Of a DNA stretch of 64,000 bases, positions 1 to 64,000 are shown in pieces (the first letter of the stretch is position 1; each line of letters opens with the position of its first letter). The position numbers and the translations under genes were made by a program. The notes under the pieces were generated by a model, which was given only the letters and a program-made list of their open reading frames with translations, had not been told where the DNA came from and ran no database searches. This stretch comes from Verrucomicrobiota bacterium (lineage in GTDB: Bacteria > Verrucomicrobiota > Verrucomicrobiia > JABWAM01): the NCBI GenBank assembly GCA_023269615.1, contig JAHFSY010000014.1, forward strand, positions 1 through 64,000, written 5' to 3'.

Positions 1-2
1 TC

Positions 3-701
3 TTCCACATGCCCGACAGCGTGAAATCCGTCCGCGAGGGGGACAAGGTCCAGGTCACGCTCGAATCCGGCAAGACGTTCGAGGTGGACACCGTTCTGGC
101 CGCGTCGGGCCGCTCGGGCAACACGCAGGGGATGGGCCTTGAAAAAATCGGCATCCAGCCCACGAAGCGGGGAAACCTTGATGTGAACGAGCGTTACCAG
201 ACGGTCGTGCCACACATCTACGCCGTGGGCGACGTGATCGGCTTTCCCGCGCTGGCCGCCACCTCGATGGAGCAGGCGCGCGTCGCGATGGTCCACGCAT
301 TCGACCTCAAGTACAAGACGAAGCTCACGCACATCCTGCCCTACGGCATCTACACCATCCCCGAATGCTCCATGGCCGGTGAGACGGAGGAAACGCTCAT
401 TCAGAAAAAAATCCCGTACGTCGTCGGCAAGACCGCGTATCACGACAACGCGCGCGGCCAGATCATCGGCGAGAAAAACGGCTTCCTCAAACTCATCTTC
501 CACGAGGAAACCATGAAGCTGCTGGGTGTCCACATGATCGGCGAACAAGCCACCGAAGTCATCCACATCGGCCTCATCGCCCTGCAAACCCAGGCCGACT
601 CCGACCTCTTCATCCAGACCTGCTTCAATTACCCGACGCTCTCCGAGATGTACAAGTACGCCACGTATGATGCACTGGGCCAGCGGGCGAAGCGGAAGTG
701 A
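3..701 (+). CDS. sthA: Soluble pyridine nucleotide transhydrogenase (C-terminal part, cut by window edge)
   Basis: This is the C-terminal two thirds or less of a flavoprotein disulfide-reductase family enzyme that transfers hydride between NADPH and NAD+ in the cytoplasm. The reading frame is open to the window start, so the N-terminal FAD domain lies outside. Visible are the second FAD-contact motif (YAVGDVIGFPALA, about residues 70-85 of the fragment) and the dimerisation domain (THILPYGIYTIPECSMAGET and the GEQATEVIHIG stretch). The lack of the redox Cys pair cannot be checked because that region is missing. The closest family pattern I recognise is SthA rather than lipoamide dehydrogenase, from the YTIPE-S-GETE context and the C-terminal NYPTLSEMYKYA. 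Confidence 0.9.
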   Translation, partial: FHMPDSVKSVREGDKVQVTLESGKTFEVDTVLAASGRSGNTQGMGLEKIGIQPTKRGNLDVNERYQTVVPHIYAVGDVIGFPALAATSMEQARVAMVHAFDLKYKTKLTHILPYGIYTIPECSMAGETEETLIQKKIPYVVGKTAYHDNARGQIIGEKNGFLKLIFHEETMKLLGVHMIGEQATEVIHIGLIALQTQADSDLFIQTCFNYPTLSEMYKYATYDALGQRAKRK

Positions 702-727
702 AAGGTATGACTGTGCCATCTCGGCAG

Positions 728-754
728 GGTAGGGATGGACCGCCGGGCCGTCCG
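728..754 (+). repeat. REP-like element family B, left flank of RAYT
   Basis: The element starts GGTAGGG and folds into a stem in which bases 6-11 (GGATGG) pair with bases 21-26 (CCGTCC) around ACCGCCGGG. It matches the reverse complement of 1341-1367 at 21 of 27 positions, and all three changed stem pairs keep pairing. Head GTAG plus hairpin is the REP layout that RAYTs recognise. Confidence 0.75.
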
Positions 755-833
755 CTGCCGTGCGATCCGCCTGACTCATTGCTGTTTGCCCTTGGCATGA
801 TCCAATCCCTTTGGTTCATGATCCTTTCCTGCC

Positions 834-1334
834 ATGAACTTGCCCCAACGCGAAGGACTTCCGCATGAGATGCCACTATGGGTGCGTCCTGAAGATGAAA
901 TTTACTTTCTGACCATCTGTTGTCAGATCCGTCGACAAAATCAGTTGTGCCACAAGCCAGTTGCTGCGGCGATTTTTGAGACCGTCGCCCATCGTCATGA
1001 ACGGGGGTTGTGGCATGCCCACCTGTTCTTACTGATGCCCGATCATGTTCACGCTCTGATTTCGTGTCCGACAGATGAAAAGGACATCCAGTCGCTAATT
1101 TTCCAGTGGAAAGAATGGACCGCAAAACAGATTGGCATCGGATGGCAGCGCGATTTTTTTGAGCATCGTCTGCGGCGAGAGGAAAGCATTCAGGAAAAGT
1201 CAGAATACATTCGACAGAATCCTGTGCGCGCTGGTTTGGTCCAGAACGCGGTAGATTGGTCCTTTCTCTGGATACCCAATCCGCAAGGGCAAGCCGGCCC
1301 ACATGCCAGGAACAAGCGTGCTCAACAAGCGTAA
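834..1334 (+). CDS. REP-associated tyrosine transposase (RAYT, IS200-like Y1 domain)
   Basis: A 166-residue single-domain HUH/Y1 transposase of the RAYT group, which cuts and joins single-stranded REP hairpins. The metal-binding HUH motif is seen as MPDHVHAL (about residues 64-71) and the catalytic tyrosine lies in EYIRQNPVRAGLV (about 123-135), the usual RAYT C-terminal signature. Length fits the family. There are no IS200 end sequences, and RAYTs are normally immobile single-copy genes. It is flanked at 728-754 and 1341-1367 by inverted GTAG-hairpin elements (see repeats). The gene is more AT-rich than its neighbours, which could reflect transfer. Start chosen at the first ATG; the spacing to the left element is 79 bases. 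Confidence 0.9.
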   Translation: MNLPQREGLPHEMPLWVRPEDEIYFLTICCQIRRQNQLCHKPVAAAIFETVAHRHERGLWHAHLFLLMPDHVHALISCPTDEKDIQSLIFQWKEWTAKQIGIGWQRDFFEHRLRREESIQEKSEYIRQNPVRAGLVQNAVDWSFLWIPNPQGQAGPHARNKRAQQA

Positions 1335-1340
1335 CGCAGC

Positions 1341-1367
1341 GGCGCGCCCGGCGGTCGCGCCCTACCT
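1341..1367 (-). repeat. REP-like element family B, right flank of RAYT
   Basis: Inverted partner of 728-754. Read on the minus strand it begins GGTAGGGCGCGACCGCCGGG. It fills the 27-base gap between the convergent RAYT and GT9 genes, and its TAG provides the GT9 stop codon at 1362-1364. Confidence 0.75.
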
Positions 1368-2492
1368 TTCGGCGGACGGCGACTTTCTCATCAGACCCTG
1401 GCGGCGGCATAGTGTCTCGAGTTTTGGCCAGACTTTTTCTGGCGTCAGCAGCGCCATGTTCACGCTCTTGTTGGGCTTCACCCCGGGCGGTGGCTCGAGT
1501 TGTGCCACCGGATTTTTGTCGCCGTAGCCGTGTGGTCCCACGCGCGACGCGGGGTTGTTGCAATGGATTAATGCCAGCGTGTCCACGCCCACCGCGAAAC
1601 CGAGATGCATGATGCCGGTGTCGGTGGAGACCAGGATTTTTGAAATCGAGAGCATCGCCGCAGCCTCCGCCAACGACAGTTCGCCGGCGAGATTGCGTGC
1701 GGATGGCAACTTTGCCGCCAGGGCGTCAGCTCTTGGGCGCAGATCCGGGCCGCCGAGCAGGATCAGTTCCACGTCGCACGCTTCCAGCAACCGCCGTCCC
1801 AACTCGGCATAATGCTCCACCGGCCAGTCGCGCCACGTCGAACGCTTTCCGCCTCCCACTTGAAACACAACGCGCGGTTTTTCGAAAACTCCAAGACGCT
1901 CCAGCTTCGGGCGCAACGCCGTACGCTCCTCCTCGCGCACTTCATACACCAATCGCTTGTCCTTTGTCTCCGCGCTGATGGTTCGCACGATCTCCAGGGT
2001 CTGTTCCACGCCATGGGTTTCGTCCCAAGCGGGAATTTCCACGGGGTGCGAAATCAGGAAACGGAAGCGCGTCATCACGGGGCAGCTCACCACGGCGTGA
2101 CGGTTCACCAGCCACGCCAGCGGCCAGAGATCGGGATCATTTCCGCGCAGCATCACCACCACGTCGGAACGGAGTTTCCGCAGTTCGAGTGCCAGCGTGA
2201 CAAAGCGGATGAACGATTTGTGATACAGGATCACGTCGTCCGCGAACGGATTGTGACGGGCCAGGGCGGCGCGGCGCCTGTGCGTCACCACGACCACGCG
2301 AGCCTTCGGATGGGATTCCTTGAGTGCACGGATCGCCACGCTGTCCGTCAGCGTATCGCCAATACCCGCCGCGCTGAAAACGAGGATGGTGTGGAATTCG
2401 CGTTTGTGCAAATCCGCAGGTGACGACGGAAACCATCCCGCGAGAAGGCGGAAGACCGTGTGGAACAGGTGGAATGCGATTCGGTTGATCAA
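1362..2492 (-). CDS. Glycosyltransferase family 9 (ADP-heptose:LPS heptosyltransferase type)
   Basis: A 376-residue GT-B enzyme, probably transferring heptose to lipopolysaccharide core at the inner face of the inner membrane. Evidence: N-terminal AAGIGDTLTDSVAIRALK (family motif near residues 42-60), the acceptor/donor-side FQVGGGKRSTWRDWPVEHY (about 210-228) and the nucleotide-sugar loop VSTDTGIMHLGFAVG (about 290-305). The window also encodes ADP-heptose synthesis steps (18399-19397, 19565-20098), which fits the role. The exact acceptor cannot be told. The last codons run into a family-B repeat, which supplies the stop, so the C-terminus (about 5 residues) may be repeat-derived. Confidence 0.85.
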   Translation of the reverse strand: MINRIAFHLFHTVFRLLAGWFPSSPADLHKREFHTILVFSAAGIGDTLTDSVAIRALKESHPKARVVVVTHRRRAALARHNPFADDVILYHKSFIRFVTLALELRKLRSDVVVMLRGNDPDLWPLAWLVNRHAVVSCPVMTRFRFLISHPVEIPAWDETHGVEQTLEIVRTISAETKDKRLVYEVREEERTALRPKLERLGVFEKPRVVFQVGGGKRSTWRDWPVEHYAELGRRLLEACDVELILLGGPDLRPRADALAAKLPSARNLAGELSLAEAAAMLSISKILVSTDTGIMHLGFAVGVDTLALIHCNNPASRVGPHGYGDKNPVAQLEPPPGVKPNKSVNMALLTPEKVWPKLETLCRRQGLMRKSPSAER

Positions 2493-2578
2493 GCGACGGA
2501 CTCTAGTCCATCGGCGGCGGGTGGTTCAAGACGACAGGTTGACGAATGCGCCCGGGCGGAGTACCGATTGGGAAAGCC

Positions 2579-3253
2579 ATGCCTTCTCCCCTCGAAACCA
2601 CGCTGCAGTACACGTTCCAGAATCCCAAGCTTCTGGACCAGGCGCTCACGCATTCCTCGCTCGGGCATGAGCAAAAAATGCGCCTTCCGCACAACGAGCG
2701 GATGGAGTTTCTCGGTGATGCGGTGCTCGCGCTTGTGATAGCCGAACACCTTTACCAGCTTCATCCCGACCTGCCCGAGGGGCATCTCACCAAGGTCCGC
2801 TCCCACCTGGTCAACCGTGCTGCGCTTGCCGAGATTGCCCAGTCGCTCGATCTCGGCCCGCACCTGCGTCTTGGAAGAGCTGAGGCCACCCAGGGTGGAC
2901 GACAGCGTGCTTCCAATCTCGCAAATGCGATGGAAGCCATCATCGCTGCAATTTTTCTCGACAGCGGATACAATGCAGCACGCGACCTGGTGCTGCGTCT
3001 GGTTGGACCACGACTCGGCAAGATCGCCGAAAATCCTGAACCTGAAAATGCCAAGGGACTCCTCCAGGAAAAACTCCACGCCGTCGGGAAGCAAGCCGTC
3101 TACCGCCTCGTGTCGGAAACCGGTCCCGCGCACCGGCGCGAGTTCGAGTCGGCCGTCGAAGTTGATGGCCAACCGATGGGTACTGGCACCGGTGCGACAA
3201 AAAAAGAGGCTGAGACCAGGGCCGCCGCATCCGCTTTGAAACTTCTCCCGTAA
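2579..3253 (+). CDS. rnc: Ribonuclease III
   Basis: Double-strand-specific endoribonuclease for rRNA and mRNA processing, cytoplasmic. The protein of 224 residues has an N-terminal RNase III domain with the signature NERMEFLGDAV (about 39-49), then the second conserved patch ASNLANAMEAIIAAIFLDSG (111-130), and a C-terminal dsRBD (about 150-224, ending GTGATKKEAETRAAASAL). The ATG at 2579 is preferred over 2546 because family members begin just before LxxTLQYTFxNPxLL. Oddity: the metal-binding Asp of the second patch (E. coli D114, in ADTVEA) is Asn here (N116), while the following Glu (E119) is kept. Confidence 0.95.
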   Translation: MPSPLETTLQYTFQNPKLLDQALTHSSLGHEQKMRLPHNERMEFLGDAVLALVIAEHLYQLHPDLPEGHLTKVRSHLVNRAALAEIAQSLDLGPHLRLGRAEATQGGRQRASNLANAMEAIIAAIFLDSGYNAARDLVLRLVGPRLGKIAENPEPENAKGLLQEKLHAVGKQAVYRLVSETGPAHRREFESAVEVDGQPMGTGTGATKKEAETRAAASALKLLP

Positions 3254-3280
3254 CGCGTCTCCGGAAATTCCAAACTCCGA

Positions 3281-3380
3281 GGTAGGGCGTGCTCGCCGAG
3301 CGCGCCGATGCGGTGGCTCGTGGAAAATAACGCGTGATTCTGATGGAGAACGACGGCGCGCTCGGCGAGCACGCCCTACC
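3281..3380. repeat. REP-like family B inverted pair
   Basis: Two 27-base arms, 3281-3307 and 3354-3380, are exact reverse complements. Each begins GGTAGGGCGTGCTCGCCGAG and is itself a hairpin. The pair (a BIME-like unit) sits between the convergent rnc and glnE genes, where it could also act as a bidirectional 3' stem. Confidence 0.85.
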
Positions 3381-3407
3381 ACCAGCAAGAAAAGATGCAT
3401 CTACATC

Positions 3408-6080
3408 TCATTTCGCCATCCACTGCTTCACTCGATCACGAATTCGCTTTCTTCGCGCCATCATCTCGGCTTCGAGCGCTGCCGCGTCCTTCAACCCAAG
3501 ATGTCTCGCGGGAATTTCCCACTCGGCGCGTGACGCGGGCATCTGCGACACGGGGGCGTTGTAGAATCGCCGCAGCACGCTTTCCAGCCCGCGCAACCAC
3601 CGATAATCCTCCACCAGGGATTCCATCTCCTTCGTCTTCCATCCGGCGATGACGGGCATGGCGCGCAACGTTTCGAGTGTGGAAGCTCGGCGCAATTCCG
3701 CATGACTGCACCCGTGTCGAAGCTGTTGCGCCTGCGCCAGGAACTCCACGTCCACCAGACCACCCGCGCCCGTCTTGAAATCACGCGCGGGATCGGACAA
3801 ATCCCCGCGCTCGTTTTCGATCCGTGCGCGCATCGCTTTCATCTCGCCCTGTTCGGCATCTGTCATCGGCCGCGCGTAAACCAGTTCATCCACCCATTTT
3901 AAAAAATCCGCGCCAAGCCGTGCATCGCCCGCGGCCACGCGCGCCCGCGTGAGCGATTGCCTCTCCCAAAATTGCGCCCGTTTCGCAAAGTAACTCCGGT
4001 ACGCTTCAAGCGAAATGGCCAGCGGCCCATCTTCGCCATCGGGTCGCAATCGCGCGTCCATGCGGAAGACGATCCCCTCGCCGCGTTCCTTGCCCATCAT
4101 CGCAAGCACCTTTGCGGCGGTCTCGGGAACGCCTCCGACAAAAATCACATCCAGGTCCGAGCCATAGGAAAGCTCGCGTCCGCCATATTTGCCCAGCGCG
4201 ATCACGCAAAAGCCCTTCGCGCCCGACGCCTGGTGCACCGCCTCGGCGAGGCAGACATCCGCCAGCAGGCTGATCTCTGCGCTGGTTTCCTCGGGCGACA
4301 CGGCCAGCCCAAGGATGTCGCGCAACTCGATGCGCAACAGCTCCGCGCGCTGAAAATGACGGAGGCGCGCCTCGGGGCTCCCGGAAGTTTCTGCTGCAAG
4401 ATTCACTTCCATCATTCCGCGGTCGTGCTGCGCGGAGAGAAGTCCCTCGAAGGCGATGGACTCCAGGAGTCCGGGTTGGTGGACGATGATGTCCGTGAGA
4501 AAAAAACTGTGGTCAAACAGCTTGAAGAGCAGCTCGAGCGTTTTCGGATTGGACGCCAGCAGTTCGTACAGCGCCGCGCGCGAGCCGTACGCTTCGATGA
4601 AGCGTTCGAATTGCTGCAGCGCGAAATCCGGGCGCGCCAGCGACGGCGAGATTTTAAAAATGTGCGGAGTAAGCTGGCTGAAGAAGCCTCTCGTGCGCTG
4701 GGAGACGTGCGCGTATTCGGGGCCGAGGGCGAGCGTCCTGAGCGTGGCCGCCGCCTTTTCTGCGTCGCGAAATCCCGCTCGCAGCAAAAAGTCGTCACGC
4801 TCCCGCGAGGGCGTTTCCCAGTCGGGAGGGGCTTCCAGTTCACCGCCTTCCCTGGACTGGACGATTCTCTCGAAAAACGAATGCACGCGCGCAGCGTGTT
4901 GTTTCCATTCCTTTTCAAATGCCGCGTGCGTCCGGAAGCCCAGCCCCCGGGCGATCGCGGTCTGCTCCGCGCGGTCTTCCGGCACCACGTGGGTCTGACG
5001 GTCCTCCCGCATCTGCAGGCGGTGCTCGAGCCGGCGCAGGAAAACGTACGCACGCGTGAGTTCCGCCGCGTCGGTCGCGCCGAGAAGGTCGAGACGGTGC
5101 AACACTTGCAGCGACTTGAGCGTGCCGCGCTCCTGGGAGAAGGCGTTGCGCGAACCGTGCAGCAGCTGGAGCGCCTGCACGCCGAACTCGATTTCACGGA
5201 TGCCGCCGCGCCCCAGCTTCACGTGCCGCTCAAGGCCGCCCGCCTTGAGAATCTCCGCCTCGATGCGCGACTTGATCTGGTAAATCTCGTCCAGCGCCGA
5301 CGGCGGGAGATGCTTCGGGAAACAAAATGGTTGCAGGTGCTGGGTAAACTCGTATCCCAGCTCGGCATCGCCTGCCACAAGGCGCGCCTTCTGCAGTGCC
5401 ATGCGCTCCCACACCTCCCCGAATGCGGCATAGTAGTTTTCGTAGCTCTCGAGCGACCGCGTGATCGGCCCGGAGTTTCCCTCCGGGCGCAGGCGCAGGT
5501 CCACGCGGAAGAGGCCCCCCTCCGCCCCGCTGCCGCGAAATCCCTGCACCAGTGCCCCGGCCACGCGCTTGAAAAAATCATGGTGCGTGATCCGTCCCAC
5601 GCTTCCCTCCCCGGAGTAGGCGAAGATCAGGTCAATGTCCGAGCTGTAGTTGAGTTCCTGCCCGCCGAGCTTGCCCATGCCAAAGACGGCGAACTGCGCG
5701 TCGGGTTTTCCATGGCGCGCAACCATGTCGCGATGGCAGGCGTCGAGCCCGCGTTGCAGGCAGTAGTCGGCGAGCGCGGAAAGCTCTGACACGATCTCCT
5801 CAAGCGGCGCGGCGTCCGTGAGGTCTCGCACGGTGATGCGCAGCATCTCGCGGCGTTTCACAAGGCGCAGTTGGGAAAAGGTTGCGTCCACGCCCAGCCC
5901 CCCCCAGTCCCTCGCGCGCCACTCCCCTTCGAGGCGGCGCACGGAACGCGGCTGCGAAAGCGGCCCCTGTTCCAGCAGCCACGCCAGGTCGTCGGGATGC
6001 GACTTCAACTGGCGGGTGCAGAATGGAGAGTGCTTTTCCAGCAGGGCGCGGATTCGGGAGGCTGTGTGAGTTGCTTTCAA
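3408..6080 (-). CDS. glnE: Glutamine synthetase adenylyltransferase / deadenylylase
   Basis: Bifunctional regulator that adds AMP to, and removes it from, glutamine synthetase in response to PII. About 890 residues with two nucleotidyltransferase domains in tandem: the first shows GMGKLGGQELNYSSDIDLIF, the second ALGKYGGRELSYGSDLDVIF; each is followed by its helical domain with the G-R-G-G-I-REIEF and GAGGLVDVEFLAQ motifs. Start is uncertain: the open frame runs on to 6233 through the divergent surA-like gene. I place it at TTG 6080, the only plausible initiator between the family-conserved start of homology and the neighbour at 6114. A 610-codon antisense frame exists but is a GC-rich shadow. 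Confidence 0.93.
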   Translation of the reverse strand: MKATHTASRIRALLEKHSPFCTRQLKSHPDDLAWLLEQGPLSQPRSVRRLEGEWRARDWGGLGVDATFSQLRLVKRREMLRITVRDLTDAAPLEEIVSELSALADYCLQRGLDACHRDMVARHGKPDAQFAVFGMGKLGGQELNYSSDIDLIFAYSGEGSVGRITHHDFFKRVAGALVQGFRGSGAEGGLFRVDLRLRPEGNSGPITRSLESYENYYAAFGEVWERMALQKARLVAGDAELGYEFTQHLQPFCFPKHLPPSALDEIYQIKSRIEAEILKAGGLERHVKLGRGGIREIEFGVQALQLLHGSRNAFSQERGTLKSLQVLHRLDLLGATDAAELTRAYVFLRRLEHRLQMREDRQTHVVPEDRAEQTAIARGLGFRTHAAFEKEWKQHAARVHSFFERIVQSREGGELEAPPDWETPSRERDDFLLRAGFRDAEKAAATLRTLALGPEYAHVSQRTRGFFSQLTPHIFKISPSLARPDFALQQFERFIEAYGSRAALYELLASNPKTLELLFKLFDHSFFLTDIIVHQPGLLESIAFEGLLSAQHDRGMMEVNLAAETSGSPEARLRHFQRAELLRIELRDILGLAVSPEETSAEISLLADVCLAEAVHQASGAKGFCVIALGKYGGRELSYGSDLDVIFVGGVPETAAKVLAMMGKERGEGIVFRMDARLRPDGEDGPLAISLEAYRSYFAKRAQFWERQSLTRARVAAGDARLGADFLKWVDELVYARPMTDAEQGEMKAMRARIENERGDLSDPARDFKTGAGGLVDVEFLAQAQQLRHGCSHAELRRASTLETLRAMPVIAGWKTKEMESLVEDYRWLRGLESVLRRFYNAPVSQMPASRAEWEIPARHLGLKDAAALEAEMMARRKRIRDRVKQWMAK

Positions 6081-6113
6081 TTTAGGATTGAGGACGTGCT
6101 GGTTTGTGGCAAT

Positions 6114-7130
6114 ATGAACGGGATGCACTCTACGTGTGGAGCAAAAAAGGGAAGGATCTTCCTTCTCATGGCGGTCGCCGCGGCGTTTCTGGCTGCGTTT
6201 CCATCCGCGCGCGGGGACCTCGTGGATGGGCACCTCGTGGACGGCATTGCCGCCGTGGTCAATGAGGACATCATCACCTTCACCGACGTGAAAAACGCCA
6301 TCGGGTCAACCGACGAGGCGTTGCGAAGGAGCTATGCCTCCGATGATCCCGTGCTTGCCGAGAAGATCCGCGAGCTTCGCAAGGACGCCCTTGACCAGTT
6401 GATTGAACGCCGCCTCATCATCCAGCAATTCAACCTCAAGGGCGGCAAGGTGCCGGACAGCTACGTCGAGGAGGACATCCAGAACACGATTGACGAGCAG
6501 TACGGGCGCGACCGCAGCGTTTTCATCAAGACCCTTGAAGCGCTTGGCACAAACCTCCAGTCGTTCAAGGATCGCGTGCGCGACAAGATCATTGTTCGCT
6601 ACATGCAAAAAACCTCCGTCAACGACGAAATCCTCATCTCGCCCTACAAGATTGAAAAGTATTACCGCGAGCACGTAAAGGATTTCGAGGAGGGCGAGAA
6701 GGTCAAGATGCGCATGATCTACATCTCAAAGGGTAAAAATCCCGCCGAGGCTGACAGTAACCGCAGCCTGGCGCAGGAGGTGCTTGTGAAGGTGGCGACG
6801 GGTTCTGACTTCGTCACGATGGCCAACGTCTATTCCGAGGGGCCCGAAAAGAAGGAAGGCGGCGAGCTTGGCTTTATCAGCCGGGAAACCCTGCGCGAGG
6901 AATTGCGCGATGCAGCCTTCTCTCTCAAGCCCGGGTCCAACAGCAAGGTCATCGAAACCAGCGATGGCTTCTACATCCTGCTCATCGAGGAGAAAAAGCC
7001 GGCCAAGGTCACGACCATGGTGGAGGCGCGCGACCTTGTGGAACGCCTCCTCATGCAGGCGGAACGCGAGCAACTCCAAAAACACTGGATCCGGTCTCTC
7101 AAGCGCAAGGCTTACATCCGGATGTATTGA
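6114..7130 (+). CDS. SurA-like periplasmic peptidyl-prolyl isomerase / chaperone
   Basis: Predicted to escort outer-membrane proteins through the periplasm. A signal peptide is visible (basic start, then LLMAVAAAFLAAFPSARG, to about residue 38). It is followed by a SurA-N-type helical domain (VDGIAAVVNEDIITFTDV, DALDQLIERRLIIQQF) and one parvulin PPIC domain (about 210-310; MRMIYISKG, FVTMANVYSEGPEKKEGGELGF, GFYILLIEEKKP). E. coli SurA has two parvulin domains; only one is seen here. It is divergent from glnE with a 33-base gap between the chosen starts, so their promoters must overlap coding DNA. ATG 6114 and 6123 are both possible. Confidence 0.85.
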   Translation: MNGMHSTCGAKKGRIFLLMAVAAAFLAAFPSARGDLVDGHLVDGIAAVVNEDIITFTDVKNAIGSTDEALRRSYASDDPVLAEKIRELRKDALDQLIERRLIIQQFNLKGGKVPDSYVEEDIQNTIDEQYGRDRSVFIKTLEALGTNLQSFKDRVRDKIIVRYMQKTSVNDEILISPYKIEKYYREHVKDFEEGEKVKMRMIYISKGKNPAEADSNRSLAQEVLVKVATGSDFVTMANVYSEGPEKKEGGELGFISRETLREELRDAAFSLKPGSNSKVIETSDGFYILLIEEKKPAKVTTMVEARDLVERLLMQAEREQLQKHWIRSLKRKAYIRMY

Positions 7131-7137
7131 GGGGGGC

Positions 7138-7170
7138 GGGGACAGGTTACAGGGAACAGGTTGTGGGTGT
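7138..7170 (+). repeat. Short imperfect tandem repeat (GGTTACAGGGAACAGG type)
   Basis: Between the SurA-like gene and pdxA is a run built of related units, ACAGGTTACAGGGAACAGGT, followed by a degenerate copy. It resembles the small dispersed intergenic repeats seen elsewhere in the window. No function can be assigned. Confidence 0.4.
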
Positions 7171-7202
7171 CGCTGGTTCGAACCATCAATTTTTTTTAAC
7201 CC

Positions 7203-8075
7203 ATGCTTCCCATCGCAATCACCCTCGGAGATGTCGCCGGCATCGGTCCCGAAGTCGTCCGCAAAGCGCTGCGCTCCGGTAAACTCGACCGCCGCTTTCA
7301 TTACGAAGTCATTCTCGGGGAACGCGCGCCGCGCGTGACGCCCGGAAATGTTTCACGCACTGCCGCCCTCTTCGCCCTCGAATCTCTCGAAGCTGCAACC
7401 GATGGCTGCCTCCGCGGCGATTACGCCGCGCTCGTCACGGGTCCCGTCCACAAGGCCGGGCTCAAGCTCGCGGGATTCCATTTTCCCGGCCAGACCGAAT
7501 GGCTTGCGCATCGCACATGCACACGACGCTTTGCAATGATGCTCACGGGCGGAAACCTGCGCGTGACGCTCGTGACCACGCACCTGCCGCTGCGGCTGGT
7601 CAGTGGCCAGCTCACGCGCGCCCGTGTTCGCGACACCATTGGCCTGACGCATGAATGGCTTTTGAAATTTGGGATTCGCAAACCGCGCATCCTCGTCGCC
7701 GCCCTCAACCCGCACGGAGGCGTGCCCGCCGAGGAGGGACGCGAGGAGCGGACGATCATCCGTCCCGCCGTGCATGATGCTCAAGAGCGATGGGGCGGGG
7801 GAATCGACGGCCCATTTTCCCCCGACCATGTCTTCTGGATGGCGCATCATGGCAAAGCCGACGCCGTGGTCTGCATGTACCACGACCAGGGCCTGATCCC
7901 GCTCAAGATGCTCGCATTTGAAAAAGGCGTAAACTTGACGCTGGGACTCCCGATCATACGGACATCCCCCGACCACGGTACCGCCTACGACATTGCCGGC
8001 AAAAACAAGGCGAACCCCGAGAGCATGATCGAGGCGATCAACCTTGCCGCAAAATTAGCAACGCGCCCACGGTAA
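7203..8075 (+). CDS. pdxA: 4-hydroxythreonine-4-phosphate dehydrogenase
   Basis: NAD-dependent oxidative decarboxylase of the DXP-dependent pyridoxal phosphate pathway, cytoplasmic, with a divalent metal bound by His residues. Visible family motifs: N-terminal ITLGDVAGIGPEVV, VTGPVHKAG, GQTEWLAH, the metal/substrate patch LNPHGG, MYHDQGLIPLKM and the C-terminal GLPIIRTSPDHGTAYDIAG. At 290 residues it is shorter than E. coli PdxA (about 330), mostly because the segment after residue 40 is compact; all catalytic motifs are kept. It lies 72 bases after the SurA-like gene, so co-transcription is possible; in enterobacteria surA and pdxA are likewise adjacent, which supports both calls. Confidence 0.93.
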   Translation: MLPIAITLGDVAGIGPEVVRKALRSGKLDRRFHYEVILGERAPRVTPGNVSRTAALFALESLEAATDGCLRGDYAALVTGPVHKAGLKLAGFHFPGQTEWLAHRTCTRRFAMMLTGGNLRVTLVTTHLPLRLVSGQLTRARVRDTIGLTHEWLLKFGIRKPRILVAALNPHGGVPAEEGREERTIIRPAVHDAQERWGGGIDGPFSPDHVFWMAHHGKADAVVCMYHDQGLIPLKMLAFEKGVNLTLGLPIIRTSPDHGTAYDIAGKNKANPESMIEAINLAAKLATRPR

Positions 8076-8104
8076 TGAATCGCGTTCTGTTCTGGATTCC
8101 AAAT

Positions 8105-8136
8105 TGTAGGAGCCCCGACGGGTCGGGGCGACCGGA
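8105..8136 (+). repeat. REP-like family A element (single)
   Basis: Begins TGTAGGAGCC and contains a hairpin CCCCGAC/GTCGGGG, then CGACCGG. It is a degenerate family-A unit with GTAG head, located between the convergent pdxA and AraC genes. The rest of this 210-base gap shows nothing recognisable. Confidence 0.6.
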
Positions 8137-8285
8137 AAAGCGGACACGCCGTAAGAAAGCCCCAGAAAATCGTATGCGGGAGCGCATGTGGCGAATCTAG
8201 ATGGGATTGGGGCGTGCGGAAAGAAACATCTCTCTGTAGGCGAGTTGGTAATTTGAACCTCTCGGTTTCAAGCCAGGGGGGCAGT

Positions 8286-9185
8286 TCATCGTTTCTTTCG
8301 GCGGAACGTTCGCGGGGTTTCGCCGGTGGTTTTGCGGAAGAGGCGGGCGAAATAGTCGGGATCGGAAATGCCCACCAGGGGGGAGATCTGGTGCACGGGC
8401 TTGGCGGTCGTCTTGAGCAGGTGTTTGGCCTGCTCCACACGATAACGGTTCAAATACTGGATCGGCGCCATGCCGGCTTCGCGCCGGAATCTCCGTGCAA
8501 AGTGCCAGGTGTCCATGCCGACCGCCGCCGCCGTACCCTTCAGATCGAGTTGCGTATGATACATTCGCTCAAATCGAAGGACGGCCAGCCTTACCTTGTC
8601 CGAAAGCTGCGCGCGACGGGGAACCAGGCTGGGCACCTTGGATGGCTGCGCGCGGGACGCAATCAACTCGGCGAAGATGGCGTTTAACGCCACGTGAGCC
8701 CGGGCCTCGTAAGCGGGAGGTTTCCGCCCGATCAAGACCCAGAGCTCACGGAACAGGGCCTCGATGCGTCCCCGGTTCAACTGATCGAACACCGGAGCAC
8801 GGTTGATATCCAGTTCGGAAAACAGACGCGGCACGTTCTTGCCGCCAAGCAGCACCCACCACAAGTCGGCGGCGCGCTTTTCATTCCGAACTCTCTGAAT
8901 CCTTCCATAATCCATCAGGCACACGCAACCTGCGTTCACGCGATGGGGTTTTCCGCTGATGACATGGAGCAGTTCGCCTTTGCGGACATAGTGCAATAGA
9001 TATCCGTGACGCTTGTTCCAGAGCTGTTTGTCCATGTTCCTGGGGCACCGGGACATGCCGATGCCGATGACGTGTTCCCAGATATCGATGGCGAGTTTTC
9101 CAGGATAGCCAAGGCATTCGACATTCCCCGGAATTCTTCTCCAGAACTCGTCGAAATGAACCCCACGCGCGTGCGGTGTCTTCAC
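8286..9185 (-). CDS. AraC-family transcriptional regulator
   Basis: About 299 residues: an N-terminal cupin-like sensing domain (LLHYVRKGELLHVISGKPHRVNAG region) and a C-terminal double helix-turn-helix AraC domain (LDLKGTAAAVGMDTWHFARR, then VHQISPLVGISDPDYFARLF, ending FRKTTGETPRTFRRKKR). It is transcribed away from the pseudopilin and DUF4838 genes, a layout common for regulators of polysaccharide-use loci, so those two genes are candidate targets. The start is uncertain: GTG 9185 gives a typical length; an ATG at 9314 is in frame but would overlap the divergent pseudopilin gene. Confidence 0.85.
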   Translation of the reverse strand: MKTPHARGVHFDEFWRRIPGNVECLGYPGKLAIDIWEHVIGIGMSRCPRNMDKQLWNKRHGYLLHYVRKGELLHVISGKPHRVNAGCVCLMDYGRIQRVRNEKRAADLWWVLLGGKNVPRLFSELDINRAPVFDQLNRGRIEALFRELWVLIGRKPPAYEARAHVALNAIFAELIASRAQPSKVPSLVPRRAQLSDKVRLAVLRFERMYHTQLDLKGTAAAVGMDTWHFARRFRREAGMAPIQYLNRYRVEQAKHLLKTTAKPVHQISPLVGISDPDYFARLFRKTTGETPRTFRRKKR

Positions 9186-9305
9186 GCGGACAGTCTTCAA
9201 CAAGCGGCATCGCAAGGCAATCTCGAAGCGCCAAGATTGTCCTGATTTAGGCCAAAAGAGGCTGATTGCACGCGGACCGCAGTGTGCGAAACTGGGATGA
9301 GATTT

Positions 9306-10079
9306 ATGAAACATGGGCATGCTTCTTACCCGGGTGGTTGCCGCCCCGTCATCGCGGGTCGGAGAGCCTTTACGCTCGTGGAACTTCTCGTGGTGATTGC
9401 CATCATCTCGATCCTGGCAGCACTTCTTTTCCCCTCGCTCCGCAACGCGAAGGATCAGGCCAAACGGACGCAATGCGTGAGCAACCTGAAACAACTCGCC
9501 TTGGCCGCAAATCTCTACTCTGACGAAAATGACGATGTCATCCTGCCCTACCGTGTGAATTCGTCTTCGGGTGACACTCACTTCTGGATGTGGGATCTGT
9601 TTCCCTATCTTGGCCTGAAGCGGGTCACCCTGAGTGGGATCGATGCCCCTGCGTACACGGTGTATCCCTACCCGTTGAACGTTCCAGTGTTCCAATGCCC
9701 CTCGACGACGATTGACGTCACAACGGTCACAGGCACCTGGTCCGATTTTTCCTATGACTCCAGCTACGTCAAACGTGCGGGATATGGAGCGAGCCTGGGT
9801 GTCTACAACGTTCCCGGATCACGTCGCTCCCAGGTGAAGAACCCTTCCAACTTCGTCCTGCTTGCGGATGGAAAAGCGGTTTGGATGGATGAAAACGCCG
9901 CCGACCCGGGTACCGGCTACATGGCGTCCGCCGCGTGGCGTCACAATAATTTCTGCAACGTGGGCGCGTTGGATGGACACGTCGAACCCAACCAGCGCAA
10001 GGCGTCGTCCTCCACCCCGGGCGCCATGCACCGATGGGGCGGCAAGTGGAATTGGCAGGTGGACGCCCAGGTCAACTGA
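9306..10079 (+). CDS. Prepilin-type pseudopilin with H-X9-DG motif
   Basis: Secreted or surface protein processed by prepilin peptidase. The cleavage/methylation motif is [20 protein letters not shown] (about residues 19-38), followed by a single hydrophobic helix and a globular domain. Near the C-terminus is [17 protein letters not shown], which fits the H-X9-DG signature (His, nine residues, Asp-Gly) of the PVC-specific pseudopilin family. Such proteins are present in dozens of copies in Verrucomicrobia, Planctomycetes and Lentisphaerae; their individual roles are unknown. It sits 7 bases upstream of the DUF4838 gene and is probably co-transcribed. ATG 9297 is an alternative start. Confidence 0.88.
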
Positions 10080-10086
10080 CCATTTC

Positions 10087-13469
<3,383 letters not shown>

Positions 13470-13474
13470 CATCC

Positions 13475-13538
13475 TGTAGCCACGCTTGCCAGGGCGTGGC
13501 ATCCCTCCACGGATCCGCGTTCTGGCGAACGCCGCTAT
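13475..13538. repeat. REP-like family C inverted pair
   Basis: Left unit (13475-13500) begins TGTAGCCACGCTTGCCAGGG; the right unit (13511-13538) read on the minus strand begins ATAGCGGCGTTCGCCAGAAC. Each is a short stem with a GCCA loop. They fill the gap between convergent mdh and pepA. Confidence 0.7.
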
Positions 13539-13541
13539 ATT

Positions 13542-15005
13542 TTACTGATTCGCCAGCCAGTCGGTCACGAGGCGCACACCGAATGCGGTGGCTCCCTTGG
13601 CGCGATGCGGTTCCTCTTTCGATGTCCATGCCATGCCGGCGATGTCGAGGTGGGCCCATGGGAATTTGGCGTCCACGAATGCATTGAGAAAGCATGCGGC
13701 CGTGATGGTTCCGCCTTCGCGGCCCGCGGTGTTTTTTACGAATGCCACGTCACTCTTCACTTTTTCCTGGTACTCCGTCCAGAGGGGAAGCGGCCATACT
13801 TTTTCGCCGGTCCGCGTTGAGGCGGCGCGCAACCCCTCGGTCAGTGAATCGTTGTTTGAGAGAAGCGCTGCGCATTCGTGTCCGAAACAAACGATGCACG
13901 CGCCTGTGAGCGTCGCCATGTCCACCATCGCACGGGGCTTCAGGCGTTGCGCGTACGTGAGGGCATCCGCCAGAACGATCCGCCCTTCGGCGTCGGTGTT
14001 CAGCACTTCCACAAATTTTCCAGAGAGCGTGGGGATGAGGTCGCCGGGGCGGTAGGCGCGTCCGCCGGGCATGTTCTCCGCGCTGGCGATGAGCCCCGTG
14101 ACATTGATGGGGAGGCGCAGCGCGGCCACGGCGTCCATGATGCCGAGCACGGCGATGCCACCGCACTTGTCGAATTTCATTTCGTCCATCCGGTCGCTGG
14201 GCTTGATGGAAATGCCGCCGGTGTCAAAGGTGATCGCCTTGCCGATTACCACGAGCGGTGCCTGGCCGGGGCGGCCACCGCGGTGGTCGAGGCGCACGAA
14301 GCGGGGCGGATTGGCGCTGCCCTGTCCCACGGCGAGGATGCCCCCGAAGCCGTCACGCTTCAGCCGTCGCTCGTCCCATACCTGCAATTGCAAGCGCCGT
14401 TGTTTTGCGAGCCGCTGCGCTTCACGTGCGAGCACGGCGGGCGTGAAATAATTGGGCGGCTGGTTGGCGAGGTCGCGGGCGTAGCGGACGGCGCGGGCGA
14501 CGTGGCTTGCGCGCGCGAGGGAATCGCGCGAGGGCGTTTGGGAGAAGAGAATGATTTTGGAAAGAGGGCGGCGCACCTCGTCGGAAGCGGGCGAGAATTT
14601 TCGAAACTGGTAGGTGGCTTCGTCCACCGCGTGCGCGATGGCATCGGCGGAGAGCGGCTTGCCGGCGAAGGCGATGCCGAGGGACTGGATGCCGCGGCGG
14701 CTGGACTTCTGGAGCTGGCGGATGGCTTTCGCGAGCGAGCGTTGGTGGGAGGCGGGGTCGGACGATTTTCCGATGCCGACGAGGGCGAGGAGAGGAGGGG
14801 TGATCTGCCCGAGCGTGGGGAGGACGAGGACCGAGTTTTCCTTTCCTGAGAAATCGTGAAACGGGTTTGCCTTTTCACAAAGCTGCGACAGGGAGGAGTT
14901 CAATTTTCGCCAAGGGCTTGACTTTAGCTCAAAAACAGTGGTTACGACGATCAAGGCATCGAGTTTTGTTTTTGACGGGTTTGCGGGGGAAGTGCTAATG
15001 ATCAT
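13542..15005 (-). CDS. pepA: Leucyl aminopeptidase (M17 family)
   Basis: Cytosolic dizinc/manganese aminopeptidase of 487 residues. The C-terminal catalytic domain has the metal and substrate motifs GKAITFDTGGISIKP, MKFDKCGGIAVLG, the family signature NTDAEGRIVLADAL and a closing DIAGMAWTSKE. The N-terminal macro-like domain (about 1-160) is more divergent. In other bacteria PepA also binds DNA, but this sequence gives no evidence for that. Position: convergent with mdh and divergent from the histidine kinase gene with a 156-base gap. Confidence 0.93.
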   Translation of the reverse strand: MIISTSPANPSKTKLDALIVVTTVFELKSSPWRKLNSSLSQLCEKANPFHDFSGKENSVLVLPTLGQITPPLLALVGIGKSSDPASHQRSLAKAIRQLQKSSRRGIQSLGIAFAGKPLSADAIAHAVDEATYQFRKFSPASDEVRRPLSKIILFSQTPSRDSLARASHVARAVRYARDLANQPPNYFTPAVLAREAQRLAKQRRLQLQVWDERRLKRDGFGGILAVGQGSANPPRFVRLDHRGGRPGQAPLVVIGKAITFDTGGISIKPSDRMDEMKFDKCGGIAVLGIMDAVAALRLPINVTGLIASAENMPGGRAYRPGDLIPTLSGKFVEVLNTDAEGRIVLADALTYAQRLKPRAMVDMATLTGACIVCFGHECAALLSNNDSLTEGLRAASTRTGEKVWPLPLWTEYQEKVKSDVAFVKNTAGREGGTITAACFLNAFVDAKFPWAHLDIAGMAWTSKEEPHRAKGATAFGVRLVTDWLANQ

Positions 15006-15161
15006 GCGTCAACTTTAGTAAACAGAACCACCCATTTGCAACGCATTGTTAGAGCCGCAGTCAATGATTGCATGAAAACCAGCGAAACAGTGCTTGGAGG
15101 CATGACTGCGGGTGCAGTGCGCGGGGGAAGTTTTTAGGGGCCTGCACTGGCGAGCCCGTCC

Positions 15162-17459
15162 ATGGAACACGTGAACTACTTCCTCGATCTATATTTTCCG
15201 CCTGAGTGGCTCAAGGCGGCCCTGATCCTCTCGTTGTTGAGCACATGGGTGCTGGTGGGTTTGTATGCCTACCTGAACCGCTACACGCGGCGCCAGTATT
15301 TTGCGTTGTGGACGGCGGGGTGGCTTTTTTACGCGCTGTGGATCACGAGCACGATCACTTTCCTTGATGCCAATGATCCGCCCGAGTGGGAATGGATCAA
15401 GTTGTTGTGCATTGGGATCTGCGCGATCTTCCTGTTCTGGGGGTCGTTGCAATTCAGCGGCAACAATCGTGGCCAGCGTGAGATGGGGCTGACTGTCTGC
15501 CTGATGATTGCGTGGAGTTATGTGGCGCGGGATTATGTCGGGGGCACGATCTGGCTTTCGCTGCCGCTATTTTCCATCCTGATGCTGTCGAGCTTCCTCA
15601 CCGCGGCGTGCTTTTTCCAGCGGCGTTTCAACAGCCGTTATGTGGGCGCGAGCATGCTTGGCTTTGGCTTTGTGTTGTGGGGTTGCCAGATGGCGGCTCA
15701 GCCGTTTGTGGACACCACCAGCGCCGCCCGCCCCACGTTCTTTGTCCTCGCCTCGATCACGCAATTGATCATTGCCGTTGGCATGATCGTGCTGATGCTG
15801 GAGGAAGTCCGGGGCGAAACTCATTCCCTGCGCGAGCAGGTGAAGACGGACGCGCGCCTCACGCGGCGGTTGCAGAAGGAGATCGCCACCGCCGAGGGCA
15901 AGTATGAGCATTTGTTTGAACACGCCAGCGACAGTATTTTCATCATTGATCCGAGCAGCATGCAGATCCTTGACGTCAATCGCGCCGCCCTGGCGCTCAC
16001 AGGCTACTCTCGCGACGAGCTGATCCAGCTTCGATTCGTCAATCTCTGCTCCTTCCTGCGCGACAAGGAGAAGGAGATCGCGGAGAGCCCCGAGCAGGTG
16101 CACAAGATGTTCACCACGTATGGAAACATGCCATTGCAGCGCAAGGACAACAACACGGTGCTCACGGAGGGCTCGGCCTCGGTGATGAATTATTCCAAGG
16201 GGCAGACGGTGCAGATTTTTCTGCGCGAAGTGACGGAGCGCCGCCGCCTCGAGCAACAGCTGCGGCAGGCCGAGAAGCTCTCCGCGCTCGGGCAGTTGAT
16301 TTCCGGCGTCGCCCATGAGCTGAATAATCCGCTCGCCGTCATCAGCGGCTATGCGCAACTCCTGGCCATGAGGCCCGCCGTCGAGGAAAAGACGCGCAAC
16401 GACCTTCTCAAAATCCAGCGCGAGAGCGAGCGCGCGAGCAAGATCGTGCAAAACTTCCTCGCCTTCGCGCGCAAGCACCCGATGGAAAAGACCAACGTGA
16501 ACATCAACAGCCTCGTTGAGGTGTCTCTGGAATTGATGGATTACGATTTGCGCGCATCGGGCATCCGCCTGATACGCGAAGTGGAGCCGAACCTGCCCGA
16601 TGTCTTTGCCGATCCCAACCAGCTCGAGCAGGTTTTCCTCAACATCATCACCAACGCCGTCCACGCCATGGAGGGCAGCCCGCGCGAAAAGGTGATCAAG
16701 ATCGCAACTTCGAGCAGTGGAAAAAACGTCACGGTCATTGTCACCGACCATGGCAAGGGCATCCCGACGGCGATCCTGGAGAAAATCTTTGACCCGTTCT
16801 TCACCACCAAGGAGGTTGGCGTGGGAACCGGGCTCGGTCTCAGCATTTCCTTCAGCATTATCAAGGAACACTCCGGCAATATCTATGCGCAGAACCACGC
16901 CGAGGGCGGCGCGGTCTTTTCCGTGGAATTACCGGTGTCGCACATGAAGAAGGCTGCCAAGAAGGATGAGGACGAGCCGCGCAAGAAGGAGCCCCCGGCC
17001 CCGCCTCACCGGACATTCCAGGTTCTCGTGGTGGACGACGAGGCGGCGATCCAGGATGTCTTCGCAGAGCTGCTCATGGATTATTCCTGCCGCGTCACCG
17101 GCGCCAGCAACGGCCTCCATGGCCTCAAGCACATCGAGGAACGGGATTTTGACCTCGTGATTTGCGACCTCAAGATGCCGGGGATTGACGGACGCCGCCT
17201 GTTCGAGAAGGTGAAGGAGATCAAGCCCGAGCTCGCCAAAAAATTTGTCTTCATCACGGGCGACACCAATTCGCCCAAGACCATGGATTTCCTCCAGAAA
17301 AATGGAAATCGCTGGATCGCCAAGCCGTTCAACTTCCGCGAGGTCGACTCGCTGCTGGTGGACCATTTCGGAAAAATCCAGGCCGAGGAAACCCGCGAAA
17401 ATCCACCGCCAAGCCGCCTGCCGGGCGGTGACCACAAGACGACGGGCCGCGTCCATTGA
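15162..17459 (+). CDS. Hybrid sensor histidine kinase with PAS and receiver domains
   Basis: A 765-residue inner-membrane sensor. The N-terminal region (about 15-225) contains about seven hydrophobic helices, resembling 7TM sensory modules. Then a PAS domain (about 247-360; YEHLFEHASDSIFIIDPSS), HisKA with phospho-acceptor His385 in GVAHELNNPLAV, an HATPase domain (NIITNAVHAM, TDHGKGIP, GTGLGLSIS), a Lys/Pro-rich linker and a C-terminal receiver domain with Asp669 in LVICDLKMPG. No cognate output regulator adjoins it. The stop overlaps the TTG start of nadD by 4 bases, so a signalling gene leads a housekeeping operon. Confidence 0.92.
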   Translation: MEHVNYFLDLYFPPEWLKAALILSLLSTWVLVGLYAYLNRYTRRQYFALWTAGWLFYALWITSTITFLDANDPPEWEWIKLLCIGICAIFLFWGSLQFSGNNRGQREMGLTVCLMIAWSYVARDYVGGTIWLSLPLFSILMLSSFLTAACFFQRRFNSRYVGASMLGFGFVLWGCQMAAQPFVDTTSAARPTFFVLASITQLIIAVGMIVLMLEEVRGETHSLREQVKTDARLTRRLQKEIATAEGKYEHLFEHASDSIFIIDPSSMQILDVNRAALALTGYSRDELIQLRFVNLCSFLRDKEKEIAESPEQVHKMFTTYGNMPLQRKDNNTVLTEGSASVMNYSKGQTVQIFLREVTERRRLEQQLRQAEKLSALGQLISGVAHELNNPLAVISGYAQLLAMRPAVEEKTRNDLLKIQRESERASKIVQNFLAFARKHPMEKTNVNINSLVEVSLELMDYDLRASGIRLIREVEPNLPDVFADPNQLEQVFLNIITNAVHAMEGSPREKVIKIATSSSGKNVTVIVTDHGKGIPTAILEKIFDPFFTTKEVGVGTGLGLSISFSIIKEHSGNIYAQNHAEGGAVFSVELPVSHMKKAAKKDEDEPRKKEPPAPPHRTFQVLVVDDEAAIQDVFAELLMDYSCRVTGASNGLHGLKHIEERDFDLVICDLKMPGIDGRRLFEKVKEIKPELAKKFVFITGDTNSPKTMDFLQKNGNRWIAKPFNFREVDSLLVDHFGKIQAEETRENPPPSRLPGGDHKTTGRVH

Positions 17460-18040
17460 AAATTGCGATCCTTGGCGGCACGTTCAACCCCGTCCATCTC
17501 GGACATGTGATGATCGCGGAAAACGCCGTGTCGTCTCACCATCTCGACAAGGTCTGGCTCATCCCCTGCGCCTCGCCTCCGCACAAGGGCTGCAGCGAAC
17601 TGCTCCCCGGCGAACACCGCCTTGCCATGCTGCGCCTCGCGATTCACGGCAACCCGCGCTTCGGGGTGTCGGACATCGAGATCGAGCGCGGCGGCGTTTC
17701 GTATTCCGTGGACACTGTCTCACAGATGCGCGCAAGCCATCCCGGCGACCGGATATTTCTCATTGTGGGTTCGGACAATCTTCCCGACATCGGGAAATGG
17801 AGACGCTTTGACGAGCTTGCTTCTCTTTGTGAGTTTCTCGTGATCGAGCGTCCGGGCTGCCCGTTGCGAGAGCCGAAAATTCCCTCCCTGCGGTACAGCG
17901 TGTTCAAGGGTCCGACGATGGAGGCCGCGTCCTCGGACATCCGCCGCATGATCCGTGAGGGAAAAAACGTGTCGCCTTGGCTGTCGCCTTCCGTGTACGA
18001 CTACATACGAACCCATCATTTGTACGAGAAAACCTCATGA
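17456..18040 (+). CDS. nadD: Nicotinate-nucleotide adenylyltransferase
   Basis: Transfers AMP from ATP to nicotinate mononucleotide in NAD biosynthesis. 194 residues with the nucleotidyltransferase motifs ILGGTFNPVHLGHV (HxGH) at the N-terminus, VGSDNLPDIGKW in the middle and EAASSDIRRMIREG (the ISSTxxR-type motif) near the C-terminus. The start is TTG 17456: the alignment begins right at this codon and it overlaps the kinase stop as TTGA. The stop overlaps the rsfS start (ATGA), so nadD and rsfS are translationally coupled, the usual nadD-rsfS pairing. Confidence 0.94.
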   Translation: MKIAILGGTFNPVHLGHVMIAENAVSSHHLDKVWLIPCASPPHKGCSELLPGEHRLAMLRLAIHGNPRFGVSDIEIERGGVSYSVDTVSQMRASHPGDRIFLIVGSDNLPDIGKWRRFDELASLCEFLVIERPGCPLREPKIPSLRYSVFKGPTMEAASSDIRRMIREGKNVSPWLSPSVYDYIRTHHLYEKTS

Positions 18041-18390
18041 CATCCCTTCAAATCACACGCCTCTGCGCGCAGGCCGCCGACGACCGGAAGGCGGAGGACA
18101 TACTCGCGCTCGATCTGCGCGAGATCTCCTCGGTGGCGGACTTTTTCGTGATCGCATCCGGTTCCTCGGAACCTCACCTCAAGGCCATCCGCAACCACAT
18201 CGAGGCGAAGCTCAAGGAAAAGGGCGTTGTGGCCCGTGGCATTGACGGCTTTCCGATGAGCCAGTGGGTGGTGATGGATTACTTTGACGTGCTGGTCCAC
18301 GTTTTCTCGAAGGAGCGGCGAGAGTTTTATTCGCTCGAACGCCTGTGGGGCGACGCCAAGCAGGTGGAATGGAACGGAGCGAAGGAATAG
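18037..18390 (+). CDS. rsfS: Ribosomal silencing factor RsfS
   Basis: Binds L14 of the large ribosomal subunit and blocks subunit joining when nutrients are short. 117 residues with the DUF143/Oligomerisation fold: LDLREISSVADFFVIASGSSEPHL region, then HIEAKLKEKG and WVVMDYFDVLVHVFSKERREFY. Start ATG 18037 overlaps the nadD stop. Only 8 bases separate its stop from the heptose kinase start, which has a good AGGAGGAG site overlapping that gap. Confidence 0.95.
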   Translation: MTSLQITRLCAQAADDRKAEDILALDLREISSVADFFVIASGSSEPHLKAIRNHIEAKLKEKGVVARGIDGFPMSQWVVMDYFDVLVHVFSKERREFYSLERLWGDAKQVEWNGAKE

Positions 18391-18398
18391 GAGGAGCC

Positions 18399-19397
18399 AT
18401 GATGTCCCACGCCCGCTGGAAATCGGTCTTGAAACGCTTCTTGCGTCTGCGCGTGCTCGTGATCGGCGACATGATGCTCGACCAGTATGTCATGGGCCGC
18501 GTGTCGCGTATTTCTCCAGAGGCGCCCGTGCCCGTGGTGGATGTGCAGTCGGAGAAGTTTTTTCCGGGCGGCGCTTCCAATGTGGCCCGCAACCTCCGCT
18601 CGCTCTCCGCCAGGGTCTCCGTCCTTGGCGTGATTGGCGCCGATTCCACGGGACGGACCCTCGCCCAAAATCTGGAAGAGCAGGGGATCGATACCTCCGG
18701 CCTGTTGAAAGACGCCTCGCGTCCCACGACATTGAAAACGCGCGTGATCGCCCAGCACCAGCAGGTGGTGCGTTTTGATCGCGAAAGCCGCGCGCCCATG
18801 CCGCCTGCGCTTTCCCGCAAGGCCCTCGAGTGGGCCCGCCGCGCGATCCCGCGCATGGACGCCGTGATTTTTGAGGATTACGGCAAGGGACTCATCCAGC
18901 AGGAGTTTCTCGACGCGTGCGTGGCTGCGGCAAGGCGGGCCGGTGTTCCCGCGTTCGCCGATCCCAACGCGCATCATCGCCTCGATTACCGGTCGTTGAC
19001 CGGTATCACGCCCAACCGGGGCGAGGCCTTTTGGATGGCGCGCGAGGCGGCGCGAGATCCGATGCCCGACCCGCTTCATGACGCCCCCCTTCTCGCCGTC
19101 GGGCGGAAACTTCTCGCCGAGACGCATATCAAGAACGTGCTCATCACGCTGGGAGAACATGGAATGTGCCTGTTTCGCGAGGGACACCGCCCGCATCACA
19201 TCCCGACCGCCGCCCAGGAAGTGTTTGATGTAAGCGGCGCGGGCGACACAGCCATCAGCGCCTTCGCTCTCGGACTTTGCTCGGGGCTCGACCCCGCCGC
19301 CGCCGCCTATCTTTCCAACCAGGCATCGGGCATCGTGGTCGGCAAGGCCGGCACCGCCATCGTGACGCCACAAGAGCTTCTTGCCCGGCTCAAGTGA
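18399..19397 (+). CDS. D-glycero-beta-D-manno-heptose-7-phosphate kinase (RfaE domain I)
   Basis: PfkB-family sugar kinase making heptose 1,7-bisphosphate for ADP-heptose/LPS core synthesis. 332 residues: N-terminal VIGDMMLDQYVMGRVSRISP, the substrate-site FPGGASNVARNL, and the anion-hole/catalytic motif DVSGAGDTAISAFAL near 275-290. It lacks the C-terminal nucleotidyltransferase domain of E. coli HldE, so it corresponds to HldA/RfaE1 alone; the partner domain is not in this window. Strong Shine-Dalgarno (AGGAGGAG) just before ATG 18399; ATG 18402 is equally possible. The next gene, gmhB, performs the following step. Confidence 0.92.
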   Translation: MMSHARWKSVLKRFLRLRVLVIGDMMLDQYVMGRVSRISPEAPVPVVDVQSEKFFPGGASNVARNLRSLSARVSVLGVIGADSTGRTLAQNLEEQGIDTSGLLKDASRPTTLKTRVIAQHQQVVRFDRESRAPMPPALSRKALEWARRAIPRMDAVIFEDYGKGLIQQEFLDACVAAARRAGVPAFADPNAHHRLDYRSLTGITPNRGEAFWMAREAARDPMPDPLHDAPLLAVGRKLLAETHIKNVLITLGEHGMCLFREGHRPHHIPTAAQEVFDVSGAGDTAISAFALGLCSGLDPAAAAYLSNQASGIVVGKAGTAIVTPQELLARLK

Positions 19398-19405
19398 AAC
19401 CGGGA

Positions 19406-19557
19406 GAAGCTATAAGCCATAAGCTTTAAGCCTTAAGTTTTTGAAATTTGCGCTGAATCTGAGCATCTTAAACTTCATCTGGAAGTTGAGCCATTGAATC
19501 GGAGGCACTGATTTTTCATGAAACACTTAAAGCTTATAGCTTATAGCTTACAGCTTC
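19406..19557. repeat. Repeat family E inverted pair (AAGC-TATAAGC units)
   Basis: Left arm 19406-19437 (GAAGCTATAAGCCATAAGCT and on) and right arm 19526-19557 (units of CTTATAG ending TTACAGCTTCC) are roughly inverted copies. Between them lie about 88 bases without recognisable features. The right arm shares GCTTACAGCTTCCCC with the repeat at 43242-43272. It fills most of the 167-base gap between heptose kinase and gmhB. Confidence 0.65.
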
Positions 19558-19564
19558 CCCCCAA

Positions 19565-20098
19565 GTGAAACTTCGCCGGGCCATTTTTCTGGATCGCGAC
19601 GGGGTGTTGAACGAGGACCTTGGTTACGTGGGGCAGCCCGACCGCTTCCATATTTTTTCGTGGGTGGCGCCCGCGCTGAAACTTTTCACGGAAAAGGGTT
19701 TCCTCCTTTTCATCGTCACCAACCAGTCCGGCATCGAGCGCGGCTACTATACGATGGAGGACACGCACCGCCTGCACTCGATCCTGGCCGAGCACGTGCG
19801 CCCGCACGGCGTGGAGTTCACTGGAATTTTTGTTTCGCCGTATCGCGAAAGCACGCCCAACGACATCCGCAAGCCGTCGCCGAAATTCGTGCTCGATGCC
19901 GCAGAACAATATCATCTCGACCTTCCCAGCTCATACGTCATTGGCGACCGTTCCACCGACCTGGAGATGGGCCATCGCGCCGGTTGCCGTGTGGTGCTGG
20001 TGCGAAGCAGCGCCGGCAAGGAAACGGAGAAGGAGCCCGGCGTCAAATTCGACCACGTATTCGACACGCTCCTGGAAGCCGCGCAGACGCTGACGTAG
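19565..20098 (+). CDS. gmhB: D-glycero-D-manno-heptose-1,7-bisphosphate 7-phosphatase (GmhB-like HAD)
   Basis: HAD-superfamily histidinol-phosphatase-type enzyme of 177 residues, expected to dephosphorylate heptose 1,7-bisphosphate in ADP-heptose synthesis. Motif I is FLDRDGVLNED, motif II IVTNQSGIERGYYT, and motifs III/IV are RKPSPKFVLDA and VIGDRSTDLEMGHRAG. Oddity: the zinc-binding Cys/His loop found in E. coli GmhB and HisB (CPH...CDCRKP) is replaced by SPYRESTPNDIRKP with no cysteine. The start is GTG 19565; no ATG fits. Placement after the heptose kinase supports the role over a generic phosphatase. Confidence 0.85.
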   Translation: MKLRRAIFLDRDGVLNEDLGYVGQPDRFHIFSWVAPALKLFTEKGFLLFIVTNQSGIERGYYTMEDTHRLHSILAEHVRPHGVEFTGIFVSPYRESTPNDIRKPSPKFVLDAAEQYHLDLPSSYVIGDRSTDLEMGHRAGCRVVLVRSSAGKETEKEPGVKFDHVFDTLLEAAQTLT

Positions 20099-20114
20099 AC
20101 GGAGGGGATGTCTC

Positions 20115-20882
20115 TCAACGGACCAAGGGGCCCAGGATTTTCTTCAACGGATTGTCCTGCGGATATCCCTGTCCGAGATGTTGTCTGAAACCCTCGGCGT
20201 ATTTTGTGCCGCATTCGTTCCCGCGCTTTGCCGACCAGTCCTTCATGCTCTGGATGTAGTTGTCGAGTCCGTGATGCACCTTCAGCCACATCCGCTGGCT
20301 CGCATGACACGCGAGCATCCGTGCCTTCAAGGCCGTCGTCACCGTGGTGTCCACGTAAAACCCGACGGGCGGCACATCCCCGAAGATGTCCTTTCCCTCG
20401 ACAGGATCGGCGTAATAAAGATGCGGCACATGATCGGTGCTTGTCGCAGGCGACGCCGCCCGCGTGGAAAAATTTGGCGCGCCACCCGCAAAGCACGCCA
20501 TGCGAACGGCCGTGCTGCAGCCCTCGTGGTCGGTCATGTAATCCGAGGGCGGATGCGTGAAGACGAGCGAGGGATTGTAGCGGCGGATGAGCTCGGTCAC
20601 CTTTCGCAGAAGCTCCACGGTGTAGATGACATGAAAATCCTTTTCGCCAACGCAATCATACGTGGCGCCCATGAGTTTCGCCGCGCGTGCCGCCTCGGCA
20701 AAACGGATGCGCTGGATTGCGTCTGAGGACTCCGTCTTCGTTCCACAATCACCGGAGGTCATGGTGGCAAGGTGGATTTTCCACCCACGCCGTTTGAGAT
20801 GGATGAGCGTCCCCGCACAAAGAATTTCAATGTCATCCGGATGGGCCATCAATGCAAAAGCAGAACGGGAATGAGTTTTCAT
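20115..20882 (-). CDS. PIG-L/LmbE-family zinc deacetylase
   Basis: 255 residues of the PIG-L fold that removes N-acetyl groups from GlcNAc-type substrates. The zinc motif is MAHPDDIE (about 12-19), with the second-shell HPPSDYMTDHEG (about 109-120). A substrate cannot be named: bacterial members act on GlcNAc-inositol, GlcNAc-malate, antibiotics or surface sugars. It converges with gmhB (16-base gap) and is divergent from the TPR-C39 gene. The start ATG 20882 is chosen because the family motif begins 12 residues later; an upstream ATG at 20921 would read through the adjacent region. Confidence 0.82.
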   Translation of the reverse strand: MKTHSRSAFALMAHPDDIEILCAGTLIHLKRRGWKIHLATMTSGDCGTKTESSDAIQRIRFAEAARAAKLMGATYDCVGEKDFHVIYTVELLRKVTELIRRYNPSLVFTHPPSDYMTDHEGCSTAVRMACFAGGAPNFSTRAASPATSTDHVPHLYYADPVEGKDIFGDVPPVGFYVDTTVTTALKARMLACHASQRMWLKVHHGLDNYIQSMKDWSAKRGNECGTKYAEGFRQHLGQGYPQDNPLKKILGPLVR

Positions 20883-20922
20883 GTGGGAATCGTATAGAGC
20901 AGCCGCCGTGAAGTGCAACACC

Positions 20923-20947
20923 GTAGCTGCGTTCGCAAGAACGCGGC
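20923..20947 (+). repeat. REP-like family C element (single)
   Basis: CGTAGCTGCGTTCGCAAGAA then CGCGG: GTAG head, stem GCGTTC/GAACGC with GCAA loop. Lies in the divergent gap between the PIG-L and TPR-C39 genes. Confidence 0.65.
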
Positions 20948-20989
20948 CGTCGGACTCGATGATTGCATCGGCCTTTCAAACCCCTTACC

Positions 20990-23335
20990 ATGCGCATCAT
21001 GGTCAGGCACATGCGACGGGTCTTTTCTGTCTTGTTGTGTATCTTTGTCACGGGAGCCGCTTGGGGGGCGGAGGAGAGTGAGTTGTTCAAGAAGGGACGC
21101 GCGCTTCTTTTTAATGGAGAGTCCCTCAAGGCGGTGGAAGTCCTGCGGGAAGCGATCAAGAATGATCCCAAGAATGTGGAAGCGCACGTGGCCTATCAAA
21201 ACGCGATGTGGCTCAATGATCGGAAAGCGTTGCTGGAGGAATACGCGCGTCGCGCGGAGGGTTCACCCGAGGATCCCGATGCCGTCTATCTTAATGGCCG
21301 TCTGATCGGAAAATCAGGCAAAGTGGATGAGGCCAAGGCATGGTTTGACCGTTGCCTGAAACTCAAACCCGATCATCATCAGGCGCGCATGGCCCGGGCC
21401 ATCTCTTACTCGATCCAGCAACAGACGGAGAAGGCAACTGCCATCCTGGAGGAGCTTCTCAAGGAGAATCCACAGGACATGCGTGCGTTGGACATGAAAG
21501 CGGCGGCTGCGGTGGCACGTCAGGATATGGCGACCGCCCAAGCCAGCGTTGAGGTCATGAAGTCCATTCAAACGGATGTTCCGGAGGAGCGTCTGATGGT
21601 TTGCGATGCGCTCGTTGCAATTGGCGAAGTGGATCAGTGCACACGCGAGCTGCAACAACTTCTCAAGAAATATCCGCAATCGCCCTATGTCTTGGTCATG
21701 CAAGGGCAGCATCTCAACATGCGGGGGGAATTTGCCGAAGCGGAAGCGGCTCTCAAGAAGGCGGCTGCCACGGAACCGAACCTGGATTCCGTTCACTGGA
21801 GTCTTTCTGGGCTGTATCGGCAGATGGGAAAGGGTGCTCTCGCCCAGGAAGAGACCGAAATTTACGAGCGACTCAAACAGCCGTCAGCGTCCATCGTGCT
21901 TAATCGGAATGGCACGATTCTTTCGTGGGACGCCAATGAGGCGCTGATCCATCAAGCGCAGGGAGCGGGGTTTCTCGAACTTGGTCAGCTTGAAAAAGCC
22001 GAGGTGGAGCTTCAAAAGGCGATCGAAAAGGATGCCTCTCTCATCTGGGCCCGTTACAATCTGGCCGGAGTACTGAATCGCCTGGATCGAAAAAAAGAGG
22101 CAATGGATCTTGTGGATGACATTGCCCGGATTCCGGAAGCCGACCGTTGGATTTTTCGTTATCAGAAGGGATCGTGGTTGTATGAAAGTGGCAGGATCGC
22201 CGACGCCAACCAGGTTTGGCGAAAGGCGATGGCCCTTGAACCGAAAGGTGAGAATATTCGCAATCGGTTGCGGAAACTTGTGACGGCGACGGATGGGGTG
22301 CAAACCGCAAAACAAAAGCGATTGGAAAAGGTTCAACGTCAACCCTGCCTGGAGAAAAATTATTGCGTGCCGGTTGCCATCTCGACCGTGGCGGGGTTCT
22401 GGGGAACTAAAGTGGACCCTCTCAAGTTGATTGATGCGCATCATGGCGTAGCGACTGACCAGACGGTCAAGCTTCTGCGCGGGCAACCTGGGTTCTCATG
22501 CATTGCTTTCCGCGCCACCACCGAAGCATTGAAAGCCTGCATTGACCAGGGCATGCCACCCATCCTGTGGTACATGGCGATTCAAATTCGCCCTGATGGA
22601 TGTGGTGAGGGGCACGACGCGACGGTGGTCGGGTACGACGAAACCCGCGGATGCATTCTTACTTTGGACGGAACATGGGCGGACGAAGAATGGACTTTTT
22701 ATGACGACATTCGGCCCGCAATTGCCTACCTACTTGTGCCTACGGGCACCCATGTGGACACATCCGCCCTCGACGTGAAAGAAGGGGAAAGCCTTCTGAA
22801 TATTTCCCTCGCTTCAGTGCAGAAGGATTGGACCCGGGTGGATTCGCTGATGTCGGAGATCAAGGTTGCCACCGCCGAAGCCGCGCTTCTGAAGGCTTGT
22901 TCATTGACGTCTCGCAATCAGTGGAAGGAGAGCGTCCCCTTATTTCAACAGGTGGCTGACGTCGCGAAATCGAACGTGGCGCTTCAAAGCATACTCGGAT
23001 TGGCGCTCCTGCATTCAGACAAACCTCAGGATGCGATCCCGGTTCTCAAGCGGGCCATCGAGCTCGATCCTTCGTCAAGTTACGCGCGCTATCTTCTCGC
23101 AGGCCAGTTGGGGCAGGCGGGAAAAATTCAGGATGCTTTCGATGTTCTGGAGCCGGTGAGCAAGACGTTCGACGTCACTCCGGATGCGCTTTTGCTTCTT
23201 GGTCGGCTATCATTCCGCCTTGGGAAATCCGACATGGTCGGCAAGACGTTGCAAACCCTGGAAATGATTTCGCCTGAAAATGCGCGAAAGCTGAAGGATG
23301 AATTCGCGAAAACCAATCCACCGGTCAAGCAATGA
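20990..23335 (+). CDS. Exported TPR protein with embedded C39-like peptidase domain
   Basis: 781 residues. A signal peptide (VFSVLLCIFVTGAAWG) is followed by about ten tetratricopeptide units (residues about 25-440), then a papain-fold C39-like domain (about 445-575), then more TPRs (about 610-780). The peptidase domain keeps a putative catalytic set numbered from 20990: Cys459 in KNYCVPVAIS, His542 in GHDATVVGYDE and Asp560 in LDGTW, with the oxyanion Gln in RQPCLEKNYC. C39 peptidases usually process peptides with double-Gly leaders; here the domain is stand-alone and probably periplasmic, with TPRs for partner binding. ATG 20999 or 21011 are alternative starts. No operon partner. Confidence 0.8.
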   Translation: MRIMVRHMRRVFSVLLCIFVTGAAWGAEESELFKKGRALLFNGESLKAVEVLREAIKNDPKNVEAHVAYQNAMWLNDRKALLEEYARRAEGSPEDPDAVYLNGRLIGKSGKVDEAKAWFDRCLKLKPDHHQARMARAISYSIQQQTEKATAILEELLKENPQDMRALDMKAAAAVARQDMATAQASVEVMKSIQTDVPEERLMVCDALVAIGEVDQCTRELQQLLKKYPQSPYVLVMQGQHLNMRGEFAEAEAALKKAAATEPNLDSVHWSLSGLYRQMGKGALAQEETEIYERLKQPSASIVLNRNGTILSWDANEALIHQAQGAGFLELGQLEKAEVELQKAIEKDASLIWARYNLAGVLNRLDRKKEAMDLVDDIARIPEADRWIFRYQKGSWLYESGRIADANQVWRKAMALEPKGENIRNRLRKLVTATDGVQTAKQKRLEKVQRQPCLEKNYCVPVAISTVAGFWGTKVDPLKLIDAHHGVATDQTVKLLRGQPGFSCIAFRATTEALKACIDQGMPPILWYMAIQIRPDGCGEGHDATVVGYDETRGCILTLDGTWADEEWTFYDDIRPAIAYLLVPTGTHVDTSALDVKEGESLLNISLASVQKDWTRVDSLMSEIKVATAEAALLKACSLTSRNQWKESVPLFQQVADVAKSNVALQSILGLALLHSDKPQDAIPVLKRAIELDPSSSYARYLLAGQLGQAGKIQDAFDVLEPVSKTFDVTPDALLLLGRLSFRLGKSDMVGKTLQTLEMISPENARKLKDEFAKTNPPVKQ

Positions 23336-23352
23336 ACATAGGGCACGAACCC

Positions 23353-25395
23353 TCAAGGTTTTGATTTGAGATCCTTGGCAGGGGGCGGTTTCGACAAGTC
23401 GTAGAGGAGGAGCTGTCCCTCGGTTTTCACGAGGGTGGCTTCCTCGGTGAGGACGCGGGCCAGGTTGGCTCTGGCCTGGGTGGATGGCCAGCTTGCGTAC
23501 TCGAAGCGGCGGTCCAGGGAATCAATTTTTTTGACGTTGATGCAGACGTAACGGATGCCCTCCCGCTTCAGGGTGTCTGCCAGTTCGTGGGCCGAGCTGG
23601 CGCGGGCCGCTTCCTCCACGATCCATTTTTTGTCGAAAGGGCCGCTCAAGCGCACCGGGTTCTGAAACGCGTACACGCTCTCCTCGCCGAAAAACAGGAT
23701 CTTCGAGTTCACGCGTTCGGGATGACCGCACCACAGCGCCATGCGGTGCACGGGACTGTTCTGCAGGCGGTATTCCTCTTGGGTCATCCCTCCGAGCAAA
23801 AACATCCAGGGATTTGAAAAACCGGCGATGGACACGAGTGTCTGCCAGACGTTGACTGCCATGAGCGTGAGCGCCAGCACAACGGCTGTTCTTTTAAAGC
23901 CGGCGCGAATGGGCGACTTGATCCAGCCTTCCCATGCCAGGCCGATGGCAAGCGCGGCTGCGGGCGCGAAGGGGCCAAGAAAACGCGTGACCTGGGGGCC
24001 CACCGCCCAAACCATTCCGGCGAGCAACGTGGCAAACGCTGGAATCCGGAGGTCGCCCAAACCTCTCTCTCTCGGCAGCTTCAGGATGGCCCACACGACC
24101 AAAGGCACGGCGCACCAGAAAATCACGCCCACGTCGCTTTCAAAATAATTTGGGTCCGACACGGTCATCCGCCATGGGGCAAGAAGCGCGCGAGGCAATC
24201 CCGTCATGCCCGTTCCGTAATGCGCCATTTCCTTTGCGTAAATCATCGACACCCATTTCCCCTCGGGTCCGCACCACGGCAGAAAACGCGTGAACGCCGG
24301 GTAGAACGGGTCGCCGGTCCAGGCGCTGTTGCGGATGAACCACGGAAGATATCCCGCGAATGCCCCGCACGTGAAATGAAAAGCGCTCCGCATGCGCGCT
24401 TGCAAGGTTTCCCCGGAGAGCGCAAGGCACGCGATCATCGCCGCGGCTGCCGGGATCAGGGCTGGATATTTCGTGCCGACCGCCAGTCCGCCAAACACTC
24501 CGGCCCATGCGGATGCGCCGCGCAGGGAGGAGGTGCGCAGCGCCAGCCACATGAGCGCGGCGAAGAATGTGACACCCAGGTCGTTGTTGCCGAGCCCCGC
24601 CACGGCGAGGAGGAAGGGGGTGGAGATCATGACGGCTGCGGAGGCAAGCGCGGAGACGCTCGAGCCGGCCGCGAGCGCCACGGCGATGGCTGCAAGGAGA
24701 AGCGCCATCCAGTTGAAAGCCATGGCGATGCCGTCACCCGAGAGGATCAGCTGGGGCAGATAGAGCATCTGCCAATTGGATGAGAGATTCGATTCGGCGA
24801 AATCCTTGAGCGGCGCAATGAAGCCCATCTGCTCGTATAATTTCGTGAGGCCGAAATGATAACGCAGCGTGTCGGGATAAAGCGAAGGAGTGAGTGCGGC
24901 GGGAAGTTGCAGGCAGGCGATGCCGAGGATCAATGCCAGCGCGGCAAGTTCGGACCGACGCCAATCGCGGCGGATGATTTGCGAAGTCGCGCCGCAAAGC
25001 TCGCGGATCACCTCCTTCCACGCGGGCGCGGCGAAGAGGATAAGTGCCATCAGTGCGACCAGCACCGTCGTCGAGCTGACGCCGATGAACATTCCCGTCA
25101 CCAGCACCACCGCGGCCATCAAGCCGAGGCCGAGGCCGGTGGAGAGCATAAGGCGCGAGACACGGAGGCGAAGATCCAGCTTCCCATCGTGAAACGCTTG
25201 GCACAATTTCAGCAAGCGCCACCCGGGACCGAGCGCCAGCAGCCAGAACCACAGGGCCACGGCAATCGAAGCGAGACTTTCCACGAGCGGATAAAATGAG
25301 ACGGCATTGACTTGAAAAAATGGTACCAACGCCAAGCCTGCCCAGGCGAGACAGAGCGTCACGATGACCAGGGACTTGGGGCGGGTGGAAGGCAT
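23353..25395 (-). CDS. Polytopic membrane protein, GT-C glycosyltransferase-like
   Basis: 680 residues with roughly 12-14 hydrophobic segments through residue 530 and a soluble C-terminal domain of about 130 residues. Features of the GT-C superfamily are the early loop acidic/His patch SLYPDTLRYHFGLTKLY (about 173-189), LGNNDLGVTFFAAL and the multiple Trp/Pro-rich loops (YLPWFIRNSAWTGDPFYPAF). Such enzymes use polyprenyl-phosphate sugars at the outer face of the inner membrane. Substrate unknown. It is transcribed divergently from the three-gene membrane operon at 25540-30490, so the four probably belong to one surface-glycan task. Confidence 0.65.
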   Translation of the reverse strand: MPSTRPKSLVIVTLCLAWAGLALVPFFQVNAVSFYPLVESLASIAVALWFWLLALGPGWRLLKLCQAFHDGKLDLRLRVSRLMLSTGLGLGLMAAVVLVTGMFIGVSSTTVLVALMALILFAAPAWKEVIRELCGATSQIIRRDWRRSELAALALILGIACLQLPAALTPSLYPDTLRYHFGLTKLYEQMGFIAPLKDFAESNLSSNWQMLYLPQLILSGDGIAMAFNWMALLLAAIAVALAAGSSVSALASAAVMISTPFLLAVAGLGNNDLGVTFFAALMWLALRTSSLRGASAWAGVFGGLAVGTKYPALIPAAAAMIACLALSGETLQARMRSAFHFTCGAFAGYLPWFIRNSAWTGDPFYPAFTRFLPWCGPEGKWVSMIYAKEMAHYGTGMTGLPRALLAPWRMTVSDPNYFESDVGVIFWCAVPLVVWAILKLPRERGLGDLRIPAFATLLAGMVWAVGPQVTRFLGPFAPAAALAIGLAWEGWIKSPIRAGFKRTAVVLALTLMAVNVWQTLVSIAGFSNPWMFLLGGMTQEEYRLQNSPVHRMALWCGHPERVNSKILFFGEESVYAFQNPVRLSGPFDKKWIVEEAARASSAHELADTLKREGIRYVCINVKKIDSLDRRFEYASWPSTQARANLARVLTEEATLVKTEGQLLLYDLSKPPPAKDLKSKP

Positions 25396-25539
25396 GGAGG
25401 AGTGATAAAAGCTCAGCTTGCTTCAAACTCAGATATCAGGAATCAAAAATCAACGCCGCTTTGCCCGATGATGCACGCGATAGCCTTGACAGTGTGCGTG
25501 ATGAGAGCCCAAAAATCCAGCGTCCACACGGGCTTACCC

Positions 25540-27234
25540 ATGTCACTTCCCCAAGATTTTACGCGGCGCCGTTTCACGGTGTGGCTCGGCATGATTGTGC
25601 TGGGCTTCGCCGCCTTGCGCGGGCCCCTGGTGAGGGTGCCGATGGAGCGGGACGAGGGGGAGAATGCGATGATGGGACTTGGCATGCTGCACGGCATCCC
25701 GCCTTATTCCGATGCGTACATGATGAAGCTCCCGGGGGGGGCGGCGCTGGACGCGCTGATTTTTGCGACGCTGGGGCCGACCACGCGTTCGCTGCACCTT
25801 GCGCTGTTGTTGATGAACGTTGTTTCGATTGCGATGGTGGGCTGGCTCGGCAGGAGTTTGATCAGCGGATCTGCAGGACTCTTTGCAGCGGCGGCGTATG
25901 GAACATTTACGATCGGCATGGGAATGTATGGGCCGTGGTTGAGCAGCGAGCATGTTGCGGTTTTGTTTTTGCTCGCGGGCGCGTGTTTGACCTGCAGGGC
26001 AACGGGCTCCGGTGACATCGGCGTTCATGATTTCGTAGCCGAACTCGCAAGAGTTCGGTTCTCCGGATCCACGTTCTTGCGAACGTGGCTACATGCCAGA
26101 AACGTCGTCGTACCCGGGATTGGGATGATTTGCCTGGGGATGGCGATGGTGGTGAAGCAGCATGCGGCGTTCCCGGCGTTCGCATGGGCACTTGTTGTCG
26201 GGGTCATTGCATGCCGGGACAGGGCTTGGGGCTCGCGGCTGAAATGGTTTGCCGGGGCGCTGCTCGCGTTTTTCACGCCGCTGATCCTGACAACGCTTAT
26301 CATGGCCTGGTGCGGCGTGTTTGAAAAATTCTGGTTCTGGACCTTCACGTATGCGGCGCGATATGCCAGCAGTGTGCCTCTGTGGCTCGGTTGGGAATAC
26401 TTCAAGATCAGCGCTGGAAAGATTTTCATGGACGCGAGCCTGTTGTGGATCATGTCAGGAGCTGGCTTTGTGGTGTTGCTGTGGAAGCCGCCGTCACCCG
26501 GGGCACGATGGCTTTTGTTGCTTTCAACGCTCGGGGGAGCCGCGGCGGCCAGCGCGGGGCTGATGTTTCGCCCGCAGTATTTCATTTTGCTTGCACCCTT
26601 TGCCGCGCTGCTGGCGGGTGTAACGTGGAATGCGCTGGTTGGAAGAATCCGGCGTGCGGCGCTGCGGCTCCTTGTGTGCACCTGCCTTGTCATCGCCTCG
26701 TTCGTGGTCCTGGTCGAGCCGCTGCTGCGTGGAATCAACCAGAAGTCGGACGGAATATGCCGCGAAGTCTATGGCATGAATCCTTTTCCGGAATATCCGC
26801 TCATCGCCGATTATGTCCGGAAACACACGCGGCCCGAGGACAGGCTGGCGATCCTCGGATCCGAGCCCGGAATTTATTTTCTTGCGGATCGGCGTCCTGC
26901 AATGCCGCATGTCTGTATTTATGAAATGATGAAACCCCATGCCTATGCGCGACAGATGCAAGCTGAAGCCATTCAAGAAATCGAGAAGGCGAAACCGCCC
27001 TGCGTCGTGCTTGTCGATGCAGAGTCGTCGTGGAAGAGGAGGCCGGAGTCGGAGCCGATGTTTTACAGATGGTCATTGGATTTCCTGCGCGAACACTATG
27101 TGCTGGATGGCATGATTGATCTGGTTTCCTGCAACGAAGTCATTGTGCGCTGGGATGAGGAAGCCCGTGCATACAAGCCGCAGTCGGAGCACACGGTCCA
27201 GATTTTCAAGCGGAAGGCGGAGAAGCGTCCATGA
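25540..27234 (+). CDS. GT-C (ArnT/PMT-like) membrane glycosyltransferase carrying an embedded repeat
   Basis: 564 residues, first gene of a coupled operon. The GT-C signature acidic pair is in the first external loop (VPMERDEGENAMMG, about 32-45), followed by SDAYMMKLPGG, multiple transmembrane helices, and a C-terminal soluble domain (VRKHTRPEDRLAILGSEPGIYF) typical of this family. Residues about 165-185 are encoded by a complete family-C inverted-repeat unit (26034-26093, exactly 60 bases) that keeps the frame; by position it would lie in a loop between helices. The stop overlaps the next start (ATGA, 27231-27234). Confidence 0.75.
   Translation: MSLPQDFTRRRFTVWLGMIVLGFAALRGPLVRVPMERDEGENAMMGLGMLHGIPPYSDAYMMKLPGGAALDALIFATLGPTTRSLHLALLLMNVVSIAMVGWLGRSLISGSAGLFAAAAYGTFTIGMGMYGPWLSSEHVAVLFLLAGACLTCRATGSGDIGVHDFVAELARVRFSGSTFLRTWLHARNVVVPGIGMICLGMAMVVKQHAAFPAFAWALVVGVIACRDRAWGSRLKWFAGALLAFFTPLILTTLIMAWCGVFEKFWFWTFTYAARYASSVPLWLGWEYFKISAGKIFMDASLLWIMSGAGFVVLLWKPPSPGARWLLLLSTLGGAAAASAGLMFRPQYFILLAPFAALLAGVTWNALVGRIRRAALRLLVCTCLVIASFVVLVEPLLRGINQKSDGICREVYGMNPFPEYPLIADYVRKHTRPEDRLAILGSEPGIYFLADRRPAMPHVCIYEMMKPHAYARQMQAEAIQEIEKAKPPCVVLVDAESSWKRRPESEPMFYRWSLDFLREHYVLDGMIDLVSCNEVIVRWDEEARAYKPQSEHTVQIFKRKAEKRP
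26034..26093. repeat. REP-like family C inverted pair inside a coding sequence
   Basis: Left unit begins CGTAGCCGAACTCGCAAGAG; the right unit, read on the minus strand, begins TGTAGCCACGTTCGCAAGAA. Both are stems with GCAA loops. Length 60 bases, so the host reading frame is preserved. Confidence 0.85.
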
Positions 27235-28967
27235 ACCAGGACACGGAACATCCCGCGTGGTATCGCAACCCGGAAATCTGGGTGGCGCTGCTTACCCTGC
27301 TGGTGCGATTCTGGTTCCTGATGCGCTTGCAGGACTCGCCATTTTTTGTGCCGATCCCGGGCGGCAACGACCGCTCGCTCTACAACGGGCTGGCCCAAAA
27401 TATTGCAAAGGGACATATTTTTCCAGAAGGCGTGTTCGCCTACATGCCTCTCTACCCGTGGTGCCTCGGCCTCCTCTACGCAATCGTGGGGTCAACCCCG
27501 GAAGCGAACATCTGTGCCGCCGGGCTGGTGGGGGCGATGCTCGACGCCGCCACCACATTCATGATCGTGCGCCTGGCACGTCGGCTCGGCGCGTCGCCGT
27601 ACGTGGCGTCGGCGATGGGGATCCTCTACGCGCTCTATCCGACGGCCATCATCTATTCCACGACAATCATGCCCAACACGCTGAATGCGTTTTTGCTGAT
27701 GACCTTCGTCGTGGCGACGCGCACGCTGGGGACATCCCCGTCACGTCTTCGCTGGTTTGGTGCCGGTCTGCTTGCGGGTGTGATTGCCCTGGGTTTTGCC
27801 GGGATGCTGCTGATCCTCATGATCTGCCTCGCGAACTGGGCGGTCTGCCAGGTCCGTCGGAGGGCGTTCAATCCTCTCAACCTGGTTTGCTGCCTGGCTG
27901 GAATGGCGCTGCCGATTTTCCCGGCAACGCTTCACAACTGGCGTGCGGAGCATCAGTTCGTGCTGGTGACGGCCCATGGAGGGTTTAATTTTTACATGGG
28001 CAACAATCCCGATGCGACCGGGTATCCCATCCAGATCAGCACGTTTCGCGGCGACGCGGGGAGCTTGCTGGTGGACGCGCGGGCCGAGGCCGAACGGATC
28101 GAGGGGCGGAAGCTGACGGCGGCGGAATTCTCCGCGCACTGGTCGGATCGCGCATGGAAATACATCCGGGAAAATCCCGGCGCCGAGGGCCGCCTGCTTG
28201 GCCTGAAATTTCTTAAATTCTGGAACCGCGTGGATTACGACGACATGAGGTTCGAGCCGATGTTGAGACTCTCCGATGTCGCCTTTACATGGCCGACATG
28301 GCCGGGTTTTGTGTGGATCGCATGGCTTGGATTCGCGGGGCTGGTCCTGGCGCGCGGAGCGGGCTGGTTGAAGCTGGTCGTCCTGAGTGGACTTATCGGC
28401 GTGATCGGCTTTTTCATCACAGCCCGATACCGCCTGACGTTCGCACCTCTTCTGTGCGTGCTGGGCGCGCTGGGGATTCATGAACTCATCGTGGTTTTTT
28501 GCGATCCTGCCAGAGCGAGACTGAAGGTGATCGGGACCGCACTGGTGTTCGTGGTCACGGGGGCGATTGCATTTCTGCCGCTGTCGCAAACCGATTTTCG
28601 CGCGCTGGATCATCTCAACACGGCTGCCTACCTGATGGAGCGAAAGATGCCGGCCATGGCCCTGGAGCAGGCCATTTCGGGGATCAGGATTTCGCCCTAC
28701 AATGCCGAGCTTCGTTTTGTCGAGGGCAACGCGTTCATGGGCCTGAGGCAGCCGAAGGATGCGGTGGCGGCGTATGCGGCGGCGCTTGAAATCAAGCCGT
28801 CTCATGCCCCGGCACATTTCAACATGGCCCAGGCATGGATGGAGTTGAATGAGCCGCAAAATGCGGCTGCCGAGGCGTTGCTCGCGCTGAAAAATGATCC
28901 CAAACATCCCCACGCGTGGGAAGTTTTGGAGGAGGCCCGTCAGCGGATGCAGAAGATCAACCCATGA
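27231..28967 (+). CDS. GT-C (PMT_2-like) membrane glycosyltransferase fused to C-terminal TPRs
   Basis: 578 residues. The N-terminal part (to about 440) has some ten hydrophobic helices. The first loop contains PIPGGNDRSLYNGLAQNIAKG with an acidic residue at the usual GT-C place, and the patch AYMPLYPWCLGLLYAIVG is typical of PMT_2/GT83-like proteins. After the last helix come about two to three TPR units (residues about 460-570; ALEQAISGIRISPYNAELRF, PKDAVAAYAAALEIKPSHAP), which would be exposed to the periplasm or cytoplasm depending on helix count. Coupled on both sides by ATGA overlaps. TPR-fused GT-Cs are also known among O-linked glycosylation enzymes; target unknown. Confidence 0.72.
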   Translation: MNQDTEHPAWYRNPEIWVALLTLLVRFWFLMRLQDSPFFVPIPGGNDRSLYNGLAQNIAKGHIFPEGVFAYMPLYPWCLGLLYAIVGSTPEANICAAGLVGAMLDAATTFMIVRLARRLGASPYVASAMGILYALYPTAIIYSTTIMPNTLNAFLLMTFVVATRTLGTSPSRLRWFGAGLLAGVIALGFAGMLLILMICLANWAVCQVRRRAFNPLNLVCCLAGMALPIFPATLHNWRAEHQFVLVTAHGGFNFYMGNNPDATGYPIQISTFRGDAGSLLVDARAEAERIEGRKLTAAEFSAHWSDRAWKYIRENPGAEGRLLGLKFLKFWNRVDYDDMRFEPMLRLSDVAFTWPTWPGFVWIAWLGFAGLVLARGAGWLKLVVLSGLIGVIGFFITARYRLTFAPLLCVLGALGIHELIVVFCDPARARLKVIGTALVFVVTGAIAFLPLSQTDFRALDHLNTAAYLMERKMPAMALEQAISGIRISPYNAELRFVEGNAFMGLRQPKDAVAAYAAALEIKPSHAPAHFNMAQAWMELNEPQNAAAEALLALKNDPKHPHAWEVLEEARQRMQKINP

Positions 28968-30490
28968 GGTCATCTTTGCTCGAATCCTTTCTGGTCAGGA
29001 ATGAGCGGAGCTTGATTCTCCTGTTCTGCCTGCTGGCCGGAATCCGGGTTTTTGTTTTTACAGCCGCCTTTCCATTTTTTTCGAATATTGATGAGTCGGA
29101 CCATTTTGACGTCATCAGCAAATACGCCCACGGGGAGATTCCAGAAGCGGGGGAACTCTTCGGCGACGAGTCGAGCGCCTTGATCGGGCGGTTTGCCTCG
29201 CCGGAATACTATCATTACGAGAGCCAGTATAAGGATGGGAACATTCCGCTCCCGTGGTGGTCGGATTCATCCCAGATACCCGATCGCATGATGATCACGC
29301 GCATCATGCGAAACCAGATAAGCGGCGAAGCCATGCAGCCGCCGGTCTATTATTTTGTGACCGGATGCTGGCATCGCCTCGGGAAGGTCATTGGGCTGAG
29401 AGGCGGGTTTCTGCTCTATTGGACCCGTTTTCTGAATGTGCCGGCCTATGTCCTGATGGTGGGGCTGGCCTACGCCACGGTGCGGAAATTTTATCCGGAT
29501 CGCTTGTTCCTGAGGATCGGCGTGCCCATGATGCTCGTCTTTTTCCCGCAGGATGTCTTTTACCAGTTGAGCAACGATGTTTTTTCCGCGTTGTTGTGCG
29601 GGGTGGTTTTTTATCTGGCCCTGGACTTTTATGTTGCAGATTCGATCAGCTATAAATCCTGTCTCCTCACCGGGCTGGCGGTTGCGGTCGCGTGCCTCGT
29701 GAAACTCACCAATATGCTGGTGATGCCGATGCTGGCGGTCGTCGTGCTGGCGAAGGCGCGGATCCTTTTTAGCAATCGAAGGTTGGGGGGTGAGTGGCCG
29801 AAGATGGCCGCATTGCTTGCGGCGGGACTGCTGCCGGTGGCTGCGTGGATGTTGCAGAATCACTCGATGCAGGGTGGCTGGACGAATTCCACATTCAAGA
29901 TGAGTTTTTTGAGGCTGCGGCCGTGTTCATGGGACGAAATTCTCCATCATCCCATATTCACGCTGCATGGGGCTGCATTTTTTTGGGACGAACTGCTGCG
30001 CACTTTCTGGCGCGGGGAAACTGGCTGGATGCTTCTTACGCTCTCATGGGACGTCGCCGATGTGTTTTATTCCAGCACGTCGTTCCTGTTCCTTATGGCG
30101 GCGCTGCTGGGGCTGGTGATCGGGTGGAGGAAAAAATCAGACGGCGAACGATTTTCAACGAGCATGATGTTTCTCGCATTTGCCACGGGCATCGGACTGA
30201 TCGCATGGCTGTCAGTGAGCATGATCTCGGTCCCGTTTGAGGGTCATGGTTTTCTGCCACACCCCTCGCCTGAACATCCTTACGTGACGGCGGGACGCCT
30301 GATTTCCGGCGCGTTGATCCCATTCCTGATTTTGTACCTGCAAGGCCTCGACTGGCTTCTGTCACGCTGGAAGGGAATCGGGGTGAGGCTGGCCTGCGTC
30401 GGGGCCATCCTGCTTCTCATGGCCGGTTCCGAAATCGTGATTTCACAGGGCCCATTTCACAGCCGCTACAACTGGTTTCATCTCCCTTGA
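28964..30490 (+). CDS. Polytopic membrane protein, probable glycosyltransferase (DUF2142/GT-C-like)
   Basis: 508 residues, third gene of the operon, start overlapping the previous stop. About ten to twelve hydrophobic helices. The first periplasmic loop has FFSNIDESDHFDVISKYAHG, an Asp/Glu/His-rich patch in the position of GT-C catalytic acids, followed by a long hydrophilic loop and QPPVYYFVTGCWHRLG, as in DUF2142-type proteins. No close named family is certain from sequence alone. Followed by a family-C repeat element and a tiny convergent lipoprotein gene. Confidence 0.62.
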   Translation: MRSSLLESFLVRNERSLILLFCLLAGIRVFVFTAAFPFFSNIDESDHFDVISKYAHGEIPEAGELFGDESSALIGRFASPEYYHYESQYKDGNIPLPWWSDSSQIPDRMMITRIMRNQISGEAMQPPVYYFVTGCWHRLGKVIGLRGGFLLYWTRFLNVPAYVLMVGLAYATVRKFYPDRLFLRIGVPMMLVFFPQDVFYQLSNDVFSALLCGVVFYLALDFYVADSISYKSCLLTGLAVAVACLVKLTNMLVMPMLAVVVLAKARILFSNRRLGGEWPKMAALLAAGLLPVAAWMLQNHSMQGGWTNSTFKMSFLRLRPCSWDEILHHPIFTLHGAAFFWDELLRTFWRGETGWMLLTLSWDVADVFYSSTSFLFLMAALLGLVIGWRKKSDGERFSTSMMFLAFATGIGLIAWLSVSMISVPFEGHGFLPHPSPEHPYVTAGRLISGALIPFLILYLQGLDWLLSRWKGIGVRLACVGAILLLMAGSEIVISQGPFHSRYNWFHLP

Positions 30491-30497
30491 TCCCCGA

Positions 30498-30522
30498 CCA
30501 CGTTCTGGCGAACGTGGCTACA
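30498..30522 (-). repeat. REP-like family C element (single)
   Basis: On the minus strand TGTAGCCACGTTCGCCAGAA then CGTGG: GTAG head, stem CCACGTTC/GAACGTGG with a GCCA loop. Lies just after the end of the glycosyltransferase operon. Confidence 0.65.
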
Positions 30523-30541
30523 AATCCTGATCAGAACATGG

Positions 30542-30670
30542 TCACCAAAACTTTTTGGGTATGCCGATGCAGCCCGACAGGGTGAAGGCGATCATGGTGG
30601 CGAAGGCGAGTTCCGCGCAGCAACGGAGAAGAGTTTGTATTCGTGAAGGTTGCGCGAGTGGTTGTTTCAT
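30542..30670 (-). CDS. Putative tiny lipoprotein (42 residues)
   Basis: A short frame with a basic start, a hydrophobic stretch and a lipobox: FATMIAFTLSGC, with the lipidated Cys at residue 34, then only eight more residues (IGIPKKFW). Layout resembles entericidin-like or lysis-type small lipoproteins, which are mostly signal peptide plus a short tail. There is no homologue I can name. A Met at residue 26 could be an internal start but would shorten the n-region. It precedes the PhyH gene's 3' end on the same strand and converges with the glycosyltransferase operon. Support is the lipobox only, so confidence is moderate. Confidence 0.45.
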   Translation of the reverse strand: MKQPLAQPSRIQTLLRCCAELAFATMIAFTLSGCIGIPKKFW

Positions 30671-30757
30671 GGGAGTGGGCGTACGCTACATTACACCCAC
30701 TCCAAGCACAAGAGAAAACTTACATAAGTAATTGATTATCAAATACTTATAAAACAT

Positions 30758-31564
30758 TCAGGCAATCACTGTTTCCACCTTGGCTGTTCGCAGTGGCCAG
30801 ATTCCATCGGCGTTGGTTTCTTCATTTTTTCCGTCAATGGAGGGATTCGGACCGCAATCGTAATCGCAGATGATCGCGCAACGGTTGTTGTCGGACGTAT
30901 TTTTCTTCGACATGTGCAGCACGAGGGAATGGAAGATCAGGAGCCCGCCCGGCTGGACGGGGACGGGCGTGGCTTTTTTCATGTCAATGCGCGATTCCTC
31001 AACCTGCAACTCCTTCGCCACATGGGGAATGAGTCCAAGCTTGTGCGATCCCGGGATCGCCCACACGCAGCCGTTGGCCTCCGTGGCATCATCCATCGCA
31101 ATCCACACGGTCACCTGGCTGGGTTCGTAGTTCTTCCAATAGGCGGCGTCCTGGTGCCACGGCTTGGCGGCGCCCCCGTTGGCGGGTTTGAACATCACCT
31201 TTGACGAGTGATAGTAAATGTTCGGCCCCATGATGTCTTCCATGCAGTCGAGCATTTTTGTCGAGGCGAAGACCTCCTTGACGGCTGGAATGCAAAACAC
31301 CGCGCCCTGGATTTTACGGAACATGCCGGCCCGCTTGGCTTCGGCGTTCGCGTCAAGGCTGTCATCGTTCGCCTTTTCAAGGTTAAAGCCGTCGGCGTCG
31401 CGGGTCATGGAACGTCGTTCATGGCAGACGCGGTCAATGTCGACCTTCACGCGCTGGACTTCCGCAGGTGGGAGAAAGTCTTCAACGACGAGATATCCGT
31501 CACGCTGGAACTGTTCGAGTTGGCGGGGGGAGAGATGTTTCATATGTCGCAATCTATCATCCAT
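30758..31564 (-). CDS. Phytanoyl-CoA dioxygenase (PhyH) family protein
   Basis: 268-residue Fe(II)/2-oxoglutarate oxygenase. Iron ligands are seen in KPWHQDAAYW (HxD) and the distal His in LIFHSLVLHMSKKN, followed by an Arg-containing strand (NNRCAIICDYD). Verrucomicrobia and Planctomycetes carry many PhyH paralogues, often beside AraC regulators, and their substrates are unknown; hydroxylation of a small metabolite is the safest statement. Divergent from an AraC-family gene with a 71-base gap, so that regulator probably controls it. ATG 31543 is another possible start. Confidence 0.85.
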   Translation of the reverse strand: MDDRLRHMKHLSPRQLEQFQRDGYLVVEDFLPPAEVQRVKVDIDRVCHERRSMTRDADGFNLEKANDDSLDANAEAKRAGMFRKIQGAVFCIPAVKEVFASTKMLDCMEDIMGPNIYYHSSKVMFKPANGGAAKPWHQDAAYWKNYEPSQVTVWIAMDDATEANGCVWAIPGSHKLGLIPHVAKELQVEESRIDMKKATPVPVQPGGLLIFHSLVLHMSKKNTSDNNRCAIICDYDCGPNPSIDGKNEETNADGIWPLRTAKVETVIA

Positions 31565-31635
31565 GCCTGAGCCCATCCATGCGCTCAGGCATCATTTTTA
31601 TGTCTTTTTCAATCATCATGGGCTAGGGTGAATTC

Positions 31636-32547
31636 ATGAGCCGACCCCCCCGTTTACCCACGGCCAGTTCATTGAACCGTCCGCAGGCGGAATACCCACC
31701 GTACCCGGATCATCCCGCGCATGAGTGGCTGGAGCGTTCGTTGGAACAGATGATGGTGCGCGGCGTGACAGCGATCCTCTACAAGTGTGCGCCGAAGTGG
31801 GCGATGCCCACCCGGCGCATCAGCGATGACATGTTGTTTTACGTCATCAAAGGGCGGGGGCGGATGACGGTACAGGGGCGGACGCACCCGCTCTTTCCAG
31901 GAATCTGTGCGAGTTTTCAGCGGGGGGTGGAACACGCGGCGTTCCATGATCCGGGTCATCCGATCCATGTGATCTCGCTTCATTACACAGCCACCGTGTT
32001 TGAATCGTTGACTGTGCCCGACCTGCTGGGGTTCCCGAATTTTTTCCAGGTAAAAGGAGATGCGGCGATGGATGCGATGATGAGGGAGGCGTGTCGGGAA
32101 CACGCGTTGCGCCCGCCCGGATGGGAGCGCGGATTGGAATCGCTCACGACACGCATCCTGCTGCATTTGATCCGGGAACACGGCGGAACATTGAGCATGA
32201 AATCACAAGACGCAAAATTCGCCGACCTGCGACGGTTGCTTCCGTCGCTGGAATCCATGAAGGGAAACCTTGCCGCGCTGGCGTCGGTTCCTGCACTGGC
32301 GCGTTCCGCCGGGTATTCCGAGGCGCAATTTCGTCGGGTGTTCGCGCGGGCGATGGGCATGGCGCCTGTCCAGTACATGCGCCGTATCCGGATGGAGCGG
32401 GCCGGCGCGCTCCTGCGAACGACATCCCAAACGATCGAGTCAATATCCGCTGAAGTGGGCTACGCCGAACCCGCCTTCTTCGCGCACAGCTTTAAAAAGC
32501 TGATGGGAATCGCACCTGGAGAGTATCGTCGAAGGCATGAGTTGTGA
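31636..32547 (+). CDS. AraC-family transcriptional regulator (divergent from PhyH gene)
   Basis: 303 residues. The N-terminal cupin sensing domain is visible as DDMLFYVIKGRGRMTVQGR and HPIHVISLHYTA (about 55-120); the C-terminal AraC DNA-binding domain has two helix-turn-helix segments (ALASVPALARSAGYSEAQFR and TIESISAEVGYAEPAFFAHS) and ends SFKKLMGIAPGEYRR. The divergent pairing with the dioxygenase gene suggests local control from the shared 71-base region. It ends 16 bases before a family-A repeat. Confidence 0.88.
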   Translation: MSRPPRLPTASSLNRPQAEYPPYPDHPAHEWLERSLEQMMVRGVTAILYKCAPKWAMPTRRISDDMLFYVIKGRGRMTVQGRTHPLFPGICASFQRGVEHAAFHDPGHPIHVISLHYTATVFESLTVPDLLGFPNFFQVKGDAAMDAMMREACREHALRPPGWERGLESLTTRILLHLIREHGGTLSMKSQDAKFADLRRLLPSLESMKGNLAALASVPALARSAGYSEAQFRRVFARAMGMAPVQYMRRIRMERAGALLRTTSQTIESISAEVGYAEPAFFAHSFKKLMGIAPGEYRRRHEL

Positions 32548-32562
32548 TGCGATCTTTTCCGC

Positions 32563-32640
32563 TGTAGGAGCCGCTGCCAGCGGCGACCGGGAATCAGGGC
32601 GCTTCCCTGGGTCTCGGTCGCGGATGGCATCCGCTCCTAC
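32563..32640. repeat. REP-like family A inverted pair
   Basis: Left unit TGTAGGAGCCGCTGCCAGCG then GCGACCGG; the right unit ends CCGCTCCTAC and is a degenerate inverted copy. Lies between convergent AraC and Gfo/Idh genes; a further partial copy (GTCCTACAGG) follows at 32639-32649. Confidence 0.75.
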
Positions 32641-32706
32641 GTCCTACAGGGAGATGCGAAGCGTGATAGGAATTACCGACAGCGGTTCCTACACAAGAGA
32701 GCGCAA

Positions 32707-33726
32707 TCACTTATTCAGCCACACCGCGTTTGTCTGCGCCTCGAGCGTGGCACGGCATGCGGCGAAGGATTTTTCGTGCGGGATACAGAGGTTTGTTTTG
32801 TTCTCCACGTCGCGGATGAGGTCGTCATACAGCGTCACTTTCACATCTTCGCAGGAAATGCGATGGGGCGGCTTTTCAGTGGTCGCGAGGATGAGCTGGT
32901 TGCCGGTGAAGCGGTCGTTGTCCACGGCGAGGTCCACGGTTTTGCGCAGCTCGATCATGCCCTTCGTCCCGATGATGATGTTCCGGATGTCGCCAAATGT
33001 CGGCATGCTCTCGGGCGTGAACCAGTCCACGCGCACGTAGGCCGTCGCGCCGTTGGGGCCAACGAGCGTGGCGTCGCCGAAATCACCGAACGTCGGGACG
33101 TCGGGATGTCCGAAATTTCCCACGCGCGAGGAAGTCACCGTGGGCCTGCCGCCGCCGAGGTGCGTGAACATCTCGATCTGGTGGATCGCGATGTCGTTGA
33201 TGAGCCCGCCGTAGAGTTCGGGCACGAACATCCATGCGGGGCGGATCGGGCGCATGAGCTTGTGCGGGCCAAGGCCGATGAAGTTGACGATGCGCCCGAT
33301 GGCACCGGCCTCGATCATCTCGATCGCCCTGCGGCTGGAGGGATCCATGAGGCGCTCGCCGTACCAGACGAACCATGAGCGGCCGGTTTCCTTCTGGGCC
33401 CGCTCGATGTCGTCAAGCTGCGCGAGCGTGGTCATGGCGGGCTTGTCCACGAAGAAATCCTTGCCGTGCCGCATGGTGGCGCAGGCGAGCGCGGAGCGCT
33501 CGTTGTTGATGGCGGCCGAGCAGATGAGCTGGATGCTTGGGTCCTCGATGATTTCTTTTTCGGAGCGGGCAAGGGGCACGTTTGGAAAAACCTTCCGCAT
33601 CTGGGCCTGCAACTCCGGCTCCTTTGCAAAATAGGCGACGCACTCGGCCTTGCCGGTTTTGACCAGTCCATCAGCCATCGCGAAGATGTGGCCGTGATTC
33701 AGGCCGATGACGGCAAAGCGCATCAT
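32707..33726 (-). CDS. Gfo/Idh/MocA family oxidoreductase
   Basis: 339-residue NAD(P)-dependent dehydrogenase of the sugar/inositol type. N-terminal Rossmann start MRFAVIGLNHGHIFAMADG, the catalytic-site motif FVDKPAMTTLAQL (EKP variant) near 95, and the C-terminal substrate half with GGLINDIAIHQIEMFTHLG carrying the conserved Asp/His pair. Only 4 bases follow the FAH-family gene, so the two form an operon, which suggests sugar-acid or deoxysugar catabolism. The natural substrate is not deducible. Confidence 0.88.
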   Translation of the reverse strand: MMRFAVIGLNHGHIFAMADGLVKTGKAECVAYFAKEPELQAQMRKVFPNVPLARSEKEIIEDPSIQLICSAAINNERSALACATMRHGKDFFVDKPAMTTLAQLDDIERAQKETGRSWFVWYGERLMDPSSRRAIEMIEAGAIGRIVNFIGLGPHKLMRPIRPAWMFVPELYGGLINDIAIHQIEMFTHLGGGRPTVTSSRVGNFGHPDVPTFGDFGDATLVGPNGATAYVRVDWFTPESMPTFGDIRNIIIGTKGMIELRKTVDLAVDNDRFTGNQLILATTEKPPHRISCEDVKVTLYDDLIRDVENKTNLCIPHEKSFAACRATLEAQTNAVWLNK

Positions 33727-33730
33727 GCCC

Positions 33731-34492
33731 TCACGCGTTGGCGACGCTGTTTTTCAGCGGGGCGAGTCCTTCGATCCGGACTTCGAGCTGGTCGCCGGCC
33801 TTGATGGGCTGGACGTTGAAGGGGGTGCCGGTGAGGATGATGTCGCCGGGCATGAACGTGATGTGCTGGCTGAGGAAGTGGAGGAGAAACGGGACCTTGA
33901 AAATCAGCTGGTCGGTGCGTGAGTTTTGACGCAGCTCCCCGTTCTGGAAGAGCTGGATTTGCAGGTTGGTGGGATCGAGGTCATTGCGGACGAATGGGCC
34001 GACGGGCGTGAAGGTGTCGAATGACTTGGCGCGCGCCCACTGGCTTTCGCTGCGCTGGATGTCGCGATCGCTCACATCCTGCGAGCAGGTATAACCGAAG
34101 ATGTACGATGGGGCGTCCTTGACCGAAACGCCCTTGGTGCGTTTCCCGATGACCACGCAGAGCTCAGCCTCGTAATCGGTGCGGTGCTTGGTGTAGGGGA
34201 CGCGGATGGTGCCTTCGTGTTCGAGGAGGGAGGAGGGGGCCTTGAACCAGATCAGCGGTTCCTTCGGGAGTTCCTTGCCCGATTCCTTCGCGTGGTCGGC
34301 GTAGTTGAGGCCGACGGCGATGATCTTGGAAGGCTCGACCGGCACGAGGATTGTGAGGTCCTCCAGCTTGTGTTCCTTGATGGGCTTGGCCGTGCCGAAC
34401 ATGGGGTTGCCGTCGAGTTCGGAGACCTTGTTGCCGTGCACCTCGCCGTGGAATGTTTTCGCTCGTGTCTTGAATCGTCCGTAATTCGCCAT
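33731..34492 (-). CDS. Fumarylacetoacetate hydrolase (FAH) family protein
   Basis: 253-residue metal-dependent hydrolase or decarboxylase acting on beta-diketo or 2-keto acids. Motifs: IIAVGLNYADHAKES, the metal-site TDYEAELCVVIG, YTCSQDVSDRDIQ and the C-terminal PGDIILTGTPFNV. Together with the downstream Gfo/Idh gene it could split a diketo-deoxy-sugar acid, as in L-fucose or L-rhamnose oxidative routes, but ureidoglycolate lyase and homoprotocatechuate branch members look alike. ATG 34492 matches the family start; the longer frame to 34621 overlaps the divergent DUF3108 gene. Confidence 0.88.
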   Translation of the reverse strand: MANYGRFKTRAKTFHGEVHGNKVSELDGNPMFGTAKPIKEHKLEDLTILVPVEPSKIIAVGLNYADHAKESGKELPKEPLIWFKAPSSLLEHEGTIRVPYTKHRTDYEAELCVVIGKRTKGVSVKDAPSYIFGYTCSQDVSDRDIQRSESQWARAKSFDTFTPVGPFVRNDLDPTNLQIQLFQNGELRQNSRTDQLIFKVPFLLHFLSQHITFMPGDIILTGTPFNVQPIKAGDQLEVRIEGLAPLKNSVANA

Positions 34493-34576
34493 AGGGCTGC
34501 GATATCTAAACGGAAGCCCCCTCCTTTGCCAGCGTTTTTTGTTTTCCCGGATGCGGAAAAGCTTTATCACCGAAGG

Positions 34577-35380
34577 ATGTTTCATGGTTTTCCATGGATG
34601 ATGCGCGGGGTGTTTTTCCAAGTGGCGGGCTTTTTCCTGTATGCAAGCCTCATGCTGTCATGCGCGCAGGCTGCCGACCCGCTGCCGTTCAAGGAGGGTG
34701 AGAAACTCACGTATGAGTTTCACTGGGGTCCCATCATGGTGGGGCGGGGCACGTTTGAAGTGACGGAGATCCGCAAGGACGGCACCTGCGTCTTCAAGGT
34801 GCGCGTAAAATCCAACGATTTCATCTCGGCGATCTATCCCGTGGAGGACGTGATCACGAGTGTGTTTGATTCGAAGAAAATGCGCTCCGTGAGCTTCGAG
34901 CAGAACCGGAGTGAGGGCGATCACCATGTCTGGGAGGAGACCTTCTACTATTACGACTCAGCGTGGGCGAGCACGACCTCCTATACCTCGGGCGAGGCAA
35001 AGTGGTTCACAATCCCGAAGGACGCCGTGCAGGACAAGCTCTCAACCATCTACTACATGCGCTGCCTCGATTGGAAGGACCGCGACACTGCCTCGGTGGT
35101 GCTCGGCAACGACAAGGAAAACTACAAGGTGAACATGACGAAAACAGAGAAGGAAAAAATCGAGCTGGACGACTTCGAGCCAATCCCCACGTTCAAGATC
35201 GAGCCCAACACCGAGTACATGAGCGGATTTGTCAAAAAGGGAAAGATGTGGGTCTGGGTGAGCGACGACGCATTCCGCATTCCGATCCGGGTGGTCTCCA
35301 AATTGTCCGTCGGCAGCGTGAGTGCCATTCTGATCAAGGTTGAGGGGGTGGAAGGATGGCCGTATGATCCGAAGGATTGA
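34577..35380 (+). CDS. Exported DUF3108 domain protein
   Basis: 267 residues with an N-terminal signal peptide (FFLYASLMLSCAQAA) and then a beta-rich DUF3108 domain: LPFKEGEKLTYEFHWGPIMV, GRGTFEVTE, VEDVITSVFD and SFEQNRSEG. The family is found in many Gram-negatives as a periplasmic protein of unknown function; its fold is likened to lipoprotein-carrier proteins. Single gene, divergent from the FAH gene. The Cys in LMLSCAQAA could also be a lipobox, but AQA-A looks like a signal peptidase I site. ATG 34598 is an alternative start. Confidence 0.78.
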   Translation: MFHGFPWMMRGVFFQVAGFFLYASLMLSCAQAADPLPFKEGEKLTYEFHWGPIMVGRGTFEVTEIRKDGTCVFKVRVKSNDFISAIYPVEDVITSVFDSKKMRSVSFEQNRSEGDHHVWEETFYYYDSAWASTTSYTSGEAKWFTIPKDAVQDKLSTIYYMRCLDWKDRDTASVVLGNDKENYKVNMTKTEKEKIELDDFEPIPTFKIEPNTEYMSGFVKKGKMWVWVSDDAFRIPIRVVSKLSVGSVSAILIKVEGVEGWPYDPKD

Positions 35381-35515
35381 GCCGTAGCCCGCCTAGAAAT
35401 AACAAATATGCAAAAGCCTGATGTTGCCAAGAAACCTGTCGTGTGGGATATCTTCGGAATGAATCAAGTGCAGCCTCTTTATTGCGGTTTTCAGTCAACA
35501 CCCTGAGTTTACGTC

Positions 35516-36745
35516 ATGGAACCAGTTTATGTGGTGGGCGCCGGGCGCACCGATTTCAAGCGTCACTTTAAGAAGGAGGGCAAAACCATCCGTGACATCA
35601 TCCTCGAATCGGCCCGTGGCGCGATCGCGGATGCCGGAGTGGATCCCCTCGACATTCAGTCGGGAGTGGTCGGCAATTTTGCAGCCGGCCTTTTCACCCG
35701 CCAGCTCCATCTCGGGGCCTTTCTTACGGAAATTGACACAAAACTTCGTGGCATTCCCACCCTGCATGTCGAGGCCGCCTGCGCGTCGGGTGGCGTTGCG
35801 GTCCTGACTGCCGCCCAGCAGATCATGGCTGGAATCCATGACGTCGTGCTCGTCGTCGGGGCTGAGCAGCAAAAGACCATGCCGCCTGCCGACGGATCGG
35901 ATGTCTTGCTGGCTGCGGGGGACTATGACTCCGAGAAGGCGCGCTATGGTGAATTCGCGATCCCGAAACTTTTCGCGCACATCGCGCAAGCCTACAAGGA
36001 ACGTCACGGCCTCACAAATGAAGATCTCGCCCGGGTCGCCGTCAAGAACCGCGCGCACGCCCGGAAAAATCCGCTGGCGCAGACGAGGGACAAGCCCATG
36101 ACGCTGGAGCAGGCCTGCACGGTGTCGGCGGAAAATCCGCAATTCGCACCTCCCTTGAAATCCTCGGATTGTTCCCAGATCACGGATGGAGGAGCTGCGT
36201 TGATTTTATGTTCTGAAAAATTTGCAAAAAAATTGCGGAAGCCATCCATTCGCCTCCTCGGCTACGGCCATACCACCGACCATCTCGCGATTGATAAGAA
36301 AGACGTCCCGGAATTTTCCATCGCCCGAAAAGCCGCCGACCAGGCTTACGTGATGGCGGGACTTCAACCGCGGGACATGAATGCCGCGGAGGTTCATGAT
36401 TGTTTTTCCATCTCAGAAATCGTGGCGTATGAAATCCTTCGTTTCGCTCCGCCTGGCGGAGGTCCTAAGCTCCTCGAAAGCGGAGCGACCATGCTCCCGT
36501 TCCTTCGTAACGATTCCGCGATCCGCGATCCGCAATCCGCAATTCCAATCAATCCCGGCGGTGGACTGATGGGTGATGGTCATCCCGTGGGTGCCACCGG
36601 CGTCCGCCAGGTCGTGGAGGCGTATTGCCAGCTCATGCAAGCCGCTGGAGAACGCCAGGTTCCCAACACAAAACGCTACCTCACGTTCAACATGGGTGGC
36701 ACCATGACAACCACAGTCGTCATGATCTGGGGAAGGGGCGAATGA
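35516..36745 (+). CDS. SCP-x-type thiolase (acetyl-CoA acetyltransferase-like) with repeat-derived insert
   Basis: 409 residues of the thiolase superfamily, SCP-x/nondecarboxylating branch. The acyl-accepting Cys89 is in HVEAACASGG, the NxHDCF-type motif appears as EVHDCFSISEIV, and the C-terminal GDGHPVGATG carries the second active-site His. Residues about 333-345 are encoded by a family-F dispersed repeat (36512-36549) placed just before INPGGGLMGDGHP, where family members have only a short link. First gene of a coupled run with the B12-GTPase and mutase genes (ATGA overlaps), so it probably cleaves or forms a short acyl-CoA in the same pathway. Confidence 0.85.
   Translation: MEPVYVVGAGRTDFKRHFKKEGKTIRDIILESARGAIADAGVDPLDIQSGVVGNFAAGLFTRQLHLGAFLTEIDTKLRGIPTLHVEAACASGGVAVLTAAQQIMAGIHDVVLVVGAEQQKTMPPADGSDVLLAAGDYDSEKARYGEFAIPKLFAHIAQAYKERHGLTNEDLARVAVKNRAHARKNPLAQTRDKPMTLEQACTVSAENPQFAPPLKSSDCSQITDGGAALILCSEKFAKKLRKPSIRLLGYGHTTDHLAIDKKDVPEFSIARKAADQAYVMAGLQPRDMNAAEVHDCFSISEIVAYEILRFAPPGGGPKLLESGATMLPFLRNDSAIRDPQSAIPINPGGGLMGDGHPVGATGVRQVVEAYCQLMQAAGERQVPNTKRYLTFNMGGTMTTTVVMIWGRGE
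36512..36549 (+). repeat. Repeat family F inside the thiolase gene
   Basis: Built of units like GATCCGCAATCCGCAATTCC, in frame with the host gene. Same family as 38181-38214 and the intergenic copies at 62196-62233 and 62302-62334. Confidence 0.8.
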
Positions 36746-37884
36746 TGGCCGCCCACCCTCCCATTCGCATTTTGACCGCGGTCCCGATTTGCGACGGCCA
36801 TGACAGCGCGATCAATACTGTCAACATGGAGTTGATCCGTCATGGGGTGGAAGTCATCTACCTGGGCTACCATCGTTCCGTGAAAGCGATGGTGCGCGCG
36901 GCAATTCAGGAGGACGTTCGAACCCTTGGGATTTCCAGCTACAATGGTGGCCATGTTGAATTTTTCTCCGAGGTGGTCAAACTTCTGCGGAAGCATGGGG
37001 CGGGTGATATCCATGTGTTCGGCGGCGGCGGCGGCACGATCACGCGTGCGGATGAGGTCGTCATGACGCGGAGAGGCGTGGATCGGATTTTTTTCGCGGG
37101 CACGTCCCTGTCGGAAATTGTGGCTTACGTAAAAAAACAATATGGCGGGCAGCGCAAGGTCGCTCTGCCCTCCTTGAGCAAGGCCACGCACCTTACGAAT
37201 CGTCAGCTTGCCAAACTTCTCACGGCAGCCGAGACGAACATTCCCATTCCTTCCCTCAAGCTTCAGCCACCAACTGGCGGCTGCCGCACCATTGGGATCG
37301 CCGGCCCGGGAGGGGCGGGCAAAACCACTTTGATCGACGAGCTCGTGCTTCGCCATCTCACGTTGAAGCCGCATGCGCGTGTCGCCATTCTTTCCCATGA
37401 TCCGAGCGGTTCGGTTTCTGGCGGCGGCGCGCTGCTTGGGGATCGGGCGCCCATGATTTACTCGCAGGACGACCGTGTCTTCATGCGCAGCCTGGCCTCG
37501 CGCGGTCACGACGGAGGGCTTGCTGCCTGTACCCGTCGCTGCGTGCAGGTGCTTCAGCGTTGTGGATTTGAACTCATCCTGATCGAAACCGTGGGAATCG
37601 GGCAGGAGGCGGTTCCTTTTCGCGGAGGCCTCACCGACCGGACTGTTCTCGTGATGAGCCCGGATTATGGAAGCCGTTTGCAGCTCCAGAAAATCGCCAT
37701 GCTGGATGTGGCTGACCTGGTTGTGGTAAACAAATCCGACCTTGGCGGCGCAAAAACCGCTCTTTCGGAAATCGCGCAGCGGCTTGAGTCGAACCAACGG
37801 GGACAACAGTTGCTGACCACCGTCGCCAAACAACATCGCAACGCCGGGGTGGACGAACTTTTCAACAAGCTGGTGAATCCATGA
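36742..37884 (+). CDS. B12-binding mutase small domain fused to MeaB-type GTPase (first half of a split IcmF)
   Basis: 380 residues. Residues 1-130 are a cobalamin-binding domain with DGHDSA (His20 as lower ligand) and the IcmF-like patches ISSYNGGHVEFF and HVFGGGGGTI. Residues about 175-380 are a MeaB/MeaI chaperone GTPase with Walker A GPGGAGKTT (188-196), LIETVGIGQEAVPF and NKSD. In IcmF these two parts are followed by the mutase barrel in one chain; here the chain ends and the barrel is the next gene, with ATGA overlap. It would load, protect and repair the adenosylcobalamin cofactor while also providing the B12-holding half of the mutase. Confidence 0.88.
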   Translation: MMAAHPPIRILTAVPICDGHDSAINTVNMELIRHGVEVIYLGYHRSVKAMVRAAIQEDVRTLGISSYNGGHVEFFSEVVKLLRKHGAGDIHVFGGGGGTITRADEVVMTRRGVDRIFFAGTSLSEIVAYVKKQYGGQRKVALPSLSKATHLTNRQLAKLLTAAETNIPIPSLKLQPPTGGCRTIGIAGPGGAGKTTLIDELVLRHLTLKPHARVAILSHDPSGSVSGGGALLGDRAPMIYSQDDRVFMRSLASRGHDGGLAACTRRCVQVLQRCGFELILIETVGIGQEAVPFRGGLTDRTVLVMSPDYGSRLQLQKIAMLDVADLVVVNKSDLGGAKTALSEIAQRLESNQRGQQLLTTVAKQHRNAGVDELFNKLVNP

Positions 37885-39653
37885 GCATCCTTGCAGAGAT
37901 CAACAAAGCCATCGGCGCCCATGCGCGCCAGGTGGAGAGACACGTGGAAAGTGCGCGCAAGGATCCTGTCTTCCGTCGGAAGCTTCTGAAACGCTGGAAA
38001 GACGTGCGGGGATCCGTGCAGACCGTCACCACTCCCACCGGCCTCAAGCTTCCCAAGCTGGCACTCCCGCCCACCGAGGAACCGGCGGAAATTGCGCGCT
38101 ACCTTTACGGGGAGGGGTTGCCGGGTGAATTTCCATTTCTAAATTCTGCCTATCCCGAGATGTATCTGGAACCTGCTCCCAATTCCGAAATCCGAATTCC
38201 GAAATCCGAAATCGAGGAGCCCACGCGGCTTTTTGCCGGATTGGGATTGGCTGATGACACCAACAAGCGTTTTCATTATCTCACAGGCCAGCAGCGGACC
38301 GTCCGACTGAGCACGGCCTTTGACGGCCCCACGCTCTACGGCATGGATAGCGACGCCGAGGGCGTCCTCGGAAAAATTGGCGAGGGTGGCGTTGCGATTG
38401 ACACGGTCGAGGACATGGAGCGGCTTTTCGCCGGTTTTCCGCTGAATGACAGCAACTGCTCCGTCTCGATGACGATCAACGGTCCCGCCCCCACCATTCT
38501 GGCGCTCTACATTGCGGCGGCCAAACGGAAGTTCGGCGCGGGCGTTGTCCCCAAACTTCGCGGAACCATCCAGGCCGACATTCTCAAGGAAGTGCAGGCG
38601 CAAAACGAAAATCTTTTTCCACTGGACGCCTCCCTGCGATTTCTCACCGACATGGTGGAGTACACCACCCATCACATGTCGCGCTGGTATCCCATTTCGA
38701 TCAGCGGTTATCACATCGCCGAGGCGGGCTCGACGCCGATCCAGCAGGCCGCATACACCCTCTCCAATGGGTTTACGTATGTGGAACTTTTCCGCAAGCG
38801 GGGGATTGATATCAACAAGTTTGGGCCACGCCTTTCATTTTTTCTCGATGGCAGCCTCGACATCGAATACCTCGTGCTCCCGCGCGTTTGCCGGAAGATC
38901 TGGGCCATTGGAATGCGCGATGTATTTGGCGCCGATGCGCGGGCCCAGATGTTCAAGCTCCATATCCAGACCAGCGGCCGTTCGCTCGTCGCACAGGATT
39001 TCAAAAACAACCTGACGCGCACGGCCGTCGAGCTGTTGATGGCGTGCATCAATGCAACCAACTCATGTCACAGCAACAGCGCCGATGAACCCTTCACGAC
39101 GCCGAGCGAGGAATATGTGCGCCTCGCTGCGCACGGCCAGGCGATCTTGTTGGAGGAGAGCGGTCTCTTCAAACACATGATGAATACATTCGGCGGCTCG
39201 CCTGGAATCAAGCATGTGGAAAAGGCCGTGGAGGAAGCCATACTCGCCGAATTCGACCAGATTGATCGCCTGGGTGGGGTTCTTTCTGCCGTGGAGCATC
39301 GATACCAGCGCAGCCAGATCCAGACCGCGGCGCATCGCTACGAGCAGCAAATTCATTCCGGCGTGCGCCCGATCATCGGTCTGAATCGTTATGCGGATAC
39401 AAAAGGTGAGCAAGCCGAGCCGAAAGTGGTGCGAACGCCATTGGGCAAACAAAAACGCCAGGTGCAACGCCTCCGTGATTTCAAACGCCGTCACGCAAAG
39501 CAATCCCCGAAAGCCCTCGACCGCCTGGCATCCGTGGTGGAAAACGGCGGCAACGTCTTCGCCGAGCTGATCGAAACCGTGGAAACCTGCTCCCTCGGCC
39601 AGATCACCGAGCGCCTCCAGCAAATCGTCGGCTGCTACCGTCCCACGGTGTAA
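37881..39653 (+). CDS. Isobutyryl-CoA mutase-type large subunit (second half of a split IcmF) with repeat-derived insert
   Basis: 590 residues: a linker helix region (1-95), a family-F repeat insert (about 101-112), the TIM barrel and a C-terminal tail. Active-site positions point to isobutyryl/n-butyryl-CoA rather than methylmalonyl-CoA: PTRLFAGLG has Phe118 where MCM has Tyr89, and KEVQAQNENLFP has Gln241 where MCM has Arg207. The radical-chemistry pair Tyr277-His278 (SGYHIAEAG) and STAFDGPTLYG are conserved. No B12 domain follows, so it must pair with the 36742-37884 product. The tail RLQQIVGCYRPTV resembles the IcmF end. Confidence 0.88.
   Translation: MSILAEINKAIGAHARQVERHVESARKDPVFRRKLLKRWKDVRGSVQTVTTPTGLKLPKLALPPTEEPAEIARYLYGEGLPGEFPFLNSAYPEMYLEPAPNSEIRIPKSEIEEPTRLFAGLGLADDTNKRFHYLTGQQRTVRLSTAFDGPTLYGMDSDAEGVLGKIGEGGVAIDTVEDMERLFAGFPLNDSNCSVSMTINGPAPTILALYIAAAKRKFGAGVVPKLRGTIQADILKEVQAQNENLFPLDASLRFLTDMVEYTTHHMSRWYPISISGYHIAEAGSTPIQQAAYTLSNGFTYVELFRKRGIDINKFGPRLSFFLDGSLDIEYLVLPRVCRKIWAIGMRDVFGADARAQMFKLHIQTSGRSLVAQDFKNNLTRTAVELLMACINATNSCHSNSADEPFTTPSEEYVRLAAHGQAILLEESGLFKHMMNTFGGSPGIKHVEKAVEEAILAEFDQIDRLGGVLSAVEHRYQRSQIQTAAHRYEQQIHSGVRPIIGLNRYADTKGEQAEPKVVRTPLGKQKRQVQRLRDFKRRHAKQSPKALDRLASVVENGGNVFAELIETVETCSLGQITERLQQIVGCYRPTV
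38181..38214 (+). repeat. Repeat family F inside the mutase gene
   Basis: AATTCCGAAATCCGAATTCC then GAAATCCGAAATCG, in frame, encoding a Ser/Ile/Arg/Pro-rich link just before the conserved PTRLFAG barrel start. Confidence 0.8.
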
Positions 39654-39671
39654 AAGCCATCGAGATTCCGA

Positions 39672-39698
39672 GGTAGGGCGCGCTCGCCGAGCGCGCCG
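39672..39698 (+). repeat. REP-like family B element (single)
   Basis: GGTAGGGCGCGCTCGCCGAG then CGCGCCG: nearly identical to the left arm at 3281-3307, including the upstream CCGA. Lies 19 bases after the mutase stop. Confidence 0.75.
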
Positions 39699-39776
39699 TG
39701 AGCGGGCTTGCAGGCTGGACGGAAAGGGGGGTGGCAATTTGCCCCCTCCCTTTGAGAAGCTTTGTCTTTTTCATTT

Positions 39777-39850
39777 TGTAGGAGCCGTTGCCAACGGCGA
39801 CCGGGCGTGATGGGTCCGTGTGGAGATCGCCGTTGGCAACGGCTCCTACA
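39777..39850. repeat. REP-like family A inverted pair
   Basis: Left unit starts TGTAGGAGCCGTTGCCAACG; the right unit is its reverse complement ending GGCTCCTACA. The two outer arms match over about 25 bases. Lies between the mutase operon and padR, and could act as a 3' stem for the operon. Confidence 0.85.
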
Positions 39851-39885
39851 TTTCGAAATCAAATGCGCAAAGCCTGCAATGCGAT

Positions 39886-39921
39886 TTGACATACATAGAA
39901 TCTCTATGTATGATGCAACCA
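39886..39921 (+). promoter_or_regulatory. padR promoter with overlapping operator palindrome
   Basis: TTGACA (39886-39891), a 17-base spacer and TATGAT (39909-39914) make a near-perfect sigma70 promoter. A 10+3+10 inverted repeat, CATACATAGA-ATC-TCTATGTATG (39890-39912), covers the spacer and both edges, as expected for autorepression by a PadR dimer. The predicted start of transcription, 7 bases after the -10 box, is the A of the ATG at 39921, so the mRNA would be leaderless. Confidence 0.75.
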
Positions 39922-40253
39922 TGCTATCCAAGGATCTCGTGGCTGCGTCGGCGGAGCCCCTCATCCTCTCCATTCTGTCGCGGCGCGAGGATTACGGGTA
40001 CTCGATCATCCAGGAGGTGCGACGGCTTTCGAACGACAAAATCCAGTGGACAGATGGCATGCTCTATCCGGTGCTCCATCGGCTGGAGCAGCGCGGTTGC
40101 CTCGGTTCGCGCTGGGAGGAGTCTGAGAGCGGGCGTCGGCGGAAGTATTATTTCGTAACGTCGAAAGGCAGGAAAGCCCTCAAAACCGGAAAAGAGCAAT
40201 GGGCGGTGGTCCAGTTGACCCTCTCAAAAATCTGGAAGGAGAAATATGCATAA
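39921..40253 (+). CDS. PadR-family transcriptional regulator
   Basis: 110-residue winged-helix repressor with a C-terminal dimerisation helix. Evidence: LSKDLVAASAEPLILSILSR, DYGYSIIQEVRRLS, the typical TDGMLYPVLHRLEQRG wing region and SGRRRKYYFVTSKGRKALK. ATG 39921 is chosen because the promoter predicts a leaderless transcript there; ATG 39906 lies inside the operator. The stop lies 8 bases inside the next gene, so regulator and membrane protein are co-translated; this PadR/permease-prefix pairing is common and often responds to envelope stress or drugs. Confidence 0.92.
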   Translation: MLSKDLVAASAEPLILSILSRREDYGYSIIQEVRRLSNDKIQWTDGMLYPVLHRLEQRGCLGSRWEESESGRRRKYYFVTSKGRKALKTGKEQWAVVQLTLSKIWKEKYA

Positions 40254-41427
40254 CCTCGAACCGAAAATTGAGCATTGGCGCAGGGAGTTGGAACGGGCGG
40301 GAATGGCTCCGGAGCACCTCGACGAACTGGAAAGCCACCTGCGCGAGCAGCTGGAGATGCACATGGAGGATGGCAAGCCAGAAGAAGAAGCGTTTGCCCT
40401 TGCGAAAGCGCAATTGGGCAAGGTGGATGTTTTGAAAAAGGAGTATCGCCGCGTCCATGGCATGCGCGCCGCGCTGCGTTTTTCCGCGCTTGTTGTGATG
40501 TGTCTCGTATGGGTGGCTTTGCTGTTCCAAGTTCGAGCTTTGAGGGATATCGGCTGGGTCATCGTGCCATTGGCATTCCTCGCCCTATACGGGATCAAGG
40601 AAGGCATCCTCGCCATTTGGTATTTCAAACGGGCCGGTAAAAGCGCTTCCGATCCTCACGCATTCAAGGTTTGGTTGCATGCTCGAATTCTGTTGGCATG
40701 TGGCGTCGGAGCCATTCTCTTCGGGCTCGCGGGGACTGGATCGGGAATGGTCAAGGCTTTTGCCTCGTTGGGTGTCTATGGTCTTTATGATCCCGAGCTG
40801 ATCCAAGCAGCGATCAAGGAAGTTTTGGAATCACTTTGGGTTGGATTGCTCATCTCAATCCCGTTCTTTTTGTTCTATTTGCTTTTACCGCAGAGGAAGC
40901 TCTGCCATGGCCCCGCACACGAAGACAGGAAGGCGGATGAAGGAAAGTTCCGCAGGAGGTTTTTCGCCGGGTTGTTCCACACATTTTGGATCGCAGTGTT
41001 CTTCTTTGTGTTGGTGGCCATGCTTTTCCAGTCCTCGGGCTCGATCAGGCCGGTATTCAGAGACGCGACATGGGGTGGGCTGCCGATCATATTGGGACTC
41101 GCCCTTGCGATTGACCGTGGCCTTGTCGGTCTTTGGCAGCTTCGCAAGTTTTTACGAGAACGAACTCCCATCCATCGAGCGAAACTGCGCCGAAGCATTC
41201 GCGCCTTAAAATGGTGTGCGATTAGCCTCATCGTGGCGGGCCTCGTTGGAACTCTCCAGGGGGTTTTCCACCTGATGCGCGCTTGGGCGGAGCAACTAGA
41301 TCCCACCAGGATGGCCGTTGCAGTCGGAGAGGTCCTCCTTTCCTGGTTGTTGGGGATTCTTTGCGCGATCCCGGTCCTCTTGCTTTACCTGGTCCTTTGG
41401 CGCGCCGAAGTGTCTCGCGACCGATAG
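40246..41427 (+). CDS. PadR-linked membrane protein with permease-prefix domain and two MotA/ExbB-like repeats
   Basis: 393 residues. The N-terminal 70 residues are a permease-prefix-type helical domain (LERAGMAPEHLDELESHLRE, AFALAKAQLGKVDVLKKEY). Then come about eight hydrophobic helices. Two stretches read like MotA/TolQ/ExbB proton-channel cores: FGLAGTGSGMVKAF ... WVGLLISIPFFLFYLLL (about 163-220) and AGLVGTLQGVFHLM ... WLLGILCAIPVLLLYLVL (about 333-385). This is a motif-level resemblance only. Its partner is the PadR gene just upstream (8-base overlap), which probably represses both. Confidence 0.68.
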   Translation: MHNLEPKIEHWRRELERAGMAPEHLDELESHLREQLEMHMEDGKPEEEAFALAKAQLGKVDVLKKEYRRVHGMRAALRFSALVVMCLVWVALLFQVRALRDIGWVIVPLAFLALYGIKEGILAIWYFKRAGKSASDPHAFKVWLHARILLACGVGAILFGLAGTGSGMVKAFASLGVYGLYDPELIQAAIKEVLESLWVGLLISIPFFLFYLLLPQRKLCHGPAHEDRKADEGKFRRRFFAGLFHTFWIAVFFFVLVAMLFQSSGSIRPVFRDATWGGLPIILGLALAIDRGLVGLWQLRKFLRERTPIHRAKLRRSIRALKWCAISLIVAGLVGTLQGVFHLMRAWAEQLDPTRMAVAVGEVLLSWLLGILCAIPVLLLYLVLWRAEVSRDR

Positions 41428-41500
41428 TTGCGTTCCTTGTCAGCCCGCACGCCATGGGTTTCCAACAGGGAGCATTCTCGAGCTGTTGACGAGCCCACGG

Positions 41501-41532
41501 ACTTTTATCGCATATACGCAAAAAGTTGGTTG
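41501..41532. repeat. Family D palindrome, degenerate copy
   Basis: GACTTTTATCGCATATACGC followed by AAAAAGTTGGT: a worn relative of the 41573-41608 and 51200-51234 palindromes, sharing the CGCATATxCGC centre. Confidence 0.5.
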
Positions 41533-41572
41533 GGACGGCGGCTGCCGCCCTTGGAATTAACCGCCGGAGCCC

Positions 41573-41608
41573 GACGACCTTTTTGCTCATATGTGCAAAA
41601 AGGTCGTC
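41573..41608. repeat. Family D palindrome
   Basis: 36-base near-perfect palindrome: arm GACGACCTTTTTGC, centre TCATATGT, then the reverse complement of the arm. Lies between convergent genes and could fold as a terminator-like stem with T/A tracts inside. Confidence 0.75.
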
Positions 41609-41626
41609 AAACTGAAGGAAGGCGAA

Positions 41627-41652
41627 GGCGCGCTCGGCGATCACGTCCTACC
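41627..41652 (-). repeat. REP-like family B element (single, degenerate)
   Basis: Minus-strand reading GGTAGGACGTGATCGCCGAG then CGCGCC: family-B unit with GTAG head. It ends 16 bases before the acyl-CoA synthetase stop codon at 41668. Confidence 0.65.
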
Positions 41653-41667
41653 ACCCGAACCGCGGAC

Positions 41668-43257
41668 TTAAGCCCTCTGTCTCAATTCGACTCTCCGGAT
41701 TTTCCCGCTGATGGTCTTGGGCAATTCCTTCAAGAATTCGATCTCTCGTGGATATTTGTAGGGGGCGGTGACTCGTTTGCAATGTTCCTGCAGTTCGAGC
41801 TTGAGTGCGTCGGTTGGCTCGTGTCCGGGGCGAAGGATGACGAATGCTTTGACGAGGCAGCCGCGCAAGTCATCGGGCTTTCCCACCACGGCCGACTCCA
41901 GGACGGCGGGGTGCTCGATCAGGGCGCTTTCGACCTCGAAAGGACCGATCCTGTAGCCGGAGCTTTTGATGACGTCATCGGCGCGGCCGACAAACCAGAA
42001 ATAGCCATCCTCGTCGCGCTTGGCGACATCACCCGTCAGGTACCAGTCTCCTAGAAATCGGGATTTGTTCTCATCGGCGTTCCGCCAATATTCCTGGAAC
42101 AATCCCAAGGGGCGGTTTGGTGACACACGAATGGCGAGTTCACCTTCGGTCCCTGCCGGCACTTCCTTCAAATCGTGATCGAGGATGGCCAATTCGAAAC
42201 CCGGCGTGGCACGGCCCATCGAGCCCGGGCGAACCGGGTGGCTATGCGATCGGAAATTCCCGACCAGCACCACGCTTTCGCTCTGCCCGTAGCCCTCGTA
42301 AATCATCACGCCTGTTGCCTTTTTCCAGATGGAGATGACCTCGGGATTCAGTGGTTCCCCGGCACTCACACAATGGCGCAACTTGGGAAACTTCCATTTC
42401 GACAAATCCTCGCGCACCATCAGCCGCAACGCGGTGGGTGCAGCGCACCACACGCTGATCGGATATTGGGCCATGATCTTCAAAACCATGACCGGATCGA
42501 ACTTTCCGCGTGCATCCACCGTGAAGAGGCATGAGCCTGTGTGCCAGGGTCCGTAAAAGCTCGACCATGCAGCCTTGGCCCAACCCGTGTCCGAAAGATT
42601 CCAGCAAACATCATCCGGTTTCAGATCGAGCCACAACTCGCCGGTCACGCGATGTCCCAGGCCATAGCTCGCCTGCGTGTGCAGCACCATCTTGGGTTGC
42701 CCCGTCGTGCCACTGGTGAAATAGATCAGCGCCGGATCATCGCTGCGTGTGGGTTCCGGTTCGAAGTCCGTGCCCGCCGCCGTAAGTTCGGCATCGAAAT
42801 CCACGCACCCCGCACGCTTGCCGCCGGTCACAAAGCGAACGCGAATCGGCACTCCCTCCGCTCTTGCTGCGCTTTCGGGGTCTGCGAGCATGGCCGTCAC
42901 TTCCGCAATTTCCACGCGGTAGCGGATATCCTTGGTTGTGAGAAGGGATGTGCCCGGAATGGGCACCGCGCCGAGACGGACAAGGCCAAGCAGGGCGATC
43001 CACCATTGCGGAATGCGCGGCAGAATTACGAGGACGCGGTCGCCTTTTTGAATTCCGAGCCTATGAAACAGCGTGGCAGCCCGCCGTGCCTGGTCGGCGA
43101 TCTGGCGGAAGGTGAATTTCTGCTCCGAACCCGCATGCTCATCCAGCCACCACAGGGCAAGGGCGTCCGGCCGTTCCCGCGCCCAACGCTCCACCACATC
43201 ACGGGTGAAGTTGAAGTGCGTCGGCGGATTAGACCACTCGGGGAAGCTGTAAGCCAT
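41668..43257 (-). CDS. Medium/short-chain acyl-CoA synthetase (AMP-forming)
   Basis: 529 residues of the ANL superfamily: activates a carboxylic acid to acyl-AMP then acyl-CoA. P-loop YFTSGTTGQPKM, the A5 motif YEGYGQSES, the hinge region YFWFVGRADDVIKSSGYRIGP and the C-terminal catalytic Lys in LPKTISGKIRRVELR. Best fit is the AcsM/MACS branch (butyrate to medium chain). The start codon and the first five codons (ATGGCTTACAGCTTCCCC on the minus strand) lie in a family-E dispersed repeat, so the original start may have been altered; no better in-frame ATG follows closely. Probably co-directional with the FadJ-like gene 108 bases upstream. Confidence 0.9.
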   Translation of the reverse strand: MAYSFPEWSNPPTHFNFTRDVVERWARERPDALALWWLDEHAGSEQKFTFRQIADQARRAATLFHRLGIQKGDRVLVILPRIPQWWIALLGLVRLGAVPIPGTSLLTTKDIRYRVEIAEVTAMLADPESAARAEGVPIRVRFVTGGKRAGCVDFDAELTAAGTDFEPEPTRSDDPALIYFTSGTTGQPKMVLHTQASYGLGHRVTGELWLDLKPDDVCWNLSDTGWAKAAWSSFYGPWHTGSCLFTVDARGKFDPVMVLKIMAQYPISVWCAAPTALRLMVREDLSKWKFPKLRHCVSAGEPLNPEVISIWKKATGVMIYEGYGQSESVVLVGNFRSHSHPVRPGSMGRATPGFELAILDHDLKEVPAGTEGELAIRVSPNRPLGLFQEYWRNADENKSRFLGDWYLTGDVAKRDEDGYFWFVGRADDVIKSSGYRIGPFEVESALIEHPAVLESAVVGKPDDLRGCLVKAFVILRPGHEPTDALKLELQEHCKRVTAPYKYPREIEFLKELPKTISGKIRRVELRQRA

Positions 43258-43272
43258 AAGCTATAAGCTACA
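43242..43272 (-). repeat. Repeat family E covering the acyl-CoA synthetase start codon
   Basis: Plus strand GGAAGCTGTAAGCCATAAGC then TATAAGCTACAAG. Same unit as 19406-19557; the CAT inside is the reverse-strand ATG at 43257. Confidence 0.7.
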
Positions 43273-43364
43273 AGTGTTTTCTGGCTGAGAACTGTGCGCG
43301 GCCCGTGCATTCTGGTCGACAGCGTCCTGGGTCAGCGAGGGGGTTTTCATAGATCTTATGGCTT

Positions 43365-45368
43365 TCATTTCCCGATGCTTCGGGCGTATCGCATCAGGCC
43401 GCCACGGAAAGTGGGGAAGCCGGTGCCCATGATCATGGCAAAATCCACTTCGTCCGGCGTGCGCACCACTCCTTCCTTGAGGCACATGTTTGCCTCGTCA
43501 ATCATCACGCCCATCAAACGCGCACGAATTTCATCCGGAGGCATGGGGCGGGGGGGATTACTTTGAATGACCGAGGCGAGGTCCGGGTTGAGCGTCTCCT
43601 TCGAGCCTTCGTAACAATAAAAGCCCTTGCCGGATTTCCGGCCTTTCAAGACGGCGTCATTCATCCGCGTGAGGGCTTCGCTCACTTTCATGCGGTCGCC
43701 GAAATAGTGGGCGAGCACCCGCATGATGTGGTGGCAGACATCCACGCCGACTTCGTCCGACAAGCGCAAAGGTCCCATGGGCATTCCAAATTCGAGGAGC
43801 GTGTCATCAATTGCCTGCACCGAAACTCCGTCCATCACGAGGCGGCAGGCGTCGTTCATGTAGGGGAGGAGGATGCGGTTGACGAGGAAGCCGGGGGAGT
43901 CTTTGCAGACGACCAGCGGTTTGCCGATGGCCTTGACGAATGCCGTGGATGTTTCAGCTGCGGGCCGTCCCGTGCGCGGGCCGAGAAGAATTTCCACCAT
44001 CGGCATGCGGCTGACGGGATTGAAAAAGTGAATTCCCAAGACACGCTCGGGATTTGTGGCGCATGACGCGATTTCGTCAATCGGGATTGCGGATGTGTTT
44101 GTGGCGAGGATCGCGTCAGGCCGCATGATTTTGGAGAGATGCTCGAAGACGGGTCGCTTGATATTGATGTCTTCGACGACAGCTTCAATGACAAGATCGC
44201 ATGCGTCGAATCCATCCCAGCCGGTGGTGGCCTTGATTCGTGCGACGCCCTGGATCGCCTGTTCGGAGGAGAGTTTGCCGCGTTTTACGCCTTCCTGAAA
44301 CAAGGCATCGATCTTTTTCATGCCGCCATCAACAAACTCGGGCTTCACATCGCGCAGGCAGACCTCGTGGCCGCGCAGGCTGCACCACTGGGCGATGCCA
44401 GATCCCATGACACCCGCCCCGATGACGCCCACGCGCTTGATGGCAGGAGGTTTCTGTGAGGACGCAGCAACGGACGGGAACCATGCGTCCACGCCGGCCT
44501 TTTTGTTTGCGTCACGCAGGAAAAACACGTGCATGAGATTCTTGCATTCTGGGGTGGGCAGGACTTCGGAAAAGGCGCGTGCCTCGATCTCGAGGGATTC
44601 AGCGGTGGATTTCAAAAAGCCCTGCTCAACGATATCGAGCGCCTTGAGCGGGGCAGGTTGATGTCCGCGCGTGCGCTTGAGGACTTGTTTGCGCGTGTCA
44701 GCAAAGAGGTTGCCGACTTCACAAACCGTCGGGGCTGGACGTTTGTCCGACTGCCCCATCAGCCTGAGTGCTGCGGCGCGCGCAGTTTCCTTGAGAAGAT
44801 TGGGAGCGACGAGTTCGTCCACAAGCCCTGCTTTCAACGCCTCGGCAGATGGAATGAGTTGAGCTTTGAGAATGTGGTCGAGGGCACCTTTTGTGCCGAC
44901 GAGGCGTGGGAGGCGGACGCATCCGCCCCAGCCGGGGATGAGGCCGAGGGAGATTTCCGGCAGGCCGATTTGTGTTTTCGGGCTGTCGCTTGCGATTCGA
45001 AAATCGCATGCGAGGGCCAGCTCGTAACCGCCGCCCGCGCACGCGCCATGGATTGCGACGATCACGGGGACATTGAGGCGGGTGAGGGAATCCAGGGTGG
45101 ACTGTCCTTCGCGCGCAAAATCATACGCCGCCTGCTTCGAATCGATGTCATACATCCAGCGGATATCCGCGCCTGCGATGAAAATGGTTTCCTTGGCGCT
45201 CAGGATGATGACAGCCTTGAGCGTGGATTCCTTGCCGAGCGACTGGAGGACTTCCTTGAAGCAGGCGAGAAACTCCCGCTTGAAGACGTTCGCCTTCGAT
45301 GTGGGATCGTCCAAGACGACCCAGGCGATGCCATCGGCATCAAGGGAATAAGTGATGGGAGGATTCAT
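43365..45368 (-). CDS. Bifunctional enoyl-CoA hydratase / 3-hydroxyacyl-CoA dehydrogenase (FadJ/FadB-like)
   Basis: 667 residues. The N-terminal crotonase domain (about 1-190) has the oxyanion-hole IAGADIRW and GACAGGGYELALACDF plus the second catalytic Glu in GLPEISLGLIPGWGG. Then the NAD-binding 3-hydroxyacyl-CoA dehydrogenase domain (GVIGAGVMGSGIAQ, ATNTSAIPIDEIA, catalytic His in GIHFFNPVSRMPMVEI) and two C-terminal helical domains. Shorter than E. coli FadB/FadJ (about 715-730). Start ATG 45368 overlaps the upstream gene's stop (ATGA). It supplies the middle steps of acyl-CoA oxidation or, in reverse, elongation. Confidence 0.93.
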   Translation of the reverse strand: MNPPITYSLDADGIAWVVLDDPTSKANVFKREFLACFKEVLQSLGKESTLKAVIILSAKETIFIAGADIRWMYDIDSKQAAYDFAREGQSTLDSLTRLNVPVIVAIHGACAGGGYELALACDFRIASDSPKTQIGLPEISLGLIPGWGGCVRLPRLVGTKGALDHILKAQLIPSAEALKAGLVDELVAPNLLKETARAAALRLMGQSDKRPAPTVCEVGNLFADTRKQVLKRTRGHQPAPLKALDIVEQGFLKSTAESLEIEARAFSEVLPTPECKNLMHVFFLRDANKKAGVDAWFPSVAASSQKPPAIKRVGVIGAGVMGSGIAQWCSLRGHEVCLRDVKPEFVDGGMKKIDALFQEGVKRGKLSSEQAIQGVARIKATTGWDGFDACDLVIEAVVEDINIKRPVFEHLSKIMRPDAILATNTSAIPIDEIASCATNPERVLGIHFFNPVSRMPMVEILLGPRTGRPAAETSTAFVKAIGKPLVVCKDSPGFLVNRILLPYMNDACRLVMDGVSVQAIDDTLLEFGMPMGPLRLSDEVGVDVCHHIMRVLAHYFGDRMKVSEALTRMNDAVLKGRKSGKGFYCYEGSKETLNPDLASVIQSNPPRPMPPDEIRARLMGVMIDEANMCLKEGVVRTPDEVDFAMIMGTGFPTFRGGLMRYARSIGK

Positions 45369-46012
45369 TTTTCCGAGGCAGAGAGGAGCCCTTCGGCTTT
45401 GTCGGAATCCAATTCGATGGTGGTGTTGCCCACCTGACATTTCAGCTTGTTCCCGGTGCGCTGGGATTTGCCCCCGGCTTTTTCAACGGCGGTTTCCAGC
45501 GACATCTGGAGTTTGCGGACATCCTCGGCGTGGGCGCTGGCGGCGTCGCCTTTTTTGGTGAAATTCAACTTGATGCGTTTGAGTGTGTTATCGGTGAAAT
45601 GGATGGTGGCATCAAAGATGGGCGTGCTCATCAAATCGAAGCGTGAGCGGACTTGGAGGGTGGTTTCGTGTTCCGTTGGGATGAGGGGCATGAGCTCAAG
45701 CGGTTTGTTGAGCTTTTTGAACGTCTCCATGCTTTGATCCCAGAATGTGGGATCGGAGAGGATGTTGGGGCGGAATGGAAACCGGTCACCGAGCGCGAGG
45801 GTCATCTGGGCCGGGGTCTGGACCGCGGCAACGGTGTTGGTGGGTGGCGGTGGTGGAGGCTCGGGTTTTTCTACAGGGGGCGTGGCGGATTTTTTAGGCG
45901 TGGGCACGGGCGAGCTGTCCTCTGGCATGGGCGGTTCACCGTAGCCATCCGCATCCTGCGCCAGGGTGGATGAAGAAATGCAAGCGAGGAGGAGTAATGC
46001 GCGCCATGCCAT
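45365..46012 (-). CDS. Secreted protein of unknown function with Pro-rich linker
   Basis: 215 residues with a signal peptide (MAWRALLLLACISSSTLAQ) and a proline/lysine-rich segment (about 30-60, including PPPPPPT), then a 150-residue alpha/beta domain (TLALGDRFPFRPNILSDP, FDATIHFTDNTLKRIKLNF). I do not recognise a family. Its stop overlaps the FadJ-like start by 4 bases, so the two are co-translated, although a periplasmic protein and a beta-oxidation enzyme make an odd pair. ATG 46007 out of frame is excluded; ATG 46012 begins the signal peptide. Confidence 0.6.
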   Translation of the reverse strand: MAWRALLLLACISSSTLAQDADGYGEPPMPEDSSPVPTPKKSATPPVEKPEPPPPPPTNTVAAVQTPAQMTLALGDRFPFRPNILSDPTFWDQSMETFKKLNKPLELMPLIPTEHETTLQVRSRFDLMSTPIFDATIHFTDNTLKRIKLNFTKKGDAASAHAEDVRKLQMSLETAVEKAGGKSQRTGNKLKCQVGNTTIELDSDKAEGLLSASEK

Positions 46013-46124
46013 GGGGTATTTGTGATGGGGAGAGGCGGGGAATTCAAGCTGACAGTTTTTCGATTCAACAGGCGCCTGTTCCCTCTGGCTTGCGGTGAGA
46101 GGCGGGGGAATGTAGTCTTCCTGG

Positions 46125-47384
46125 ATGAGTCTGACGATGGTGATCACCCTGACTGTTTCGATGGTGGCGCTGCTGCTTTCCGCCCTTTTTTCGGCGGCGG
46201 AAGTCGCCATTTTTTCCGTGCGCGCCCCGGCTTTGAAGGCCTTGCGCGCGCAGGACAAGCTGCGGGCGGAATGGATTGCCGAGGTGCTCGCACAACCGCG
46301 CCGTTTTCTTGTCACGATCCTTCTGGGCAACGTGGCGGCCAATGCCGTGGTCGCGTGCGGGCTTACGCTGTTTTTTTATGAAATGATGTCCGCCCGCGGG
46401 AGCACCTCGTGGTGGATCTCGATGGCGGCGACGGTGGGGCTGCTCCTGTTTTTTGGCGAGCTCTTGCCGAAGGCGGTGGCCAGTCTCAATGGGCCGTCCA
46501 TTGCGCTGCGCCTGGTTGGTCCATTTCGACTGATCGAGAGGAGCGTCCGCCCGATGACGGCACACATGGATCGCGTATCCCAGCGGTGGGCGGCCCAGAT
46601 GGCGCCTGAATCGCTGCACCCGATCCGCGGGCTTACGGAGGACGAATATGTCACGATGCTGGATGTGGGGCTGAAGGATGGCGCGCTGCGTCCTTCCGAG
46701 CGTCGCCTGATTGAGCGGACGCTGCGCCTGGCGAGCCGTGATCTGCGTGAGTTGATGACGCCCCGCAGCGAGATGTGCTGCCTCGACATGGAAACGGAAC
46801 TGGCCGAAATGAAACGCAAGGCGGCGTCCATGAAACATCGCCGCCTGCCGCTGTATTCCGAGTCACAGGATTCCATCGTGGGCGCGCTGAATGTCCGCCG
46901 CCTCATGTTGCAATCGGAACCCGATGTGCTTGCCTGCATCGAGACGGTGGGGCATGTGCCCGAGACGATGAGGGCGCTGGAATTGTTCAAAAATTTCCTG
47001 CGCGGACCCCAGCGCATGGCGATGGTGGTGGACGAATTTGGGGGGGTGGAAGGGATGATCACGCTTGAGGATCTTATCGAGGAGGTGTTCGGGGAGATCT
47101 ATGATGAGTATGATGACGCGTCGCCGGATTGGGAGGAGATTGAGCCACAGGTTTTTCTGGTGAAGGGGTCGGCGCATCTACCCGCCATTTCCCAATGGCT
47201 TGGGGTGGAGCTGGAGGCTGATGGAATTGACACGCTGGGGGGATGGATCACCGACCGTCTTGGGGCGCTGCCGCATGTGGGAGAGAAATGTGCGCTTGAT
47301 GGGTATACGTTCCAGGTGGAGCGCATGCAACGGTTTCGCGTGGGGGCGGTGCTGGTGCGCGATGAAAAGCGGAGGCGGCGATGA
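46125..47384 (+). CDS. CNNM/CorC-type membrane protein (DUF21 + CBS pair + CorC_HlyC)
   Basis: 419 residues: a DUF21 transmembrane domain (about 1-190; ALFSAAEVAIFSVRAPALKAL, LVTILLGNVAANAVVAC, LLFFGELLPKAVA), two CBS motifs (about 210-325; LRELMTPRSEMCCLD, MAMVVDEFGGVEGMITLEDLIEEVFGEIYDE) and a C-terminal CorC_HlyC transporter-associated domain (VFLVKGSAHLPAISQWLGVE). Family members influence Mg2+ or Co2+ efflux; older annotations as hemolysin are not supported. Its stop overlaps the start of a second DUF21 gene. Confidence 0.88.
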   Translation: MSLTMVITLTVSMVALLLSALFSAAEVAIFSVRAPALKALRAQDKLRAEWIAEVLAQPRRFLVTILLGNVAANAVVACGLTLFFYEMMSARGSTSWWISMAATVGLLLFFGELLPKAVASLNGPSIALRLVGPFRLIERSVRPMTAHMDRVSQRWAAQMAPESLHPIRGLTEDEYVTMLDVGLKDGALRPSERRLIERTLRLASRDLRELMTPRSEMCCLDMETELAEMKRKAASMKHRRLPLYSESQDSIVGALNVRRLMLQSEPDVLACIETVGHVPETMRALELFKNFLRGPQRMAMVVDEFGGVEGMITLEDLIEEVFGEIYDEYDDASPDWEEIEPQVFLVKGSAHLPAISQWLGVELEADGIDTLGGWITDRLGALPHVGEKCALDGYTFQVERMQRFRVGAVLVRDEKRRRR

Positions 47385-48331
47385 TGATCGTCATCATCCT
47401 GGCGTGCCTTGCGCTCTCCTTCTTCTTTTCTGGGATGGAGACGGGGGTGTTGATGCTGAATCGGGTGCGCGTGCGCCATCTTCGCGAACGCGGCTCGATG
47501 GGCGCAGGGGTGCTGCTCGATTTCTTGCATCGCCCCGGGGAGCTCTCGGCAACGGTGCTGGTTGGCAACACGCTGGTGAACGGCGTGGCGACGGTGCTGG
47601 TGGCCGAATTCTTTCTGGAATCGGGCGGGCCATTTGCCACCATCGCAGCCATCGCGGGCGCGCTGATCTTCGCGCTGTGTTTGTGGATCTTTGGCGACCT
47701 GGTTCCCAAGGCGCTCTTCCGCCGTTTTCCCACGCGCTTGGCCTCGCGCCTCGCTCCGGCGCTCCAGGTGGCGTACGTCATCCTGTGGCCCGTTGTAAAG
47801 TTGTTCGCATTCCTTTCACAGATGGTCGTGCGTTCCATGGGCGGTCATGTTTCTTCGCGCCAGATGTTTGTTACGCGCGACGAGCTCAAGCTTCTTGCGC
47901 GCGAGGGAGGGGAGGGGATTTCGCTCTCGGGTGAGCAGCGCAATCTCGTGGCCACGATCCTCGAAAGCCAGAGCGCCACGGCGCGCGACGTGATGTGGCC
48001 GAGGTCGGAGGCGGTGACGGTGCGCCCGGAGGGGACGGCGGAAGAGAGGTGCAATGTTTCAGTTGCCAGCAAGTTTTCAAGGTTGCCCGTTGAGAACGGT
48101 GGAACGCATTGGGAGGGCTTGTGGGTCGCATACGATACAATTTTCCAAACACAGACCGGGCTGCGCTCTCCGCCCCGCCTGGCGATGAACATGCCCCTGG
48201 ACGAAATCCTGCAAACATTGCGGAAAGCCCGATCGCCCTTTGCATTTGTGAAGGACGCGGATGGAAATGATGTTGGGTTTGTCACCGTGGAGGATGTGCT
48301 CAGCCGCTATCTTGGGAGGATTGATTTGTGA
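47381..48331 (+). CDS. Second CNNM-type DUF21/CBS membrane protein, lacking the CorC_HlyC domain
   Basis: 316 residues: DUF21 membrane domain (SFFFSGMETGVLMLNRVRVRHL, ATVLVGNTLVNGVATV, WIFGDLVPKALF) and a short CBS pair (ATARDVMWPRSEAVTV ... VKDADGNDVGFVTVEDVLSRYLG). It ends directly after the second CBS, without the C-terminal domain of its neighbour, so the two may work as a heterodimer. ATGA overlap upstream, and GTGA overlap with the following HAD gene. Confidence 0.85.
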   Translation: MMIVIILACLALSFFFSGMETGVLMLNRVRVRHLRERGSMGAGVLLDFLHRPGELSATVLVGNTLVNGVATVLVAEFFLESGGPFATIAAIAGALIFALCLWIFGDLVPKALFRRFPTRLASRLAPALQVAYVILWPVVKLFAFLSQMVVRSMGGHVSSRQMFVTRDELKLLAREGGEGISLSGEQRNLVATILESQSATARDVMWPRSEAVTVRPEGTAEERCNVSVASKFSRLPVENGGTHWEGLWVAYDTIFQTQTGLRSPPRLAMNMPLDEILQTLRKARSPFAFVKDADGNDVGFVTVEDVLSRYLGRIDL

Positions 48332-49107
48332 TCCGCCTGATCTCCACCGATTTCGACGGCACGATCCACGATCCGTCGTCCGTGCCGCCGATTCCGACGG
48401 AGTTGGTGGAGCGGATTCGTGCCGGGCGCAACGACGGAGCACGGTGGGTCATCAACACGGGAAGAGGGATGGAGGACGTTGTGAACATGATCCGCTCGCA
48501 GGGCATCGATCTTTTTCCAGATTACATCGTGTCGGTGGAGCGCCATATTCATGAGCGCCGTCACGACGACTGGCGTGAGCATGCGGATTGGAACGAGGCC
48601 TGCCAGGCTGATCATCGCGCGCTTTTTGCGAAGGCGGAGGAGTCGCTGGACCGCCTTCGGGAATGGGTGAGTTCGAGCTTTGCGGCGCAGGTGTATGACG
48701 ACCCGTGGTCGCCCCTGTGCATCATCGCCATGCATGCGTCGGATGCCGACCGCATTCACGAGCGGATCGAGGAGGAGTGCCTGCGGGTGGAAAGCCTCAC
48801 GGTGGTTCGTAATGCCATTTATTTTCGTTTCGGCCACACGCGCTACAGCAAGGGCACCACGCTTGGGGAGATCGCCCGCCTGCTGGGCGTGAAACGCGAG
48901 GAGGTTTTTGCCGCGGGCGACCACTACAATGATCTCTCCATGCTCGATGGCACGCACGCGGGGCAGGTCGCGGCCCCGTCCAACGCCATCCCCGTGGTGA
49001 AGAGAGCCGTTCGCGCCGCCGGTGGCTACGTGTCCGAAAAAAGCTGCGGCCTCGGAGTTGTGGACGCACTGGATTTTTTTTCGCGGCCAACCATCCAGTC
49101 ATCGTAA
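48328..49107 (+). CDS. HAD-superfamily (Cof-type) hydrolase
   Basis: 259 residues: motif I ISTDFDGTIHD at the N-terminus, motif II VINTGRGM, a Cof-type C2 cap in the middle and motif III/IV KGTTLGEIARLLG ... AAGDHYNDLSMLDG. Probably a sugar-phosphate or nucleotide phosphatase; no substrate can be named. GTG 48328 start overlaps the CNNM gene stop, making a three-gene unit 46125-49107. Converges with glmS across a family-A repeat. Confidence 0.88.
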   Translation: MIRLISTDFDGTIHDPSSVPPIPTELVERIRAGRNDGARWVINTGRGMEDVVNMIRSQGIDLFPDYIVSVERHIHERRHDDWREHADWNEACQADHRALFAKAEESLDRLREWVSSSFAAQVYDDPWSPLCIIAMHASDADRIHERIEEECLRVESLTVVRNAIYFRFGHTRYSKGTTLGEIARLLGVKREEVFAAGDHYNDLSMLDGTHAGQVAAPSNAIPVVKRAVRAAGGYVSEKSCGLGVVDALDFFSRPTIQSS

Positions 49108-49150
49108 CCGTTTGGTTCTGCCCTGCTCCGCCAAAGCGCTACGCGGTGGC

Positions 49151-49216
49151 GAGTAGGAGCGGTTCTAATTCGCGACCGGGTGTTGCTGCGGATCGCCGCT
49201 GACAGCGGCTCCTACA
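49151..49216. repeat. REP-like family A inverted pair
   Basis: Left unit GAGTAGGAGCGGTTCTAATTCGCGACCGG is worn; the right unit (TCGCCGCTGACAGCGGCTCC then TACA) is intact. Between convergent HAD and glmS genes. Confidence 0.75.
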
Positions 49217-49245
49217 AAGAGGGACCAACAAAGCATCGCCGGGCG

Positions 49246-51093
49246 TCACTCCACCGTGACGCTTTTGGCCAGGTTGCGGGGCTTGTCCACGTCCCGCCCC
49301 AATTGTACGGCGATGTGGTAGGCAAGCAATTGCAATGGAATGTTGGTGAGCAAAGGGTAGAGGGCATCAATGGTCTTTGGCACGTGGATGACGTCGTCCG
49401 CTTTTCTCGAGATGGCCGTATCGCCTTCCGTCGCGATGGCGATGACGCGTCCTTTGCGCGCGCGGACTTCCTCGAGGTTGCTCATCGTTTTTTCATAAAT
49501 TGCGTCCTGTGGGCAGATGAAAACCGAGGGCGTTTTCTCGTCCACGAGCGCGATGGGGCCGTGTTTCATCTCGGCGGCGGGATATCCCTCCGCGTGGATG
49601 TACGAGATTTCCTTGAGCTTGAGGGCGCCTTCGAGAGCCACGGGATAATTGCACTGGCGCCCGAGGAATAGAAAATCCCGCGCATCCTTGTATTTCGCAG
49701 CAATCTCACGAATCGCGTCATGTTGTTTCAGGATGCGCGTGATCTTGTCGGGAATGGATTCCAGCTCCTGGATGAAGCGCGAACCTTGCATCGCGGAAAG
49801 ATGCCGCAGGCGACCGAGAAGCAAGGCGATTAAAGCCAGTACGGTGACCTGTGCCGTGAAGGCCTTTGTTGAGGCCACGCCCACTTCCGGTCCGGCGTGA
49901 AGGTACACGCCGCCGTCCGACTCGCGCGCAATGGTGCTCCCGACCACATTGCAGATTCCCAGCGCCTTGTGACCCTTGCGCTTTGCCTCGCGCAAGGCGG
50001 CCAGCGTGTCGGCTGTCTCGCCCGACTGCGTGATGGCGAAGAGGAGTGTGTTTTTATCAATGGGAGGATTGCGGTAGCGAAACTCGCTGGCGTACTCCAC
50101 TTCGCACGGCACGCGTGCGATTTCCTCGATGAGGTACTCTCCCACGAGGGCCGCGTGCCATGAGGTGCCGCATGCGGTCATGATGATGCGATCCACGTTG
50201 CGCAGCTCGGTGCTCGTAAGGTTGAGGCCGCCGAGTGCTGCGGACGATTCGTTGCGGTTGAATCGTCCGCGCATCGCATTTTGAATTGTCTGCGGCTGCT
50301 CGAAAATTTCCTTCAACATGTAGTGCGGAAAATCGCCCTTCTCCGCCGCGCCTGCATCGTGCGCCACCTTGCTGATTTCCACCCGCGCCTCGCCCTCGTC
50401 CAGCCGCTCCACCCGGAAATCATCGGCCCTCACCGCCACCAGGTCGTAGTCGTTCAGGTACACGACGTCACGCGTGTGGGCGACGATGGCATTCACGTCG
50501 CTCGAAAGAAAATGTTCGCCCTGGCCGATGCCCACCACGAGCGGGCTGCCGCGCCGCGCCCCGACAATGACACCGGGGCAGTCCGAGGAAAGTGCCGCGA
50601 TGCCATAGGTGCCAACGACCTGGCGGAGCGCCGCGCGCGCCGCATCGAGAAGCCCGCGCTCGTCCTTCAGTTTGCCCTCCGCGTAATGTTTTCCGATGAG
50701 ATGCGCGAGCACCTCGGTGTCGGTGTCTGATGCGAAGGAATGTCCCTCCTTCACAAGGGCATCCTTGAGCGCCTGATAATTCTCAATCACGCCGTTGTGC
50801 ACCACGGTGATTTTACCCGAGGCATCGGCATGCGGATGGGAATTCGCGTCGCTGGGCGCGCCATGCGTGGCCCAGCGCGTGTGGCTGATCCCGATGGAGC
50901 CGTCAATCGGTTGCTCTCGAATGAGGGTGGCCAGCGCGTCAACGCGCCCGACTCTCTTGCGGGTATGCAGGCGCCCGTTCCCGAGCGTACTCAAACCCGC
51001 CGAGTCATAGCCGCGATATTCCAGCCGCCGCAACCCCTCGACAAGCAGGGGCACGGCCGGGCGCTTTCCGATGTATGCAACAATTCCGCACAT
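49246..51093 (-). CDS. glmS: Glutamine--fructose-6-phosphate aminotransferase (isomerizing)
   Basis: Makes glucosamine-6-phosphate for peptidoglycan and LPS. 615 residues: N-terminal glutaminase with Cys2 as nucleophile (MCGIVAYIGKRPAVPLLVEG), RLEYRGYDSAG and SIGISHTRWATHGAPS; two SIS domains (MTACGTSWHAALVGEYLIE, AITQSGETADTLAALREAK, EGYPAAEMKHGPIALV); and the C-terminal LAKSVTVE loop that closes the active site. The start at 51093 is fixed by the need for Cys2. No glmS ribozyme is seen upstream; instead a family-D palindrome lies 107 bases before the start. Confidence 0.97.
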   Translation of the reverse strand: MCGIVAYIGKRPAVPLLVEGLRRLEYRGYDSAGLSTLGNGRLHTRKRVGRVDALATLIREQPIDGSIGISHTRWATHGAPSDANSHPHADASGKITVVHNGVIENYQALKDALVKEGHSFASDTDTEVLAHLIGKHYAEGKLKDERGLLDAARAALRQVVGTYGIAALSSDCPGVIVGARRGSPLVVGIGQGEHFLSSDVNAIVAHTRDVVYLNDYDLVAVRADDFRVERLDEGEARVEISKVAHDAGAAEKGDFPHYMLKEIFEQPQTIQNAMRGRFNRNESSAALGGLNLTSTELRNVDRIIMTACGTSWHAALVGEYLIEEIARVPCEVEYASEFRYRNPPIDKNTLLFAITQSGETADTLAALREAKRKGHKALGICNVVGSTIARESDGGVYLHAGPEVGVASTKAFTAQVTVLALIALLLGRLRHLSAMQGSRFIQELESIPDKITRILKQHDAIREIAAKYKDARDFLFLGRQCNYPVALEGALKLKEISYIHAEGYPAAEMKHGPIALVDEKTPSVFICPQDAIYEKTMSNLEEVRARKGRVIAIATEGDTAISRKADDVIHVPKTIDALYPLLTNIPLQLLAYHIAVQLGRDVDKPRNLAKSVTVE

Positions 51094-51199
51094 GGGGGAA
51101 TCGTACGGATTTTTGATGACCGGCAAAAGAAGAAACTTTAGTTGGAGAAAGCAAGGTGCGGAACAAAAAAATGTCGGCTTTCCCGGTGAAATCCCGATC

Positions 51200-51234
51200 A
51201 CGACCTTTTGTCGCATATGCGATAAAAGGTCGTC
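51200..51234. repeat. Family D palindrome
   Basis: ACGACCTTTT-GTCGCATATGCGAT-AAAAGGTCGT plus C: near-perfect palindrome centred on CGCATATGCG, in the divergent gap between glmS and the alpha/beta hydrolase gene. Confidence 0.75.
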
Positions 51235-51261
51235 ATGGTTCCCTGGTAAGAAAATGGAAAT

Positions 51262-51294
51262 ATCCGCGTTTCATCCGTGTCCATCCGTGGCTAC
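51262..51294 (+). repeat. Repeat family G (single copy)
   Basis: TATCCGCGTTTCATCCGTGT then CCATCCGTGGCTAC; matches the arms at 55641-55734. It ends ten bases before the hydrolase start at 51304. Confidence 0.65.
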
Positions 51295-51303
51295 AACTGC
51301 GGG

Positions 51304-52134
51304 ATGTTTCGTCCCTTTGACCTAATCTTCTTGCAGAGCCGATTTTCCCTCTGGTGGGGCGGGCTGCGTCGAAAGCAGGCGATGGTGCATGGGCACGCGG
51401 TGACGTACTGGGAGGGCGGGTGCGGGGAGACGGTCTTGCTGATCCATGGTCTCAATGGGAGCACCCTGGCAGACTTCCGACGGCTGAGCGTGGCGCTTGC
51501 AAGAAGTCATCATGTGATCAGCCTCGACCTGCCGGGTTTCGGGCTTTCCACGCATGTTCCCATCCAGCAAAGCGTGTCCAACCAGGCCGGGTTCGTCCGC
51601 GATTTCATGGAAGTCCTCTGTCTGGAACGGGCGCACGTGATTGGAAATTCGATGGGCGGGTGGGTTGCCCTGCAACTGGCGCGACGTCATCCCGGAATGG
51701 TCCATCGCCTGGTGCTGACGGCGCCTGCGGGGATCCGCTTCGAGCATCCGCCACTGGAGGTTTTTACGCCTGAGGACGAGGAGGGCTTGCGGCGTTTGCT
51801 GCGGCACATCTGTTACGATCCGCCCAGGTTGCCGGGATGGTTTTTGCGCGACTGGCTGCGCGTGGTCCAGACGCGGCGCGGTGCGGTGAAGGAAATGCTT
51901 GCTTCGATGCTCACGGAGGAGGATTTGCTCGACGCGCACCTGTCCTCGATGCGCCTTCCCACGCTCATCCTGTGTGGCGACAGCGATCGTCTGATTCCGC
52001 CCGACACCAGCCGCCGCATGGCCGTGATGATGCCCGGTGCGCGGCTCAAAATGATCGAGCGCTGCGGCCATCTTCTCCTCCACGAGCATCATTCGATGGT
52101 GCTGCGTCATGTTGAGGACTTTTTGAAGGAATAG
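51304..52134 (+). CDS. Alpha/beta-fold hydrolase
   Basis: 276 residues. Oxyanion HGLNGSTLADF, nucleophile elbow GNSMGGW (Ser at about 112), acid in CGDSDRLIP and His in CGHLLLHEH. Resembles MhpC/proline-iminopeptidase-type hydrolases, an esterase or C-C hydrolase; no substrate can be told. The frame is open to an ATG at 51277, but that stretch is dispersed repeat G, so ATG 51304 is preferred. Followed by a large family-A repeat. Confidence 0.85.
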   Translation: MFRPFDLIFLQSRFSLWWGGLRRKQAMVHGHAVTYWEGGCGETVLLIHGLNGSTLADFRRLSVALARSHHVISLDLPGFGLSTHVPIQQSVSNQAGFVRDFMEVLCLERAHVIGNSMGGWVALQLARRHPGMVHRLVLTAPAGIRFEHPPLEVFTPEDEEGLRRLLRHICYDPPRLPGWFLRDWLRVVQTRRGAVKEMLASMLTEEDLLDAHLSSMRLPTLILCGDSDRLIPPDTSRRMAVMMPGARLKMIERCGHLLLHEHHSMVLRHVEDFLKE

Positions 52135-52166
52135 AGGAAAGTCCCACTTTGCCGCAGCAGTTTGGT

Positions 52167-52244
52167 CCTGTAGGAGCCGCTGTCAGCGGCGAAAGGGAAG
52201 GGGGAGGAAGCCCGGGGATCGCCGCTGACAGCGGCTCCTACAGG
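52167..52244. repeat. REP-like family A inverted pair
   Basis: Best-preserved copy: left unit CCTGTAGGAGCCGCTGTCAG then CGGCGA; the right unit is its reverse complement (TCGCCGCTGACAGCGGCTCC then TACAGG), about 28 matching bases per arm with a purine-rich middle. Confidence 0.9.
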
Positions 52245-52338
52245 AGGGAAAACAGGGAAGGAGATCGGGCCAAACTGCGGAGAAGTGGAGTAAGTTGGTG
52301 TTGCCCGCGTGGGTGTTCGGCGATAGCGTGGGCTTTGC

Positions 52339-53238
52339 ATGAATTTTTTTGGATACAGCCTTCCCTTGGGAAAGTTTTTTGGGATCTCGGTCCGCGTCCA
52401 TTTCACGTTTTTCTTTTACGTGTATTATTATTTGTCCACTTCAGGAGGAGACTACCTGTTCGGATTCGCCATCATCATCGGGCTCTACGTTTGTATTCTG
52501 CTTCATGAGTTTGGTCACTCCCTCGCAACCCGGTTTTGCGGAGGCGATGCGGACGAGATCATACTCTGGCCATTTGGCGGACTGGCGTTTTGCCGCCCGA
52601 TTTTTCACCCGACGGCGGAGTTGATCACCACGGTTGCCGGGCCGATGGTGACACTGGTTCTCTGGGGATTGTTTTCACTCATTTCGCATATCATGCAAAT
52701 GGCTGGCTGGTACGAATCGTGGGCTTATGAGTACATCCTCTACATGGCCTACCTCAATCGCTGGTTGTTGATCTTCAACTTGATCCCGGCCTTTCCGATG
52801 GATGGCGGCAGGATTTTTCTCGAGCTTCTTTGGTACCGGTTGGGATTTGAAAAAGCTGCCCGCATCGCAATCATGGTGAGCCAGGGTATCGCCGTCATTG
52901 GAATGATCGTCGGCTTCAGCGGGTATTGGGGGGGAAGATGGATCGGCTTCATGTCGCTGATGGTCTTTTTTGAGTCAGCGCAACAGGTGATGTGCATGGC
53001 AACCGGGGCGGTGATCCAGCCGTTTTCCTTGAAGCAATGCCTGAAGCAATGGAACCGCCGCCGGATTTTCTTCGGACAAATTCGCGGGAGGGTTATGGAG
53101 GAATCGACGGTCGCCTTTCACGCATGCGCTGTTTGCAAACGGACCGAACGCGACGTTCCGGGCCTTGCCTTTCGCGTGGCGGCCGATGGGTGCGAGTATT
53201 GCGTCGAGCATCTCCCGTCAAAGAAAGCCCCCTCGTAA
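52339..53238 (+). CDS. M50-family site-2-type metalloprotease with C-terminal Cys4 tail
   Basis: 299 residues with about six membrane helices. The zinc site is HEFGHSLATRF (about 55-65) and the third ligand region NLIPAFPMDGGRI (about 151-163), as in site-2 proteases that cut transmembrane segments. The extra C-terminal 40 residues hold CAVCKRTE and CEYCVEHL, two CxxC pairs that could bind zinc; this is not part of the core family. Preceded by a 94-base spacer after repeat A. Substrate not evident: no anti-sigma factor gene is nearby. Confidence 0.85.
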   Translation: MNFFGYSLPLGKFFGISVRVHFTFFFYVYYYLSTSGGDYLFGFAIIIGLYVCILLHEFGHSLATRFCGGDADEIILWPFGGLAFCRPIFHPTAELITTVAGPMVTLVLWGLFSLISHIMQMAGWYESWAYEYILYMAYLNRWLLIFNLIPAFPMDGGRIFLELLWYRLGFEKAARIAIMVSQGIAVIGMIVGFSGYWGGRWIGFMSLMVFFESAQQVMCMATGAVIQPFSLKQCLKQWNRRRIFFGQIRGRVMEESTVAFHACAVCKRTERDVPGLAFRVAADGCEYCVEHLPSKKAPS

Positions 53239-53250
53239 CCGCCCTTCACT

Positions 53251-53937
53251 TCATTCTTGTTTTTCTTCGGGGGGCTCCTGGGCCTTGAGCGACTCGTAGG
53301 CCATGCGCAGCTTGTCCTGCTCCATGTGCATGATGTTGGCGAAGTCGGCCGTCATGGTCGTGGCCATGTCCACGCAAAACAGGGCAGGCTCGATCTTTTG
53401 CGAGGTTTCCTCGGAAAGAAGGTGGCGCTCGGCGGAGACAGCCTGCAGGCACTCGGCGATGACCCTCATGGGGTTCTCAACGTCCTTGGCGGCGCGCGTG
53501 AGCAGTTCCTCCCGCACCTTCTGCATTTCCTTGAGCGAGACGAGGCTCGATTCAAGGCGGTCGTGGATGGATTTGAGACGGAGGAGGGACTTGAGACGCG
53601 CGGAGAGTTCCGTGCGGTCGAAGGGTTTGCCGATGAAATCATCGGCGCCCGCCTTGATGGCCTTGATCTTGTCCTCCGCGCTGTTGAGTGCGGTGACGAT
53701 GATGACGGGGATGGCATAGCTGAGAGGGTTGGTCTTGATCTTGCGGCACGCCTCGATGCCATTCATCTTCGGCATCACGATATCCATCATGACGATATCG
53801 GGCCGCTCCTCGAGGACCATTTTGAAAGCCGCATCGCCGTCGGAAGCGATCACGGCTTTATAGCCTTCCGCTTCAATAAGGGCCTGCGCCATTTCCAAGT
53901 TGGCTGGCTCGTCATCTACTATCAAGACCTTGGGCAT
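53251..53937 (-). CDS. Response regulator with degenerate histidine-kinase-like C-terminal helices
   Basis: 228 residues. Receiver domain 1-120: acidic pocket LIVDDEPAN, phospho-Asp in VMMDIVMPKMNG, Thr in IIVTALNS and Lys in GKPFDRTEL. The C-terminal half is helical: LKEMQKVREELLTRAAKDVENPMRVI looks like a kinase dimerisation helix (typical RDDLxxMxxHDLRNPL) in which the phospho-His is Lys. No ATPase domain follows. It may act as a phospho-accepting scaffold or as a kinase-interaction partner, for instance for the hybrid kinase at 15162-17459. It ends in a charged tail. No DNA-binding domain is present. Confidence 0.82.
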   Translation of the reverse strand: MPKVLIVDDEPANLEMAQALIEAEGYKAVIASDGDAAFKMVLEERPDIVMMDIVMPKMNGIEACRKIKTNPLSYAIPVIIVTALNSAEDKIKAIKAGADDFIGKPFDRTELSARLKSLLRLKSIHDRLESSLVSLKEMQKVREELLTRAAKDVENPMRVIAECLQAVSAERHLLSEETSQKIEPALFCVDMATTMTADFANIMHMEQDKLRMAYESLKAQEPPEEKQE

Positions 53938-54039
53938 ATGGGCAGTGTGCCGATGGGGTGAATATTTTTACAGCGAGAAATTCAATGTGATTGCAACTTA
54001 TCCATTGAACGTTTAATCCGCAAGAACCAAGAACATCCC

Positions 54040-55620
54040 GTGCAACCCGCCCACTTTCCAAAACCCTTTCGCTCGACTGCTCCTGAGGTCAAGCTGGTCA
54101 ATGCTTTTCAATTGCCCTTTGACAACGCCATCGCCACGGCGCGCACCTGCTATTCGTCGAAAGGTGTGATCAGCCCGCAGGACGTGACAAACTGGCCGCG
54201 ACGCGACGAGCTGGCGTCCAGCCTCTACCAGGCGGGGCATCACACGGTGTTCCAGCACGCGCATTTTCAATTTTCCCTCGCCAACGTGTCGCGCCAGTTC
54301 GTCTGGACTTTCCTCCACAGCCATCCCTTTTACAATTCCGAGCAGGTCAGCCAGCGCTACGTGGAGGTCAAGCCTGGCACGTATGCCATTCCACCGATGG
54401 AGGACAAGGCGATGGCGGTGTACGAGGCCACGATCCAGCGCCAGTTCGAGGCGTACCAGAAACTGACCCAGTCCCTCATGGCACCGGTGAGCGCCGCGTA
54501 CTTTGAGCGCTTCAAGGGGCGTGCCAAAAATCCCGGCGAGAAAAAAACGCAGGACGGGCTGAAGAAGCGCTGCATGGAAGCGGCGCGGTACGTTTTACCG
54601 ATCGGGACATTTACCTACCTCTACCACACCGTGAGCGGCGTCACGCTCCTGCGCTATTACCGCATGTGCCGCGAGTTCGACGCCCCCACGGAACAATCCA
54701 TCGTGGTGGGCGCCATGGTGGAGGAGCTTCTGAAGCTGGCCCCTGAATATCGCGCCATCCTGGAAGAGCCTCTCGATTTCGAGCAAACGATCGAGCGGCG
54801 CTTTTTTGAGGCATCGGAGCACGAACAGGACCAGCGGGCGCAGGAGGAATTCATCCACGAGTTCGACGTGGACCTCGATGGTCGCGTTTCGCTGCTCGTG
54901 GATTACAAGGTCAACAACGAGAAGCTGCTCGCCGATTCGGTGCGCGAAGTCCTCGGTGTCCCGCGCACCGAGCTGCACGACGATGACGCCATCCGTCTCG
55001 TGCTCGATCCCTCCCAAAATCCGCTCCTCGGTGAGAACCTGAATCTGACGAGCATCTCCAAGCTGACGCGTTCCCTCGTTCATCCCTGCTACACTTTCCG
55101 AAAGAAACTCAGCCACACCGCCGATTCCCAGGACCAGCGTCATCGCATGACGCCCGCCTCGCGCCCATGCCTCTCGGCGTACCTCACGCGCAAGCCCGAC
55201 TATATCACGCCCGAGATTTTCCAGCACAACGGCCAGTGCAAAAAAATGTACGACGACATCATGCATGAAAGCTGGGAAGGGATTGCGAAACTTAAAAAAA
55301 TGGGCGTGCCCGACGAGTTCGCCGCCTACCTGCTGCCGAACGCCGTTTCGATCCGTTTTACCGAATCGGCCGACCTGATGAGCCTCTGGCACAAGTGCGC
55401 GATGCGGCTGTGCTACAACGCGCAGGAGGAAATCTGGCGCGCGGCCGTGGACGAGACGGCCCAGGTGCGCGACATCAACCCGCGCATCGGCAAATACCTG
55501 CTTCCCCCCTGCGGCCTCCGTGCGCTCGCCCGGCAAAAACCCATCTGCCCCGAAGGCGACCGCTACTGCGGCATCCCCGTCTGGAAAAAAGAACTCAAAG
55601 AATATGAACGAGTTATCTGA
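54040..55620 (+). CDS. thyX: Tandem-domain flavin-dependent thymidylate synthase (ThyX family)
   Basis: 526 residues, about twice a normal ThyX (about 220-250). The N-terminal half keeps HHTVFQHAHFQFSLANVSRQ, SEQVSQRYVEV and ARYVLPIGTFTYLYHTVSG, but the flavin/dUMP RHR motif is HSH. The C-terminal half has SQDQRHRMTPASRPCL with RHR, then LLPNAVSIRFTESADL. The parts of the active site are thus split between the halves. It would supply dTMP from dUMP with methylene-tetrahydrofolate. The start is GTG 54040. It stands alone with no thyA in this window. Confidence 0.85.
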   Translation: MQPAHFPKPFRSTAPEVKLVNAFQLPFDNAIATARTCYSSKGVISPQDVTNWPRRDELASSLYQAGHHTVFQHAHFQFSLANVSRQFVWTFLHSHPFYNSEQVSQRYVEVKPGTYAIPPMEDKAMAVYEATIQRQFEAYQKLTQSLMAPVSAAYFERFKGRAKNPGEKKTQDGLKKRCMEAARYVLPIGTFTYLYHTVSGVTLLRYYRMCREFDAPTEQSIVVGAMVEELLKLAPEYRAILEEPLDFEQTIERRFFEASEHEQDQRAQEEFIHEFDVDLDGRVSLLVDYKVNNEKLLADSVREVLGVPRTELHDDDAIRLVLDPSQNPLLGENLNLTSISKLTRSLVHPCYTFRKKLSHTADSQDQRHRMTPASRPCLSAYLTRKPDYITPEIFQHNGQCKKMYDDIMHESWEGIAKLKKMGVPDEFAAYLLPNAVSIRFTESADLMSLWHKCAMRLCYNAQEEIWRAAVDETAQVRDINPRIGKYLLPPCGLRALARQKPICPEGDRYCGIPVWKKELKEYERVI

Positions 55621-55640
55621 TTCTCAAAAAGACGGATCTT

Positions 55641-55734
55641 TGGCCACGGATTGACACGGATGAAACACGGATGCCCCCTGGATCCCGATGCGGAAAATTA
55701 AAAATCCGTGTTTCATCCGTGTTCCATCTATGGC
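55641..55734. repeat. Repeat family G inverted pair
   Basis: Left arm 55641-55672 (TGGCCACGGATTGACACGGA then TGAAACACGGAT) and right arm 55703-55734 (ATCCGTGTTTCATCCGTGTT then CCATCTATGGCTG) are imperfect inverted copies in the thyX-creatininase gap. A short run TTCATCCCTCATCCTTCATC follows at 55751. Confidence 0.75.
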
Positions 55735-55781
55735 TGAATAATCTTCCGCCTTCATCCCTCATCCTTCATCCTTTTCTTCCC

Positions 55782-56576
55782 ATGCTTTACGCCGAACACA
55801 CCTCCCCTGAAATTGGACGTCTTGCGCCCAAAACCATCGCACTCCTGCCGCTCGCTTCGGTGGAACAGCACGGACGTCATCTCCCTCTCATCACCGACAC
55901 CGCGCTCGTGACGGAAGTGGCGAAACGCGTGGAGCGTGCGCTCCCCAAGCAGGTGGCATTACTGCCCACGCTCTGGCTTGGCTCATCGCATCATCACCTG
56001 GGTTTTCCGGGAACGGTGAGCGTGACGAGCGCCACGTACATTCAGATGATCATGGAAGTGGTGGAATGCCTGTCGCGCGCCGGATTCCGTCGCATCTTTC
56101 TGCTGAACGGCCACGGCGGCAACATCGTCCCGGGAGGCGAAGTCCTCAACCGTTTGAACCAGAAATGGCACGGCCCGAAAGAGCCGTGGGTCGCCTTCGC
56201 TTCGTATTGGATCACCGCCGCCGCGGAGCTGGCGTCACAAAAATTCATGAAAACCCCGAGGTTGAGCCATGCCTGTGAATATGAGACCTCAATGATGCTA
56301 GCCCTGCGCACCGATTGGGTGAAACTCAAGCTCGCGCGCGGGGAGAACCAGACGCGCGGCTCAAAATTCTATTGCCCATCTGGGACTCCGCCCTCCCGCA
56401 TCACCGTCTCCGAATCCTTCCACCAGCTCACGAGCGTGGGCGCCATCGGTTCCCCCGAGCTGTCCACCCCGGAAAAAGGCCGCAAACTCTTCAACCTCAT
56501 TGCGCCCGTGATGATCGATTGCCTCAAGGATTTCAGCAAGTGGAGGCATCCGAGGGGAAAGCAGGTGGTGATGTGA
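55782..56576 (+). CDS. Creatininase-family amidohydrolase
   Basis: 264 residues of the creatininase/creatinine amidohydrolase fold, a metal-dependent cyclic-amide hydrolase. Metal ligands appear in SVEQHGRHLPLITDTALV and the NGHGGN motif (about 110-115); HACEYETSMML carries the late Glu. Members also include FAPy deformylase-like and mycofactocin enzymes, so creatinine itself is not implied. ATG 55782 is where homology begins; upstream is repeat sequence. The stop overlaps the GTG start of the next gene. Confidence 0.85.
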   Translation: MLYAEHTSPEIGRLAPKTIALLPLASVEQHGRHLPLITDTALVTEVAKRVERALPKQVALLPTLWLGSSHHHLGFPGTVSVTSATYIQMIMEVVECLSRAGFRRIFLLNGHGGNIVPGGEVLNRLNQKWHGPKEPWVAFASYWITAAAELASQKFMKTPRLSHACEYETSMMLALRTDWVKLKLARGENQTRGSKFYCPSGTPPSRITVSESFHQLTSVGAIGSPELSTPEKGRKLFNLIAPVMIDCLKDFSKWRHPRGKQVVM

Positions 56577-57334
56577 ACAAACTGCGTCGTTGGATCTTAA
56601 GCCTGGGTTTCATGGCGACGCTTGTCACCAGTTCTGCCCACGCTCAACAGCCCGGTGATGTTGATGTCTGGATCAAACAGCTTTCGACTTCAGACTGGAG
56701 CCAGGTGAGGCAGGCAAAGGACAAACTTGAATCCTTGGAGATCAGTCCCGTATCGGCGTTGATTCAGTTAATGGGTGACGACAGACGCGTTGCGTTAACA
56801 AACACAGCCGATCTGATCTATCCGGGGGCCAAAACGTTTTATGGGCACGGGTATTTGGTCAACTACGATCTCGATTCAATTCCGGTGCGTGCAGGCTGGG
56901 TTCTCGAGGAATTAACCTTTCAAGATTTTGGATTTCGCGCAAATTCTCTCGAGGAGAAGAACTTGATCGAGGATACGGCTAAAAACGGGTTTAAAGAGCG
57001 ACCCTTGCCGTCAGCCACGGGGAGCCAGCCTTCGGAAGATTTCGTCATCAAGCACGCCGTTCCTGCGGCAAGGTCGTGGTGGAAGAATTCTGAAAAGAAT
57101 TGGACCAGGTTTGCTGCGCTCGAGGAGGCATTGTCGAGTCATCAGGAATCCAGGCAACTTTCAGTGCTTGAATTTCTTCGCTATGGAAACACCCCATGCA
57201 AGTCGCTCGACAAGCAATCTTATGCGGACAAGCTTCTACCCATCATCCGCGACCTTGTAAAATCCGATTCAGAATCGATCCGAATTCAAGCCGGGCATTT
57301 GATAAAAGATGGGTTTTATAGAAAAGCAAAATGA
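56573..57334 (+). CDS. Secreted protein of unknown function (HEAT-like)
   Basis: 253 residues starting at GTG 56573, inside the creatininase stop codon region. A signal peptide ends near TLVTSSAHAQ. The mature part is alpha-helical with two HEAT-like pieces (VRQAKDKLESLEISPVSALI and KLLPIIRDLVKSDSESIRIQ), suggesting an adaptor. I do not recognise a named family. Its base use is more AT-rich than its neighbours. The coupling with a creatininase-type gene is the only functional hint. Confidence 0.6.
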   Translation: MNKLRRWILSLGFMATLVTSSAHAQQPGDVDVWIKQLSTSDWSQVRQAKDKLESLEISPVSALIQLMGDDRRVALTNTADLIYPGAKTFYGHGYLVNYDLDSIPVRAGWVLEELTFQDFGFRANSLEEKNLIEDTAKNGFKERPLPSATGSQPSEDFVIKHAVPAARSWWKNSEKNWTRFAALEEALSSHQESRQLSVLEFLRYGNTPCKSLDKQSYADKLLPIIRDLVKSDSESIRIQAGHLIKDGFYRKAK

Positions 57335-57351
57335 CCAACAAGGTGCGGGAG

Positions 57352-57399
57352 CCGGGAGATGATTTCTTAAGGTTTTCATAGGCCAACATCATCTCCGGG
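57352..57399. terminator. Possible bidirectional terminator stem
   Basis: CCGGGAGATGAT (57352-57363) and ATCATCTCCGGG (57388-57399) pair at 11 of 12 positions around a 24-base loop, between convergent genes. There is no clear T-tract, so the call is weak. Confidence 0.35.
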
Positions 57400-57428
57400 C
57401 CGGACATTACAGCAGACGGTGGTGCGCC

Positions 57429-58550
57429 TCAATCGTGTCCCGTTGGGTAACTGTCGAGACGGTGAAGGCCGTCGGCTTTGAGCCAGTAATTGTGCTCGAT
57501 GCGGAGACCGCCCTGCAAACCGTAACCGTAGAGGCCGGGTTCCAGGGTGAAGACGCTTCCTTCCACGATGTGTTCGTCCGATTTGGGAGTGAACCTCGGA
57601 TGCTCGTGGTTGAGGCCGAGGCCATGGCCGGCGTGGTGGAAGAAAGTCGCCTTGGTTGCCTTGAAGCGCGCGAGGCGTTTGTTGACGAAGTTGAAGAGCG
57701 TTTTTCCGGGCAGGCCGGGTTCGATGATTTTTTCGGTGGCTTCGATGGTTTCCAGGATGCAATCCCATGCCTTGCGCTGGGCGGAACTGATTGGTCCGGC
57801 GGCGAAGACCCTCGTGATGTCGCCGTAGTAGCCGTTCACCTCCGGGAATATGTCGAGGATGTAGAGGTCGCCTTTCTGGATCCGCCGCGAGGTTGGCAGG
57901 CCGCCTTCCTTCCATCCGCGAATGCCGCAGCCGAAATCGCCTTTCAGCTCGATGTGTTTTCCCGCCGCGCGATCCATCGCCTCGGACATTGCGTGATACA
58001 CATCAAGCTCGGTCTTACCGACGGCGATCACTTCCTTCGCCCGCTCGTAGCCGATTTCCGTGATGCGGATGCCGTTCTGGATCGTGGCTACTTCATCGGC
58101 ATCTTTGGTCCGGCGCATTTTCAGGAGGTCTGGCGTGAGGTCCACGATCTCGATCTTCGGGGAAATCTTTCCCATGGCGGCCACGATTTCGTGGGAGACG
58201 CACGCGCCGTCCACGCCCACGCGCCGCACGCCACGGAAGCTGGGGCACTTGAGCATCTTGGAAACCACCGCGAGAAATTCCGCCTCGCGCGGGCGCGAAG
58301 CGCGAACGAAGGAGATCCAGTCGTAAGCTTCGACCGGGACGAATGGGTCTGCGGGCTTGGAGTGCAGCACCATCATGGCATTTCCATCGGCATCCATGAG
58401 GAAGGCCGAGGGGAACGCGGGATCGGGCAGGGTGCCTCCGAAATAGTACACGTGTTTGTGCCAGGAAAGGATGCAGCCGTCGCAGCGGCGAAGCTTGAGC
58501 GCGGTCTGCAACCGTTTCCTCCGAGAGAGACAGCCTTGGGAAGTAAGCAT
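57429..58550 (-). CDS. Xaa-Pro aminopeptidase-like protein (M24 family)
   Basis: 373 residues: an N-terminal creatinase-like domain (about 1-140; KLRRCDGCILSWHKHVYYFGG) and the pita-bread metallopeptidase domain with all five metal ligands visible: two Asp in LDIFPEVNGYYGDITRVF, His in AGHGLGLNHEHP, Glu in TLEPGLYG and Glu in RIEHNYW. Expected to remove N-terminal residues before proline in the cytoplasm. Start ATG 58550 gives a normal N-terminus; the longer frame upstream is a repeat-bearing intergenic region. Confidence 0.88.
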   Translation of the reverse strand: MLTSQGCLSRRKRLQTALKLRRCDGCILSWHKHVYYFGGTLPDPAFPSAFLMDADGNAMMVLHSKPADPFVPVEAYDWISFVRASRPREAEFLAVVSKMLKCPSFRGVRRVGVDGACVSHEIVAAMGKISPKIEIVDLTPDLLKMRRTKDADEVATIQNGIRITEIGYERAKEVIAVGKTELDVYHAMSEAMDRAAGKHIELKGDFGCGIRGWKEGGLPTSRRIQKGDLYILDIFPEVNGYYGDITRVFAAGPISSAQRKAWDCILETIEATEKIIEPGLPGKTLFNFVNKRLARFKATKATFFHHAGHGLGLNHEHPRFTPKSDEHIVEGSVFTLEPGLYGYGLQGGLRIEHNYWLKADGLHRLDSYPTGHD

Positions 58551-58603
58551 GCGGCCATGATTCGCGTTGCGGGGCACTCGATGCAAGGAAAAGATGAGGC
58601 GAA

Positions 58604-58661
58604 TGTAGCTGCGATCGCAAGAGCGCGGACCCGCGGGCCAAATTCTTGCGAATTCGGCTAC
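58604..58661. repeat. REP-like family C inverted pair
   Basis: Left unit TGTAGCTGCGATCGCAAGAG then CGCGG; the right unit on the minus strand is GTAGCCGAATTCGCAAGAAT. Both have GCAA loops. Lies in the divergent gap 58551-58734. Confidence 0.8.
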
Positions 58662-58734
58662 GTGAGCGAATTCGGCGAGCATTAAATCGTTGTTTTTGCG
58701 TCTTCTTTCACTAAGATCAGGGACTGAAAATTGT

Positions 58735-59205
58735 ATGAACCGAAGATTGATTTCCGCTATTTTTGCAATGGTTTTCGGGGCGTTTTCCGTCATGGCGCAG
58801 GATGCGGCGGTTCCGCCCGAACTCGACAAAACATTCGACCGCTATTCCCGCGCCTGGACTCATGCGGATTGGGGACGCGTCTACGACCTGACCTCACCGG
58901 CCATTCAAAACATCCTGCTGCGTGATTTCAAAAGTCGCGATGGATGGATCAAGCACCAGTCTGAGGATTTCAAGGACACGATAAACGAACTGGAACGCAA
59001 GGGGGTGTTTCGCATGTCGGAGACCGTTTACACGTTTGCGATTATCACCCATGGAAAGCGGCCGAAGGAGGCGGGTGGCGAGTCCTTTGAAGTACCGGGC
59101 TATGCGAGCTTCCAGTTGTTCGCTGGCAAGTGGTACCTGATTGACCCCGTGATGCCCAAGCAGGCGCTTCCGGCAAAGTCTGCAACCATGCCCGCACGGA
59201 AGTGA
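58735..59205 (+). CDS. Small secreted protein of unknown function
   Basis: 156 residues with a signal peptide (LISAIFAMVFGAFSVMAQ). The mature part has the look of an NTF2-like or DUF4019-type fold (DKTFDRYSRAWTHADWGRVYDLTS, then a Tyr/Phe-rich strand GYASFQLFAGKWYLIDP), but no motif is decisive. Its stop TGA overlaps the ATG of the EVE-domain gene by 1 base, so they are co-transcribed. Confidence 0.6.
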   Translation: MNRRLISAIFAMVFGAFSVMAQDAAVPPELDKTFDRYSRAWTHADWGRVYDLTSPAIQNILLRDFKSRDGWIKHQSEDFKDTINELERKGVFRMSETVYTFAIITHGKRPKEAGGESFEVPGYASFQLFAGKWYLIDPVMPKQALPAKSATMPARK

Positions 59206-59609
59206 TGCAGCACTGGCTCGTCAAGCAGGAGCCTTCGGCCTACAGCTGGGCGCAGTTGGTGAAGGATCGCGTCACGGCATGGACGGGCGTCCGCAACTTC
59301 CAGGCCCGCAATTTCCTCAAGGCGATGAGGAAGGGTGATCGCGTCCTTTTTTATCATAGCGTGAGTGACAAACAGGTGATGGGCATTGCGCGCGTTGCGC
59401 GGGAGCATTATCCTGATTCCACGGCGAAGGAGGGCGATTGGGCGGCGGTGGACATCGAGGCTCAACAACCACTGAAAAATCCGGTCACACTGGAGTCCAT
59501 CAAGAAGGATCTTGTGTTGAAGAACATTCCGCTGATCCGGCAATCGCGACTTTCGGTGATGCCGCTGGGAGTGGAGGAATTTGCGAGGATTCTCGAGCTC
59601 TCGGAATGA
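59205..59609 (+). CDS. EVE domain protein
   Basis: 134 residues with the PUA-like EVE fold: HWLVKQEPSAYSWAQLVKD, TAWTGVRNFQARNFLKAMRKGD, VLFYHSVSDKQVMGIARV and VDIEAQQPLKNPVTL. Related to human THYN1 and bacterial EVE proteins, which bind modified bases such as 5-methylcytosine derivatives in DNA or RNA; the bacterial role is often RNA or restriction linked. No restriction genes are nearby. Chosen start ATG 59205; a GTG at 59202 would add one Met. Confidence 0.9.
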   Translation: MQHWLVKQEPSAYSWAQLVKDRVTAWTGVRNFQARNFLKAMRKGDRVLFYHSVSDKQVMGIARVAREHYPDSTAKEGDWAAVDIEAQQPLKNPVTLESIKKDLVLKNIPLIRQSRLSVMPLGVEEFARILELSE

Positions 59610-59612
59610 ACT

Positions 59613-59641
59613 TCCAACGTCGAACGTTCAACGTCCAACAA
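59613..59641 (+). repeat. Short dispersed repeat (AACGTCGAACGTTC type)
   Basis: CCAACGTCGAACGTTCAACG then TCCAACAAG: three imperfect units filling the 47-base gap between convergent EVE and RluA-methyltransferase genes. Confidence 0.5.
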
Positions 59642-59656
59642 GAGAATGGAGACAGC

Positions 59657-61186
59657 CTATTCCAGCCGCAGCCAGATGGATTTGAGGTGAGCGGGGCAGG
59701 GGTGGGTGACGGGGAAGTCGAAGGGTTGGGGCACCCATGTTTTTTCAATGATGGTCCGTTTCGCATGGCGGATGCCGTCCTCGATGTTGGAGAGGAATGA
59801 GGCGGGTTTCCAGTTAGCGAGGTTGGTGGAGCACAACATCCAGCCATCGGGAGAGACCACTTTGGCGGCGGATGCTGCGAGTTTTCCAAAATCTTTTTGA
59901 GCCGAAAAATGGCCACCGGCCTTGCCGCGCGAAAAAGAGGGGGGATCGGCGATCACCACGTCGAAATATTCCTTGCGTGCCGCGCATCGGCGAAGCGTCT
60001 CCATGGCATCGCCGGTCACAAATGCATGGGAGGAAGGATCCATGGCGTTGATCTCAAAATTACGCCTCCCCCATTCGATGGCGCGCCGTGAAAGGTCCAC
60101 GCTCATCGTGTGGGATGCGCCGCCAGCCGCGGCGGCCACGGAGAAACCGCATGTGTACGCGAACAGGTTCAGCACCCTTTTCCCTTTGGAAAGAAAACGG
60201 GCGTGTCTCCGGTTTTCGCGTTGGTCGAGGAAGATTCCCGTTCCTCCCGGCCCGAGAGGATCCAGGTGGAAGCGGATTCCGTTCTCGAGGATGCTGAAAT
60301 CTGACGGGGGAGGCTCGCCATGGACTATGCGCTTCGTTTCGCGGCGCGCAGCCTTCGCCGCGTGGCTTAGGATGATGCCGCGCGCGTGAGGTTTGAGCTG
60401 GGAGAGAAGATCGGCGGAAATGTCGGGACGATCATGAAAGTCCTCGACGTATAAAAAAACACCCAGGCGATCCACCGTGATGCCTGGAAAGCCGTCCGAT
60501 TCCCGGTGAATCCAGCGCCATGCGTTGGTTTCCGTTTCATCCAGAAGCGATTTTCGCAGGGCCAGAGAGCAACGGACACGGCGTTCGTCCGGAGTTTTCA
60601 GATCAAACCAATCCGGCATGGGCGCCTCCAAAACCATGGGCTGATGGCTGCGGGGATGACGCAGTTCCAGTTTTGAAGCGTGGAGCAGCAACGGTTCCGT
60701 GGGAAGGCCGGGGGATTTCAGGTCGCCGGTGATGGGAAGATCATGTGCGGCGGCGTGGAGGCGCACCTGGTGCGTCCGGCCCGTCTCGGGATGCGCCTCC
60801 CAGAGCGACGTTCCATGAGGGAGTTTCCGCAGGAATTGAAAATACGTCAGGGCCTGTTTCCCCTCGATGGGGTCTGATGCGGTGAATGTTTTTTGTTGCG
60901 ATGTGGTGTTGGTGACAAAGAGATAGGATTTGCGCACCTCGCGTTTTTCGAATTGTCGCGCCAGCGATTGGTTTGCATCACCCGAGCGGGCGAAGAGCAG
61001 GACGCCGGATGTTTCGCGGTCAAGCCGTTGATGAATCCCCAGCGGTCCCAGTTCGGGGCGATGCGACACGAGGTATTCGGAAATGCCCCAAGGCGAATCT
61101 TCGCCTGCGCGATGCGTGGCGATGCCGGCGGGCTTGTGGACGGCGACGAGGTCGGCGTCTTCGAACAGGATGCAGGGGAGGGGCAT
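59657..61186 (-). CDS. RluA-type pseudouridine synthase fused to a RlmI-like SAM methyltransferase
   Basis: 509 residues, two RNA-modifying domains in one chain. Residues 1-210 are an RluA-type synthase with catalytic Asp56 in HQRLDRETSGVL and the HPETGRTHQVRLH motif. Residues about 215-509 are a class I methyltransferase of the RlmI/YccW type: DQRENRR, motif I VLNLFAYTCGFSVAAA, VSVD-type acidic residue in SVDLSRRAIEWGRRN and catalytic DPPSFSRGKAGG. No N-terminal PUA domain of RlmI is seen; the RluA domain takes its place. Start ATG 61186 is preferred because the longer frame reads into a family-C repeat. Confidence 0.9.
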   Translation of the reverse strand: MPLPCILFEDADLVAVHKPAGIATHRAGEDSPWGISEYLVSHRPELGPLGIHQRLDRETSGVLLFARSGDANQSLARQFEKREVRKSYLFVTNTTSQQKTFTASDPIEGKQALTYFQFLRKLPHGTSLWEAHPETGRTHQVRLHAAAHDLPITGDLKSPGLPTEPLLLHASKLELRHPRSHQPMVLEAPMPDWFDLKTPDERRVRCSLALRKSLLDETETNAWRWIHRESDGFPGITVDRLGVFLYVEDFHDRPDISADLLSQLKPHARGIILSHAAKAARRETKRIVHGEPPPSDFSILENGIRFHLDPLGPGGTGIFLDQRENRRHARFLSKGKRVLNLFAYTCGFSVAAAAGGASHTMSVDLSRRAIEWGRRNFEINAMDPSSHAFVTGDAMETLRRCAARKEYFDVVIADPPSFSRGKAGGHFSAQKDFGKLAASAAKVVSPDGWMLCSTNLANWKPASFLSNIEDGIRHAKRTIIEKTWVPQPFDFPVTHPCPAHLKSIWLRLE

Positions 61187-61196
61187 GGGGATGATT

Positions 61197-61252
61197 TGTA
61201 GCTGCGTTCGCAAGAACGCGGCCTGGGCCAAACTCTTGCGAGTTCGGCTACA
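61197..61252. repeat. REP-like family C inverted pair
   Basis: Left unit TGTAGCTGCGTTCGCAAGAA then CGCGGC; the right unit on the minus strand TGTAGCCGAACTCGCAAGAG. GCAA loops in both. The TAG of the right unit is the stop codon of the J-protein gene (61248-61250). Confidence 0.85.
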
Positions 61253-62189
61253 CCTCTCTCGGATTGAAGCTGGATTTTTTTGCCAGTTCCTCCCATGCGC
61301 TGCGTTCGGTGGCGGAGAGGGTTTCGGGGACTTCGATGTGAACGTGAACGATCAGGTCACCCTGGGGCTGGTTCATTCGTTTGAAGCCCTTTCCGCGCAG
61401 GCGCAGTTTGTGGCCGTTCTGCGTGCCGGGAGGGATCTTGAGTTTTATTTTTTCGTCGAGCGTGGCGATGTTCACCGTGGCCCCAAGCACGGCTTCCCAT
61501 GGGGAGAGTTCCAGGTCGTAGAAGAGATCCTCGCCTTCCAGGCGCAGGTAGGGGTGCGGTGCGATGCGGACGCGAAGGAAAAGGTCTCCCGCCTGGCCGC
61601 GTCCCGTACCCGCCTCGCCCCGCCCCCCGAGGCGGATGCGCGAGTCGGGCTCCACGCCGGCGGGGATTTTGACATTGTAGGTTTCCCTGGCCTCCTGGCG
61701 CTGCACGGTGATGGCGCGGGTGCAGCCGTGGAACGCCTCGTTGAGGGAGATCATCACATCGCCCTCGATATCCTGTCCGCGCGAGGACGAGGCGCCGCCG
61801 TTGGGTCCCTCGTGGAAGCGGCTGCCTCCAAAGAGTGATTCAAAGAAATCGCTGAAGTTTGCCCCGCCGCCGCCGTGGAATTCGAAGGGGGCGCCCCGTC
61901 CGCGTCCGCCGCGCGCGAAGCGCTCCTCGAAGCCGGGCGGCGCCTGGAAGTTCTGGCCATCCTGCCAGTTGGAACCCAGCGAATCGTACTGCTTGCGCTT
62001 GTCGGCCTTGGAGAGCACCTCGTAGGCCTCGTTGACCTCCTTGAATTTCTCCTCCGCCGCCTTGTTGTTGGGGTTGAGGTCGGGATGGAATTTGCGGGCC
62101 AGTTTGCGGTAGGCCTTGCGGATCTCATCCGCCGACGCGTCGCGCGCAACGGAGAGAATTTTGTAATAATCTTTGTAATTGTGCTGCAT
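61248..62189 (-). CDS. CbpA-like DnaJ-class co-chaperone
   Basis: 313 residues. J domain 1-75 with HPD at 35-37 ([12 protein letters not shown]), a Gly/Phe-rich region (about 85-130, [16 protein letters not shown]), then two C-terminal substrate-binding domains ([55 protein letters not shown]). The Cys-rich zinc finger of DnaJ is absent, so it is a type II/CbpA co-chaperone stimulating a DnaK. The final codons EV-stop abut repeat C, which provides the TAG. Confidence 0.92.
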
Positions 62190-62195
62190 GCTCTG

Positions 62196-62334
62196 AGAAT
62201 TTCGAATTTCGGAATGCGGATTGCGGAATGGGAGCGGTCTGAATTTTGACAGAATTTACCGAATTAACAAAATGTTTGTTTCATTGATGCTTTCCTGCCT
62301 GCCATTCCGCAATCCGAAATCCGCATTCCGAAAT
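62196..62334. repeat. Repeat family F inverted pair
   Basis: Left arm 62196-62233 (GAATTTCGGAATGCGGATTG and on) and right arm 62302-62334 (CCATTCCGCAATCCGAAATC and on) are inverted relatives, flanking 68 bases of AT-richer DNA upstream of the J-protein start. Confidence 0.8.
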
Positions 62335-62338
62335 GGGG

Positions 62339-63997
62339 TCACGGCGCTTGCAGCCGCAGGTGGCCCCACTCGGACGGGTCGTGGTAATAGTGCGGGCCGC
62401 CGGACCAGGTCACTTGCCGTACGCGATGCTGGTTGAATCCATCGGTGATGCAGATGTCGAAGGGAATGTCCGCATCGGCTTTCGGCTCGATGCCGAGGGC
62501 TCTCCAGGGGATGATTCCAAAGAGCCGATAACTCTGGGCGCTGATTCCGAACTGGGACTCGAAGCTGATTCCACCCAGTTGGGGGTTGAGCGCGCCGTCG
62601 CCGCCGCGGATGAGGGCGACGGGGGGCTTGATCTGGCGTTCCCCTCCCGGCGAGACGAGGATGCGATGGCAGTCACTCATGTCCGTATCCACATCGGGAA
62701 CTCGCGGCGGGCCGATGTCCAGCTCCAACCCGTCGCCGTCCCAGATTCTCTCGGGCTCCTTTCGCGCGTCACCCAGCGTGTGGTCGGTGATTTCGGACCA
62801 GATGAGCAGCCCAAACTGATTCCAACCGAAGCGGAAGCGGGCGCCAAACTGGCCTTCCATTTCGAAGTCGCGCCCGACCATGGTGGCGGGTGAAATGTCC
62901 AGATCCAGGCGGGGTGCGTCTGCCAGGGCGGACGGAATTTTGGAGAGCTGGGTTTCCGCAACAAATGGAATTTTCCAGGTCGGCGTGGGAGGTGCGGATT
63001 CACGTTTTGGGGGCAGCAGCCGCGAGGACCATGTGGGACGGTCGAGAAAGGCGTCGCGCGCGGCGCTGGAGCTGGCGCGGGGAACCAGCGGCTGGAGGTT
63101 TTGGGCGTCGTGCTCCCTCGCCTTCCAATTCACCTGGATGGCGTGGTTGTACCAGACGCCACCACGCACGCTGGAGGATTGCCCGAGGAGTTGCGAGACC
63201 ATGTCCTTCAACCACGCGTGGCGTGCCTCGCCTGCACGAGCGGTGGAAATGGAGGTGAGAAGGATGGGTTTGCGCGGAGCGAGCTGTCGCATCGCTCGAA
63301 TGGGCGATGCGAACAGTTGTTCAAAAGTCATCGGGAGCGCAACTGTTCCCGAGTTCCCAAAATCCAGGCCGTCCAGCGCCACGTAATCCACAAAGGAATC
63401 GCCGGGGTATGCCTTGGTCCAATCGTTCCATCCGGCAGCGGGGAGGGGAAAGATGTTGGGACCCCAGACCCAGCGCACGTTGCTGGCACGGCGTTCGCGG
63501 AAGAGCGTGACGACATGTTCAAATGCCTGTGAGACGAGCGAGGCGTTTTTCTCGTTCGCAGCGATGCTCCAGGGTTGAGTGCTGTGGTTGAATTGGCGCA
63601 GGAAATGCACCAGCACGGGTTGCCTGAACCGGAGAGCGTCATCGGCCCAGCGGGTGAGATACGCATCAAATTCGCCCCGGATGATGCGGTCCAGCACCGC
63701 GCCGCCTTTGTGATCCGGTGGGACGGCGTCCCAGAAAATCAGCGGAACGCGCTTCTCATTCCAGACCCGCGAGCAGGCATCCATCGGAAATGCCTGGGAG
63801 AAATCCACGCGCCAGGCGACGAGGAGAGGGGAGAGGCCGGTGAACGACTGGAATTCACGGATGGGTTCAAGTGACCCGGGAACACGGGGATCATCGAGCC
63901 CCCACGCGGGAAGTTTGTCTTCAGCTTTCGACGCGGGTGCGGGCCCGCAAAGCAGGCAGGTCGCCTGGATCAAGCCCAGCCAGCCAAACCACCGCAA
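62339..63997 (-). CDS. Exported GH26-like protein with CBM9-like domain; catalytic residues not conserved
   Basis: 552 residues if TTG 63997 is the start; the frame reaches the window edge, so the N-terminus may be longer. A hydrophobic leader (LGLIQATCLLCGPAPAS) is followed by a GH26-like barrel (about 40-290; VRWVWGPNIFP, YPGDSFVDYVALDGLDFG) and a DOMON/CBM9-like beta domain (about 340-552; GARFRFGWNQFGLLIWSEI, DGDGLELDIGPP). In GH26 mannanases the acid/base Glu is in HEMNG; here it is RQFNH (Gln135). The nucleophile Glu position is Ser249 (KPILLTSIST). It may bind rather than cut a glycan. Confidence 0.65.
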   Translation of the reverse strand: MRWFGWLGLIQATCLLCGPAPASKAEDKLPAWGLDDPRVPGSLEPIREFQSFTGLSPLLVAWRVDFSQAFPMDACSRVWNEKRVPLIFWDAVPPDHKGGAVLDRIIRGEFDAYLTRWADDALRFRQPVLVHFLRQFNHSTQPWSIAANEKNASLVSQAFEHVVTLFRERRASNVRWVWGPNIFPLPAAGWNDWTKAYPGDSFVDYVALDGLDFGNSGTVALPMTFEQLFASPIRAMRQLAPRKPILLTSISTARAGEARHAWLKDMVSQLLGQSSSVRGGVWYNHAIQVNWKAREHDAQNLQPLVPRASSSAARDAFLDRPTWSSRLLPPKRESAPPTPTWKIPFVAETQLSKIPSALADAPRLDLDISPATMVGRDFEMEGQFGARFRFGWNQFGLLIWSEITDHTLGDARKEPERIWDGDGLELDIGPPRVPDVDTDMSDCHRILVSPGGERQIKPPVALIRGGDGALNPQLGGISFESQFGISAQSYRLFGIIPWRALGIEPKADADIPFDICITDGFNQHRVRQVTWSGGPHYYHDPSEWGHLRLQAP

Positions 63998-64000
63998 CGA

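Follow-up and report, generated by a model that had tools for sequence, protein, structure and literature searches.

What binds a transposase gene to the two inverted hairpins that bracket it, and why do these hairpins, alike in fold, differ in the letters of their stems? The question is raised by a locus in a 64,000-nt stretch of DNA, here called the window, which forms part of contig C29 in the 4.48-Mb draft genome of a Verrucomicrobiota bacterium. The locus is very probably a REPtron, in which a single-copy RAYT gene is enclosed by the halves of its own REPIN and would mobilise or maintain REPINs in trans. The coordinates of the features discussed below are collected in Table 1.

The open reading frame at 834-1334 scores 96.6 bits against the NCBIfam model REP_Tyr_transpos (NF047646), above the cutoff of 80, while the IS200 model gives 17.5 bits, well under its cutoff of 55, and Pfam Y1_Tnp (PF01797) gives 21.9 bits, slightly below its cutoff of 23. 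A search of the PDB with the protein returned a sole match, TnpAREP (4er8, E 6e-8). The active-site and signature residues are intact, with the HUH motif present as H71-V-H73 together with the catalytic Tyr125, N129, and W104-Q105-R114, and their spacing agrees with that of W94/Q95/R104/Y115/N119 in E. coli TnpAREP, the residues named in PMC6006769 and PMC8266576. H71, Y125, N129, W104, Q105, and R114 are invariant in the alignment of relatives, H73 being the exception. In one relative (L110, G047:C208:87-530), MPDHVN stands in place of the HUH motif and the inward GTAG hairpins are still there. The family score and the intact HUH, Tyr, and W-Q-R residues bear out the preliminary description of this DNA, which had recognised a RAYT gene encoding an HUH transposase, and by family score the protein is a RAYT, a “tamed” or domesticated HUH/Tyr1 transposase. 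The gene is single-copy in the 4.48-Mb draft assembly and not self-amplifying; three more RAYT-like genes lie on contigs C5, C18, and C107, the closest of them 50% identical to the window RAYT. With the IS200 model below its cutoff and only one copy in the genome, the gene does not have the properties of an autonomous multi-copy IS200/IS605 insertion sequence. A larger Y1-type transposase gene of 329 aa was also observed in the genome (L036, G000:C107:81922), its start region duplicated as a direct repeat directly upstream.

Table 1. Positions in the window of the RAYT gene, its flanking REPs, and the second-family repeats.
Feature	Position	Strand	Description or basis
5' REP, A-type	728..753	+	GGTAG head + GG-ATGG-A.G-CC-[GCC]-GG-CCGT-CC stem-loop; points into RAYT
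GCTGC, equal to left half of REPIN linker (G-CTGC|GCAGC)	754..758	+	compared with 62-bp REPINs
RAYT / TnpAREP gene	834..1334	+	166 aa; family score, 4er8 match, alignment
GCAGC, equal to right half of REPIN linker	1336..1340	+	compared with 62-bp REPINs
3' REP, C-type	1341..1366	-	GGTAG head + GG-CGCG-A.G-CC-[GCC]-GG-CGCG-CC; points into RAYT
Left MITE arm remnant, GCGTCTCCGGAAATTCCAAACTCCGA	3255..3280	+	compared with arm consensus
REPIN of second family (CGTGCTCGCCGAGCGCG), 100 bp	3281..3380	.	between ORFs 2546-3253 (+) and 3408-6233 (-)
Right MITE arm remnant, ACCAGCAAGA	3381-3390		compared with arm consensus
Single REP, second family	39672..39697	+	pattern search

The RAYT gene is flanked on both sides by inverted GTAG REPs. 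Read from position 728, the left flank is GGTAGGGATGGACCGCCGGGCCGTCCG; the right flank, read on the reverse strand from 1366, is GGTAGGGCGCGACCGCCGGGCGCGCCG. The inverted match first reported for the two flanks, 21 of 27 positions, was reproduced, and the differences fall at exactly six positions (8, 9, 10, 22, 23, and 24). Positions 8-10 pair with 22-24, and the differences form the three paired changes that had been claimed: A-T to C-G at 8/24, T.G to G-C at 9/23, and G-C to C-G at 10/22. The hairpins read inward and are 26 nt each, GGTAGGGATGGACCGCCGGGCCGTCC on the left (728-753) and GGTAGGGCGCGACCGCCGGGCGCGCC on the right (1366-1341, reverse strand); the interval originally given, 728-1367, should end at 1366. 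Each flank folds alone, with a GGTAG head, a 9-position stem containing one A.G mismatch, and a GCC loop. Both the head GGTAGGG and the loop are constant between the flanks, as proposed, although the loop had been drawn too wide: the region ACCGCCGGG so named comprises the A.G mismatch, two C-G pairs, and a 3-nt GCC loop. A reading of the stem with a bulged A and a 4-nt loop was dropped, since the relatives show the A.G mismatch and the 3-nt GCC loop. The TAG in the GGTAG head of the right REP (1364-1362, minus strand) is also the stop codon of a glycosyltransferase family 9 ORF (1362-2492, minus strand), and the end of this REP thus overlaps the 3' end of the glycosyltransferase gene.

A profile of nine RAYTs was searched against 84,980 species genomes, yielding 80 loci, nearly all in Verrucomicrobiota. 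A hairpin search placed inward GTAG hairpins on both sides of 44 of these 80 relatives and on one side of another 25, so that 69/80 have at least one; the flanks contain 144 hairpins in total, compared with 4 in all when the flanks are shuffled. Flanking hairpins, whose absence around orthologous RAYTs was to have counted against the proposal, are thus present. The covariation set consisted of 58 distinct REPs, picked as hairpins. Of their cells 96.0% are paired (61.8% shuffled), and covariation scores 0.793, against 0.161 after shuffling; two-sided changes occur at all nine stem pairs, slid controls being 34-46% paired. Seventeen of the 58 lack pairing at stem pair 12/20 and form the mismatch subset that includes the window REPs. 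The unbiased covariation figure comes from elements selected by the head only (GGTAGGG, pairing not required): their inner seven stem pairs are 82% paired, against a mean of 51% and a maximum of 56% after the 3' arms have been reassigned among the elements. Judged by these alignments, the stems are maintained by compensatory change, in keeping with the original claim that selection has kept the fold. The covariance model suggested as a check adds that REP hits accompany the gene: they occur in 23 of the 34 related genomes that have a RAYT match and in 2 of the 23 that have none (Fisher p 9e-6, with kinship ignored and 135 candidates scored per genome).

The same data speak to the idea that the hairpins serve in transcription termination or mRNA stability and stand near the RAYT gene only incidentally. 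They are indeed stable hairpins that lie between genes and close to gene ends, which can also be true of REPs elsewhere, but the motif has no T-run, its matches track the presence of a RAYT, and in many genomes the RAYT relatives are flanked by inward GTAG hairpins whose stems vary while the head stays constant. We consider this explanation highly improbable.

The distribution of the motif was determined by searching the 4.48-Mb genome with the pattern GGTAGGGN{3,8}CCGCCGGG, the reversed pattern serving as control; all genome counts given here come from searches by pattern, by model, or by region. The pattern matched at 57+64 = 121 sites and the reversed pattern at 0+0, which excludes chance for the REP motif and establishes the genome-wide excess that had been set beforehand as a test. 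Nearly all 121 motifs sit in inverted pairs of exactly 62 bp, making dozens of units with the consensus GGTAGGGACGGACCGCCGGGCCGTCCG-YTNCGCARC-GGCGCGCCCGGCGGTCGCGCCCTACC. Two inverted REPs thus constitute a repeated unit in many copies, a REPIN. Two REP types run through the family, A (ACGG/CCGT) and C (CGCG/CGCG), and every one of the 44 REPIN pairs fully read joins an A to a C, with no homotypic pair (0/44). The RAYT locus keeps the order of the REPIN, with the A-type REP upstream of the gene and the C-type REP downstream; the bases immediately inside the two hairpins, GCTGC and GCAGC, are the halves of the REPIN linker, indicating that the RAYT gene sits at the linker position.

In this genome 48 A-type and 48 C-type REPs were read. 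Forty-one of the A-type copies are identical to the consensus and three carry a compensated change, ACGG/CCGT to ACAG/CTGT, while the A.G mismatch is kept in 96/96 REPs of this first family. The left REP of the window, with ATGG in its stem, departs from the ACGG of the genomic A-type, a point against the REPtron reading; its wobble T is private to the window copy, the 47 other A-type REPs read having C at that position. The stem differences between the flanks are a fixed genome-wide A/C heterodimer and not drift at the RAYT locus. The earlier interpretation holds as regards the RAYT-REP partnership, with one correction: the paired changes mark two fixed REP types. These differences might nonetheless be neutral accidents of one heterotypic founder that was copied often, with heterotypy itself unselected. 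All REPINs of the first family do share one A+C arrangement and a near-identical sequence, as founder copies would; against this, unlike flanks recur with other sequences, in 43 of the 48 RAYT relatives that have a GGTAGGG head on both sides (identical in 5/48; relatedness uncorrected). A purely neutral origin is in our judgment plausible but less likely than not.

Binding of single-stranded REPs by known TnpAREP proteins involves the GTAG and, in E. coli, a stem mismatch or, in S. maltophilia, the loop; the cut is then made at a nearby CT (PMC8266576). The anatomy of the window locus fits this mode of action, and we infer recognition and cutting of the same kind. When the DNA becomes single-stranded, each REP would fold as a GTAG plus a hairpin in which the A.G mismatch and the GCC loop are conserved. 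The RAYT would bind the REP through GTAG, mismatch, and loop and cut nearby, and such cutting would mobilise or maintain REPINs in trans. The paired REPs of a REPIN can alternatively anneal to one another, and the resulting long hairpin, spanning the entire REPIN, has been suggested as unlikely to be recognised (PMC3116915). Unlike stems in the two REPs would leave the small hairpins paired while breaking this competing long hairpin, which would explain selection on the fold and not on the letters.

Folding energies computed with DNA parameters give −32.3 kcal/mol for the long hairpin of the real A-C REPIN, compared with −44.9 for A-A and −49.1 for C-C, whereas the two-hairpin form is about unchanged across the pairings (−14 to −19 kcal/mol). 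The long hairpin is nevertheless the most stable fold even of heterotypic REPINs; with that hairpin weakened and the two-hairpin form stable, heterotypy halves the handicap but does not remove it. On the basis of these calculations, heterotypy may have been selected because it favours the small hairpins over the long one. Counting against such a benefit, a second REP family, in which many pairs join REPs of the same or almost the same sequence, is abundant too. In the literature the preference for heterodimers is described as having no obvious explanation, and a related benefit, escape from SbcCD-type clearance, has been proposed (PMC3733652).

The second family (CGTGCTCGCCGAGCGCG) has 187 matches in the genome, against 0 in the control, and its REP corresponds to the sequences that flank the RAYT on contig C5. 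A third REP arrangement consists of tail-to-tail pairs that face outward (CGCTTTCGCCGAAAGCG / CGTGCTCGCCGAGCGCG), with starts ~45 bp apart (G000:C28, C31, C33, C48, and C75). A palindromic repeat, TGTAGGAGCCGCTG..CAGCGGCGACC with its inverse, occurs in the window at 39776-39840 and in locus L083 around 1380-1490, where it apparently replaced part of a REPIN.

Most REPINs lie within a larger element of ~120 bp, TNA-GAGCGTGTCCGGAAA...TCGA-(62 bp)-ACCAGCAAGGCAACTTACTTTCCGGACACGCTC-TNA. Both TIRs (GAGCGTGTCCGGAAA, no more than 3 mismatches in either) were found in 19 copies. In 10 of these the 3-bp flanks are identical (mostly TNA), whereas 2.6 would be expected and 10,000 permutations never gave more than 9; the outer arms of the REPINs thus have the TIR pair and target duplication of an IS5-like MITE. 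In G004, a genome of the same family, there are elements with the same TIR that lack an internal REP, and three of these elements show paired ends and a TNA duplication; this identifies the arms as a MITE in its own right. Second-family REPINs bear remnants of the same arms (TCCGA on the left, ACCAGCAAG on the right, with a GAGCGTGTT..GAAA-like left end in some copies), and REPINs of both families are found in MITE arms (window 3255-3390; loci L019, L038, L060, L063, and others). Neither of the RAYT loci examined, on C29 and C5, has MITE arms around it; given this and the REPIN-free copies in G004, the notion that the arms are the outer ends of a RAYT transposon was rejected. Repeated insertion of REPINs into pre-existing MITEs is disfavoured, since the exact TIR hits in this genome adjoin a REPIN or a REPIN remnant and include no empty MITE. 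Searching the literature for REPINs nested in MITEs turned up no relevant report, which is weak evidence. The nested packaging is the new part, the partnership of RAYT and REPIN being already known.

The arms are strongly eroded and decay faster than the REPIN core. Conservation is 1.88 bits per position in the core and 0.34 and 0.45 in the arms, a comparison in which ascertainment favours the core; it does so less at equal stringency (15 fixed bases, no mismatch), where 121 exact REP motifs compare with 21 exact TIRs. Such an element, a DDE-type MITE with TIR GAGCGTGTCCGGAAA and 3-bp TNA duplications, could have been what mainly spread the REPINs as its cargo, the RAYT only maintaining or tolerating the core. 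The two-TIR copies with their excess of identical flanks, the exact TIRs adjoining REPINs, and the REPIN-free elements of G004 all argue for such spread, whereas the much better kept core, the occurrence of REPINs with few or no arm traces, and the position of the RAYT itself outside the arms argue against it. So does the search for a transposase: neither a DDE_Tnp_1 nor a DUF4096 transposase turned up in this genome, nor did an autonomous partner with the same TIR, the DUF4096 element of G004 being without a close TIR match. We regard spread mainly by the MITE as a serious possibility that falls just short of probable. It is compatible with the partnership of RAYT and REP and changes how the copies reached their places. 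Most likely, REPINs reached many sites as cargo of the MITE, and the REPIN core has survived longer than the MITE around it, maintained perhaps by RAYT activity, perhaps by host selection. The fuller scheme, in which a DDE-type MITE chassis spread at least two REPIN families belonging to two RAYTs, the DDE transposase was then lost, the RAYT-recognised core was kept, and the chassis decays, is put forward tentatively, as having slightly less than an even chance of being right.

How REPINs move and why heterodimers are frequent are open questions, for which this genome, with one RAYT and fixed A and C REPs, offers a clean case. The decaying MITE frame is a built-in yardstick of how strongly the REPIN core is kept, and the help that heterotypy may give to small-hairpin formation becomes directly testable with A-C, A-A, and C-C substrates. 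Specialists will be interested in the fixed A+C pairing at gene and REPINs and in the nesting within a MITE.

The reading as a REPtron places the locus beside the RAYT systems of E. coli (Ec), S. maltophilia (Sm), and Marinomonas (Ma/Mb), in which an HUH-Tyr protein has inverted GTAG hairpins on both sides and a single-copy gene is accompanied by many REPs in the genome (PMC8266576, PMC3733652). The mid-stem mismatch is shared with E. coli REPs and the 3-nt loop starting with G with those of S. maltophilia. Unlike known REPtrons, the present one has an extended GGTAGGG head and combines a conserved A.G mismatch with a GCC loop, and its protein family has relatives nearly all of which are Verrucomicrobiota. 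As in IS5-family-like MITEs, the outer arms have a TIR pair and a 3-bp TNA duplication, although here a REPIN occupies a fixed place inside and no matching transposase was found in the same genome. Like the REPINs of Pseudomonas (PMC3116915), the repeated unit consists of two inverted REPs and a linker, but it is always A+C heterotypic, has a very short linker, and lies inside MITE arms. Close parallels to this heterotypy are the GTAG heterodimers GTAG-3 of Enterobacteriaceae and GTAG-24 of P. aeruginosa, head-to-head dimers with unlike stems; a preference for GTAG heterodimers was already noted there, and the verrucomicrobium O. terrae was already known as rich in GTAG repeats (PMC3733652). 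Compared with those heterodimers and the O. terrae families, heterotypy is found here at the RAYT locus and in the REPINs alike.
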